Shown in pieces: positions 1 to 64,000 of a DNA stretch of 64,000 nucleotides. Each line of letters opens with the position of its first letter. Position 1 is the stretch's first letter. A program made the translations under genes and the position numbers. Origin of the DNA: Cyclina sinensis (Eukaryota; Mollusca; Bivalvia; Venerida; Veneridae); contig JAAONU010000001.1 of NCBI GenBank assembly GCA_012932295.1, forward strand, positions 59,493,693 to 59,557,692. Reading direction: 5' to 3'. The notes under the pieces were generated by a model. It did not search any database, was not told the origin of the DNA, and worked only from the letters and a program-made list of their open reading frames with translations.

Positions 1-107
1 ACATGAAAATAAGGTTATGGATAAAGTCTTTATTCTTTAACTCTTTTAAAATTTATATTTTCAAAACTGAAATATTTCTATAAATAATATTTTAATTCTT
101 AAATTAG

Positions 108-458
108 AACAAGAACTGTCACTGAAAGATGACAATGCCCCCGAAGTGGTGCTCTGACTTTGAGCTGAGGATCAGTCATTCAAGGGTCAAGGTCAAATAA
201 ATATAGGTCAATGGGAAGGTCTTGTCCAAAGAGGTGTTGTATCTAAGTATGAAGTAAATCGACTTTCTAATAAGGAGGTTATGGCCAATGTTTAAGTTTT
301 TGGACAATTGGATCTTCAAGGTGAAGGTCATTCATGGGTTATGATCAAATTAATATAGGTCAGTGGGAAGGTGTGTTGTGTCCAAGTATGAAGTAAATTC
401 ACTTACTAATAAAGAAGTTATGGTCAATGTTAAAGTTTTTGGACAATTGGATCTTCAA
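108..458 (+). mobile_element. 5' part of a non-autonomous element (AACAAG...CTGTCACTG type)
   Basis: The stretch opens with AACAAGAACTGTCACTG followed by ATGCCCCC, the same opening seen at 41607 and, reversed, at 30110. Two copies of a unit of about 160 bp follow (AGTATGAAGTAAAT, AAGTTATGG, TTTTTGGACAATTGGATCTTCAA recur). It has no 3' hairpin because the sequence changes abruptly near 459 into an inverted duplicate of DNA further right. The short ATG frame here has no family features and is not a gene. Confidence 0.6.
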
Positions 459-988
459 AATGAAAAAAGTCTTCTTTTTCAAATGATGAGCTCTCTCACT
501 TATTTTTGGTTTTTGAATGCAGTCATTCACAACAATGACAACATTTTACAAGTATTCATCTAATACATATCTCCTTTTGTTTTTTTTCCAGCACTAAAAT
601 AAGACATTTAAATTGAGCTGTCAAACCTTGACCATATTTAGAGTTCTAAACATGTATAAGAAAGGTAGCATCGCTTTCTATGTTTGTTTGTTTCGAGAAA
701 ATGAAGTTTTTTTCTACAATTATCTTAAAGTACATACTCCCTTACCCATAGAACATAAAAACAAACTGCCTGACTACCCATACAAATTAATTCTTAAAGG
801 GTGATGCTGAATAGTGTGAAACTGTGTGGATGGAACATTTGTTTTAACTATTAATCTTGTAGAGCTGAATTGAGAAAGTCACTTGGGTGAGAGTATCTAG
901 TTTAACACTATCTGTGCAATACTAGTTTGAAAATGGGAAGCAGTCATCAGGAGGTATTGATACAAGCAACAAGAACTTGTTTCCCATG
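459..988 (-). repeat. Inverted arm matching 3845-4320
   Basis: Read on the minus strand this matches 3845-4320 with moderate divergence and a few indels. Examples are GTCTTCTTTTTCA and AGCTCTTTCACTTATTTTTG at one end, GACAGCTCAA and GTTTCACACTATTCAGCATCA in the middle, and CGATGACTGCTTC at the other end. It also matches copy B at about 8650-9320. The small frames at 363 and 613 fall in it and look like chance ORFs. Confidence 0.75.
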
Positions 989-1197
989 GTGTTTCTTGTC
1001 ATAGTTCAGGTGTTAATCCTAAGAGTTCAAATGTTCTTTCAAGAAGTGTTGGTGTTACAGCAAGAAAGTCAGATGTTTATCCGAATGGTTAGAATTCTTT
1101 CTGTTGCTTTCAGTGATTTTACATGGGATTGCAGGTGTTCATCTCAGTAATTCAAAACTTAATGACAGTTACTAAGTTAAAGAGTTAATAATTTAAA

Positions 1198-3165
1198 CAA
1201 GAGGGCCATGATGGCCCTGGATCGCTCACCTGAGTACTTTGGCTGTAGGTTTGCTGTTAAGCAGTATTTCATTTTTTAATTGAAAATATATAAGTGCCTT
1301 CAAACCAAATATGTAAAATATCAATCAATAAATAAAGGCTCTATGACAGAAAGTAGAAATATCTATTATAAGCTATGGTGACCTTGACCTCGACCCAGTG
1401 ACCTCAAACCCTACACATGGGTAGAGGTCCATGCAAGGAACCTATATACTGAATATCAAAGATATTGGTCTATAAATGAAGGCTTTATGAGGTACAGTAG
1501 ATAAATCTATTTTTAGCCTCCGTGACCTTTATTCTTATCTAATAATGTGAACAACCAAACAAGCTTTCTGACAAACTGCCAGGATATTTGGACTGAAACA
1601 GTAGCCTCTAGAGCCTTAACAAGATATTTCTATTTTTGGGCTCTGTGACCTAGTTTTTTACCCCAGATGACCCATAATCGAACTTGACCTAGAAACCATC
1701 AAAATAACCTTTCTGACATATTTCCAGAATATTTGGGCTGAAAATGTTACCTGTAGAGTGTAAACAAGGTTTTTCCAAATTTAAGCTCTGTGACCTAGTT
1801 TTTGACCCCAGATGACCCATATTCGAAATTGGGCTAGAAATCATTGATACAACCTTTCTGACATATTTCCAGGATATTTGGGCTGAAAATGTTACCTCTA
1901 GAGTGTTAACAAGATTTTTCCATATTCAGGCTGTGATCTAGTTTTTGACCCCAGATGACCCATATTCGAACTTGACCTAGAAATCATCGAAACAACCTAT
2001 CTGACATATTTCCAGGATATTTGGGCTGAAAATGTTACCTGTAGAGTGTAAACAAGGTTTTTCCAAATTTAAGCTCTGTGACCTAGTTTTTGACCCCAGA
2101 TGACCCATATTCGAAATTGGGCTAGAAATCATTGATACAACCTTTCTGACATATTTCCAGGATATTTGGGCTGAAAATGTTAGCTCTAGAGTGTTAACAA
2201 GGTTTTTCCATATTCAGGCTGTGTGACCTAGTTTTGGACCCCACATGACCTATATTCCAACTTGAGCTAAAAATCATCTTAACAAGCTTTCTGACAGTTT
2301 TTCAGGAAATTTGGGCTAAAAATGTAGCCTCTATAGTGTTAACAAGGTTTTACCATATTTGGGCTGTGTGACCTAGTTTTGGCCCCACATGACCCATATT
2401 CAAAATTGAGCTAGAAATCATCAAAACAACCTTTCTGACATATTTCCAGGATATTTTGGCTGAAAATGTTACCTCTAGAGTGATAAAAAGGTTTTTCCAT
2501 ATTTCGTCTCAGTGACCTAGTTTTTGACCCCAGATGACCCATATTCGAACCTGGGCTAGAAATAATCCAAATAACCTTTCTGACATATTACAAGGATATA
2601 TGGGCTGAAAATGTTACCTCTTAAGTGTTAACAAGGTTTTTCCATATTTGGGCTCTGTGACCTAGTTTTTGACCCCAGATGACCCATATTCGAACTTGAG
2701 CTAGAAATCATGGAAACAACCTTTCTGACAAATTTCCAGATTATTTGGGCTGAAAATGTAGCCTCTAGAGTGTTAACAAGAATGTTCTATTTTTGGGCTC
2801 TGTGACCTAGTTTTTGACCCCAGATGACCCATATTTGAACTTGAGCTAGAAATCATAGAAGCAACCTTTATGACAAATTTCCAGATTATTTGGGCTAAAA
2901 ACATTACCTCTAGAGTGTTAACAAGATTTTTCTATTTTTGGGCTCTTTGACCTAGTTTTTGATCCCATATGACCCATATTCGAACTCGTCCGAGTAATTA
3001 CTGGGAAAAACATCCTGACCAAGTTTCGTGACAATTGGAGCAAAAATGTGACCAGTAGAGTGTTAACGAACTAAATGTGAACGGACGACGGACGACAGAC
3101 GACGGACGACGGACATTCATCGATCCTAATAGCTCACCCTGAGCCAGCTCAGGTGAGCTAAAAAA
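1198..3165 (+). mobile_element. AAGAGGGCC-family element with ~145-bp tandem units
   Basis: The 5' end has the palindrome GGGCCATGATGGCCC followed by GCTCACCTGAG. The core contains about ten units of roughly 145 bp, each with GTGACCTAGTTTTTGACCCC, TTTCCAGGATATTTGGGCTG and TAGAGTGTTAACAAGG; spacing of the GTGACC mark is 143-146 bp. A GACGGAC-rich tract lies at 3079-3117. The 3' end is a hairpin at 3131-3160 whose right arm CTCAGGTGAGC is the exact reverse complement of the 5' GCTCACCTGAG, followed by oligo-A. Copy B at about 7890 is the matching site without the insertion. No transposase is encoded, so it must depend on another element. The layout is that of Helentron/DINE-type non-autonomous elements. 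Confidence 0.8.
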
Positions 3166-4328
3166 AGTACAAATGGGATTTTAAGATACACTGTTTGCTA
3201 AACGTTTATGTTACTCCAAAAGATATTTTTGTTTTATGAAAAAACGTAATTTCTTTTGGGATTGTTCTGAAAATAGAGTTTGCTAAAAAGAAGATTACCA
3301 ACTGTTTATGAACTGTTCAAACTGTAAATTTAAAATGTTCTTTGCATGCATTGAGGTATTTGCAGTCATTTATTTTGTTAAAGGGAACAATAAAATATTG
3401 TTTTCTTTGAAATGTAATACACGTAAAATATGGAAAATATCAGAAGATGATGATTTTCATCATTTTACTATAAATAATGCTTCTTTTAAAGAGTGCAGTG
3501 CACAGCACACACAAGAACCACATGTTACATGGCACTAAATGACCCAACAGCTTTTGTCTTTTATTGAAATTGGTTAAGATATCATGGGCATTATTCATAA
3601 GCAATTGTCAGTTGTCTTTGTTATTTTACCTAGATTTTCATAAGAGAGATGATAAACATCTCATCTGAACTGTTTTGCATGAGAAAGAGAGAGAATGATC
3701 TAGTCCATATAGAAGCGCTGACGCAGTAAGTTTTTTTATATTTCCCAAACCCATTTCCTGTGTAGAAAAGCAATGTTTAAGTTTGCTGTCATTTGATTGT
3801 TGCTATAATTTCACATTCAGTTTCAGTTAAACCTGTTTATTTTACATCAATTGGGAAGCAACTTCTTCTTGCTTGTATTAATCGCTCTCGATGACTGCTT
3901 CTCGGGTTAAAACTAGTATTGCACAGACTGTGTTGAACTTGATAATCTCAGCCGAGTGACTCTCTCATTTCAGCACTACAACATTTAATGAAAACCCATG
4001 ATCCATCCACATAGTTTCACACTATTCAGCATCATACTTAAAGCATTAATTTGTATGGATAGCCAACAAGGCGTTTCTGTTCCTACAGTTCGTTTTATGT
4101 TCTTTGGACGATGCTAACTTTCTTAAACATGTATATAACTCATATAACTCTAATTATGGTCAGGTTTTGACAGCTCAAATGTCTTATTTTAGTGCTGATT
4201 AAAACATAAGCAGATATGTAAATTTTACACATGAGATAAATATTTGTAAAAACTTGTCATTGTTGTGAATGACTGCTTCTAAAAAACAAAAATAAGTGAA
4301 AGAGCTCATGAAAAAGAAGACTTTAAGA

Positions 4329-6311
4329 CTAGAGGGTCATGATGGCCCTGGATCGCTTACCTGAGTGTTTTGGCTGTAGGTTTGCTGTTAAGCAGTATTT
4401 CAGTTTTTAATTGAAAATATGTAAGTGCCTACAAACCAAATATGTAAAATATCAGTCAATAAATAAAGGCTCTATGACAGAAAGTAGAAATATCTATTAT
4501 AAGCTATGGTGACCTTGACCTTGACCCAGTGACCTCAAACCCTACCCGTGGGTGAAGTCCATGCAAGGAACCTATATACTGAATATCAAAGATATTGGTC
4601 TATAAATGAAGGTTCTATGAGGTACAGTAGATAAATCCATTTTTAGCCTCCGTGACCTTTAACCTAATCTAATAATTTCAAAAAGCATGATAAAGCTTGC
4701 TTTATGCCAAATTTTAAAATTCTAGGCCTTGTGGTTTCAGACAAGAAGATTTTTAAAGATTTTCTTCTATACTGTTATTTAAAACTTGTGACCCCTCGGG
4801 CGGGGCCAATAGTGACCCCAGGCACATTTTTCAAACAAACTAGGTAGAGGTCCACTAGACAATGCTGCTTACCAAATATCTAAGCTGTAGGCATTGAGTT
4901 TTCCAGTAAGAAGATTTTTAAAGATTGCCTTTTTCACATATTAAAGGCCCCCGGGGCGGGGCCAATTTTGACCCTGGGGCCAACATATAAACAATACTGG
5001 TAAAGGTTCTCAACACAATACTCCACACCAAATATCAAAGGTCTAGTCCTATAAGTTTGGAAGAAAAATGATTTTTCATGTTTTTCCTGTATAACTATAT
5101 GTAAACCAAGAGAACCATGCGGCGTGGTCAATTTTGACCCAGGGGACATAATTTGAACAAACTTGGTAGACATTCACTAGACAATGCTGCATACCAAATA
5201 TCTAAGCTATAGGCATTGAGGTTTCCAGTAAGAAGATTTTAAAAGATTGCCTTATATTAAGGGCCACCGGGGCGGGGCCAATTTTGACCCCGGGGCCAAC
5301 ATATAAACAATACTGGTAAAGGTTTTCAACACAATACTCCACACCAAATATCTAAGGTTTAGTCCTATTAGTTTCGGAGAAAAATGATTTTTCATGTTTT
5401 TCCTATATAACTACATGTAAATCAAGAGAACCCTGGGGCGTGGCCAATTTTGACCCAGGGGACATAATTTGAACAAACTTGATAGAGGTCCACTAGACAA
5501 TGCTACATACCAAATATCTAAGCTGTAGGCATTGTGGTTTCTGAGAAGAAGATTTTTAGAGGTTTCCTATATAAGCCTATGTAAAATCAACTGACCTCCG
5601 GGGTGGGGCCTATTTTGACCCAGTGGCTATAATTTGATGAAACTTAGCAGAGGTCCACTGGACAATGCTGCACACCAAATATCTAAACTCTAGGTCTTGC
5701 GGTTTCTGACAAGAAGATTTTTTAAAGTTTTTCCTATATAACTCAATATAAAACATTTGACCCCTGGGGCGGGGCCATTTTTGACCCAGGAGCCATGATT
5801 TGAACAAACTTGGTAGAGGTCCACTGGACAATGCTGCACACCAAATATCTAAACTCTAGGCCTTGTGGTTTCTGACAAGAAGATTTTTAAGTTTTCCCTA
5901 TATAAATCTATGTAAACTCAACTGACCCCTGGGATGGGGTCAGTTTTGACCCCACGGTCATAATTTGAACAAACTTGGTAGAGGTCCACTAGATGATGCT
6001 TCATACCAAATATCTAAGCTCCAGGCCTTGTGGTTTCGGAGAAGAAGATTTTTAAAGATCCAACTTTTAAAATCTAATTTTAGCTCCAGTGAACCAGAAA
6101 TGCAATGGACCAGAACCATTTGAACAATCTTAGTAGTTCTTAATGCAAGGAACATCCCAGGCAAGTTTCATTTTATTTGGCCCTTTGGTTTCAGAGGAGA
6201 TGTCATTTGAATGAAAAGTTGACGACGGACAGACGGACGGACTGACAGACGGACGACAGACAAAGACTGATCAGAAAAGCTTACCCTGAGCACTTTGTGC
6301 TAAGGTGAGCT
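4329..6311 (+). mobile_element. AAGAGGGCC-family element with ~160-bp GGGGCGGGGCC units
   Basis: The 5' end is AGAGGGTCATGATGGCCC, then a degenerate GCTTACCTGAG. The body shares its first 350 bp with 17881-18230, then carries about eight units of around 160 bp with a GC-rich core (GGGGCGGGGCCAATTTTGACC), TTTGAACAAACTTGGTAGAG, ACTAGACAATGCT and TACCAAATATCTAAG. A GACGGACGGACTGACAGACGG tract lies near 6222-6262. The 3' hairpin is at 6278-6311 (TTACCCTGAGCAC / GTGCTAAGGTGAG). The frames at 4934, 5610 and 5958 on the minus strand come from the repeat and are not genes. Confidence 0.8.
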
Positions 6312-8398
6312 AAAAAGAGTTGTATATGGATTTCGAAACCCTTCAGGTGATTGTAGCAACCTTACACTACTAGCGCACACCCTGGGGGCCCCTAGTCCAC
6401 TCTTTAATGCACTAAGGATTATTTCACTTGTCTTTTATATATTCACTACAAACTGGTTTGACATTAATCTTGGTAATTATTTTGAATTTGTTAACATTTC
6501 TTTTTTGAAAGATAGTAAGTTGATTTATCAAAATTTGGGTCAGAGATGTTAGTAGAAAAACTGGATGAATTTGAAATGCTTATGTATGTTTTATTATGGG
6601 GCATAAATATTTTGCATCTTATTTACTGTTAATGATTTGAAATGTTTGTTTTCTTTTAATCAGTTTTATTTTTAGCCTCATGCATATAATAATGTTTCTA
6701 TTTATAGTTTCTCAAATTCAGGAATAAAAGTATTATTTATAGATTTATTTCAATCAATAATGCAACAATGCATTGTACATTTTTGAAAATATAAATTTTA
6801 ATACAGTTTAAGAATAAAGATTTTATCAATACCCGTTTTTTACAAGTGTATATAAATGGTCAAGGAAAAGATATGATTTTATAATAAAAACTCTAGAAAT
6901 TAAATCAACTTATTAATTGTACAGTCTTAATTTTATAAAAGAAAGAATTAAGTGTTTTCAAAGCACACCAGTAAACCCATTTTTTATAGAAGTCAGAGCA
7001 AGCCTAAAATATTATGTAAGTCTATATGCCCCCTCTTTTATGAACAGAGAAGTAGGGGAATGAATATATAAAACACTAAATGATTGCAAACATTTAGCTG
7101 TATTATTCTTTGCAGAAGAGTTAAAACATTTACAATTTTGCAAAACAGTGAAATGCTGCTAATGTGAGATGATGGGTCTATTGACCCAATAGTTTCTGAT
7201 CATTCACTTGAGAGCACATAAAAATTGAGACATAATTTACTTGGTAAGAAAGTTGTGGATGTAGCGCATATAACTTTGTTTTTGGTATCACCTAGTTACA
7301 GGTCAAGCTCACAGGGGCCTGCACTTTGCAAACATTTTCTGATCAATAACTTGAGAACAACTGAACCCTGAGGGCTTTCAGCATTTACTTGATAGTTGGG
7401 CATGATTAGAAGATAAACATTATCTATTACCGGTTCATTTACTAAAAGGGCCTACACTTTGAAACAGTTTATGATCAATAACTAAAGAATAACTGAACCA
7501 AGGACCTATGAAAATGCTTTCCATGCAAGCAATAAATCAAGAACACCTTAGAATTTTACAGAATGGCCCGATATGGTGAAAATCAAGTTTAAAAGCTTCC
7601 TGTAGAAGTTCATGTGTTTTTCCAGATAGTTTTAGTATTTCTTTAGCAGTTTACATGTTTCTCCAAAGACTTTTGGTGTTTCTTGCAATAGGTCAGGTGT
7701 TAATCTTACGAGTTCAAATGTTCTTTCAAGAAGTGTAGGTGTTACAGCAAGAAAGTCAGATGTTTATCCCAACTGTTAGATATCCTTTCTGCTGCTTAAT
7801 TTTCAGTGATTTTACTCAGGATTGTAGGTGTTCATCTCAATAATTCAAAACTTAATGATAGTTATTAAGTTCAAGGGTTAATAATTAAAAAAAAACAAGT
7901 ACACATGGGATTTTTAGATACACTGATTTCTAAACATTTATGTTACAACCAAATATATTTTTGTTTTATGAATAAGGTAATTTCTTTAGGGAGTGCTCTG
8001 AAAATAGAGTTTGCTAAAAAGAAGACTACCCACTGTTCAAACTGTAAATTTAAATTGTTCTTTGCATGCACTGAGGTATTTGGAGTCATTATTTTGTTAA
8101 AGGGAACAATAAAATATTGTTATTTGAATTTAATACACAGAAGGATGGAACGTTTTAGAAGGGCATGATTTCATCAATTTACTATAAATGATGCTCATTT
8201 TAAAGAGAGTAGTGCACAGAACACACACGAACCACATGTGACATGATGGCACTAAATGACACAACAGCTTTGTCTTTTATTGAAATTGGTTGAGATGTCA
8301 TGGATATTATTCATAAGAAAATTGTCAGTTGTCTGTTTTTTTACACAGATTTTCATGAGGGAGATGATTAACATCTCTTTTGAACTGTTTTGCTTGGT

Positions 8399-8411
8399 GA
8401 GAGAGAGAGAA

Positions 8412-8456
<45 letters not shown>
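8399..8456 (+). repeat. (GA)n microsatellite
   Basis: A near-perfect GA dinucleotide run of about 57 bp, with one AAGC interruption near its start. The orthologous place in copy A (about 3683) holds only a short GAGAAAGAGAGAGA, so the run has expanded since the copies separated. Confidence 0.9.
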
Positions 8457-8459
<3 letters not shown>

Positions 8460-8874
8460 AGTCCATATAGAAACCATCATGCAATAAGTTTTTTATATTT
8501 CCTAAATCTAGTTTCTGTGTGGAAAATCAATGTTAAAGTTTGCTGCCATTTGATTCTTCTAACTAAATTATGACCAAAAAAAGGAATTAAAGTGTCAGTT
8601 GCTCTGAATATACAATAACTTCACATTCATTTTCAGTTTAAACTTATTTATTTTACATCAGTTGGGAAACAATTTTTTTTGCCTGTATTAATCGCTCTCG
8701 ATGACTGCTTTCCGGGTTCAAAATGGTATTGCACAAACAGTGCAGAACTAGATACTCTCACCCCAGTGACTTTCTCAATTCAGCACTTCTAAATGTACAT
8801 GTTCCATCAACACAGTTTAATTCTGTAGCCGGGTACAGGTTTATTAGTGATAAATCGACTAGGTAGAATCGTGC

Positions 8875-8947
8875 GGCTTGGTAGCTCAGTTGGTAGAGTG
8901 TCCGCCCTGTAACCAGAAGGCCCTGGGTTCGAGTCCCGGTCGAGCCA
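8875..8947 (+). tRNA. tRNA-like gene or pseudogene, anticodon uncertain
   Basis: The 73-nt unit has a 7-bp acceptor stem with wobble pairs (GGCTTGG/TCGAGCC), a D-arm with perfect A box TAGCTCAGTTGG, and a T-arm with perfect B box GGTTCGAGTCC. The anticodon arm is poor: the loop reads CCTGTAA, placing TGT (Thr) in the anticodon but with C instead of the invariant T before it, and the stem pairs weakly. The acceptor stem is extended by flanking AATCG/CGATT. A T6 run at 8951-8956 would terminate Pol III. I favour a SINE-type tRNA relic able to be transcribed rather than a translation-competent tRNA. Confidence 0.5.
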
Positions 8948-8950
8948 CGA

Positions 8951-8956
8951 TTTTTT
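8951..8956 (+). terminator. Pol III T-run terminator
   Basis: Six consecutive T residues lie 3 nt after the discriminator base of the tRNA-like unit, the expected position for RNA polymerase III termination. Confidence 0.5.
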
Positions 8957-9329
8957 ACCACCTGTTACATTTCTACACCGTAGCATTCTTAAAGCAGTTG
9001 CATTTACTCATAGTGCAGTTAGTTTTTATGTTTTTGGACAAAATAGTACTTAAAGACAAGGATAACTTTAGAAAAAAAAACAATACTTTCTCCAAAACAA
9101 ACAAATTCAGAAGGCTTTGCTACCTTTCTTATATATGTACATATATAACTGTAATAATGGTCAGGTTTTCACAGTTCAATTTACGTGTCCTAGTTTAGTG
9201 TTAGAAAAACATAGGGGGATATGTACTTTACACATTGGATGAATACTTTTAAAATGCTGTCATTGGCGTGAATGCTTCTTTAAGTACAAAACTAAGTGAA
9301 AAAGTGAAAGAGCTCGTCATTTGAAAAAC

Positions 9330-10653
9330 AAGAGCTTGTCACAGACAAAGCAACAGTCCCCTACCGGTGCAATGTCCATCTCCCTAACTCCAACCCATAT
9401 GTGGAAACTAACTAAAGAATTTGTCTGAGACATGCATAATCTCCATATGATCCTCTATCAATGTACAAAGTATCATCAAAGAAGAAAATGTCATAGGTCA
9501 AGGTCATTTAGAGGTTAAGGTCACAGAAATATATGTTTTTGAAAAGGTCGTATTGAAGGGGTTGTTGTGACCAAGTTTGAATTAATTCTGTTCAGAAATA
9601 AGGAAATTATGGCCAAACTTATAGTTTTTGGACAAGAAAACTTTAAAGGTCAAGGTCATTCGGAGGTCAAGGTCACAGAAATGTACTTCATTGGAATGGT
9701 CTTGTCCAAGGTATTGTTGTGGCCAAGTTTGAAGTAATTCCATTCAGTAGTAAGAAAAATATGGCCAATGGTAAAGTTTTCGGAGGAAATGACTGATAAA
9801 TGGACGGATAGTTCCTCCTTTAGGTTCATAAAAAAATGGGGTGGATATTCTCGATACTGCCATTCATCCATATTTCACTGGATACAGTTTTTAGGGAAAG
9901 ACAAATGTACCAAATTTTTCAACATAGGATGAAAAAATTCAAAGTTCAAGAATGATAATTCTGACAATTTAGGTGCTAGAATTATGAACCTTGTCACATA
10001 TGATGTGGGTGATGATAAGAAACCAATATTTAAAGTCTGAAGTAAATACATTAAGAAATAATGAAGTTATAGACAAAAAACCAAATTTTTTCATGAAAAT
10101 TTTAAGTTCAAGGGGGATAAATCGAATAATTTTGGAGCTAGAGTTGTGAACCTTGAGGTGCATAATCTTCATACTGTCAACTATCCATACTTCATGTTTT
10201 AAAAAAGATTTTCAGTACTTTTTGAGTTTTACAAAAAAACATACATTTTTTCATGAAAATTTTAAGTTCAAGGGGGGATAAATCTAATAGTTTTGGTGCT
10301 AGAGTTGTGAACCTTGAGGTGCATTATTTCCATACTATCACCTATCCATATTTTATGTTTCATAGAATTATTCTTAGAACTTTTTGAGTTATCACAAATA
10401 TTGTTATATTTGCTATATTTTAAGTATATTTGTTGCTATAGCAACCAAAATTTTCAACATATGAAGAAAAAAATAAGACGTGCATAATCTCCAGACTGCC
10501 ATCTACCCATATATCAAGTTTCATTAAAATATTTTCAGTACTTTTTGCGTTATCACGGGATCCAGTTTTTGTGACGAACGGACAGACTGACGGACGGTCG
10601 GACGGACGGAGGGTAAACCTAAAGTCCCCTCCAGTTAAACCGGTAGGGGACTA
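9330..10653 (+). mobile_element. CCGGT-family element with matching 5' and 3' termini
   Basis: Preceded by AAC, it starts AAGAGCTTGTCAC and has AGTCCCCTACCGGT near the 5' end. The 3' end is the exact reverse complement ACCGGTAGGGGACT, itself the right arm of a hairpin at about 10624-10652. A GACGGACGGTCGGACGGACGG tract lies at about 10573-10612. The core contains two unit types: one with AGGTCAAGGTCATT and TTTTTGGACAAG (9490-9790), one with CATGAAAATTTTAAGTTCAAGG (about 10080-10330). Position 11130-11150 in the same window is the matching site without the insert. No ORF of note. Confidence 0.8.
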
Positions 10654-12003
10654 AAAAAAGTTTAAGAAAACTGAAGCTTAAAAAAGAGTTGTGTATGGAT
10701 TTCGAAACCCTTCAGGTGATTGTAGCAGCCTTACACTACTAGCGCACACCCTGGGGCCCCTAGTCCACTCTTTAATGCACTAAGGATTGTTTCATTTGTC
10801 TTTTATATATTCACTACAAACTGGTTTGACATTAATTTTGGTAATTATTTTGAATTTGTTAACATTTCTTTTTAGAAAGATATTTAGTTGATTTATCAAA
10901 ATTTGAGTCAGAGATGTTAGTAGAAAAACTGGATGAATTTGAAATGCTTATGTATGGTTTATTATGGGGCATAGAGATTTTGCATCTTATTTACTGTTAA
11001 TGATTGAAAATGTTTGTTTTCTTTTAATCAGTTTTATTTTTAGCCTCATGCATATATGATATAATAATGTTCCTGTTTATAGTTCTTCTTATCCAGGATT
11101 CAAAGTATTATTTAAAATGAAAAAGTGAAAGAGCTCATCATTTGAAAAAAAAGAGTTTAAGAAAACTGAAGCTTAAAAAAGAGTTGTATATGGATTTCGA
11201 AACCCTTCAGTTGACTGTAGCAGCCTTACACTACTAGCGGACACCCTGAGGCCCCTAGTCCACTCTTTAATGCACTAAAGATTATTTCATTCGTCTTTTA
11301 AATATTCACTACAAACTGGTTTGACATTAATTTTGGAAATTATTTTGAATTTGTTAACATTTCTTTTTAGAAAGATATTTAGTTGATTTATCCAAATTTG
11401 GGTCAGAGATGTTAGTTGAAAAACTGGATGAATTTGAAATGCTTACGTATGGTTTATTATGGGGCATAGAGATTTTGCATCGTATTTACTATTTATGATT
11501 AAAAATGTTTGTTTTCTTTTAATCAGTTTTATTTTTAGCCTCATGCATATATGATATAATGATGTTCCTGTTTATAGTTCTTCAAATCCAGGATTCAAAG
11601 TATTATTTATAGATTCATTTCAATCAATAATGCAACAATGCATTGTACGAGGGGTGATTCAAAAGTTCGCGGAATTTATCTCTAAATCATTTATTTTTTC
11701 ACCGAATCACATTAAATTTCGCATAAATATAATTCAACGTATTTTAACTAACATTTTCGTTTAGTTTATGGAATATGTGTAACCGGAAGAATATAAATGG
11801 TCTCCATAGCAACCACGGTTAGGTGACTTGAAGCAGGCCAAAATATTTCGTTTTACTAATTCACTTCAGACGATAGTATGTTTTCAAATGTTGCTCAATT
11901 TTGGCGCGAACGTAACTGACGTTAGAATGACGTGTTGACGTCATTTCCTATAATTTTGATTACATTACGTTGAACCGTTACTCCACAGCAGCGAGTTGTC
12001 GCC

Positions 12004-12708
12004 ATGTCTTCAACTTCTTCCGCGACGTCAACAAGTGAATTGGAGCTACGCGCAGTTGTGAAATTTTGTGTTGGACTCAAACTTACACCAGTTGAGACGT
12101 TGAATCAAATTAAAAACTCGCATACATTACAACCTTGTGGTAAATCGTTTGTCTACAAATGGCATGAGCGATTTCGGAACGGCAGAAAATCGGTACTTGA
12201 TGACGATAGAGCAGGTAGACCAGCATCCGCTATGACGACGAGCAACGCAACGTTAGTGAGAGAGCTTTTGGACAACGACCGGCGCTTAACGGTTAGGGGT
12301 ATTGCAGAGGAACTCTCCCTATCGTATTCTACTGTGCAACGAATTCTTACAGAAGAGCTAAATATGTCCAAAGTATCTGCGCGTTGGGTGCCCAGACTTC
12401 TGACTGATGAAAACAAGCAGCGGAGGTTAGAATGTTCTCAGCAATTTCTGGATCTGTACGACGCACAGGGTGACGAGTTTTTGGACAAAATCATCACGAC
12501 AGACGAGACATGGTTATACCATTATGATCCAGAGTCGAAACAGCAGTCGTCCGTCTGGAAGTCACCAGACACACCTCCACCAAAAAAGGCCAGGACAACA
12601 CGCAGCTGCAAAAAGGAAATGTTCATCTTCTTCATGGATAGACAAGGGCTTTTGCTTCAACACAAGGTGCGCGACGGATGTACCGTAAATGCCGACTATT
12701 ATTCAAAG
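12004..12708 (+). CDS. Mariner transposase, exon 1 (DNA-binding half and first catalytic Asp)
   Basis: This is the N-terminal 235 residues of a cut-and-paste transposase acting in the nucleus on the element's own TIRs. The ATG sits in a good context (GCCATGT). Residues about 13-75 form the first helix-turn-helix region (RAVVKFC...CGKSFVYKWHERF) ending in an AGRP linker. A second helix-turn-helix follows (RGIAEELSLSYSTVQRIL, about 98-116). The mariner motif WVPxLLT starts at W128. The first catalytic aspartate is D167 in TTDETW. The exon ends after YYSK in phase 0 at a GTATG donor. If the intron were retained, 17 extra residues and a stop at 12760 would give a 252-residue protein with both DNA-binding domains but lacking two catalytic aspartates. 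I recognise the mariner family with high confidence; the subfamily is not resolved. Confidence 0.93.
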
Positions 12709-12893
12709 GTATGCCGCATTTTAGTCATACAAACGATCAACACTTATATATTATTTTTATAACAAACTAATATTTTACAGTATGTATTGTTTCAAATAAC
12801 AAAATATATAAAAATATTATTTAAAATGTGCCGCTTTTTACTTTCTTAAACTTAAATTATTTCATGTTTTCCCGTTTGTTTGTTTGACTTCAG
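12709..12893 (+). other. Spliceosomal-type intron inside the mariner transposase
   Basis: The 185-bp AT-rich stretch begins AAG|GTATGC and ends in a pyrimidine-rich tract then GACTTCAG|GTG. Removing it joins ...NADYYSK to VLRRDLIQAL... without loss of frame, restoring the continuous mariner pattern between the first Asp block and the HHDNAPAHRA block. The intron is phase 0. Mariner transposases are usually intronless, so this is unusual. No transcript evidence is available here; splicing is inferred from the consensus and frame. Confidence 0.8.
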
Positions 12894-13295
12894 GTGCTTA
12901 GACGCGATCTGATACAGGCTCTGCGCCGCAAGCGCCCCCTGTTGGTACTGGATGATGTTATACTCCATCATGACAACGCTCCAGCACATCGGGCACAGAG
13001 TACAGAGTTAGAGATTTCACTGCTTGGTTTCAGTCTCTTACCACATCCGCCGTACAGCCCGGATCTAGCACCGATGGACTTTCGTCTGTTTCCAGATATG
13101 AAGAGGGAACTCAGAGGCCAGAGATTTGAAACAACATTAGAGCTACGCAATAAGGCTCGTGAAGTAATCTCTTCATTCAGTCAGGATTGGTTTAAGGTAA
13201 CATTTATGCAATGGGTACAAAGGCATAGGAAGTGTGTAGCGACGGGCGGCGATTACGTCGAGAAGGTGAATCGTACGCTAGAATTTGACCGTTAG
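12894..13295 (+). CDS. Mariner transposase, exon 2 (second and third catalytic Asp)
   Basis: This is the C-terminal 133 residues, continuing exon 1 in frame to a total of 368 residues, slightly more than the ~345 typical for mariner. It begins VLRRDLIQ; the GTG at 12894 is an internal valine codon, not a start. The second catalytic Asp is D262 in HHDNAPAHRA. The third is D297 in YSPDLAPMDF, with exactly 34 residues between them (DD34D). The stop is the TAG at 13293-13295. A run of GACGTCGACGTCG follows in the 3' untranslated region. All three acidic residues are present, so the enzyme may be active. Confidence 0.93.
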   Translation: MLRRDLIQALRRKRPLLVLDDVILHHDNAPAHRAQSTELEISLLGFSLLPHPPYSPDLAPMDFRLFPDMKRELRGQRFETTLELRNKAREVISSFSQDWFKVTFMQWVQRHRKCVATGGDYVEKVNRTLEFDR

Positions 13296-13468
13296 TGACG
13301 TCGACGTCGTGATGGCGTGCGTCAAGTGCCGGTCATGTATACAATTCAAATATGTACAAACGATTTATTAGTAAATGTATTTCAATGAGATTACGGCTCT
13401 GCTTTAGTATTGAGTAAACGTATCGAGTGATGTAATTTTTGTGTTTGTATTGTCTTTTCCGTTCTAGT

Positions 13469-13474
13469 AATAAA
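13469..13474 (+). promoter_or_regulatory. AATAAA polyadenylation signal of the mariner
   Basis: AATAAA lies 31 bp inside the 3' end of the element and about 175 bp after the transposase stop codon. Cleavage would therefore fall within or just beyond the 3' TIR. This position is plausible for a mariner 3' untranslated region but the site is unproven. Confidence 0.45.
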
Positions 13475-14317
13475 GCAATTTCGCGAACTTTTGAATCACC
13501 CCTCGTACATTTCTGAAAATATAAATTTTAATAGAGTTTAAGAATAAAGATTTTATCCATAACCGTTTTTACATGTGTATAAAAATCGTTTAGGAAAACT
13601 AATAATTTTATAATAAAAACTCTAGAAATTTAATCAACTTATTAAATATACATTCATAATTTTACAAAAGAAAAAATTAAGTGTTTTTTAAAAGCACACC
13701 AGATTAGAAGAAGTCAGAGCAAGACTAAAAAATTATGCAGGTCTATTTGCCCCCTCTTTTACGGAGAGAGAGAGGTGGGGGAATAAACATATAACACTGA
13801 ATGATTGCAATATGATTTAACGTATTTTTCTTTGCAGAAAAGAGTTAAAACATCTACAAGTTTAGAAAACATTGAAATGCTGCTAATGTGAGATGATGGG
13901 TCTTTAGACCCAATAAATTCTATGTCATTCACTTGAAAGCACATACAAATTCAGAAATAATACTTGGTAAGAAAGTTGTGGATGTAGCGCAAATAACTTT
14001 GTTTTTGGTATCACCTAGTTACAGGTCAAGCTCACAGGGGCCTGCACACATTTGCAAACATTTTCTGATCAATAACTTGAGAACAACTGAACCCTGAGGG
14101 CTTTGAGCATTTACTGGATAGCTGGACATGATTACAAGATAAACATTATCTATTATTGGTTCATTTACTCAAACAGCCTCCACTTTGAAAACAGTTTATG
14201 ATCAATTAGTAAAGAATAACTGAGCCCAGGACCTACCAAAATGCTTAATAATAAATCATGAACACCTTCACTAAACCGTAAGAAATTTACAGGGCCCAGT
14301 ATAGTGAAGATCAAGCC

Positions 14318-15000
14318 AAAAAGAACCAGTGTTGAAAATGAGGCCAGAGGGGCATACATATTTGTTCTCCTGTATTAGTTTATGTCCAAGAAACAATTTC
14401 ACTTATTTCTGGGTTTTCTTTTGACAAACAAAGCTATCTGTTTTGATTAAATAATGTTCATATGAAAAAGAAATAGTAGCTTCAGTTTTTCGTAGAATTC
14501 TGTTATAAGAAGCTAGAAAGCAAATTAGTACAATAATATGACAAGGAAGTGATTCAGCTGTATTAGTAAGTTATCATTTTAAACAATTGGGGCAAAGTTT
14601 CAGATGTTCTGATTATCCTCTAAATACCACAGCTTTTCATATAATTTTGACTAAGGATACAAGGTGAAGCATTATTTTGAAAGTTTATTTACAGAAAATT
14701 GTATATCTTTTTCCAACCATGCACACAATTCTGATTAAATTAAGCTTGTTTTGATAGCAAAAAAGGTGTTTTAATTAAGTTAGAACAGAAATTTTAACAA
14801 AATCGGTTCAATGACTGATAGGACTCCACATACTTCCAGATGTTTATGATGGTCTGACACCAACAGTTCACACCTGTAATGTTGCTTTCATCCTCCCATT
14901 TCCTTGGCGTACAGAGGTTGTATTAAATCGAGATATATATAGTGTCCTTACAGTTATGTAACATTTAAAATACTGAAGTTCTTGTTTGTTAACTTGTAAA
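14318..15000. other. AT-rich stretch, no gene seen
   Basis: Beyond the end of copy C I see no ORF with family features, no tandem repeat and no element ends. The last 30 bp before the next element contain the imperfect palindrome TTGTTTGTTAACTTGTAAACAA. Confidence 0.5.
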
Positions 15001-15598
15001 CAAGAAATGTTTGTAAAACATACGTGCCCCCCAACAGCACCAAATTGCTTGTGGTTGGGCCAAAGCGTTCTCTAGTTATTGATCAAAAACCGTTTTTAGG
15101 ATCAAGGTCCCTGTGGCCTTGACCTTTGACCTAATGACTCAAAATCAATAGGGGTCATCTACTGGTGATGACCAACCAGCATACCGAGTTTGGTGAACCT
15201 AGGTCAAAGCATTCTCTAGTTATTGATCGGAAACCGTTTATAGGATAAAGTCTCTGTGAGCTTGACCTTTGACCAAATGACATCAAAATCAATAGGGGGT
15301 CATCTACTGGTGATTACCAACCAGCATACCAAGTTTGGTGATCCTAGGTCAAAGCGTTCTCTAGTTATTGTTCGGAAACCGTTTTTAGGATGAAAGTATC
15401 TGTGATCTTGACCTTTGACCTAATGACCTCAAAGTCAATAGGGGTCATCTACTGGTGATGACCAACCAGCAAACCAAGTTTGGTGAACCTAGATCAAAGC
15501 GTTCTCTAGTTATTGATCGGAAATGAAGTGTCTACCGACGGACCGACCGACCAAATTTGCAAAACTATATGCCCCCTCATCTTCGATGGGGGGCATAA
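15001..15598 (+). mobile_element. Element with ATGCCCCC hairpin terminus
   Basis: It starts CAAGAAATGTTTGTAAAACATACGTGCCCCCC after AAA. It then has three units of about 150 bp (AAAGCGTTCTCTAGTTATTGATC, GTGACCTTGACCTTTGACC-like, AATAGGGGTCATCTACTGGTGATGACCAACCAGC) and a GACGGACCGACCGACC tract at about 15536-15553. The 3' hairpin is ATGCCCCCTCAT...ATGGGGGGCAT. GTGCCCCCCA at the left is the near-exact inverse of TGGGGGGCAT at the right. It is non-coding and non-autonomous. Confidence 0.75.
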
Positions 15599-16557
15599 CA
15601 ATGATTTGCTGAAAAAAAAAAATTATCAACTCAGCTAGAAAAGGGAAGATAAATAAGTATTTGAAAGATGGTGTGAATTTGGAAGTGGCACTGTTACTTT
15701 ATAATTTATCAATAATGATTTTTTGATTGTGTTTCTTTTTGTGTTTGAATCGTTCCTAGATTAGAATGCTGGTGGCAAAAGAGGAATTTCCAACACTATT
15801 TCAGTACTTTTTATAGCAATATTGTAATCAATACATTTAAATAAATCAGTACTTCTTATGTAATAACACTTTTTTCAGCGTAGCTTTATTAAAATTGATT
15901 TTGATCTGGCTTACCTGTATTAAAATCAGTTTTGACCTATATCTTTAACGAATGAAACTTTTACATGCAAAATCTTCAGCTGGAGAAGGAAGTCTGCCCT
16001 GCTGGACAGAATTTTTATTGTTTGTTTAACCGGCTCTGTAAATAATGCAATAGTAATTACATGAGTATAGCAGTAAACAAGTATTAGCATTTCCAAAAAT
16101 GCTTGAAATCGCCGTTCAGCCATGCATTTCGTCATATCCATAGATGAATGTATTTCATGTTTTTCATTCATTAATTTGATAATCGTACGACATGCTTTGC
16201 ACTGAAAAGCGAAGTTATATTTGATAATTTTCACACAGAAATTACAAAGTAGATTAAATTTTATATACATTGTAATTTTTATTGTAGCTGGACTATTTTT
16301 GAAAGCGGACGATTTGGCTTCTTAATGAAAAACATCCCAATATCTTTATACATCATGTTAAAATTTGCAGCATTAAAACCTTGTAAATATTGCTTTGTTG
16401 TAAACCAGTCTACGCATAATTAATTGACTATTTGCGTAGTTTTTTTAACTTTATTTATTACTAAATGTATACTTAACAAAAGCTAGATACAGTTCTTCAA
16501 TACCATGAGAATATTATATGTACAATTTAAACAGAATAAATTTTAAATAAAAAATAC
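15599..16557. other. AT-rich stretch; unsupported 114-codon minus-strand frame
   Basis: No repeat or element ends were seen. The minus-strand frame 15926-16270 contains two CxxC pairs (CNFC, CKAC) spaced 18 residues apart, then a hydrophobic stretch, but I cannot place it in any family. AT-rich DNA yields such frames by chance. I list it as a location only and do not call a gene. Confidence 0.3.
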
Positions 16558-17096
16558 GATATCGCCCTAAGCCTAATGAAGCATATATAAAACACGGAAA
16601 ATCCTGATCAAACTCCTCGCACCGGTTAAGTCACGCTTTGCTACTTTTACTGTACTAATCAGGGGAAGTAACCCCCGCGGGGCGTTTGTATCCTGATTAG
16701 AACCGCCCGGAAGCAAGCATTTATTTTTTTCTTTAAGTGCAAGTTTTGGAAAAAACAAACAAACCATACTCTTATTAAGACTACATTCTCTAGTTAAAAA
16801 TGACATGTAGCAAAAAATATTGCGATTATCCTGTGTTTATCCTACACGAGCCTGAAGACTGGTACTGAGATCGTACATTCATGATGGTATTTTTCAGTAG
16901 TAAGAATAAGTAACCCGACAAACATGGCGGTTGGGCGAGTCCATTTACGCATCCCTTGCAGAAGAATTTTGACGTCCATTTTGTTATCATGTGATATGAA
17001 ATGCTTTGCTTTGATTGGCTAAAGGCAGGCGGTGTACAGGCAAAACTGTTCAAATCTTGTTAATTGTATATATCGCCGTCCAGGAACGGCGATAAT
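16558..17096. promoter_or_regulatory. CpG-containing, promoter-like patch
   Basis: This 540-bp region is richer in GC and CpG than its surroundings. It contains an ETS-like core (CCCGGAAGC near 16707), a CCAAT box in inverted form (GATTGGCT at about 17014), an E-box-like CATGTG, and AACATGGCGG (YY1-like, 16920). It ends in a perfect 8-bp hairpin ATCGCCGT/ACGGCGAT (17071-17092) whose GCGAT echoes GATATCGCC at the left edge (16558). It could be a promoter of an unseen neighbour, or a small transposable element. The frames at 16573 and 16826 are not recognisable proteins. Confidence 0.25.
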
Positions 17097-17439
17097 TAAA
17101 TATCAAAACATTTTAACCATGAAAAATGATAATAAATGGAATAGATATATAACAAATATGACTAAATATTTAATTTATTTTTACTAAAAATTGATATTCC
17201 CACTTTTAGCATTTAACTCGACATTTTTGTTTTTGTTTATAGCCTAAACTGTTATGGAAATAGGCCACATGATTACTATGCGTGTTCAATATTTGCCAAT
17301 TTCTGAAAACTATACACATAGGGTATTAATTTCTGCACTGTATCTATGCTGATCACCTATTTTAAAAATATTTCTTGTTTCTTTTAGGTTTCGAGTAATC
17401 ACAGTAGGTATAAAAACTCAAGGAAAAGTCTTTTAACCG

Positions 17440-17880
17440 TCCATTGAAACCTGGTTATAAGATTGGGGTAAGGCGGGAGGGCGTCAAACTGATGGTTTAA
17501 TAACTTTATTTGGATTGACAAATCTTAACGAAACTTGATATATAGGATTTTTCCATGGAAATCTAGTTTGGGATTGTATTGGCGTCAGTCGGATCTAGGT
17601 CAGTGTCACTTTTTAAAATATAGAAAACTGGTTTCCGGTCAATTACTTAAGTTTTTATTGGTCAATCTTGGCCAAACATGGTATATATGACACACTCTCG
17701 TGAATAACTAGCTTGGGATTATATTTGAGACCAGACTGGTCAAGGTCAAGGTTTCCTGTCAAGAACATACGTTTTTATTAGTCAGTCTTGACAAAACTTG
17801 GTAAATAACACGCATGATAACCTAGCCTGGGATTATATTTAGGTCCAGACTGTTCAAGGTCACTGTTACTAAAAATAAAC
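17440..17880 (+). repeat. Tandem ~130-bp GGTCAAGGTCA array, left part
   Basis: Imperfect units contain GTCAATCTTG(A/G)C(A/C)AAAC-TTGGT, CTAG(C/T)(C/T)TGGGATTATATTT and CAAGGTCACTGTTACTAAAAATA. The same units continue after the inserted element at 19355-19630, where an uninterrupted copy of the junction (ACTAAAAATAGAAACTTGGATTCC) can be read at 19489-19512. Confidence 0.7.
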
Positions 17881-19353
17881 AAGAGGGTCATGATGGCCCT
17901 GGATCGCTCACCTGAGTACTTTAGCTGTAGGTTTGCTGTTAAGCAGTATTTCATTTTTTAATTGAAAATATGTAAGTGCCTACAAACCAAATATGTAAAA
18001 TATCAGTCAATAAATAAAGGTTCTACGACAGAAAGTAGAAATATCTATCATAAGCTATGGTGATCTTGACCTTGACCCAGTGACCTCAAACCCTACCCAT
18101 GGGTAGACGTCCATGCAAGGAACCTATATACTAAATATCAAAGATATTGGTCTTTAAATGAAGGCTCTATAAGGTACAGTAGATAAATCGTTTTTTTAGC
18201 CTCCGTGACCTTTAACCTAATCTAATAATTTCAAAAAGCTTGATAAAGCTTGTTTCATGCCAAATTTTAAAATGCTAGGCCTTGTGGTTTCAGACAAGAA
18301 GATTTTTAAAGATTTTCTTCTATACTGCTATTTAAAACTTGTGACCCCTCGGGCAGGGCCAATAGTTACCCCGGGGACATTTTTCAAACAAACTAGGTAG
18401 AGGTTCACTAGACAATGCTACATACAAAATATCTAAGCTGTAGGCATTGAGGTTTCCAGTTAGAAGATTTTTAAAGATTGCCTTTTTTACATATTAAGGG
18501 CACGCGGGGCAGGGCCAATTTTGACCCCGGGGCCAACATATAAACAATACTGGTAAAGGTTCTCAACACAATACTGCACACCAAATATCTAAGGTCTAGT
18601 CCTATTAGTTTCAGAGAAAAATGATTTTTCATGTTTTTCCTATATAACTATATCTAAATCAATAGAACCCTGGGGCGTGGCCAATTTTGACCCAGGGGAC
18701 ATAATTTGAACAAACTTTATAGAGGTCCACTAGACAATGCTGCACACCAAATATCTAAACTCTACGCCTTGCGGTTTCTGACAATAAGATTTTTTAAAGT
18801 TTTTCCTATATAACTCTATGTAAAACATGTGACCCCCGGGGATGGGCCAATTTTGACCCAGGAGCCATGATTTGAACAAACTTGGTGGAGGTCCACTGGA
18901 CAATGCTCCACACCAAATATCTAAACTCTAGGCCTTGTGGTTTCAGACAAGAAGATTTTTAAAGTTTTTCCTATATTATTCTATGTAAAACTAGTGACCC
19001 CTGGGGCAGGGCCATTTTTGACCCAGGGGTCATGATTTGAACAAACTTGATAAAGGTCCACCTGATGATGCTTCATACCAAATATCTAAGCTCCAGGCCT
19101 TGTAGTTCTGGAGAAGAAGATTTTTAAGGTTCCAACTTTGAAAATCTATTTTTAGCTTCTGTGCCCTAGAAATGCAATGGACCTGAACCATTTGAACAAT
19201 TTTGGTAAAGCTTCATGCAAGTAACATTCCTGCCAAGTTTCAGCAGGAGAAGAAGTTGTTTGAAGAAAAAGTTGACGACGCACGCACGGACGAACGACGG
19301 ACATCAGGCGATCACAAAAGCTCACCTTGAGCACTTTGTGCTCAGGTGAGCTA
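17881..19353 (+). mobile_element. AAGAGGGCC-family element inserted in a tandem array
   Basis: It starts AAGAGGGTCATGATGGCCC, then GCTCACCTGAG. About seven GC-core units of roughly 160 bp follow, close to those in 4329-6311. A GACGACGCACGCACGGACG tract lies at about 19273. The 3' hairpin at 19319-19352 is nearly perfect (AGCTCACC-TTGAGCAC, loop TTT, GTGCTCA-GGTGAGCT with one bulge). It splits a unit of the surrounding array, so it is younger than that array. Confidence 0.85.
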
Positions 19354-19634
19354 AAAATGGATTCCAGTAAATAACTTAGGCTTGAAATGACTCATGTTGA
19401 CTAAACATGATGTATAACAACTTCACATGAAAACGTAGCCTGGGAATTTATTTGAGGTCAGTTGGATCAAGGTCAAAGTCACTGTTACTAAAAATAGAAA
19501 CTTGGATTCCAGTCATTAACTTAAGATTGGAATGACTAATTTTAACTAAACTTGGTGTAGAGTACCCTTGCATGAAAACCTAGCTTATTTTTAGTTGCAG
19601 TCAGTCCGGTCAAGGTCACTGTCACTAAAAGCCT
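19354..19634 (+). repeat. Tandem ~130-bp GGTCAAGGTCA array, right part
   Basis: Continuation of 17440-17880 past the inserted element: TGGATTCCAGTAAATAACTTAGG, CTAGCCTGGGAAT-like and TCAAGGTCAAAGTCACTGTTACTAAAAATAG, then one more unit ending near AAGGTCACTGTCACTAAAA. Confidence 0.7.
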
Positions 19635-19834
19635 GAATTCTTCGCATGGAGACGTTTTCTTGTTTTATATAAATAAGCATAATTGAAATAAAACAAGACA
19701 CTTCTTGGCATTACAGTAGTATATGCGTGGTTTTGTTTGGTAAATTTATTTGCAAAAAAACTTTTACAAATTAAGTCACGCAATTTTTTCTGATCCGTCT
19801 CAAACATTCATTACATTAATATATCACCTGCAGA

Positions 19835-20264
19835 TTACTACCGCTTGCAAAGCTGAAGTTTCACGTATTCGGAACGTGGTAAAAAGTGACGTTGCGATGT
19901 TTATTTCAGAAGCTTAAACTGTCAATTTACTGATCATCCAATCACAGCAAGGAAGTTTTCTCAGGTATACCTGTCAATAAAATGCGTCTTGTAATCTACC
20001 CGCAGACAGAAAAATGTGCCTCGGCGGCGCCAAAGTTGCTGTGTCGTAATTGTCGCTGCGTTGCAACCGGAAATCTTCACTCAATATTTTTTTCCTAACC
20101 GCTTTTCCATTTCGTACACTAGAATGACACTATTGACAGGTAAAAGGCGGAGTTTGAAAAAAACACATTGGGCGGCACTTTAATTGATTTTTGACAGGTG
20201 TACCGACGAGTCTCGTTCTTTACCTAACAGTGTAAACTCTAATCAATTTTGCAAGCGGTAGTAA
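19835..20264. mobile_element. MITE-like element with 17-bp perfect TIRs
   Basis: TTACTACCGCTTGCAAA at 19835-19851 is repeated in exact inverse at 20248-20264, 430 bp apart. The interior is richer in CpG than its flanks (CGGCGGCGCC, TTGTCGCTGCGTTGC), contains CCGGAAATC and CCAATCACAG, and encodes nothing recognisable. The flanking target duplication is unclear. The size and TIRs fit a miniature DNA transposon of unknown superfamily. Confidence 0.6.
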
Positions 20265-20849
20265 GACTCATAGTAAAGTTAAGAAAAATGTTAAAATGCA
20301 GAATTGTCAGTTCCGTACGCATATACATAAATACAGAAACAATTTCCTTGTTTTGATAACAGAATTATTGGGGACTCAATTTAAAGGCATCCCAGAAAAG
20401 CTTAGAAATGAGCTTACAGTACAAAGATTCCAGACCTTCAGATATTTGTAACTGCCTGACATTATTAGCGCACATCTTAGGATCTTTCATCCGCTCATAA
20501 TTACATATGATTTAAGTCATTTAACATTTGAAATAGATATTGTCAATGAGCCATTTTAACTGTTTTGTTGGTGAGATTTTTCAATATTAGAACTTGTGTA
20601 AGTTCACTTAACTAGATACATATCAAATTAACTCATTACATCGGAATAAACATTCTGAATTAATTATGGCATAATTTAAGATATTTTGATACGGTGACAA
20701 TTACTAGATTTTTGTTATTTATATTTATTTTTTGTTCTGAATACTCTTAATTTTAGGGAATGCCTCTTTTACAAAAATAAATTCTATTATAGAAATATTA
20801 CATGTTTTTTTGTATTTGTGTTTTTTTCTTCAACTTTTTAAAATGATTT

Positions 20850-20872
20850 GCGTGCGTGCGTGCGTGCGAGCG
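20850..20872 (+). repeat. (GCGT)n microsatellite
   Basis: Five to six GCGT units in otherwise very AT-rich DNA. Confidence 0.85.
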
Positions 20873-21031
20873 AAGAATCTACAGCTGAGCAAATGTTGAT
20901 GCAAACGTCTCTGATGTCGTCAATGCATTATTGATAAAAAAAGAAATTGAAATTCCATAATACATTTGTATCTGCTTTCATTTTTCATTAAAACAGCTAC
21001 AAATAACGGTATATAATATGCGTTGAGCTAA

Positions 21032-21222
21032 AAATAAAATTCATTATGTTTTAAAAAAGACATTATAGAGACATAAACAGTAAAAAAATTACATTAAAAC
21101 AAACTATACATTCAAAATTTAAATAAAACTCATTAATGTTTTAAAAAAGACATTATAGAGACATAAACAGTAAAAATAGAATCTGCATTAAAACAAACTA
21201 TACATTCAAAATTTAAATAAAA
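21032..21222 (+). repeat. Two tandem copies of an ~89-bp AT-rich unit
   Basis: Both copies contain GTTTTAAAAAAGACATTATA, GAGACATAAACAGTAAAAA and ATTAAAACAAACTATACATT; the second starts near 21121. They differ by only a few small indels, so the duplication is fairly recent. Confidence 0.85.
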
Positions 21223-22228
21223 TCTCTCTTTTTGTACTTGTGCAGATTATTGTTTTCCATAAATTCTTTTTGGTAAGTATAACTCAATCATGTCTGATAT
21301 TCAAAAAAATATTTACCAGCTGAAATGGTTAACAAGAATTCTGATAGTGTATATGTAAAATCCTTTCTACCATCTAATGGTTTATAAAGCGTAGATGAGA
21401 GGCTGTAAGGTGACTGCTGGTAGTGTCAGGCTATCACAATCACCCAAAGGTCTTGAAGTCCTATACTTCGCTTTTGTTATTTATCTGTTGCTCCGAAAAT
21501 CTTTCAGCAATTTGCTTCAATTATCATTAAACAATGATGCTTAATATTACACATACAGATCTTTTTCAGCAAAAAAACTAATTTATCATTTATATGAATA
21601 ATACTCATTGAAAGATTACCTTTTAAAGAATTATTAGTGTAGACCATGTTTAAAGGGGCTGTGCTCCAGATGACAAAAAAAGGAAAGTTTTCTTGTATTA
21701 TAAATTTCTTGTAATATTTATGACTAATGCTTGAAAAATAACTTACTGACAAAAAATAAGTCAAACAATTACATTATAAATTGATTTTTTCCCTTTCAAA
21801 GTGGTATATCGTAATGCGACGGTATAACTGTATTGTATAAGATTTAAAGTAAATATCTGTAATATCACATGCGGCGATGGTGGTGACAGTAAAAGCGTTG
21901 GAAATATTTTGTTAACATGAGGGCTCAGAGTTCAAATCAGGCTGGAGCGAAACTATTTTTTTATTCTATTTTGACTTTTATTATCAGTTTTGAAGTAAAA
22001 TATTATGTTGTTATAATCTCACGGCATCTAAATATATAATTTATGAAAAAAAAATTTTCATGTCAAATCTGGAGTACAGCCTCTTTAAACGTGCAGACTG
22101 ATCACTATGTACTCTTGTATCATAGGCAGAAACAATTGCTGCCAGAAAGGACAAGATAAGGTGCAGCGGTATTTCATAAAAGAACGATTGTGTAAACCAT
22201 TTCTTCTGTTAAAAGAACCTTCGAGAAC

Positions 22229-24278
22229 AAGAGATGTTTGTAAAACATACATGCCCCCTTGTACCTTATTGCTAGAGGCATCCATAAAAGTATAAGAAGG
22301 TAGAAGGACAGAGATTTGTGTCAGTACAGTAAAGGGCGGATGACAGGGGCTTCTGATACCAAAAGCTATTGGCTATGGCAAGTAGATGAATCAGAGGAAC
22401 TGTAGATTATGTCAATGACACTTTGGTTATGAAATATATAAAGTTAAGTTACTGGAGAACATAAAACAGCACAGGAACTGCATTAATAGGTAGGTAGGTA
22501 GGTAGGAATTTTGAGGCAGCAAGGCCCAAGAGTTCCCTAGTTATCAATCAGAATCTGTTTTCCTCTTTATGGTTTATGGCCACCATGATCTTGGCTTTTA
22601 ACCTAGTGACCTCAAAGACAATAGCGGTCATCTCCTGAACAGACCAACTTGCCTAGCAAGTCTGAGGAGCCAATGCACAATGGTTCTCTTGTTATTGATT
22701 GACACCATTTCTGTTAATGGTCATTGTGATCTTGAACTTTGACAAAGTGACCCTAAAAGCAAATGTGTCATCTTCAGATCATAATCAACCTGCATTGCAA
22801 GTTTAAGGACCCTACGTCCAAGCATTCTCTAGTTATTCACCAAAAACTATTTTCTGTTAATGATCAGTATAACGTTGACCTTTGATGTAGTTGTAGTCCC
22901 TTAAAACTATAGAGGGGATCGACTGGCCATGACCAACTGCCTATGAAGTTTTAGGAAGCCTCGGCCTAAGCATTCTATAGTTATTGATCGGGAGTCGTTA
23001 TATTTTTCAAGGACATTGTGACATTGACCTTTGACCTCTGTGACCTTTGGTTTCTGAAAATCTTTAGAGATCATTTACTGATCATATCCAACCTAAAACC
23101 CAAGTTTGAGGAACCTGGGTGCAAGGATTCTCTAGTTATTTATCGGACAAGGTTTTACTTTTCAAGTTCACCAGTGACATTGGCCTTTGACCTAATAACC
23201 CCAAAAACTACAGGGGTCATCTACTGGCCATGATCAACCTGCCTATAAAGTTTTAGGAGCCTGGGCCCAAGCGTTCTTTAATTATTAACTGGAAACTGTT
23301 TTGCTTTTGAAGGTCACTGTGACCTTGAACTTTGACCTAGTGATACCAAAGGCAAAAAGAGTCATTTTCTGGTCATTATCAACAAGCATTGCAAGTTTTA
23401 GGACCCTAGACCCAAGCATTCTCTAGTTATTCATCAGAAACCATTTTTCAGTTAATGAACAATATGACCTTAACCTTTGATCTAGTGACCCTAAAAACTA
23501 CAGGTGTGATCTACTGGCCAGGTTTAACCTGCCTATGAAGTTTAAGGAAGCCTGGACCTAAGCATCATATATAGTTATTGACCGGAAACAATTTTGGTGA
23601 TAGGTGTTAAGGACAGGGTTAGGGACCAATTGTGATTTAGGTATGAAATTTTGAAGAAATATGATTTAAGATATGTGAAATATGGACCGATTTCATAAGA
23701 AATTTTGGACATAACTGAAACTGTCACTGTCCTGGCACCAATACCCCCATTTCAAAGGGCAATAACTCCAGATTAAAGCAAAAGAGAGTTATGGTTCTGG
23801 GCACTGCACTTCTCAATGAGATCTATTTATCTATGAAGTTATAAGTTGATAGCTCCAATACTTATTCAGTTATGCCCCGGACTAAAATTGATGGATCACT
23901 GACCCCTCACATTTGCACGATTTAACAAAGAATTACAGTTATATTTTCACCACAAACAAGTATATAACAAAAGAGCATAAGGTAATGTTGTGGGTAAAAT
24001 CTATTGTTACAAGACTTTTAAAAAAGTCATGCTGTGGATCCATGAATTTTCAAAGAGCAATACTTCCACAATTATGCAAAAGAGAGTTATGGTTCTTGGG
24101 CACTGCACTTCTCCTTTATGAGATCTATCCATCGATGAAGTTTAAGTTGATACCTTCAATAGTTTTTGATTTATTGCCTGCAGAAACAAAACCTTACAGC
24201 CGGACCGACAGACGGCCAGACAGATTGACAAGCTGATTTCAGTATACACACTTACAACTTCGTTGTGCGGGGGTATAG
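22229..24278 (+). mobile_element. Long element of ~150-bp units, ATGCCCCC type
   Basis: It opens (after GAAC) AAGAGATGTTTGTAAAACATACATGCCCCC, like 15001-15598. It has many diverged units with TAGTTATTGATCGG, GACCTTTGACCTAGTGACC, AGGGGTCATCTACTGGCCATG and CCTATGAAGTTTTAGG. From about 23750 the units change to GGGCAATAACTCCAGATTAAAG / AAAGAGAGTTATGGTTCTGG. A CGGACCGACAGACGGCCAGACAG-like tract lies near 24200, and the 3' hairpin ACAACTTCGTTGT then GCGGGGGTATAG ends it. A (TAGG)n run is at 22490-22505. No protein is encoded; the frames at 23018 and 23913 are translations of repeat units. Confidence 0.7.
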
Positions 24279-24504
24279 AAATCAGTCCAGGAAGCTGAAA
24301 GTTGGTAAAAAAACATTTTTTGTTTGTTTTCCAGGGGCCCTGTTTGTACAGGATGCTTTCTTTGTCTTGTCTTGGGTGTTTAATTATACTTCTTTGTTTT
24401 TAAATAGTTTCATTTGCACAATATTAATTTTGTTCCTTCAGTTTTTGTGCAACTTAAAATGAACTTTGAATACCCGGTGTAATGGGGTAAATTGTATAGT
24501 TAAT

Positions 24505-24840
24505 TTTTCATACTACACAAGACTAATATTCACCAACTATACCAACAACAATGTAACACAGGATTTGTGTCAGTATATAGATACAGAATACTTGCTTCCA
24601 CTACTACAAGCATGTGTGGACTAGGGACATGAGAATGTGGACTGGTGGCATAAACTTATATGGTTGGCCCCCATATAAACACTTGAGAGTCTCCAAGTCC
24701 ACTACTCTCTTCTTGTCAATTTCGGAGATTTTCAGTTCCAGAATGGCACAAAGACTGAAAGATGAAACATTTATAATTCCTCAGTGTAACAACCTGATTG
24801 TACTGAAAAAGCCTGGTAATAATTCCTGATTATTAAATTA
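24505..24840 (+). repeat. Dispersed repeat, first copy (pairs with 27680-28030)
   Basis: Shared strings with 27680-28030 include ACAAGACTAATATTCA, ATATAGATACAGAATAC, AAGCATGTG and GGCCCCCATAT/G. The copies are diverged. The small frames (24614 here, 27703 and 27791 in the other copy) come from the repeat. Confidence 0.6.
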
Positions 24841-26085
24841 TCAATTAACTGTAAGGAAGTTTACCTGCAACTCTTCAATGAAGGAGAATTGAGCCATTTC
24901 ATTCACAAACACATTTCCCAGTTAAAAATATTCTTTGTGTGCACAAGACTAAATAAGAACTCAAGACTAATTTTAAATAAGATCTGACACAATACCTTGA
25001 GAACATATACTTATTACAAGAGTTTAAGAAAATGAACTGACAGAATAATGCACCAAACTATAATATTACCAAACACTGCACAATTTAATTTCTGAAATCA
25101 TGCATGTAACATGATGTCTACTGTAAGTAATTAAGTGAAATATTCAGTTCTTTCAATGTGATTTTTTTTTCATTTAAACAGACATCTTAAAACAATGAGA
25201 TTTTATCAAAGCAATAAAAGAAAGAATATAGAAGAATTCTCTAAAATAGTCCATACTATATAAAATTACACTACTTTCAAATATAGTTGGTGTTTACTTT
25301 GGCTAATTTTCAGCCCAAATAAACTCTTGAAGGCAGCAGTGACTGGTAAACTCTTTGAAAAATTTGTTCTATTACATGATAGTATCAGTGACTTTTTGAT
25401 TTCTTGCAAAGTTTAGTCACATTTGCATCCCAATCAAACATTCTTAGCATCATGCCAGCCTCCACTGGACAGGCAGAGAGTCGTTTTAAAAATTTTATCT
25501 AGACATGCACTGAATATTCTCTTTACTCTCAATACAGTAAATGGTAATCTGATCATTTAAAGTGAAGATATTTTTAAACAGGAACTAAATTATATCATAA
25601 ATAACCTAGACAACTGCCTAATTTAAGTTTTACACAAAAGAAAATCAAAAGCAATAAAAGTGATAGCAATTCTTTCTGTTCCAAATCAAATAGATCTAGC
25701 AAATTAAAATTAAGCTCTTTTAATCACTTATCTTTTTTACAGGTTCATGAAAACTAGTATAATTCACTTCTTACACCAAAATAAGTCATAATCACAAACC
25801 TTACCAATTTAAATGCTGTGCAAGATAAGAGACTTTATATATTAAAGGTTTAACACTAACAATACCACTAGTTGAGTGGATGAAGGACTTGAATGACATG
25901 TAATGGTGGTGCTGGCTTCCATTCATGCCTAAAGGTCTGGAATCCAGTATACTCTCTTGTCAAATTCTTTTACCTGTTTTTTTCACAGATGACATTTTTT
26001 ACCTAAAGTAATGATTTTAGATCACTTATTACTATGTTAACTTCTGTTTTTAAGAAGTCCAGAAATCAGCTAAAATGAGAACACA
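24841..26085. other. AT-rich stretch, no gene seen
   Basis: No ORF above background. Positions about 25895-26085 resemble 30290-30475 (GGTGCTGGCTTCCATTCATG, AAGGTCTGGAA, TACTCTCTTGTCAAATTC, CACAGATGACATTTTTTA), a dispersed repeat that in both places leads into a decayed GGGCCATGATG element start. Confidence 0.5.
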
Positions 26086-26935
26086 AGGGCCATGATGCTC
26101 CTATATTGCTCACCTGAGTACCACGGTCATCATTGAAAACAAAATTCAAATCTGTCAGAAGTAAGACTTTTTAATCAGACAATCTAGATTTTCATTTCAA
26201 GTTTCAATGAAAGAGCCTATAAAACCAACTTTTAACCTCCCTCAATGGATCATATAGAAAAATATTTTGATGAAGTAAAGAAAAATTTGAATAACTGGAG
26301 CTTTAACTGAATGTGATTAATACTCCTGCAATACCTCCGTTTCAGAGGAAAAGGGAAAATATAAAATATGTCACACACATCTACCCTTATTCATGATCCT
26401 GTACAACATTTTAGTTACAGCCATAGTCCTAGAGATCTGGAAGTAGTTTACATCACAAGACTTTACTCAGATGGTCAGTAAAAGTGCAGAGTTTGGTGCC
26501 CATGAAAAATCCTTCACGCACATACATGTACACTTATTGGTGAACATGCACACAAAGTTTCAAATCGAAAGTCTAAGAACTGTACAAGTAGTTGGTGTAA
26601 AAAAATTTTGCTATGTTGGGCCATAAAAACCACAGAGTAGGCACTGGTGTGCATGAAAAATGCCTAATAGAGCATTGGCATGCATGAAAAACAGGTTACT
26701 CACATCTACACTTACTAGTGAAACCAAGTTTTAAATCAATTGTCCTAGAACTGAGGAAGTCGTTTGCTCAAGATTTTGCTAAGACGGTCAGTAAAACAAC
26801 AGAGTGGGAATTGGCACCAATCGAAAATGCTTCAGGCACATCTACACTTATTGGTAAACATGAAATGTCACTAAGTATCAAACTAATAGTCCATAAAATT
26901 TAAATGTAGTGCATGTCAAATGATTCTGCTGACTG
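26086..26935 (+). mobile_element. Decayed GGGCCATGATG-family element
   Basis: A degenerate 5' end (AAGGGCCATGATGCTCC, then TTGCTCACCTGAGTACC) is followed by eroded units with GTCAGTAAAA, CATGAAAAATGC and CACATCTACACTTATTGGT. No 3' hairpin was found. Confidence 0.5.
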
Positions 26936-27679
26936 ACTGCCTGAATTAATTGGTTATATCATGGTACATATATTTTCAACTGTCAAAGACAATACAGTAT
27001 TCAAGTGAAACATTTATCATTTTTACAGACTAAAAATATCTTAGTTTCATACCTCTTTCTGGATAATAAAATGACCATCCATTTGATCTTGCTTTATAGA
27101 CTGTATGACACTGGTTGAGTTAAAAAAGTTTTGAAAATAAGACCAAATTCACAAATGTAATAGATGACTGAAATAAATGTGTGGAAATTTTTCATTTAGC
27201 CATGTGCTTTAAAATCTTAGAGTGGCATTTACAGCTTACAGAAATAAAGGCATTTGCTTTCTGTCCAAAGTTTGAATCATAGCCACTACCATTAGCACAA
27301 TATATCTCCATAATTTCCGTTCATTTTTTGCGTTAATTATGTCTTATTAATCACTGAACATGCAATTGTTGCATTTAAACAAACTGTCTTCAAAATCATT
27401 TAAACTCACAAGACTGTATCTTGTTCAATTCAGTTTCACAAGGTATTATTTTAAAGCAAATCACTGGATTTTCCAGACCTTATAAATAGAAACGGTTATT
27501 CTAAATTAAGAAATTTATTAATAAAGACAAATTTTAAAGAGTGCAAACAAATTCATAAACAATAAAATTATCTGGATGTCTTTCACATTCTCAACAAACT
27601 TAATTTTAGAAAAATATATTTTGACATTTTGTGCCAGATTATTTTTTTTTCTTTAGTTTATTAAAGTTAAATTAATTGT
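26936..27679. other. AT-rich stretch, no gene seen
   Basis: No ORF, tandem repeat or element terminus recognised. Confidence 0.5.
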
Positions 27680-28030
27680 TTCATACTATACAAGACTAAT
27701 ATTCAGTAACTATACCAGCTAAAATGTAACAAAGGATTTTTGGCGATATATAGATACAGAATACATCTCTTCATCACTGTAAGCATGTGAATGGAGGCAA
27801 TAAAGGGGAGACTGTTGGTCTTGTACAGGTGGCCCCCATGTCTGTGTAGACTGGTACAGGTGGCCCCTCCCTGTCTATATGGACTGGTGGTTATCACTTG
27901 TACAGGTGGCCCTCATGTCTGCCCTGGAAGGTCTACCAGTACATGCTGCTTTTGTCAAATTAATTTCCTGAGATTTTTCTTAATCCATACTCTCTTTATG
28001 AAAGAGCAAATTACTGACCACTAATTGTTA
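27680..28030 (+). repeat. Dispersed repeat, second copy, with short GGTGGCCC repeats
   Basis: It pairs with 24505-24840. Positions 27820-27915 contain three near-tandem copies of a TGTACAGGTGGCCC(C)-type motif; that is why overlapping frames appear on both strands. Confidence 0.6.
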
Positions 28031-28289
28031 ATTATTATAAGGTCATCTCATTGAATAAGAATTATTGAAATATAACTAAGATATTAACCTGAAAACATGA
28101 TGAAATATTTCATTGGTATGAAATGAAAATGTCATGTTTGATAATGATCAACATTTTCTTAACATCTGATACCTTAATATGCATGTTTCATCCCTTCATT
28201 CAGGGAAGTAATTGCTGCATTGTGTAGAGCTTAATGTGACTTAGAAATACACAGGAAACATTGACACAAGTTTATTCATGGATCCAAAG

Positions 28290-28413
28290 CACAACAAAAG
28301 GTTTTTTACCCACAAACATTACCAGATGCTCTTGATATATACTTGTTTGTGGTGAAAATACAACTGCACTTCTTTGTTTAATCACGCAAAAGTGAGGGGT
28401 CAGTGATCCATCA
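28290..28413 (-). repeat. Reversed fragment of the 22229-24278 element
   Basis: Read on the minus strand it matches about 23885-24000 (GATGGATCACTGACCCCTCA, ACAAAGAA-T-CAGTT, TTTTCACCACAAACAAGTAT). The fragment resumes beyond the SINE near 28725. Confidence 0.65.
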
Positions 28414-28423
28414 ATAGATACAC

Positions 28424-28714
28424 TTATCTATCTGAGATTATTTGTTGTCGGTACCGGTTGCCCATATGACCGACGCCACCTGAAGAGATTAGTTAATTTA
28501 TGTTGTCGGGGTAGTGCAAGATACAGAAAGCATCTCATTCCACAGACACCCCTGGTTCTTTTGTATGCTCAGTGTATAGCACTGATACATGGAGCCTCAG
28601 TTTAACGTCTCATCCGAAAGACTATTAGTAATGTTAGTGCAGGAGCGGGGGATCGAATTCCAGACCCCTAGTTTAACAGTCCAGCGCGTTACCAATGGAC
28701 CACAACCGCTCCTG
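28424..28714 (-). mobile_element. tRNA-derived SINE with 10-bp target duplication
   Basis: The 291-bp insert is flanked by perfect direct repeats ATAGATACAC (28414-28423 and 28715-28724). On the minus strand its head reads GGAGCGGTTGTGGTCCATTGG, then GCGC TGGA CTGTTAA, then a B-box-like GGAATTCGATCCCCC, resembling a tRNA with a CTGTTAA anticodon loop (Asn-like). The body contains GTCTTTCGGATGAGACGT, a motif I recall from SINE bodies of molluscs, though I cannot verify the family here. It sits in a reversed fragment of the 22229-24278 family. The frame 28589-28789 is a read-through of this SINE. Confidence 0.75.
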
Positions 28715-28724
28715 ATAGATACAC

Positions 28725-29361
28725 CACCCTTCCAGTTATCTATTATCCCTGACAATCATTACTGCATGTGCCACCAATTAACAACTTGATCTTTGTAAAT
28801 GTGTTAAATTTAGCACTGTTTAATGGTCGGAGAAATAAATGATATATGGCCCTTCCAATTACTTTTAATCCAGGACAATCATTATTTTATAAATAAACCA
28901 GTTGTAATGGATTCTTATTCACAGATAGTCTACAGATATATAAATATTCTGTATGTATGACATTACAAATATTTAACACGTTCACGTCTTCAAAATCTTC
29001 TATAGTGACGTGATGCTGTGCATCAATGTTTTTCTTGTTTCCAGTATGGCACAAGGGTTTAAATTGAAAAGGCCTTCTTCAAGTTAAATTCTGCACTTTA
29101 ACAATCTTGTTTCACTAAAATAGCTTGTGGTGAACTCACATTCAACAATATATAACAGAATGACTGAGGCCTTTGAGAGAAAGAGAACTTATAAGCTCAG
29201 CACATTATCAGAAAGCCTATCACCTGAAAGGTCATAGGATTGATCCCACTGGTAAGTTTCTGTACTAAATGGTGCTCACCATTTTCAATAAAGACACATA
29301 ACCACATCTACCGGTATATATGATCATATACTTCTATTAACTATATTACAGTTTTATATGC
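28725..29361. other. No gene seen
   Basis: It contains diverged repeat-unit fragments (CCAGTTATCTATTATCCCTGACAATCATTA twice in degenerate form, 28735 and 28855) and AT-rich DNA. Confidence 0.45.
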
Positions 29362-30110
29362 TTTTTATGCCCCCAAAGGGAGGCATATAGTAAACGCACT
29401 GTCTGTCCGTCAGTCCGTCTGTCCTGTAAAATCTTCTCCACTATTCATCTCCAAAACAGCTTGGAGGATTTCATTGAAACTTCACAGAAATGTTTGTCAC
29501 CAAGCCTTGTTGTGCATATCATCAGGAGTTTCAGCTCATATTATTTTTGGCAGAGTTATGGGCACTTAGTCATTTTTTACTTTAACTTCTATATTAAAAT
29601 CCTGTCCACACTTTATCTCCAAAACCACTGGAAGATTTCAATATAACTAAACAGGAATGTTTGTCACCAAACCTAGCTGTGCATATCATCAGGAGTTTCT
29701 GGTCGGATTATTTTTGGCAGAGTTATGGGCCCTTAGTCATTTTTTACTATATTTTCTACATTTAAATCTTGTCCAAGCTACATCTCCAAAACCACTTTGG
29801 GGATTTTATTGAAACCAGAATGTTTGTCATCAAGCCTTGTTATATATAAAACATCAGTAGGTGTTGGGAATGAAACAATATTGTACGTATTCAAGGTCAG
29901 ACTCACAGCTTTCTATTTGAATAATTATGTCTTCAACCTTCAGATAAGAACCTGAAGCAGAAAAACATTACTTTACCATTTACCTTCTGTTCATGCTCTA
30001 TTTTTTGTCTGATCTCTTTTCCACAGGAATATTCAAATATATATTTACACCAGTTTCATTTCAAAGCTACATTTCTGGGGCATATGTCAATTTCCAGTGA
30101 CAGCTCTTGT
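29362..30110 (-). mobile_element. Minus-strand CTGTCACTGG-type element
   Basis: On the minus strand it starts AACAAGAGCTGTCACTGGAAATTGACATATGCCCC (like 41607). It has units with CATAACTCTGCCAAAAATAATC, CTGATGATATGCACA and AAATC-TCCA-GTGGTTTTGGAGAT, a GACAGACGGACTGACGGACAGACAG tract, and a 3' hairpin ATATGCCTCCCTTTGGGGGCATA at 29366-29388. The frame 29461-29646 is repeat-derived. Confidence 0.75.
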
Positions 30111-30215
30111 TTGTCCCTTCTTCAGGTGAAAGGGAGAGAAACTGCTGCAAACACCACTTTTAAGTCAAAGATATTCTGAAACTTACATCAGAAGCTATAG
30201 AGGCCTAACTGAAAA

Positions 30216-30835
30216 GGAACGGGAAAGTTGTTGCTGCCATAATTTAAAATTAAACATTACAAAGCATTTTGATGATTAAACATAGTATTGAGAATGGTGG
30301 CACTGGCTCCAATTCATGCTTGAAGGTCTGGAAACCAGTAATACTCTCTTGTCAAATTCGTTTACCTTTTTTCACAGATGACATTTTTTAACAATAGTAA
30401 GGAGCTTAAGATAACTGATCACTAAGTTTACTTCTGTTTTTATAGCATCAAGAAATCAATGAGGGCCATGATGGTCCCCTATTGCCCACCTGTGTACCAT
30501 GGTCTTCATTAAAAATAATGGTCAAATCTGTCATAAAAAGCAGTTCAAGAGATACAGAGTGAGAAAAAAAGTCCCCAAAAGCCTTTACCTTTGTTAAAAA
30601 CCTAAGAAGTTTATCCAGGAACAGGAAAGTTGCTGCTGCCATAATTTAAAATTAAACATTACTAAGCATTTTGATGATTAAACATAGTATTGAGAATGGT
30701 GGCACTGGCTTCAATTCATGCTTAAAGGTCTGGAAACCAGTGGTCAAATATGTCATAAAAAAGCAGTTCAAGAGGTAGTGAGAAAAAAGTCCCAAAAAGC
30801 CTTTACCTTTGTTAAAAACCTGGAAAGTTTATGCT
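30216..30835 (+). repeat. Direct duplication (30216-30345 / 30618-30745 and 30530-30612 / 30750-30830)
   Basis: GGAA-GGAAAGTTG-TGCTGCCATAATTTAAAATTAAACATTA, TTTTGATGATTAAACATAGT and GGTGGCACTGGCT-CAATTCATGCTT occur twice, as do GTCATAAAAAGCAGTTCAAG and CCTTTACCTTTGTTAAAAAC. Between them a degenerate GAGGGCCATGATGGTCCCC (30461) marks another decayed element start. Confidence 0.75.
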
Positions 30836-32289
30836 CTTGACATCAAGAATGTAGGAACCAGTCAGTTATGAGATAATAGTCGCACTTTTTTCACTGTGAC
30901 AGAGTGACCTTTTCAAGTTTTTAAGATTTGCTTGGCTTCAACACAAGATTCTTGCGCAAGGACACACATCTGATATCAATGCATGCTGGGTAGGTTCAAA
31001 ACTAATAACTACCAAACCATACATAAATGTCTCTTACTACTCAACTAGACTAGCAGAACATTAGGTACCACCTTGGATCATCCAAAACATTACAAATGCA
31101 TAACTTTCACCTTTGATATATAATATAATTTAATTTTATGACCAAAGGCAAATAAAAAGCTTAGCATAAAAATAAAATGGAAGTATTGTTTCTTGCAGGG
31201 TTCTAGACAGGTTTAGTACTTTTTTATTCCTACTATTCTAAAAGCTACTGATCACAGACAATTTTGAAACTGGTTTTTTTTTGCCAGATTCTTTATAAGT
31301 CATGCTGAGATATGCCAAGTGTAGTTAAAATATTTAAAGACTTTGTGAGCCTAAACAAGAGAAACCCAAATTAACCTTCATTATGGTAAATTTGTATAAT
31401 GAACATGTCTATCATTCTGTTTTGACAAACCTGATGCAATATGATTTACAGAGTTATTAACTTATAACTTACTGTATGGAAGTCCAGATCATGCTGAGAC
31501 TGAAAGGTAGCTATGGCAGACTTATTTTGATCTATATCTTTTACAAAGACAGAAAACAATTGCTGACTTCAGAGTTTAGGATAACTATGCTAGACATTGG
31601 ATTATACAACTTTTAGACCCCTGGAATCCTCTTTAAGTCAATCTGTCAATATTCTTTCATGAAGAGTCAGACTCTGGTATTTAACGGGCTAACACAAAGT
31701 TCCAAGTTTGTTCAACAAAACCTGCAATTATTCCTACCTGAATAAAATGAGCTTGACCTGAATCACCCTCAATAGGTCTCTATGTCTTCAAATCTATTTT
31801 AAAATATTTTGACTGGTTTTTATAAAGCACCGCTCAAAATGTCTAACAAAAGCAAATTACCAGGTAACATTTTTTGTGGGTGCAACTGGTGTGCTTGTTA
31901 AGAGTGTGATTAGTATTTGCATTTTTTCATGCTGACACCATAATTTATGGCATGTGTACTTGGAGCACCTGATGCCAGCATTTTGCAGTAAAAATGCCTA
32001 TTTTACAATGTTACTTATCATATACTTCAAAGTTACTTTTATTCAATCCTCTGCTAGGAAAATTTGTTCCAAATGCTATCAAATTAGAGACAATCGGTGA
32101 GGAAAAAACTTCTAAAGATTGGAATGTTTTTCCTTAAAGTAGTAATATTAGCCCGCACATATTGTACCGGTAAATGCAATTGAATACAATGTACATGTAT
32201 TGTTCCTAAATTAAATTTGCATCATTATTATATTCCTAACAAACAAAGACATCACTGAAAAACATAATATTTAATCCTACTGCAAAAAA
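30836..32289. other. AT-rich stretch, no gene seen
   Basis: No ORF with family features, tandem repeat or element terminus recognised on either strand. Confidence 0.5.
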
Positions 32290-32922
32290 AACCAAACAAT
32301 CCTAGTGAAAAAGAAACTATCTTGGTAGACTTTCACCAGACACTGCTACATACACAATTTCTGAAGTCGCAGTCTTATGATTTCTGACAAGATTTTCAAA
32401 AAGTTTGTCTATATAAGTCTAGATAAAACATCTGGGAATTTCCCAGGGTAAAGCAAAAATGACCCCATGAGCAAAGTTTAAACAACCTTGGTAGAGGTTT
32501 CATGCGAGATTTAAGAGGTCTGTGTTTTGTGGTTTCAGTCAAGAAGAGTTTTAAAGATTTTCTTCCATAATTCTTAGAAAAGTAAAACCTGTGATCCCTA
32601 GAATAGGGCAAACTATGACCCCAGGCATATAATTTGACAAATCTTAGGGCTGTATGGTTTTAGGCAAGGAGATTTTTAAAGGTTTACATTTAAGTTACCA
32701 TAGCAACCACAGTTCTGCATGAAATGGATTTCTTTGAACAACTTTTGTAGACTTCATGCAAGAAACATTCCTGCTAACTCTCATTAACACTGACTAAGTC
32801 CAGCGGTTAAGAAGATATTGTTTAAAGCAATAGTTTACAATGGACATCCCATGATATATGATGAACGCTAGATTAGATCAGAAAAACTCACCATGTGCAC
32901 ACAGTGCTCAGAGGAGCTAAAA
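32290..32922 (+). mobile_element. Decayed AAGAGGGCC-family element, 3' part
   Basis: Eroded GC-core units (GGGAATTTCCCAGGGTAAAGC, ATGACCCCA-GAGC, GTTTCAGTCAAGAAGA) lead to a degenerate 3' hairpin CTCACCATGTGCACACAGTGCTCAGAGGAGCT at about 32888-32919. The 5' end is lost. Confidence 0.6.
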
Positions 32923-35137
32923 CAAGTCAGTTCAGAACTGAAAATATAAGCCATATATTTCATTTATGCTAAAGATTCTTGCTAAATCTTTCATAAAAAC
33001 CAAACCAGAGTATCTATGAGAATTCATTGATAATGCTTTTTAAGATCTTGTGTCTGAATTTTGCCAGAGAATGCATTAATGTTTTCAGTTCAAAATTAAC
33101 CCTAAAGATTTTGTTAAGTATCAAACTAACATTTGGAACAGGCAAGTCTTCATTATGCAAGCAAATCTTTCAGGTAACAATTTAGTGGCAGAACTTCAAA
33201 AACAAAACAAAATATTACTAATTTAACTTACCACTGTAAATCATCCTATCACAAAATTCTATATCTAAGGCCACAAAATAAACTTCATTATATTAAAACT
33301 CCAAATTAATCATGAAAATTAAAGTAACACAGGAGAAAAAATTACACAACCAACAGAGCAATAACTAAGAGATCCAGAAACATAGGGATGTCAAGTACTA
33401 CGAAAGGGGGAATGTATTCATTTACATCAGTGTGAAACTTAGGGATGTCAAGTACTACGAAACGGGGAATGTATTCATTTACATCAGTGTGAATATTTGC
33501 AGCAATTTTCTTGGAAATTGTACAACAACTGATCCCCGTCTTACAACAGTCTATTTTTGTCAGTAATTCAAATTGTTACTGTCTTACACTGCTGCAGAAA
33601 CAGTTGTGTAATATTGTTACTACTGCCAATAACCATTTAACATTGCATTTTTATAGGCTGATGTACCAACTGACTTTTCTTACAAAAATACACTTTTCTT
33701 TGCAGTCAAAAACAGCAGCATAAAATTCCTATTGTCTACTAAATTAGGTCAGCTTTTGAGACACACAATGAAAGCACTGGGTCTTAGTACCTCGGGATTA
33801 TAGAAAACAATGTAAACTACTTAACATCTCAATAAAATAAAAAGGAATAAATAAATAGGGAGGGAATGTCTGTTCCTTTCTTAACATTAAGCAAACTGAA
33901 TCGAAGCTATGTGTGGTGAAAAAGTGTTATCAACCTTTTTTATTTACAGCACTTAGAATTATTTCACTTAACCCCTTGAAATACTGGCACAAATTCATTG
34001 GATAATGAATAAGAAAAAGTTGAAGTTCTGCACAAATACAGTTCACACAGATATGTAATAAAAACAATTCAGTGGTTAATTTTAGCATATAAAAAAACAC
34101 TTCATTACTTACAGGCATTTCCTGATCACCCAAAATATGAAAAAATACAAAAAGTATATGAAAAAAAGAATCAATCTTTAGGTAATAAAATGCATAATAA
34201 ATCACTTCTGAAAAAATGAAATCTATCCAACTCCCATGAGAAAAACTACAGCTTAGAGCAAGAAACAGTAATAAATATTTCTACAGGAATGTTCCTCAAT
34301 ACATAGTCTGTCATCATTAATTAATGCATTTACCTATCATCCTGGGAAAAATGCAACATTATACCTCTCCCTCCCATACAAGAATCTGCCTGACTTTTCT
34401 TTCATTCCTTCATGAGGCAATTTCAAGCTTTTATCATGTTTTTCAATTCCATTTTTCCATTGTTTTTAGCAGAAAAAGATACCTTCATTAAATCTTTAAA
34501 CATATTTTTATGTTACAGGTAACTTATTCAAAACCTTAGAAAAAATGCAATAAACACAAAACATCTTTTTTCTCTATTTCTACAGAGACTTACTATTTGA
34601 CAAAAATTCCTTAGGTTCGAGTTATGGAATTCAAGATGAACAACTCTGTTACTGACTGTTGTCAAGTATTTATTATGTTGTCCCCCTTTACTGAAAGTAA
34701 AATACAGGCAATAGTCTGTCAAAGGATAACTGGCATATTAAGTTCTCTCCCTGTCTCCACGAGAATTAGATACTGAACAATGACAAAGTTGTATCTTCCC
34801 CTGTGTTATGATTATTATTCCAATTCTGATCATTATTATTATTGAGAAACTACATATTTTGTTTTTATAATTTATGTTTCCAGGCATGCTGCAAAACCCT
34901 ATATGAACAAATTATGTGAACACAATATTTCTACAGCTCAAACTGCAGTTCTAAATTACATTATCAAGTCAATGCCACTCAATACATATCATTCAAGATA
35001 TGCCAGCACCACAGTATTCACTTATTGCTTAAAACATATCCATGTTAAAGTGATACACAAATCAAGACTTTAAGATTTTCAATTTACAGCTCTTGGTGAG
35101 TGCATCCAGGAGTTCTGACTAGAATTTACAATTAAAC
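32923..35137. other. AT-rich stretch with one short tandem duplication, no gene seen
   Basis: Frames at 33511, 33930 and 34528 are short, AT-rich and without family features. The only structure I see is the duplication at 33382-33493. Confidence 0.5.
33382..33493 (+). repeat. Two tandem copies of a ~56-bp unit
   Basis: TAGGGATGTCAAGTACTACG, AAxGGGGAATGTATTCATTT and ACATCAGTGTGAA occur twice back to back with two or three differences. Confidence 0.9.
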
Positions 35138-37588
35138 AAGAGGGCCATGATGGCCCTGGATCGCTCACCTGAGTACTTTGCCTGAGGGTCTATTGTTAAG
35201 CAAACATCAGATGCAACATTACATTTTCTAACTGAAGATATTCAAAGATCTCATATTTTATACAAAAAAAAATCCATGAGGCAGAGGCAATTTCGTGATA
35301 ACAGCTTGTGAGGAGATGTCATTTGAAGCTATATATTGAAGAAAACCTATTTTTAGCTCTGGTGGCCATTTTGTTCAATGGAGCTGAACCGTTTAAGATA
35401 TTTTAAAGCAGGGGTATATAAGGATCATTTCCGTGAAATTTGATGGAAAACTACCTTGCCATTGAGGAGGAGATGCTGTTTGATTTCTTTTCTATTTTTA
35501 GCTTTTGCAGCCCTTATGTGCAATGGAGCAGAATGGTTTGAGCAATTTTAGAAAAGGGCATTATAAGGAACATTTCTGTCAAATTTGGTTTAAAATGGCC
35601 AAGTGGTTTTGGAGGAGATGTCATTTGAAGCAAAATATTGACAAAAATCTATTTTAAGCTCTGGCAGCCATTTTGTTCAATGGAGCAGAACTGTTTTATG
35701 ATTTTAATAGAGGGCTATGTAAGGAACATTTCTGTGAAATTTGGGGGAAAATCTCCCAACCGTTTAGGAGGAGAAGCTGTTTGATTTCTTTTCTATTTTG
35801 AGCTTTTGCAGCCCTTATGTGCAATGGAGCGGACAGTTTGAGCAATTTTAGAAAAGAGCATTATAAGGAACATTTCATTCTGTCAAGGTTGGTTTAAAAT
35901 GGCCAAGTGGTTTTAAAGGAGATGTTATTTGAAGCCAAATATTGACAAAAATCTATTTTTAGCTCTGGCCGCCATTTTGATCAATGGGACGGAACCGTTT
36001 AAGCAATTTTAATAGAGGGCTATGGAATATTTCTATAAAATTTGGTGGAAAAACACCCAACTGTTTAGGAGGAGATGCTGTTTGAATTTTTTTCTATTTT
36101 TACCTTTTGCAGCCCTTATGTGTATGGCACTCCAATTGTCCAATTATTACGTGAACCTATGTTTACACTCGTAAAACTAGGATTTACGGTTGATAAACCA
36201 GGTTTTTCAAACGTAAAACCTAGTTTTACGAATATTAACTTATATTTTCGAGCAAAATCATGGGTTAATGTCGCGAACTGTAGTTTACGCTCGAAAACCA
36301 TAGATCACGTTTGAAAACACAAGTTTACGGTCGAAAATATAGGATATGTTTGTAAACTATCCTTTACGTGCGTAAACCGGGGTTTACGAGCGTAACAATA
36401 AGATAGTGCCCGTAAACATAGGATAACAGTTGAAATCAGTTGTTTAATTGAAAAACCTAGTTTATCAAACGTAAATATAGGTTCAAGAGCGTAATCTAGG
36501 GTTTACGACGGTTATCCTATATTTACGCTCGAAAATGTAGGATAAATTCAATAAACCAGGTTTTACGATTGAAAAACCTGTTTTATCCCGTTGGGCGTAA
36601 ACATATGTTCACGTTATTTTGGACAGTTGACTTCCCTTGAAATATATTTTACGGAATTTAACCAGTGTTTTCAAGCAAAAACGTATGATAACGGTCGTGA
36701 ACCATTGTTTACGGAGGTAAACCTAGGTTTACATTTAATAAACCAAGTTACTGAGAAAAAAATATGAATTTACGAACGTAAATATAGGTTTACAGTCATA
36801 AACCTATGTTAAAGGTCGCAAACCCAAGTTTACGGTGATAATCTTAGGATATTGACCGAAATTCTAATATTATTTGAGAAACCTAGTTTATTGAATGTAA
36901 ACATACGATCATGAGCGTAAACTACTGTTTATGGCCATTATCCAATGTTTACACTCAAAAAATAGAGGTTAAAAATAAAAAAACCAGGTTTTACGTTTGA
37001 AAAACCTAGATTATCGACCGTAAATCCTAGTTTTACGAGCGTAAACATAAGTTCATGTAATTATTGGACAATTGGCATGCCATATATGTGGAATGAAGCA
37101 GAACGGTTTGAGCAATTTTAGAAAAGGGCAATATGAGAAACATTTCTGTCAAATTTGGTTTAAAATGGCAGAGTGGTGTTAGAGGAGATGTCATTTGAAG
37201 CCAAATATTGACAAAAATCTATTTTTAGCTCTGGCAGCCATTTTGTTCAATGGAGCGGAACCATTTTAGCAATTTTAATAGAGGGCTATATATGGAACAT
37301 TTCTGTAAAATTTGGAGGAAAAACACCCAGCTGTTTAGGAGGAGATGTTGTTTGAATTTTTTTCTTTTTTTAGCTTTTGCAGCCCTTATGTGCAATGAAG
37401 TGGAATGGTTTGAGCATTTTTAGGAAAGGGAAATATAAGGAACATTTCTGTAAAGTTTGGTTAAAAATAGCTCTGTGGTTTAGGAGGAGATGTCATTTAA
37501 AGTAAAATGTTGACGACGGACGACTGACGACGGACACAGGGTGATCACAATAGTTCACCCTAAGCATCTGATCAGGTGAGCTAAAAAA
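35138..37588 (+). mobile_element. AAGAGGGCC-family element, split by a nested insertion
   Basis: After AAC it opens AAGAGGGCCATGATGGCCC then GCTCACCTGAG. Its core differs from the other members: alternating units with TTTTGCAGCCCTTATGTGCAATGG, GAACATTTCTGTCAAATTTG and GGAGGAGATGTCATTTGAAG. A GACGACGGACGACTGACGACG tract lies at 37511-37534, and a 3' hairpin (TTCACCCTAAGCATCTGATCAGGTGAG) at 37552-37582. A separate 962-bp element interrupts one unit at CTTATGTG. Confidence 0.85.
36123..37084. mobile_element. Palindromic GTTTACG/CGTAAAC-array element with TIRs
   Basis: The ends are imperfect inverted repeats of about 40 bp (TATGGCA..CCAATTGTCCAAT ... ATTGGACAATTGG..TGCCATA). The insert is flanked by TATGTG at 36117-36122 and 37085-37090, and the sister repeat unit at 35814-35824 shows the uninterrupted site. 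The interior is an array of degenerate units of about 24 bp alternating GTTTACG / CGTAAAC around CCTAG or AGG(A/T)T cores, with CG at most unit joints, so each unit can fold back on its neighbour. Opposite-strand frames at 36075 and 36116 reflect this symmetry and are not proteins. I do not recognise the class. Confidence 0.75.
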
Positions 37589-39539
37589 ACGGATAGTTTC
37601 TAAGTCACTACTTAAGATTCAGCCTTCAACACATAGGAAATAAGTTTGATCTTCTATCACTTCACCAAAGCACCTTGACTTCTGAACTTTAATTAAGACT
37701 TAGTTTTTGCCAAGTATTGCATTCAACCACTAGACCAGTAGTCTTATAGTATTGCAAAGAATTTGAAATAATCCAAGAGCTAGGTCAAAGGTTTGGCTCC
37801 TTTAACATGATGTGTAGGAAAGAGAATATGAAGCAAAATCATCAACTGAGATTTCATTTCCTAGCCTTTATCAAATCTTTCACATTTTTTGTTGGCTGCC
37901 TTATTTGGAACATATCTATACATAAGTGAAACCACTCCCACTTTTGCGCTGACAAACATGCGCACATGTATTTGGCAGGTAAAAAATAGAACAGTGCTCT
38001 TCAGGAATAAGTGGAGAAATTGCAATTCTTCAGGGATAAATCTATAAGAAATTTAAATAATTTTGCTTTCTGATTGGCTAGAGAAGTACGACAAACTCTG
38101 GCAAAATATATTTCTATATCTCTTTAATGTTAATACCACAAATCTAAGAAAACTAGAAAACTGCTTATCTATTAATCAGGTACCAGCTATCACAAATTTC
38201 ATGAATTTGCTTATACAAAATCTTCCAGTCAAACTCCTTAATTATCTGTTAATCTGGTAAACTTTATAGACTTTTCATGAAATGGCTTCTGCCAAAGCTC
38301 CTAGTCAAATTCCTCATTCCTCAATATCTAACGTCTGATCTGAGAGATTATCATAATTCTTCCTCCCTTTAGATTTAATTCTGACTGGTTAAAAATAAGC
38401 CAAACAATGTTTTTACTACTTCACAAATGAAATGTTTCCTATCCCACCCTTGCCTTATCTTGTTACACAATTAGGATAATATCTAGATCGTTTTCCCAAA
38501 GAGTAAGAACAGGATTTTCTTAATGTGATCTGCAACAGTTATAAAACACAATTTTGATTTCAGTCTGCAATGTTTTGGATGATTTTTGTTTTTGCATAGC
38601 TTTAGTACATCTATCAATTGTAGCAAAATGTTGACAAGTTTCTACCTGTTTTAATATTTTATTATTTTGAATTTCTGCATTTTGAATTTTTCTTATTCTT
38701 CACAATTTTTTCTTTAATCAAGTTGTAAGTACATGTAAGTTTTATTTCGACAGAATTGATACAGTCTTTTTTTTTTTAATCAGTTGACATCATCTATTTC
38801 AAGAACATTTGAATTCTTGTTTTATTCTAAGACTGCTATAATTAGGTTTCATTCATTAGGAAAATGATACATGTGAAAAAAGGTATCAAGACAATTGAAA
38901 AGTATTTACTTTCAGACATTGAAATCTTCTTTTATTTTCTACTAAAAAACAAGTCAGCAGGTGTGTTTTAACAATAAAATTTTATGTTCCACCTGTCAAA
39001 TAGGACTTCACCATTATCAAAGAAAAAAAACTAGGAATAGTTGACTGACAGATACAGGAAAAATAGGCAACATATATGTAATAATGAGGCGATAAAATGC
39101 TAGAAACGTATTCAGATAGCATACACTTTTTGTTTTTCTAATTAACATTTTGAGAAAATACATCATAACAAAATGGCTACAAGAAATCATGTGCTAATTG
39201 GGGTTTGGCATCTAATTGTTTTTTCTGTGATTATTTATGTACAGTAAGTACCTTCATGGTGATGGGAGATGGTTTATTCAGACATCCCAGGCTCCAGACA
39301 TCTCTGACAGACTTCAAAACAACTGTTGATTCTAAACCAGAAGATCAGAGACACTATATAGATAAATAAACTTCATTGAATTCATAAGAATTGCAAAATG
39401 TACTACTTTTAAAGAAATGAATGTCAAATTCAGTGGTCAAAGATTGATGTTAGATCAGTCCATCTCAAATCTTAAAGTGAATGTTATGCTTGCATTTGCT
39501 TAAAAATGCTTTGATAGTTGTATGTTTAATTCCTTGATA
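37589..39539. other. AT-rich stretch, no gene seen
   Basis: No protein, RNA or repeat structure recognised. The frame at 38063 is AT-rich without family features. Confidence 0.5.
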
Positions 39540-41300
39540 CTAGAAAATGCTCTGTGCATTTAAATATTTGGGGAAATGCTCAAAAATATTACATCTGAAT
39601 AGTTGGAGAAATGCTCAGTTATGGTACATTTAAATATTTGGGGAAATGCTCTGTAAGGTAACATTTAAATATTCTGGGAAATGCTCAGTAATGTTACATT
39701 TGAATATTTGGGGAAATGCTCTGTAATGTTACATTTTAATATTTAAGGAAATGCTCAGTAATGTTACATTTGAATAGTTGGAGAAATGATCAGTAATGGT
39801 ACATTTAAATAGTTGGAGAAATGCTCAGTTATGGTACATTTGAATACTTGGGGAAAATTGCTCTGTAAGGTAACATTTAAATATTCTGGGAAATGCTCAG
39901 TAATGTTACATTTGAATATTTGGGGAAATGCTCTGTAATGTTACATTTTAATATTTAAGGAAATGCTCAGTAATGTTACATTTGAATAGTTGGAGAAATG
40001 CTCAGTAATGTTGCATTTGAATATTTGGGGAAATGCTCAGTAATGTTACATTTGAATATTTGGGGAAATGCTCAGTAATGTTACATTTAGATATTTGGGG
40101 AAATGCTCAGTGATGTTATATTTGAATATTTGGGGAAATGCTCAGTAATGTTACATTTAAATATTTAGGGAAATGCTCAGGAATCTAACTGAGGAATGTT
40201 ACATTTAAATATTTGGGGAAATGCTCAGTAATGTTACATTTGAATATTAGGGGAAATGCTGAGTTATGTTACATTTGATTATTTGAGGAAATGCGCTGAA
40301 TTGTTACATTTGAATATTCTGGGAAATACTTTTTAATGTTACATTTGAATATTTTGGGGAAATTCTCTGAACTGTTACTAGTCTGGGAAAAGCTTTTTAA
40401 TGTTGCATTGGAATATTTTGGGAAATGCGCTGTAATAGTACATTTAGATAATCTTGGTAATGCATGTAAGGTTAGGTTAGGTTAGGTAAGGTTAGGTTAG
40501 GTTAGGTTAAAACATTGTAATGTTCTCTATTGGAAATGCTTTTTAATGTTACATTTAGATAATCAGGGAAATGCACTGTATATTAACACTTAGATAATCT
40601 TGGAAATGCATTGTAATGACATGTAAAAACATTTTGGAAAATGCTCTGTTACATTACATTTAATATTCTGTGAAATGAACAGTAATGTTATGTTAAAACA
40701 GTTTTGGAAATGCTCTGTTATGTTACAGTTCAATATTTTGGTATATGCTCTGTAATGTTGAATTCAAATGCACTTGGAAATGCACTTGGGAGGGAAATGC
40801 ACTGTAATGATACATTTAATTATATGGGTAATGAATGCAATGTAATAGTTACACACAGCTTAATTCATTTTCTTGGAAAATGTGAGCCAATAACCCAATG
40901 CCCTCTAGAGATACAGGTACATTCAAATTTGCTTGGGAATGCATTATAATTGCATGATGTTTCATTCCATTTTATTGAGAAATGCTATAATATCATGTTT
41001 AAATTCAGTTAGCTCTGAGAAACTGATTTATATTTTTTATGTAAATGCTGTCAAGTTTTGGTAGAAAACATTCAAAACAACTTTGAAATGCTTTGCATTG
41101 TAATAAATCGTTGGGAAATGCTGTTAAGTGTTGCATCTTAATTTCCTGGGAAGTGTCCACTAATCTCACATTCCAATTTTCTGTGATGCTTAGTAATGTT
41201 ACACTGATAATTCCAGAAACATTCTCTGTTATATGATATTTTAATGCCTTAAATATAAACACATTGTAATGTAATTTTACATTCATACAACAAAACAATA
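39540..41300 (+). repeat. 35-bp minisatellite, decaying to the right
   Basis: The unit is GAAATGCTCAGTAATGTTAC followed by ATTTGAATATTTGGG (35 bp). About twenty recognisable copies lie between 39540 and 40280, with higher-order repetition (a block of several variant units at about 39640-39760 recurs at about 39860-39980). Copies then become shorter and degenerate through 41300, still showing GAAATGCxCTGTAATGTTACA. The frames at 40704 and 41005 derive from it. Confidence 0.9.
40467..40509 (+). repeat. (TTAGG)n interstitial array
   Basis: About eight GGTTA units with one GGTAA variant, inside the minisatellite. The pentamer equals the arthropod telomere unit rather than the TTAGGG expected for molluscs. 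Confidence 0.85.
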
Positions 41301-41606
41301 ATGTCTGAACTAAAAGGGACTTTCTTGAATTAAGAGGAGGTCACTTCCCTGCCTCACCACCTTTATTCACAAGACTTAAAAAGTGGCTCCCTTTGACTAT
41401 TTTTTCTTCCTGAGACTGAAAACACACTTATTTGGGTAGAGACGTAACTCCAGGAAATTACTGCCCTGTGATTGGATGTTTACCTGTGTCTCAAGTGTCA
41501 AGAATACAAAAAATATCAAAATCAAAATTAGATCATTAACTGAAAAGGATGTGTGTTTGGATTAAAGAGTTCTATAAAGAAAATAACAATAAAAATAAAA
41601 CATAAA

Positions 41607-42730
41607 CAAGATCTGTCACTGGAAATTGACATATGCCCCCCGAAATGTACATTTGAAATGAAACTGGTGTAAATATATAATTGAATATGCCTGTGGAAAA
41701 GAGATCAGACAAAAAAATAGAGCATGAACTGAATGTAAATGGTAAAGAAATTTTTTTTTTGCTTCAGATTCTTATATGAAGGTTGAAGACATATTTTATT
41801 CAATGAAATAGAAAGCTGTGAGTTTGGCCTTGAATATGAACAATGATGTTTTATTCCCAACCCCTACTGATGTTTTATATATTACAAGGCTATGTGACAA
41901 ACATTCTGGTTACAATAAAATCCCCCAAGCGGTTTTGTATAAGTATCTTGGACAAGATTTTAATATAGAAGTTAAAGTAAAAAAATGGCTAAGGGCCCAT
42001 AACTCTGCCAAAAATAATCAGACCAGAAACTCCTGATGATATGCACAGCTAGGTTTGGTGACAAACATTCCTTTGTAGTTTCAATGAAATCCTCAAGTAG
42101 TTTTGGAGATGAAGCATGGACAAGATTTTAATATAGAAGTTAGAGGAAAAAATGACTAAGTGCCCATAACTCTGCCAAAAATAATCTAAGCAGAAAATCC
42201 TGATGATATTCACAACAAGGCTTGGTGACAAACATTCCTGTGAAGTTTCAATGAAATCCTCAAGTAGTTTTGGAGATGAAGCATGGACAAGATTTTAATA
42301 TAGAAGTTAGAGTAAAAAATGACTAAGTGCCCATAACTCTGCCAAAAATAATCTAAGCAGAAAATCCTGATGATATTCACAACAAGGCTTGGTGACAAAC
42401 ATATTCCTGTGAAGTTTCAATGAAATCCTCCAAGCGGTTTTGGAGATGAATTTGGACAAGATTTTAATATAATAGAAGTTAGAGTAAAACATGACTTAGT
42501 GCCAATAACTCTGCCCAAAAAAAAAAATTGAGTGGAATCTCCTGACGATATGCACAACTAGGCTTGGAGACATTTAAACACTCCTGTTAAGATTCAATGA
42601 AATCCCTCAAGCAGTTTTGGAGATGAAGAGAGGACAAGATTTTACAGGACAGACAGACGGACTGAAGGACTGATGGACGGATGGACAGACAGTGCGATTA
42701 CTATATGCCTCCTTTCAGGGGGAATAAAAA
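41607..42730 (+). mobile_element. CTGTCACTGG-type element with ~165-bp units
   Basis: After AAAC it starts AAGATCTGTCACTGGAAATTGACATATGCCCCCC. At least four units of about 165 bp follow (CCATAACTCTGCCAAAAATAATC, CTGATGATAT-CACAAC, GGCTTGGTGACAAACATTCC, GTTTTGGAGATGAAGCATGG). A GACAGACAGACGGACTG... tract lies at 42649-42700. The 3' hairpin ATATGCCTCCTTTCAGGGGGAATA ends it. Minus-strand frames at 42049, 42210 and 42307 are successive copies of the same unit. Confidence 0.85.
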
Positions 42731-42833
42731 GTACTATAGTTTCAAGTATCAATAATTTATGGAATATCCCTTACAGTTAACTTCAACATGATATTCCAGT
42801 TAACACTGCTCTTGATTGTAAGACTTTACCCTT

Positions 42834-43039
42834 AATACCCTGCTGCAGGCAACTGACTCTGCCTTTGCGACCAGAGATGACCAACCTATCAGCCTGCACA
42901 TCTGTGCAGTCTGATCACGGTCTGCACTATTTACCATTCAGTCAGTAAATTTTCAATAAGTACCCCCCAAAACAATTAATGGATTTGTCCAATTTAAAGA
43001 TGGACAAGTCCATTTTAGATATTTAGCATGGTCAGGGTT
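42834..43039. repeat. ~206-bp dispersed fold-back repeat
   Basis: Ends AATACCCTG(CTGC) and (GCATG)GTCAGGGTT are roughly inverse. The interior contains the short palindromes CTGCACATCTGTGCAG and TGGACAAGTCCA, plus CTGCCTTTGCGACCAGAGATGACCA. I recall closely similar short sequences as common in bivalve genomes, but cannot verify this here. Non-coding. Confidence 0.45.
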
Positions 43040-44406
43040 CAAAAAAGCAAAACAAAATTTGTTATGAATTTCTATGTTTCTATGTTATAGATGTCTTTTA
43101 CAATGAAGATGATGTAATGTAACAAAATGTTACATAAAAGTTAAAATCACTTGACTAATTATAGTCTTAATTACATGACAAGCATTTTAAAAGAGAAGAT
43201 ATAAATATTAAAAAAAAAAACATCAATTAGAATCAAGAAAGGTGATTACATAGATAATTATGTAAAACCCTGGTAAAATAATATCTTTCATAACCACTTG
43301 CACATTTAATATAAGCTGCCAAGAAAAATTGTAATATAGCCTTATTTACTGATTGAAAACAGTGAATTGTATATAAAGATATAACATCTTGCAGATTTTT
43401 TTGGGGTTTTTTTGCAAGTTTTTACTCTCTTAATGTTTTTCCATCACATTTTAATGGTTAAATTGTTTGCATGAATCATTTCATAACAAAATGTAACCCC
43501 TTCTATATAACAAGCAATAAAGATAACTTTTATAACTTAAACAAAATAAACCTTCACTACTGTCTGATTCCTGGAAGACAACATACCTTAAACAATAATT
43601 AATAATCCAATATTTTCATATATTGAGTATTAACATAGTAAAACTCTGCATGTACCAATTTACCAAACTGCTGCAGAAGATTATAAATTAAAGCTGCAAG
43701 ACATTTCTTTTTCAAAAGGAACTAGCTGAAACAGCTCACATGTTCAATCACCAAAGGTCTGAGGGTCATATAGATTAAAATCTAAGCACAATAATCTATC
43801 TTTAGTTGGATTACAGTGAAAATGTGTAAAAAAAAATCTAAATCTTCATCCAAACATTGAGAAGAAACCTATTCTTTTATCAAAATCTATGATATTTTTT
43901 CAGCAGGAAACACTAGCTTCTCATCCCTTACTCAGATAACTAAGAAAAAAAAACTAGTCATATATCACCAAAAAGCCTTAACCAGGCCAAAACTGGAATA
44001 TATTTGTAAACTTCATACTAAGCTAAACTGCAATTTGTTTTACCCTTAAATCTCAATACAGAAACAGACCTATTTTTACTTGTAACACCCCAATTCTTTC
44101 AGGCAAAATTTTGTATATTTGTTCAAAGTATTTCAAAGTCACAATGTAGGCTGCATTTAAAGTTCACCTCTTCCCTCAAAGACTGACCTTGATTTTTCAA
44201 TAACAGACCATCACCCATATACACATCACTCTGTCTCAGCAAGGTTTAAGTTTGAGCAAAGTAGCTTACCTCCTGACATAACAAAAATAGAACCTGGACA
44301 AACTAAATTGCACTTAATTTTCATCTTTATTTATCAGTGTGAACTAAACCTTTCATTGACAGACCTTGTTTGTGCAAATAACAATCTGTTTTGCCAGGTC
44401 CACATT
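43040..44406. other. AT-rich stretch, no gene seen
   Basis: No ORF of note, no tandem repeat or element ends recognised. Confidence 0.5.
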
Positions 44407-44500
44407 TATGGCACGCCAATTGTCCAATTATTACGTGAACCTATGTTTACGGTCGAAAAACTAGGATTTACGGTCGATAATGTAGGTTTTTCAAACGTAC
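44407..44500. mobile_element. 94-bp fragment of the GTTTACG element with its own target duplication
   Basis: It matches the left end of 36123-37084 (TATGGCAC.CCAATTGTCC, AATTATTACGTGAACCTATG, CTAGGATTTACGGTCGATAA) and stops after TCAAACGTAC without the right TIR. It is flanked by perfect ACATT at 44402-44406 and 44501-44505. The frame at 44308 reads through it. Confidence 0.65.
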
Positions 44501-44505
44501 ACATT

Positions 44506-45001
44506 CCTGAAAAGCCTTTTTAAAGTTCTACCATGCATTACAAAGTTATGGTGCAGACAATATCATGCAGGCAGACTGATCAACAGAGGCAACACACAAC
44601 TGATGCATATACAATGAACTGCTTATACTGCAACTATGTCAAGCTCCTCCAAGCAAAATTAACGAAAGGTCTAAAAAGTTGCTGGATGTGAGTTTCATCG
44701 AATATAGCCTCTGTTTACCTGATAAAGTCAACCATATGTCTGCTTCTTGGCATTTTTGTGTTCCCCTACCTTCCAAATGATAATGAAATCACCATTGTTT
44801 CATGACCATGAAATCATAGCCAAAGTGCTTTCCTGCTTTACTTTTATGTACTTTAAGAGCACAAATACTGGTAGTAAACCTTATCCTTAACCACCTGCAG
44901 GTGTGAGGTAGTTAACTCACAGTAATAAAATATTAATAAAATCAGAATTCCCTCAAGGCATTACAAATACTCTGGAGAAGTTTCAGTAATCTCATTACTA
45001 A
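44506..45001. other. No gene seen
   Basis: Plain AT-rich sequence between the 94-bp fragment and the LTR element. Confidence 0.45.
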
Positions 45002-45871
45002 TATTATGATCGGTAATTTGTTGTGAGGTTTTTCTTGGCGATATATTTGTTGTCGTTTTGGTTGACAAATGGATGTTTAATTACAAAACTGTCTGAATAA
45101 TGTTTTTCAAATTTTATTTACTTGTTAACAAGATAACATTTCCATAGTTCTAACACAATAGTCCATAAATACTTCAACATGAACTGTTATTTAATTTAAT
45201 TCATAAGTTTTTAAGTCACAAAGTTATTAATCTATATATTTTCTTCTGACACAAAGTAGTTTTTCTTTTCACAAAGTTCTCTCTAAAATTTATCCAACAC
45301 CAAGTAGTTTTTCTCTTATGAAATTTAAATGTCTCTCCGTTTAAAAATGATTTGTTGCTTCTTTTATAGTGTATACCTCTAATCTGGCATTAACACCTAA
45401 AAAATACTCATGTGTCAAGGATTATTAAAATACTGATTACTAATCTAGTTAGGAATGAATTCATTTTTGCTTTTTTTTCTAATATAAAAGATTATTATGT
45501 ATTCATTTCCTAATCAGACCTCAGCACATGGTGTCAACATTTGAAGTAAAAATGGCTTTAAAAACATTAACATTCTAGACAGATTACACTGAAGGTGCTA
45601 ATAGAAAGCCAGATGACAAAAACAACACATTAACAGATTATTGAGCTACCTTTCTTCTCAAAAAATAACTGAGCTCAAATAATGTTGATTTTCAAAATTG
45701 ATAGAAGTTTAATATTGTAAAATAAAATTAATATTTTCACATTCCTTATTAATCAACTATTCTATTAACAATAAATTTGACAATGAAAAGTTAAAATTCA
45801 CAACAATTATATTTAAAATTCTGTGTTATGATGCTTTAAGATATTGTTTTAAAAAAATGTGCATCATGATA
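45002..45871 (-). repeat. LTR (3' LTR in element orientation)
   Basis: 870 bp, AT-rich, bounded by the short inverted repeat TATTATGAT...ATCATGATA. On the minus strand it includes an AATAAA near its distal end and TATATA-like stretches, as expected of an LTR that supplies promoter and polyadenylation signals. Identical by eye to 46949-47818. Confidence 0.8.
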
Positions 45872-45907
45872 ATTCCTCCGCACTCTGTTGAATTTCGACC
45901 TCGAAAT

Positions 45908-46813
45908 TTAAGTTGTTTCCTCACCATTTACATCTTGAAGACCAGGAGCTGCTTCTTTACAGAAGATTGTTAGGTGGTCAGATTTTTGGTTACAGTATCC
46001 ACATGGCTTTTCGACTTTTAATGCTGCACAGTGCAGTTCATGATGGTACTTTTTGCTGCCACATTTGTCACAGTTAAATTTCAAGTTCTGATAATAATTT
46101 TGTTCTTGCCATGACCGACCAGATGGATTGATGTACAGGAACAATTCACTGATATAACTTGATAAGCTGGTTATGTCATCTAAACTTTTCCTGTACAGGT
46201 CTTCACTGTTAGAAATGATAAGCTCATTATCCTCTTTTTCTTCTTGAAGTTGCGAATTTAGGTCTTCAATTTGTTTTTGTAATTTTTCAATTTCCTCATG
46301 ATCAAAATTCCTTGTTATAATTGGCTCTTCATGCACATTCTCATATTTTTTAATCATTCTTTGTAATTCCATTATTGTCCTTTTCATTTCATGGTTTTCC
46401 TTCTGAAGAATTTCTGTTTTAAGAGTTTGGAGATTTGAACTGGTCTTACACATTTTCCTTAATTCTAAACTGTCTACACAGCTATATGGCATAATTGAAC
46501 AAATATAGTCTTTTTCTATATTTTCCTCCTGATTAGATGGTTCTTGTACTTCTTTACGAGGCATAGTACAACTTGAAGCCATTCTGTTTCTAGACAGATC
46601 AGTTCTGCAGAACTCTGCTAAATGATTGTAACATCTACATTTGTAACAACGCCTGTTCATAGCCTTACAGAAATGCTTATAAACATACCTCACACCACAG
46701 CGACCACATTGTTGAGAGTCAAACCTCTGCAGCATTGAAGGACAGAAATTTGCAAACCTTGTCCTAGTAAATGGAAGCTTTCTGTTGGTAAGAATATTTG
46801 GTCTGTACTCCAT
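45908..46813 (-). CDS. Gag-like protein with two zinc-knuckle pairs and a coiled coil
   Basis: A 301-residue ORF filling nearly the whole internal region: 135 nt leader from the 5' LTR, 36 nt from stop to the 3' LTR. The basic N terminus (MEYRPNILTNRKLP...) leads to a Cys/His module at about 36-69: CGRC...HFC, then CYKCRCYNHLAEFC, the latter a canonical CX2CX4HX4C knuckle. Residues about 127-205 are strongly heptad-like (LQTLKTEILQKENHEMKR..., IEKLQKQIEDLNSQLQEE), a coiled coil. A second Cys/His module at 248-285 (CDKCG...HC, CGYC...DHLTIFC) aligns with the first, so the protein has duplicated modules at both ends. Paired knuckles of this type occur in gag nucleocapsids, suggesting RNA binding and particle assembly. 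No recognisable capsid domain is seen. Alternatives are a captured host zinc-finger gene or a retroelement accessory ORF. Confidence 0.7.
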   Translation of the reverse strand: MEYRPNILTNRKLPFTRTRFANFCPSMLQRFDSQQCGRCGVRYVYKHFCKAMNRRCYKCRCYNHLAEFCRTDLSRNRMASSCTMPRKEVQEPSNQEENIEKDYICSIMPYSCVDSLELRKMCKTSSNLQTLKTEILQKENHEMKRTIMELQRMIKKYENVHEEPIITRNFDHEEIEKLQKQIEDLNSQLQEEKEDNELIISNSEDLYRKSLDDITSLSSYISELFLYINPSGRSWQEQNYYQNLKFNCDKCGSKKYHHELHCAALKVEKPCGYCNQKSDHLTIFCKEAAPGLQDVNGEETT

Positions 46814-46948
46814 CAGCTATCTCCTCGTAACTGGATCAAAAGTTGCTTGTTTTTCGTTGATTAGGGGAATCTTCTCGCTTCTATGCTGGCAGGGTCGACC
46901 AAGAAAGTGACAGCAGGAAAGTGCTGTCCCCGGCAATCTCCACCAAAA

Positions 46949-47818
46949 TATTATGATCGGTAATTTGTTGTGAGGTTTTTCTTGGCGATATATTTGTTGT
47001 CGTTTTGGTTGACAAATGGATGTTTAATTACAAAACTGTCTGAATAATGTTTTTCAAATTTTATTTACTTGTTAACAAGATAACATTTCCATAGTTCTAA
47101 CACAATAGTCCATAAATACTTCAACATGAACTGTTATTTAATTTAATTCATAAGTTTTTAAGTCACAAAGTTATTAATCTATATATTTTCTTCTGACACA
47201 AAGTAGTTTTTCTTTTCACAAAGTTCTCTCTAAAATTTATCCAACACCAAGTAGTTTTTCTCTTATGAAATTTAAATGTCTCTCCGTTTAAAAATGATTT
47301 GTTGCTTCTTTTATAGTGTATACCTCTAATCTGGCATTAACACCTAAAAAATACTCATGTGTCAAGGATTATTAAAATACTGATTACTAATCTAGTTAGG
47401 AATGAATTCATTTTTGCTTTTTTTTCTAATATAAAAGATTATTATGTATTCATTTCCTAATCAGACCTCAGCACATGGTGTCAACATTTGAAGTAAAAAT
47501 GGCTTTAAAAACATTAACATTCTAGACAGATTACACTGAAGGTGCTAATAGAAAGCCAGATGACAAAAACAACACATTAACAGATTATTGAGCTACCTTT
47601 CTTCTCAAAAAATAACTGAGCTCAAATAATGTTGATTTTCAAAATTGATAGAAGTTTAATATTGTAAAATAAAATTAATATTTTCACATTCCTTATTAAT
47701 CAACTATTCTATTAACAATAAATTTGACAATGAAAAGTTAAAATTCACAACAATTATATTTAAAATTCTGTGTTATGATGCTTTAAGATATTGTTTTAAA
47801 AAAATGTGCATCATGATA
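46949..47818 (-). repeat. LTR (5' LTR in element orientation)
   Basis: The second 870-bp copy, the same length and sequence as 45002-45871 by eye. In element orientation it precedes the candidate primer-binding site and the gag-like ORF, so it would carry the active promoter. Confidence 0.8.
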
Positions 47819-47825
47819 CTACTAA

Positions 47826-48015
47826 GCAAAATTAAGGTAAAACAACACTGACAATACTGCTATACAACATTATGGTAAAGCAACTTTGACAATAATACTG
47901 AACAACATAATGGTACAACACTGACAATAATACTAAATAACATAATGGTGACATAACACTGACCATAATGCAAAACAACATTACAGTCAAACAACACTGA
48001 AATTAATAGTAAGCA
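47826..48015 (+). repeat. Short ~37-bp tandem repeat
   Basis: Four to five degenerate units of AACAACATAATGGTAAA and ACAACACTGACAATAATACT, directly right of the LTR element. Confidence 0.7.
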
Positions 48016-48039
48016 GCAACTGCAACTACTTTCTTTTGC

Positions 48040-48569
48040 ACACTAAATATCTAAACTCCAGGCCTTGTGGTTTCTGTCAAGAAGATTTTAAAAGTTTTTA
48101 CCTATGTCAGTCTACATAAAACCATGACCCCTGGGGTGGGATCAGTTTTGATTTTCAGCCTTGGTGACCTTAACCCCAGAGATCTAAAATCCAACTCAAG
48201 GGCAGAATCTGATGTCCATGGTACATACAAACCAAGTATCTAAGATATTGGTCAATAAATGAAGACTCTAAGAGGAAAGGCCATTTATGACCCCAAAGTC
48301 ATAATATGAACAAATTTTGTAGAGGACTTCTAGGTGATCCTTTATGCCAAATATCAAACCCACAGGCATAGTAGTTTCAGAAAAGAAGAGTTTTGAAGTT
48401 TTCCCCATAAAAGCCTATGTGAAATCATGTTGCAGCTGGGACGGGGCCAATTTGACCTTGGGGTCATATTCTGAATAAATTTGGTAGAAGTCTATTCAAC
48501 TATGATGACAACAGACAGCCAACGATCCTTTTAATAGGCTCACGTGAGCACTATGTGCTCAGGTGAGCA
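48040..48569 (+). mobile_element. 5'-truncated AAGAGGGCC-family element
   Basis: It starts inside a GC-core unit (ACTAAATATCTAAACTCCAGGCCTTGTGGTTTC), has about three diverged units and ends in a 3' hairpin (GGCTCACGTGAGCACTATGTGCTCAGGTGAGC, 48537-48568). The GGGCCATGATGGCCC start is missing. Confidence 0.7.
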
Positions 48570-48960
48570 AAGAACTTAGAGATATTATTTTTCTGTACGG
48601 AAAATTGCCAGTATTATATTCCTATATGTACAATTGGAGCGGGGTTAGTGTTATCCAATATTATGTAATTCTATGTTTTGATTGGCTGTTAGAAGATCCG
48701 ATTATTGCCGAAGCATTACGTAGTTTTACGATGTACTACCTGTTGAATCAATTTGCGAAGTCGTGTTATTCCGGAAATCTTCGGACAGAATTACGGACAG
48801 AATCACGTGACTGTCTGGTAATATTGTGTAGGAACATTGAATGTTATTATTTTGAAATCTATTAATAGTAACAAGTCACTGATAAGAGATACAGGTAACT
48901 TTTTGAAGGCTGGCAAAAATATGGCGGTTGATAAAAAATGCAAAACATAGTAATTTTGTA
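48570..48960. promoter_or_regulatory. Promoter-like patch with ETS, CCAAT, E-box and YY1-like motifs
   Basis: It contains ATTGGCT (48683), TTCCGGAAATC (48769), TCACGTGAC (48802) and ATATGGCGGTTG (48919) within 250 bp of otherwise AT-rich DNA. The plus-strand 100-codon frame at 48563-48865 covers the region but begins in the preceding element's tail and resembles no family I know. A promoter of an unannotated transcript or a small transposon are both possible. Confidence 0.22.
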
Positions 48961-50616
48961 ATTACAGTTACAGAGTCATTTTTCTTCAAACAATTCAATA
49001 TTTTATATCATTTAAAAGGTTTGTAAACTCATATTTTACACATATAAAAATGATTTTCAAAACTGTTCACTTTCTTGTTTGTAAATGGTTAAACTTAGTG
49101 CATCTTAGCTGCTAGAAAAATGCTGAAAAAATGCTGAAACGACAGGACTGGTATAAATTAGTTTAGTTTTCTTTTTTAAAAGCGAAAATTCAGAATCTGC
49201 TTATATTCTCAAAATATGATTTTAAAGAGCTTTCAAATGATGTAAAATGATTCAATGTTTTTGTTTAATGTTTTCAAATAATAAAATTCGGCTCACAAGG
49301 AAAAAAGACATCTAAAGTTAAAAACTCTGTCTGGGTCCCATGGTACTTTGCCTGGACAGTGACTGTTCCTCACCTGGTCTTTAATATGTTGAATTATATC
49401 AAAGTAATCAAAGCATGGTCATGATTTATTATCATAATTGATATTACAAGTATATTTGTTATCTATTCAAGCAAGTTTGTTATTCTGTTCAAGCATGTTA
49501 TTCCATGAAATTCATGTTATTTTGTTACTTAACGAAACAAACATTGTTTCAGTATCATAATTATCACCATAAACATCAAGAGATATATGGAAATAAAAGT
49601 TTAAACAAATATGTTGTTGTTGTTCTTCAAAAATGGGCATTACCTTAGTTACAATTTGTCTGAACAGACAGGTCTTCAATTTAAAGATATTTATTGAATT
49701 TCTTTTTATTAGCATCTGCAAACAAAATAGAGTGCTGTAGCTTAAGGTTCCTTAAAAATACAATAAAACCGTACAATCACATGGACTCAAGTCCATTTGA
49801 ATTTTCCTTGTTATTTTTATGTGCAAATATGTTCGGCTAATTTATCATATAAGAATTTACAAATATTTGAAAGACTCTTCTTTTGTATAAAATATACAAA
49901 TGGAATATCATAAAAATGTATTAATCTGCTGGCAAGTATCTTTCTAGCTGGTTTCCATACTAAATGATAGACTTTCTCTGGTATTTCATTGTAAAATGTA
50001 AATATCCATTATAACATTTATAAAACATACAATTATTATGTGGTATACCACAATAATATCATTACTCTTCCAGGAAATTTCAGTATTCTGATTGGTCAAT
50101 GGTCCTTAATAAAGCACACCCTAAAAGTATTCCATTTTCTATCCAATCATGTAAATGGGAATGAAATTGAATGAATTATTACCCTCTGTTAAGAATTATA
50201 AGTACAAAAGATAAACTGAAAACACTATTACTAGTCTTCATACAGAGAGTTGATGTTGTATAATTTTGGGTTGGGTAGCCTTTTATTCCAAATTAATTCT
50301 TTCTGGGTGTCCTAATAAACAGACAATCTTCTTTAAATTATCAATTTTTTATTATTTTATAGCAAATAAGCCAATATAATAGACATGCATTATCATGCTT
50401 TAATTGTAGGTTACAGCCTTGTAAACTAAAATTGATATTTTTTGACACAGTATATGTGGATATGAAATGTAGGCCACTTATATATCTACATAATATAATA
50501 CCACTTTCAAAAGTTAATCACATATATCATACAGTAGCTAAAAACACTAATGGTATCAACAAAGAAAATTTCCTTTTAAGAAAGAACAATTTAGAGGCTG
50601 CCTCTATAGTCCAGTG
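48961..50616. other. AT-rich stretch, no gene seen
   Basis: No ORF with family features (49512 minus is AT-rich noise), no element ends. Confidence 0.5.
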
Positions 50617-51020
50617 TAACCCCGAAAAATCCACTTGTCCAGAGCTGGGTTTCAGCTCGGGTATCTTCAATTACTAAGCCAACACTCTACCACGTTGCCA
50701 CAAAAGCTATCTGATAGGCAAGGGAGGAAGCAGAAGTGCCATATTATACCTCTGCTACATACACCCCTTCGTTCTCAGAATTTGTCCTCGAATTCTTGGA
50801 GTACTGAATGTGGGACTTTCATGGGTGTCATCACATCTACCTGTGAGTTATTTACGTTGGGCACCAAATATAACCCAGAAAAATCCACTTGTCCTGAGCT
50901 GGGTTAAAATTGAACTCAGGTATCTTCAATTACTAAATGAACACTCTAAAATGTTGCTATAAAAGCTGACTGAAAGGTAAGTGTGTAGAAGTGTTGTATT
51001 ATACCTCTGCTACACAAGCT
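50617..51020 (+). repeat. Direct repeat of a ~145-bp segment (50617-50755 and 50870-51015)
   Basis: Both copies contain AAAATCCACTTGTCC-GAGCTGGGTT, GGTATCTTCAATTACTAA, CACTCTA, GTTGC-A-AAAAGCT and ATTATACCTCTGCTACA. The line CTCGGGTATCTTCAATTACTAAG resembles a degraded reverse-oriented tRNA-type head, so an old SINE is possible. The frames at 50432 and 50635 are translations across it. Confidence 0.7.
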
Positions 51021-53312
51021 GCTGAAGCTGATTATAAAAGTCAAACTTCTGATCCTGTAACCATTCAATTATTTAAGGTCGACTTGACTATTCCTGTTTT
51101 TACATTTTTTCTCTGGCCTTGTTCTGTGGAATGTGACTGTCATAAGTGAAAGTTCTTAAATTCTGGACTATTTTAAAAAGGTGGCTTTATTGCAGGGAAG
51201 GTGGTGTTTAACAAAAAGGAAATATTTAAGGTTTTTCTCACAAACAGGCTACTCAAACAGAGTGGCTAACTGTGCATGGAATCCTGAGCACACACATATT
51301 TCCACCTTTCCAAAAATACAGCAGAGGTGAACTATTAATAATCAAACAGAAATTGCTTATAATTGGCACCTCAGTTCTGTCTGCTTATTGTGTTCAATAT
51401 TTATAGATTTTTATGAGTTTTCTTACAGACTTTTTACAACCTGTCTGATCTCTAATTAGAGAGATATGAAAAGAATGGGAAAATCTAGGTCCCTTCTGAA
51501 CTTTTACCAGCCAGTCAATTCATAGCCTGGCTACAAAACCTGCTTGATAATTATCCTTTATTGTAATTCAGAACATGAAAATTTATTTCTTATTTTACTC
51601 TTTAATCTACAAACTGCAATTATTTTAACTTCTGTTACCAGTGTTATCTTAATAAGCACACCAATGCAGTCTCACTGAGATCTGTATTGTTTGTTATTAG
51701 CTAAGAAAATTTTGATGGGAACACTTAGAAACAGTAATGTCAAGATAGAAAGGTAGAACAATATTTTCTAGAGTTTTAACAAGCAGGGTAAAATGATAAG
51801 TTACACTGACACCCATTGGTAGCCACCAGTTTGCTAAACATGTTATAAACTCCAAGCATTAAAGTGATGCTGCATCTTGCTAAGAAAACTGGATGTGTTG
51901 CAAATAGATGAATTGGACTTGGAAACATCATACAAGTCATGAAAGAATGTATGATCACAAATTTAATCACCAGTTGCCATTGACAACTGACTCAGTTTTT
52001 CTGAGCAAAATGAAATTACAAAATAAAACAAAGAAATATCTGATAAGATAACAGCCACTTTAAAACACAAACACTCTTTCTACATAATTATGTAGACAGA
52101 AGCACAGTGAGATCAATAATTAAAAGACCACTCTTAGTTGAAACAGGAAATTAACTCTATAAATTAAAGTTTATGAAGAGAGCCAGCCAGTCTACCTATA
52201 CACTATCAGTATTTGTATAGACATTATAGATAGAGATGCCACTAGTTCAATGATCAGACAAGACATATTATCTGACAAATGTTTCCAATTACTTCTGCAA
52301 ATAGGTCTAGTGCCAATGTAATCACTCATTATGCCAATTTGATGGTCATTTCTCATACTGCACCCTGTCTACCTGTGTCAGAAACAGTACAAGGAACTAC
52401 TGTCATACTAACATGTTAATAATAAATGCAATTTGAATATTTCATCATTTGTAACATTTTTCTTGAATTTTCTAGATGATCTAACACAATCTTAAGTTTT
52501 AAGATAACATGTTTTATATCCTAAATTATTCATCATGTTAAGTTTAACATTTGAAAATCTTTTGTTTGAAATCAAAGATAACTATTTGTTACCATAAAAA
52601 ATATTTAGATATTTGTAAAAACAACAACAACAACAAAAACAAATATTTCAGTAAGACTAGCGAATGCCCAAACATATATTTAATTTCCAACACTTAACAA
52701 AATATTCTTGACATACAATGATGATGATTGCTAAATAACTATGAAAACATAACAGACATTGCTATTTAATGAAAATATTTTATCACCTACAAATAATAAT
52801 TGGTCTATTTTTTGTCTACTTATTTACCTCTTTTAATGCAGACTTAATAAGAATTAATGAAAAACAGAACAGTCAAAATTTCAATAATGGAGGGACCTCT
52901 AGGTCCATGTCCTGACCTTTATGGACAGTTGCAGAATTCAACTTACTATGTGAAATTTATCAAGACTTTAATAATACATGTACTATTTGGCCAGCTGATG
53001 GCATGTTAATGATATTTAAGTTATGGAGTCAACTGTTCCATTTCTAGCAATTGAAGAGCAGTAACTCCCATGTGTCTTTAGAAGTCTAAGAAAAACAGTT
53101 TACTGCAAATATAATGTATGAACAAATTTGTAAAGAAAGGATGACTAAGGATGGCCTTATATTGCTCAGCTGAGAACCACTGCATATTTTGAATGGGTTT
53201 TCCTTGCTTTAATTTCAGAAAATAGAATATAGGTCTGCATGTCAACAGGTAAACATGGTTTAAAGGAATTTCATTAAGGGCCACATTACAAAATTTCTGT
53301 AAAATTATTTTG
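51021..53312. other. AT-rich stretch, no gene seen
   Basis: A short (ACA)n run lies at 52620-52640, and a degenerate AGGATGGCCTTATATTGCTCAGCTGAG (53139) is the eroded start of a GGGCCATGATG element. Frames at 51776 and 53078 on the minus strand have no family features. Confidence 0.45.
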
Positions 53313-54979
53313 ACAAGAGCCATGTTGATATAGCCATCCCCTGCGGTATGTGTCTGCTTAGTTAACATTCATTTGCACAACACTCCTCCCCAGTGATATC
53401 TATCAACCTATGAACTTTCAAGTTGATATCTCAAACACTTTTCCTGTTATGCTCTGGACAAAAATTATGCATGAAAAATTAAAAGAACAATAACTCAAAA
53501 ATTATGAAGGGCAGAGATATCATTCTTCTGCACTGCACTCTTCTTCAGTGAGATCTATCCAGTGATGAAGTTTCAAGTTGATATCTCATATACTTTTCGA
53601 GTTATGCTCCCGACAAAAATTAAGCATGAAAAATAACAAAGAAAGGTAACTCAAACAAGAGGACCATGATGGCCCTAGATCGCTCACCTAAATACTTTGC
53701 CTTTGGGTCTGCTATTGAGCTAACATCAAAATATATATATGAATACAAGTGACCCCCAGGGTAGGGCCAAATTTCACTCAAGGGGCATAATTTGAACAAA
53801 ATTGGTTAATGACCTCTAACTGATGCTCCATTAAAAATACGGTATCTAAGTTCTAGGCTATGTGGTTTCAGACAAGAGTTTTTTTTCAAGTTTTGCCTAT
53901 ATAAGCCTAGGCAACATCAACTGACCCCCGGGGCATGGCCAAATTTGACCTAAAGGGCATAATTTGAACAAACCTATTAGAGGTCTACTAGACAATGCTA
54001 CATACCAAATCTTAAGGCTAAGGCCCTTGTTGTTTCAGAGAAGAAGATTTTCAAAGTTTTCCCTATATAAGCCTATGTAAAATCAATTGACCCCTGGTGT
54101 GGGGCAAAATTTGACCCCAGGGGCAGAATTTGAATAAACTTGGTAGAGGTCCACTAGACAATGTTACATACCAAATCTTAAGGTTCAGGGCATTGTGGTT
54201 TCACACAAGAAGATTTTTTAAGTTTTTCCTATATGAGCCTATGTAAAACCAATGACCCTGGGGTGGAGCCAAATTTGACCCCTGAAGTATAATTTGAACA
54301 AACTTGGTTAAAGTCCACTAGACAATGCTACATATCAAATCTTAAGGCTCAGGGCCTTGTGGTTTCAGACAAGAAGATTTTTTAAAGTTTTTCACTATAT
54401 AAGCCTATGTAAAATCAATTGATCCCCGGGCCAGGGCCAAATTTGACCCAAGGGGTATAGTCTGAACAAACTTGATAGAGGTCCACTAGACAATGCTACA
54501 CATCAAATCTTAAGGCTCAGGGCCTTGTGTTTTCAGAAAAGAAGATTTTCAAAGTTTTTCCTTACAGTTGCCATACCAACCAGAGTTCATGATGGAATTG
54601 AATTCTTTTAACAACTTTGGTAGATGTTCATGCAAGGAATATCCTAAGCATGTTTCGTCAATGTTGGCTTAGAGGTTTAGGAGGAGATGTTGTTCAAGTC
54701 AAATTGTTGACGACGCTAGATGCACACCGGACAATCAATGATCCCAAAAGCTCACCCTGAGCATTGCTCAGGTGAGCTAGAAATATGAAGGGTAGAGGTA
54801 TTATTCTTGTGCACTGCATTCCTCCTCAATGAGATCTATCCACCTATGAAGTTTCAAATTGTTATCTCAAATACTTTTTGAGTTATGCTGTGGACCAAAA
54901 TGTGGGACGGAAGGACAGACAGAAGGAAGGATGAAGACTTTAACCACATCCCCATCTGCCTTTTCGGCAGGGGATAAAA
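53313..54979 (+). mobile_element. ATCCCCTGC-type element, split by a nested element
   Basis: It starts ACAAGAGCCATGTTGATATAGCCATCCCCTGC and ends CATCCCCATCTGCCTTTTCGGCAGGGGATAAAA. ATCCCCTGC and GCAGGGGAT are exact inverses, and the right one is part of a hairpin. About three units (ATTATGAAGGGCAGAGATAT, CACTGCACTCTTCTTCAGTGAGATCTATCCA, GAAGTTTCAAGTTGATATCTC, TTTTCGAGTTATGCTC) precede a GGACGGAAGGACAGACAG tract (54904). One unit is interrupted by 53657-54779. Confidence 0.75.
53657..54779 (+). mobile_element. AAGAGGGCC-family element nested in another element
   Basis: After CAAAC it opens AAGAGGACCATGATGGCCC, then GCTCACCTAAA. Five GC-core units of ~155-165 bp follow, then TTGTTGACGACG, and a near-perfect 3' hairpin AGCTCACCCTGAGCATTGCTCAGGTGAGCT (54749-54779). 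It interrupts the ATTATGAAGGGCAGAG unit of its host element. Confidence 0.85.
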
Positions 54980-55092
54980 ATGTGCCAGTACCTTCTATGG
55001 AGAAAATTTTCAGTTTTCCATATAGTCAAAAAGTCAAAACAGGCCAGCTATTATTATTTTTTAAGAGACCAAAATGGCTTGAAGGAATCTGA

Positions 55093-56455
55093 ACAAGGGG
55101 GCCATAGGCCCCAAAGCGCTCACCTGAGGACAAACTGTTATTAGTGTGGAAGCTATCATTATTTCTTGTAAATCTAAGCTCTTCCCTTTGAAGCTTCAAA
55201 GGATACTTTTCTTATAAGTTTTTACTATATGCAAATAATGAATATCTATGACCCCGGGGAGGCCCAATTTTTACCCCGGATATTATTTGTACAAACTTTG
55301 AACAGGTTCAATAGACAATATTTCATGCCAAATAATTAAGCTTAAGGCTTTGTCATTTCAGTGGAGAAAAATTTTTACTATATACATATATGGAAAATCT
55401 ATGACCCCCTGGGACGGGGCCGATTTTAGCACTAGGGGCATAATTTGAACAACTTTCATAGAAGACCTATAGATGATGTCATATACCAAATATCAAAGCT
55501 CTAGCCTTTGTCATTTCAGAGGAGAAGATTTTTTAAGTTTTTACTATATGTACATATAAGGAAAACCTATGACCCCCTGGGGCCGGGCAATTTTTATAAT
55601 AATAAGCACTAGGGGCATAATTTGAACAACTTTGGTAGAGGACCTATAGATGATATCATATACCAAATATCAAAGCTCTAGCCTTTGTCATTTCAGAGGA
55701 GAAGATTTTTAAAGTTTTTACTATATACATAGAAGGAAAACCTATGACTCCCTGGGACCGGGCAATTTTAGCACTAGGGACATAATTTGAACAACTTTGG
55801 TAGAGGACCTATAGATGATATCATATACCAAATATCAAATCTCTAGCCTTTGTCATTTCAGAGGAGAAGATTTTTAAGTTTTTACTATATACATATAAGG
55901 AAAACCTATGACTCCCTGGGGGGGCCAATTTTGAGACTAGGGGCATAATTTAAACAACTTTCATAGAGGACCTATAGATGATGTCATATACCAAATATCA
56001 AAGCTCTAGCCTTTGTCATTTCAGAGGAGAAGATTTTTTAAGTTTTTACTATATACATATAATAAGGAAAACCTATGACCCCCTGGGGCGGGGCCAATTT
56101 TGGCACTAGGGGCATAATTTGAACAACTTTGGTAGAAGACCTATAGATGATGTCATATACCAAATATCAAAGCTCTTGGCCTTGTACTTTCTGACAAGAA
56201 GATTTTTTTTAAAATTGCATTTTTGAAACTTCTTTTTTGGCCCTGTGACCTACTTATGCAACAGTCCACAGCCATTTGAACAACTTTGAAAGGGGACCAC
56301 CCAAGGATCATTCCTGTGTAGTTTGGTTAATGTGCAGTCATTGGTTTCAGAGGAGATGTTGTTTTTATGAAATTGTTGACGACGGACGACACACGACGAC
56401 AGACGCAGGGGGATCACAAAAGCTCACCATGAGCCCATTGTGCTCAGGTATGCTA
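55093..56455 (+). mobile_element. AAGGGGGCC-family element with ~170-bp units
   Basis: After GAAC it begins AAGGGGGCCATAGGCCCC, then GCGCTCACCTGAGG. Six units follow (CTATGACCCCCTGGG-CGGGGCC, CACTAGGGGCATAATTTGAAC, GAGGACCTATAGATGATGTC, CATATACCAAATATCAAAGC, CTAGCCTTTGTCATTTCAGA), unusually similar to each other, suggesting recent unit homogenisation. A GACGACGGACGACACACGACG tract lies at 56378-56405, and the 3' hairpin at 56421-56454 (CTCACCATGAGC...GTGCTCAGGTATGC). The frame 56276-56485 is spurious. Confidence 0.85.
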
Positions 56456-58440
56456 AAAAGACTCACCATGGGTACATATTTGTGAAATTATTATGAAACT
56501 GGGCCGGTGGTTTCTGGGGAGAAGAATTTCGAAGTTTTTCTTTTGGTACTTGCATGGCATTCAGAGTTCTTTATCAAGCCATTAAGTTTTAAGGAATTTG
56601 AAAAAGGAACTAGATGCTGTTTACCAGGATGAAAACATACCTCTCCACCACCACTGCTCCAGCTACAGAACCAGAAAAATATGAAAATGCATAACTAATT
56701 TGCCCCTAGCACCTGTTTGCCGGAGCCAGCTTGTAGCTGTGTAGTGTAGGGGTCATATACTGTCAATGACCAACCTGCCCATTAAGTTTGAAGAGCCTAG
56801 ACCCAACCATTTTCAAGTCATTAGTCTGAAATCATGTGTTACAGTTGCTGGGACCCTGACCTTTCACCTAGTAACCTCAAAATCTACAGCAGTCATCTAC
56901 TGATAATGACCAACTTTCCCATCAAGTTTAAGATGCTTAGGCCTAAGAATTCTCTAGTTATTAACTGGAAACCCTTTTGCATGTCAATGTCACTGTGACG
57001 TTTCACCTACCTCCCCTTTAAACAACAGTAGTCATCAACTTGTCATGACCAACCTGCCTATGAAGTTTGTGAAAACTGAGTAACTTATAACTATCTACAC
57101 TCAACATCCGTGAACCACTATGTAGTCCAAATGGCATATACATGATTAAAATTATGCAAAAAAAAGGAGGTTTTCAGGCCCTAGTGAATCTTTAACTAAG
57201 GGATCTAAAAATGTATATGGGCAAACTATGCACATCATGAACAATGTGTAATGAAAGTTTCAAAGTTTTATGTTTTGTGCTTCAAAAGTCAAGGAGTGGA
57301 AACCAGTTTCAAAGTTCTGGGCTCTGTGTCCTTGACCTTTGATCTACTGAGCCTAAAATAAACAAGGGTCATCAGCACATCACAAGCAATATGTGTAGAA
57401 AATATGAGATTCTAGATTGTGTGGTTTTCAAGTTACAGAGTGGAAATCCTGTTGGTACTATTGGCTCTTTTGACCTTAACCTTTGATCTACTGACCTCAA
57501 ATGTATGAGTTCGTCTGCTCATCATGAACAATGTATGAAAAAAGTTTGATGAGTTTCGGTTGTGTGTTTCTCAAGTAACGATGCATAAAATCCGAGTGCA
57601 GACATGGCAAAATTCAGCTAGTCAGGGGCAATAACTGTGGTAAAGATTACTAGACCAGAGTATACCAATGACATGCTCTTTACAACAATCATTCATATGA
57701 AGTTTGGTCCAGTAGTGCAAGAGAAGTAATGCAAACATTGTCAAATTAGCTACATCAAGGGCAATAACTGTGGCAGAAATCAGAGAACTAGAAACTGCCA
57801 TGGACATAAGCAAGTACTCTCAACAATCATTCATGTGAATTTTGGTTTAAATGCATCTTGTAGTAGAGGAAAAGTAATGCAAATATCATCAAATTAAATG
57901 CAGCAAGGTTGATAACTCTTGGTTAATCAAGTTAAGTACAGTCCATGTGTATAATGAAACCTGCTTGTTCTGTTCTGTATACATTTGGGGGCACTTATAA
58001 ACCCAAAAAGCAACATATTAAATTCACATTGAAAATCACCATGCCTGTACTGTAGAAAACCTTCAAAACAAGAAAGTCCCATAACTCAGCCAAAAGTCTG
58101 AGGGAGTGTTAAGCCCTGAAGATATGCAAAACTAGGCTTGACAAAGATCACTCCCTTTGGTTAAAATCCATCAACTGGTTTTAGAGGAGTAGCGCAGATA
58201 AACTTTGTGACATCCAGGTATCCAGCAAAATATCAAAATGTCTTCCTCCCACAATGTGAGGGGAGTCTGTTAATAACTGAGGAATATTCCCATGAAGTTT
58301 TGTTCAAATTTGCCCAGTGGCTTAGAAGGAGATGTCAACTGAAAGGAAAATGTTGACGACAGACAACTGACAATGGATGACAGAGAGTCAACCATCCTAA
58401 CAGCTCAATCTTGAGCACTTGTGCTCAGGTAAGCTAAAAT
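56456..58440 (+). repeat. Diverged repeat units ending in a 3' element hairpin
   Basis: Mosaic of old units: GACCAACCTGCCCATTAAGTTT / GACCTTTCACCTAGTAACC type (56750-57080), CTTGACCTTTGATCTACTGA type (57250-57560), CAAGGGCAATAACTGTGG type with a ~150-bp period (57610-57930). It ends with GTTGACGACAGACAACTGAC and a hairpin AGCTCAATCTTGAGCACTTGTGCTCAGGTAAGCT (58402-58435), the 3' end of an AAGAGGGCC-family element whose 5' end is not found. Confidence 0.6.
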
Positions 58441-60534
58441 ATATGAATTTTCAAGTTAAATAATATTTTATCATAATTCATATCAACTTTTTTTATTCAA
58501 GTACTCCTGAGGGGTGAACTTTTTTCCTGGACATGTACCTGAAGATCTCTCTTTTTATTTAACTTGCCAGTTTAGCACTGCAGTACTCCTCCAAGTTTGC
58601 TATCAATCCTGAAATAACTCATTTAGAAATAATCAACACATCTCACTTTCTAACAATAGCATCCATTCATTTACATCATTTAAGAAAAAAAAAAAAAAAC
58701 AACAACAAAAAAACAAAAAACTTTAGGGATAGTTTCTGATTTTCTTTCTTTCTACATCAAAGACCAACAAAGAAACAGAATTTAGTTTAATGGCACAGAT
58801 ATAAACAAAGTATCTCCTTGGCATTTAGGATTTTATCTGAACCATTACTTGGTGTCACTTCTGTAAATGCCAAATCCATCATCCCCTCTTTCCTCTGGTA
58901 CTTTAGGAAACATACAAATTTTTGCCTCCTATTCTCTGTACTTTCCGAAACATGGTAAATTTTTAGTATGAGATTACACCATTTATTATCTAAACAACAT
59001 TCATTTCTTCCCTGTGCCTAAATGTCAGCATATTGACTGTCTAAGAAAAGAACAGATATTTCTTGTGCAGTAGTAATTTAACAAAATATAGAAGCATAAC
59101 ACCCAAAGTTAAATCTCAAATGAGGCAGTCATTATTGGTTTCGTATCTGCAACTTTGCACAGTGACTGATATTCATTGTTAAAACCAGTATCCCAGTGTT
59201 TTTTATAACTTTATTGTGTTCAAAGCAAAGATTTGCTACACCTTCAACAGAAGCCCAATTGGCTTTATCTTTAGTAAGCATGAACTAAGGAAACAAAATT
59301 TCTTTCATTTTAATTACTTTTACTTTGTACTTATTTTTTGGCAAATCTTATCATGTTTTTCTAATCATCTTTTTGACCTATTATTACTGTAAGTAAAATT
59401 TAGATATTCTTAAAGTACAAAAATGCATTGTTTTTTGACTGATACAAATAGACGCCCTCTGTTATATGTACAGTTGGATTTTGTAACTTTCACAACTGAA
59501 AGGCTTTCTTCTAAATGACTATGAAATGTTGAATGGGAAAGTTAATTGTGTGTTGTGAATTAAAATATTTTGGAAGCAAATTAAGCATTTTCATTTCAAG
59601 ATTGTGACCATAATTTCCAACTAAGAAGTAAATTTGAAGGAAAAGATTTATTTTGTGCAAGTCTTTTTTTACTCACCACCCAAATCAAACAAAACAAGAA
59701 CTTATACTTTATAATCTAAGATTCATTAAAAAACTAGACGGAACAAAGAACTAGTGTGCATTCAAATAGAGACAGCCAAAGGTCATACTTACATAAAATA
59801 GCAGTACATTAACAATCATAAATATTTACTATTCTGTTAGCACGTCAGATAGAATGATGCGTGGATCAAAGCAAACTTGTAGGAAAAAAGGTACAAATGT
59901 ATACCCTGAAGCCTTGAAGCAATCATTCTGTGTATGTGTTCTTAGTTTTAATCCATAGCTTTCTGGTAATAATTTTGCCACTTATTTCTTAATTAGAGCC
60001 CAGACTATTACAAACAAATCTGCCTCTTCTTACCAAATATTACTGCTTGGTTGATTTGGTCTGAGTAAATTATTAGAAAATGCAAGAAAAAAATAAAAAA
60101 GGGATGCTACTAATGTAAACCATAATTAATAAGCAATCTCTTTTACATGAGAAATAGGTTTCATTACATAAAAGAAAATCTAAGTGAAATAAAAAGAATG
60201 AATCTGAACAAATTTAGGCAAAGCAATTAGACACGATGCCAAGATATTTGCAAAAGAATGTTCTTTACCACAGAAGTGCTGTTAATATGTCAATAAAATG
60301 TCGATAATTTCTGATATGAATTAAATGAATCTAAGATATAAAAGCAAATTAAGGAAAGCAAACTAAGAAATATAATCACAACTGATGCCAAGTTAAGAAA
60401 ATATGCGTTCTATTTGTATGAACGGTTTTCAACCAGGACACCATGATAGAAGGAGTTGCACACAATAGATGGGACATTATTATGAATGATTATTCTTGAC
60501 CATAAGAATTAATTTTCAACCTTCAAAATAATGA
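58441..60534. other. AT-rich stretch, no gene seen
   Basis: Only a poly-A / ACA-rich run at 58683-58720 stands out. Confidence 0.5.
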
Positions 60535-60840
60535 TCAATCCTACTAAACAATGTTCAAACCTTAAAAAATAGTGTTCAAACCTTAGAACAAATGTTCAAA
60601 CCTTAGAAATAATGTTCAAACCTTAGAAATATTATTCACTCTGAATGAATAATGTTTAAACCTTAAAAATAGTACTCAACCTTAGAAAAAATTTGTCCAA
60701 ATTTCTTAGAAATAATGTTCAATCCTAAGAAATAATGATAAATTCTAAGAAACAAAGAAAATCTTAGAAATAATGTTCAGTCATAAGAAATACTGTTTTA
60801 ATCTTAAGGATGACATCAGAATTTTAGAAATATTCTTCAA
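60535..60840 (+). repeat. ~20-bp minisatellite (AATGTTCAAACCTTAGAAAT)
   Basis: About a dozen units from 60535 to 60840, near-perfect in the first 110 bp and degenerate afterwards. Confidence 0.85.
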
Positions 60841-63113
60841 ACTGTTACAATCTTGCTGACATGAAAAAGCTGTAAGAATTTTTTACTAAGATTACAATCA
60901 AACAGTGTAACAAATCACATCAGAACTTTCAACAATGTAAAGTTTTTATTTTAGGTATATTTGTTTAAATGGCTCTTATGAACTTATTGAACATCACCTT
61001 TACTTCTATTTTTAAGATACTTTTGATCACAAAGCCACTCTAACTCAGTCTGTTAGATTACAAAATTTGTAAGTATTAAAACTAAGTTTCACTGAACTAC
61101 GTCAATCCAAAAAGACCTATAATCATATGCAATCCTATTGCAAACTCTTAAGACACAAATACTAGAACTGTTTGCATTCAAACAAATTAAACTAAAATAT
61201 TAAATATGAATGCATGGCACTGAAGAACCATTTACATAAATTTATGAAAGGCTGTAGCTTGGTAAAGAAACATTATGCTGGTGCCTATTTGTTAAAACAT
61301 ACTTGGATGTGTTTTCTTAGAAAAAAGTTATTTCATATTACATATACATCTATAGCTCATCAACTAGGCTTCTTGTATAAATTCAAGCAGTTGCATGATT
61401 AATGTCTTTCAAATATATATATATCTCATTAAAACAGCACTCACAATATCCTTAATACTCTATTTTTACCAAAAAAAAGAAGAGAAAAATAAGCATTTCA
61501 TCATTAAACTATATGATCTATCAATCTAATACCTGACTTACCTTCATAATCTGACATGGAGATATCCCTATATGTAAGTTCCTTCGTTCCCTTTTAGTCA
61601 CAAGAAATAGCCCTTTTGCTTTCTGCTAAATTTCAGAATACAAGCAGGAAAAAAGTCCTTTTGTATTTTTTTCTAAAAGGTAAGGCTCCAGGAAAGTTAT
61701 CCCGCACTGCAGTTCAACACTTCTCTGCAACTGCTCTTTTGCAGGCACGGAATTCCTACAGCAAACACATAAAACAATTAACAATCCACACAAAGTATTG
61801 TGTATACACCAGACTGTTAAATCATAAAAACTGAAATCTGATACAAAGTTTTCTTTCAAAATTTAAAAGCTGCATCATTTCACCACCTCATTAAAAGTGA
61901 GTCACTTGCTGATATAAAGCATTTAGTGTTACATTTCACTCTTCATAATCTATCACATATTGCATATCCAGAATGAAACAATTCCTTATTATTCAAAGTT
62001 AAAATAATTCAACTGTAAACATTATAAATAATACAAATTATAGACAACAAATATTGAACACAAACTACATAAAATTGTCCAATATCATGATATCAAATAT
62101 TGTCATAAAATTTAATTTTTTTTCCTTTTTGCAATTGGCAGATTTCAAATTCAATATTTTCCCATGAAATTATCTTCTTCAATTGTTCTAGGCAGTAAAA
62201 CAATAGATCTCCTCTGCTGAGAATAACAGCTTGAATATATTTATAATGTCAAAGATACAAAAATAATATCCTTTGGTGAAAGAGAGCTTTTTTCCACTGT
62301 GGTAAGCATTATTGCAAGGATAGAAATTTTGCCAGAATGGTATCCTAGCTCAAAACCAGATAGTATTTTATGCTTTTCTATCTGAATTGATCTTTCCCAA
62401 TTTTTTGGGGGAGGTAAAAAAAGTCTTATAGTTCTAACTCTTCAAATTGGAGATACTCTTCAATTCAAAGATAAAATCATTACAATTCAGGGTGCCTGTC
62501 TTCCAGCAGAAATTTAGTAGTGATTTTCTTAAATTTTATGAACAAGATAAAGGGAGCAAGGAAGTGTTTAACTGATACCGAAGCTGCTATAACAGATAGA
62601 ATTCCAATTTCACACACTGAAGTATCTTTTCATGTTTTAAAGTGTTGTCAATATGGAAGCAAAAAATAAGTCCATGAATTTGCAGCAGAAGTGAAACAAG
62701 CGATTCTGCTAATGATGGAAACCACATGTGAATACACTGACAGGCAACAAAACACATTGGTATGTAATGTGGATTTTTGAAACATGAGCACCTACAGCAA
62801 ATGCCAATACGAACTTATTTTGACATGAAACAAGTATTAAAAATGTTGGTCCTTGAAAAGGTCATAATGGAAGTCATGGTCATATGAAGAAAATGTGATT
62901 AAAATTAAGTATCTGTATAGAAGAAGTAATTTACTGGTCAAATCCAACAACAATATTTATTTTCTACAAAAGTCATATACAACCAAAAAAAGTTATGATA
63001 AACATTGGTGTATGGGCAGATAATTATTGAAAGGGGCTTCATGGTTTACTGTAGTGACTATTGACAGTGAATGTCATTTGGATGAAAATTTAATCTTTTA
63101 TCCATAAAAATAA
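60841..63113. other. AT-rich stretch, no gene seen
   Basis: Frames at 61214, 61616 (plus) and 61626 (minus) are short and featureless. No repeat structure recognised. Confidence 0.5.
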
Positions 63114-63114
63114 A

Positions 63115-63500
63115 CAGTCATTCAGATTAACATTTGAGACTTGGTAGCCAGCTGGGCTACCAGACGAAAATATTTGGTGGCCCAGCATCAAACTTGGTCG
63201 CCCAGCTTTTATAAATGGTCCCATTATACAATGTATTATTTGAATTGTATTATATGAATCACCACACATGTTGAATTAGTAAAGGGAGCAAATCAACAGA
63301 AACAATATTTTGGTTCAGAATGGGATGTCTGGCTTTTAACCCATTATCTGTGCATCCGCAATAAATCATTTCTATGATAAACAAAATGTGTTTGGCTCAG
63401 AAAACACTCACTGGCTGGGCTACCAGCTGATAAATTTCACTTGCCCAACTGAATTTTTGGTTGCGTTGGGCGACTGGGCGACCACTAATCTGAATCACTG
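63115..63500. repeat. Fold-back region with GCCCAGC/GGGCTACCAG motifs
   Basis: The ends CAGTCATTCAGATTA (63115) and TAATCTGAATCACTG (63486) are inverse with one mismatch, and both are followed inward by related GGTAGCCAGCTGGGC / GCCCAGTCGCCCA sequence. Repeated CTGGGCTACCAG occurs at 63151 and 63416. Translations on either strand give broken LVAQ/WAT-like strings with stops, so either a short MITE or a degraded repeated exon. Confidence 0.4.
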
Positions 63501-64000
63501 ATAAAACAGTCAAATTAAACCACAGCGTAGTCTCTATAACAGGTTCTAAATTACAGTAAACAGTAACCTAGTCATGAACTAAGTCCTAGCAAGAATATCA
63601 TAAACTTTCTGTTAATAAACTAAGCATGTGTATTTACACTAAAACAAATCAAAGTCTAGTTAAGGACAATGTACTTTTTAGATGACTTTTTGCCTCCAGC
63701 TAAGACAGTTATTAACAAGAGTGTAGGAGTCAATAAAATCAACTTGCAACAGGCATCTGTGGCTTTGTAACATGCAGGTGGATTCTATTATTTAAACAGA
63801 ACACTGATACAAATTTTGCACTATCATCTGCAGAAGGTATCCCTGCTAATTAACACTGACATTTGTTTCACTTTGACATCCTCATCTCTTATGTTCCATT
63901 CAGCACAAACAGCAAACAGTAAACTTAAAGAATCTTTGTCATAAAACCCTTAACCACTTAAAGGTCATGTGACACGACTATAGCAACTTTGTCTATTCAA
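63501..64000. other. No gene seen
   Basis: Plain sequence to the end of the window; nothing recognised. Confidence 0.45.

What the first reader, a model, noticed from the sequence alone, without database searches (positions are those of the whole stretch)
45002..47819. Gag-only LTR element with identical LTRs in a mollusc-like genome
Seen: two 870-bp direct repeats, equal in length and identical by eye, around a 1077-bp interior whose only ORF is a 301-codon zinc-knuckle protein; TACTAA on both sides; candidate primer-binding site and purine tract in the right places. Known: plant TR-GAG elements encode only Gag and borrow the rest from autonomous partners. Inference: this is an animal counterpart, recently mobile given identical LTRs, and probably parasitises an autonomous LTR element with matching LTR ends.
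Basis: partly seen in the sequence, partly recalled or inferred. Interest (0 to 1): 0.85.

Follow-up and report, generated by a model that had tools for sequence, protein, structure and literature searches.

The report
Mini retrotransposon with capsid-less Gag
This is a small, recently mobile LTR retrotransposon that carries only one gene, for a protein with RNA-binding zinc knuckles at both ends; it has a sister family in the same genome, and that sister shares its end and primer site with a complete-looking retrotransposon that could supply the missing enzymes.

Summary
In detail: identical 870-bp LTRs (45002-45871, 46949-47818) around a 1077-bp interior with one 301-codon minus-strand ORF, a tRNA-Ala-like primer site and a purine tract. 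A protein search of the genome found a second compact family (16 full-length ~3.07-kb copies among the 40 candidates scored). Its 322-aa ORF is 26% identical over 295 aa, with the same layout: gypsy-Gag-type zinc-knuckle doublets at both ends, helical middle, no capsid domain detected. That ORF is full length in 18 of 19 copies compared and under purifying selection (dN/dS about 0.2). A family-2 LTR-end/primer-site pattern hit one further element with open gag and pol (protease, RT, RNase H, integrase): a good helper candidate. None was found for the window's family. 'Gag-only' is better read as 'nucleocapsid-only'. Non-autonomous LTR elements in bivalves and Gag-only ones elsewhere are known; a two-ended nucleocapsid ORF kept by selection is the new part. 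Its role in replication is inference.

The parts
46949..47818 (-). 5' LTR, 870 bp
   Evidence: Identical to the other LTR; termini set by family copies
45002..45871 (-). 3' LTR, 870 bp
46927..46945 (-). Primer-binding site, tRNA-Ala-like (TGGTGGAGATTGCCGGGGA), three bases after the LTR end
45908..46813 (-). 301-codon ORF: zinc-knuckle doublets at residues about 36-69 and 248-285, two predicted long helices 115-162 and 172-228
   Evidence: relative P0001 96% identical; family-2 relatives
45873..45879 (-). Candidate polypurine tract GGAGGAA, one base before the 3' LTR
   Evidence: read directly
47819..47822 (.). 4-bp target duplication, element's 5' side (GTAG in element sense)
   Evidence: one mismatch to the other side
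44998..45001 (.). 4-bp target duplication, element's 3' side (TTAG in element sense)

Best explanation
The element is a non-autonomous, gypsy-dependent LTR retrotransposon (family 1) of a compact lineage with at least two families in this genome. Both families have about 0.83-0.87-kb LTRs with TATTATG...CATAATA or CATATTA termini and 4-bp target duplications, and one ORF for a protein without a detectable capsid: a Gag-type nucleocapsid zinc-knuckle doublet at each end of a helical, perhaps dimerising middle. Shown: LTR structure, multi-copy dispersal, homology of the two ORFs, knuckle similarity to gypsy Gag nucleocapsid, purifying selection in family 2, and a pol-bearing element sharing family 2's LTR end and primer site. 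Inferred: the LTR transcript is translated, the protein binds that same RNA by its knuckles and carries it into particles built by an autonomous gypsy element, whose reverse transcriptase and integrase copy and insert it. Selection on an ORF of an element that borrows its enzymes suggests the protein works mainly in cis.
For: LTR, primer-site and purine-tract anatomy. Family 1: three full interiors (C1, two in a C3 tandem) identical to each other, two partial relics, and a single LTR in 17 of 20 loci fetched. Family 2: 16 full-length, 3 truncated, 3 partial, 18 LTR-only among the 40 scored of 87 candidates; exact 4-bp duplications in 9 of the 10 copies sampled, not in exemplar L033. ORF homology E 9e-18. 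Of 19 family-2 ORFs 18 are full length and none has an internal stop; mean dN 0.0127, dS 0.0596 over 171 pairs; 39 nonsynonymous to 38 synonymous single-change codons against about 3:1 expected, P 2.3e-6 or 5.6e-5 by transition bias. Knuckle doublets match the nucleocapsid end of a gypsy Gag. Helper candidate L074: junction with 3 of 22 specified bases changed, 16 of 20 further upstream bases alike (counted by eye), then gag and pol ORFs.
Against: No RNA, particle or mobilisation data. No helper found for family 1 itself. The helper candidate's 3' LTR was not fetched, and its stretch has no BLASTN match to either LTR or interior at E 0.001. Failure to detect a capsid is weak evidence: the Gag part of L072, a gypsy element with RT and integrase, is not recognised by PF03732 either. 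The structure models are poor (mean pLDDT 42.4 and 44.1), and a simple heptad count did not exceed shuffles. dN/dS was measured in family 2 only, on copies found by their ORF; 3 partial copies lacking most of it were not included; pairwise values are not independent. For family 1, 100 codons of one partial copy gave dN 0.051, dS 0.111.
Confidence: 0.6

Rival explanations
1. Ordinary Gag-only deletion derivative (TR-GAG type): the middle is a capsid too diverged to recognise, and the short copies arose by loss of pol from a gypsy element.
For: Knuckles resemble gypsy Gag nucleocapsid; the Gag of a gypsy element in this genome (L072) also escapes the capsid model; the helper candidate shares family 2's LTR end and primer site.
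Against: Two families at 26% identity keep the same layout; knuckle doublets at the N-terminus as well as the C-terminus is not Gag order; in the protein search, beyond the 5 family-1 and 19 family-2 places, none of the other 73 matches at E up to 10 spans the whole protein, and most cover residues about 30-80.
Confidence: 0.22
2. The ORF is a captured host gene for a CCHC protein, with no role in mobility.
For: No Pfam match above a curated cut-off and no PDB match at E below 0.29; LTR elements can transduce genes (general knowledge).
Against: Same ORF layout in two LTR families with LTRs that show no more than short chance-like BLASTN matches; knuckles like those of a Gag nucleocapsid. Of the 97 protein matches I looked at the surroundings of only some.
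Confidence: 0.07
3. The selection signal does not concern the element's own ORF function: a few source copies with an intact ORF spread recently and the copies simply inherit it.
For: Full-length copies are 95-97% alike to the exemplar, so there was little time for decay; singletons show a weaker signal (27:20, P 0.005 or 0.022).
Against: Differences are 4.7 times rarer per nonsynonymous than per synonymous site; a source line that keeps its ORF still implies selection during replication.
Confidence: 0.1
4. Assembly duplication or chance repeat.
For: The LTRs are perfectly identical.
Against: C3 tandem and dispersed LTRs with own target duplications; sister family with the same plan.
Confidence: 0.01

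Closest known systems
TR-GAG elements of plants (Chaparro et al. 2015, not held; described in passages of PMC8704663) and single-ORF Copia families of Ectocarpus (PMC12477816, passages)
   Same: LTRs, one Gag-type ORF, no pol; presumed helper
TRIM elements of bivalves (PMC6934838, passages)
   Same: Non-autonomous LTR elements in molluscs
   Different: TRIMs are under 1000 bp with 100-250-bp repeats; no canonical primer site could be identified in the bivalve ones
ERVL-MaLR of mammals (PMC11359688, passages)
   Same: Animal LTR elements with gag homology, lacking pol and env; new insertions known in mouse (PMC3983883, passages)
   Different: Related to ERV-L retroviruses; no comparison of sequences made here
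CM-gag of Culex pipiens (only its title seen, in the reference list of PMC3286476)
   Same: Animal repeated element said to contain only a gag gene
   Different: Not read; structure not compared
Troyka (PMC12440569, abstract and passages)
   Same: Termini other than TG...CA, rich in bivalves, non-autonomous members known
   Different: CG...CG termini, 3-bp duplications, LTRs of 100-400 bp

Membership tests
LTR retrotransposon | Near-identical direct LTRs around an interior | tested here: met
   870 of 870 identical
LTR retrotransposon | Primer-binding site and polypurine tract at the inner LTR edges | tested here: met
   the tRNA identity rests on a recalled tRNA-Ala end, and the purine tract is short
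LTR retrotransposon | Target-site duplication of 4-6 bp | tested here: met
   4 bp exact in 8 of 13 independent family-1 loci and in 9 of the 10 family-2 copies sampled, not in L033; the window copy has one mismatch
LTR retrotransposon | TG...CA termini (typical, not universal) | tested here: not met
   TATTATG...CATAATA / CATATTA
TR-GAG | Single ORF encoding Gag, no pol | tested here: inconclusive
   Single ORF, no pol; nucleocapsid-type knuckles yes, capsid not detected, but the capsid model also misses L072
TR-GAG | Related autonomous partner | tested here: inconclusive
   Candidate for family 2; none for family 1
TRIM | Under 1000 bp, repeats of 100-250 bp | tested here: not met
   2.8 kb with 870-bp LTRs
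Troyka | CG...CG termini and 3-bp duplications | tested here: not met
Metaviridae/Gypsy | Place of its reverse transcriptase in the RT phylogeny | not testable with these tools
   The element has no RT; placed only through Gag-type knuckles and the domain order of the helper candidate's pol

The most novel reading that the evidence does not exclude
A distinct class of satellite LTR retroelements that has replaced Gag by a capsid-less, two-ended nucleocapsid adaptor: each element encodes its own RNA-packaging protein, kept by selection in cis, to load its RNA into the particles of gypsy elements with matching integrase ends. The lineage is old (two families at 26% protein identity) and recently active.
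Probability: 0.43. Interest if true: 0.8.

Novelty: new variant of a known kind. Interest (0 to 1): 0.63.

Why it matters
Non-autonomous LTR elements are usually seen as deletion products that keep only cis signals. A lineage that keeps one apparently capsid-less protein under selection would show that such parasites can evolve their own packaging factor, and it gives a concrete candidate helper/satellite pair (family 2 and the C16 element) with which to ask how retrotransposon RNA is sorted into particles.

Tried and rejected
The family-2 ORF has only sub-cut-off Pfam matches, zinc knuckles among them. Viral contigs and phages gave no relative. Three searches of the large protein collection found only P0001. 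A permissive Rfam scan found nothing in 44900-47950, so the retrozyme idea was dropped. The 5' leader does not fold better than shuffles. Troyka rejected on termini. L072 is a gypsy element with TGTTT...AAACA LTRs, so not a partner by its ends. L073 showed no LTR pair in 8 kb. L075, the other unexplained 3-mismatch junction hit, had no ORF above 153 codons and no relative, taken as chance. My first reading of a 4-bp ACTA duplication from the window alone gave way to the family data. Never answered: the genome search with the family-2 protein, meant to find further families, and separate genome searches with the interior and the LTR (not repeated). Literature: 10 searches; 'gag-only' with 'LTR retrotransposon' gave 0 papers; I saw no description of a two-ended zinc-knuckle, capsid-less LTR element in these listings, which cover open-licence papers only.

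Full report
What is there. The repeat is exact over 872 bp. Copies elsewhere set the ends: LTR 45002-45871 and 46949-47818, read on the minus strand, beginning TATCATGAT (TATTATGAT in 14 of the 17 other rows) and ending ATCATAATA. Between them lie 1077 bp with one ORF of 301 codons, longer than any in 3000 simulated interiors. Three bases after the LTR end comes TGGTGGAGATTGCCGGGGA, which pairs with the recalled 3' end of an animal tRNA-Ala apart from one extra base. GGAGGAA stands one base before the 3' LTR.

Copies of family 1 (49 matches, 40 candidates scored, so counts are lower bounds). Besides the window copy on C1 there is an LTR-interior-LTR-interior-LTR tandem on C3; both of its interiors equal the window's over 1077 bp, its middle LTR is identical, its last is identical over the 869 bases aligned, and its first is 99.3% alike (the one difference counted for the last LTR lies on the base outside the family terminus). 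Of the 20 loci fetched, one is this tandem, one has an LTR and the first 436 bases of the interior, one is a relic, and 17 show a single LTR in the stretch fetched, two of them interrupted, at about 82-99% identity. Two more loci (L031, L032) hold broken LTRs only. L012/L013, L017-L019 and L022/L023 share flanks, so they are duplications of the surrounding DNA. Counting those once and leaving out L020 (truncated), L010, L011, L031 and L032, 8 of 13 loci have exact 4-bp duplications. The window copy, not in that count, has GTAG/TTAG. Identical interiors at two places with different flanks show recent movement.

The protein. No Pfam match reaches a curated cut-off, and PDB sequences give nothing better than E 0.29. 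It has three well-formed knuckles, one Cx2Cx4Hx4C and two Cx2Cx5Hx4C, and before the first of them a degenerate one whose first cysteine is a phenylalanine in P0001. P0001 is a 301-aa protein, 96% identical, cluster of 3 member sequences on 1 contig, from a source labelled lgn; its host is not given. The second model has two long helices, 115-162 and 172-228, with moderate confidence and no confident fold elsewhere.

A sister family. The protein against the genome gave 97 matches at E up to 10: the 3 intact copies, 2 partial ones, and 19 open frames of 317-330 codons at 25-28% identity, E 5e-13 to 1e-8; the other 73 are weak and mostly cover residues about 30-80, often in long ORFs. One place, L033, was read in full: 834-bp repeats with 1 difference around an interior of about 1.4 kb with one 322-aa ORF. 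BLASTP between the two ORFs: 77 of 295 identical, E 9e-18, with both knuckle doublets in register. DNA search: 16 full-length copies of about 3.07 kb, 95-97% alike to the exemplar, 3 truncated, 3 partial, 18 LTR-only among the 40 scored of 87 candidates; none of the 40 showed a longer interior. The ends are TATTATGC...GCATATTA; 9 of the 10 copies sampled have exact 4-bp duplications, while the tenth and L033 do not.

Selection. Over 19 copies and 171 pairs mean dN is 0.0127 and dS 0.0596. Over 317 shared codons, two-state single-change codons split 38 synonymous to 39 nonsynonymous, 22 other variable codons set aside; random change would give about 3.1 or 2.6 nonsynonymous per synonymous with transition bias 2 or 4; binomial P 2.3e-6 or 5.6e-5; for singletons 20 to 27, P 0.005 or 0.022. 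These tests ignore the tree. One of the 19 (L048) has lost its start region. The 3 partial copies hold only the end of the ORF and were not included.

Gag or not. In L073 a 363-codon Gag ORF hits PF03732 (E 8e-5, just under the curated cut-off) and lies before protease, RT and RNase H pieces. Its C-terminal knuckle doublet matches the N-terminal doublet of the window protein (E 1e-8 for this single comparison) and the C-terminal doublet of the family-2 protein (E 2e-6); the other two pairings are weak (E 0.27 and 0.008). So the ends of these proteins are nucleocapsid-like. No capsid part is detected in either ORF, but PF03732 also fails to show in L072, a gypsy element with RT, RNase H and integrase, so this absence is not proof. 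'Nucleocapsid-only' is the safer name on present evidence.

Helper. The family-1 junction (LTR end, 3 bases, primer site) with up to 3 mismatches occurs only at the three family-1 interiors; control 0. The family-2 junction gave 20 hits, control 0: 18 lie in family-2 copies by their coordinates, one (L075) looks like chance, and one, C16:3540413, opens an element with a 427-codon gag ORF (PF03732, E 1e-6, above cut-off) and a pol ORF of at least 1432 codons with protease, RT, RNase H and integrase, open to the end of the stretch fetched. Beyond the pattern, 16 of the 20 bases upstream also agree (by eye), which the pattern did not select for. The rest of its LTR has no BLASTN match to family 1 or 2 at E 0.001, and its 3' LTR was not fetched. 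The family-2 protein's C-terminal doublet also matches this Gag's end (E 4e-7).

Mechanism. I think the protein is an RNA adaptor that packages its own transcript into helper particles. Shown: structure, spread, selection in family 2, shared end and primer site in family 2. Inferred: transcription, RNA binding, dimerisation, packaging, helper enzymes, and the extension of all this to family 1.

Known relatives. TR-GAG elements move in Arabidopsis (PMC8704663, passages). Ectocarpus has Copia families with one gag-like ORF (PMC12477816, passages). Bivalves have TRIMs (PMC6934838, passages). Mammalian ERVL-MaLR lack pol and env and have gag homology (PMC11359688, passages). So Gag-only non-autonomous LTR elements are not new as such, in animals either. 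The two-ended knuckle ORF without a detected capsid, conserved between families and under selection, is what I did not see described in the ten searches listed.

Limits. Host identity, expression and mobility were not tested. The search machine was often unreachable, so further families and other helpers were hardly sought.

Noticed in passing
L074 (C16:3534900-3541400), minus strand: Gypsy-type element with gag and pol ORFs open in the stretch read, sharing family 2's LTR end and primer site
   Followed up: partly
window 47816-48012: 38-bp minisatellite that begins at the element's right junction; the joined flanks align with its unit from the junction on, so the element inserted at the array's edge
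   Followed up: partly
window 11974-13295 (+): Mariner-like transposase pieces in two different frames
   Followed up: partly
window 28625-28715 (-): tRNA-like stretch, read by eye, not called by ARAGORN; perhaps a SINE head
   Followed up: no
window 29464-29927 and 41797-42402: Inverted repeats 85-92% complementary about 12 kb apart, lying in arrays of a 167-bp tandem unit
   Followed up: no
L027 and L028: Two family-1 LTRs interrupted at about the same LTR position (440) by 0.87 and 0.75 kb: a longer LTR subfamily or a shared insertion
   Followed up: no
L009 (C3:32118500-32126500): Three-LTR, two-interior tandem of family 1, as recombination between copies could produce
   Followed up: partly
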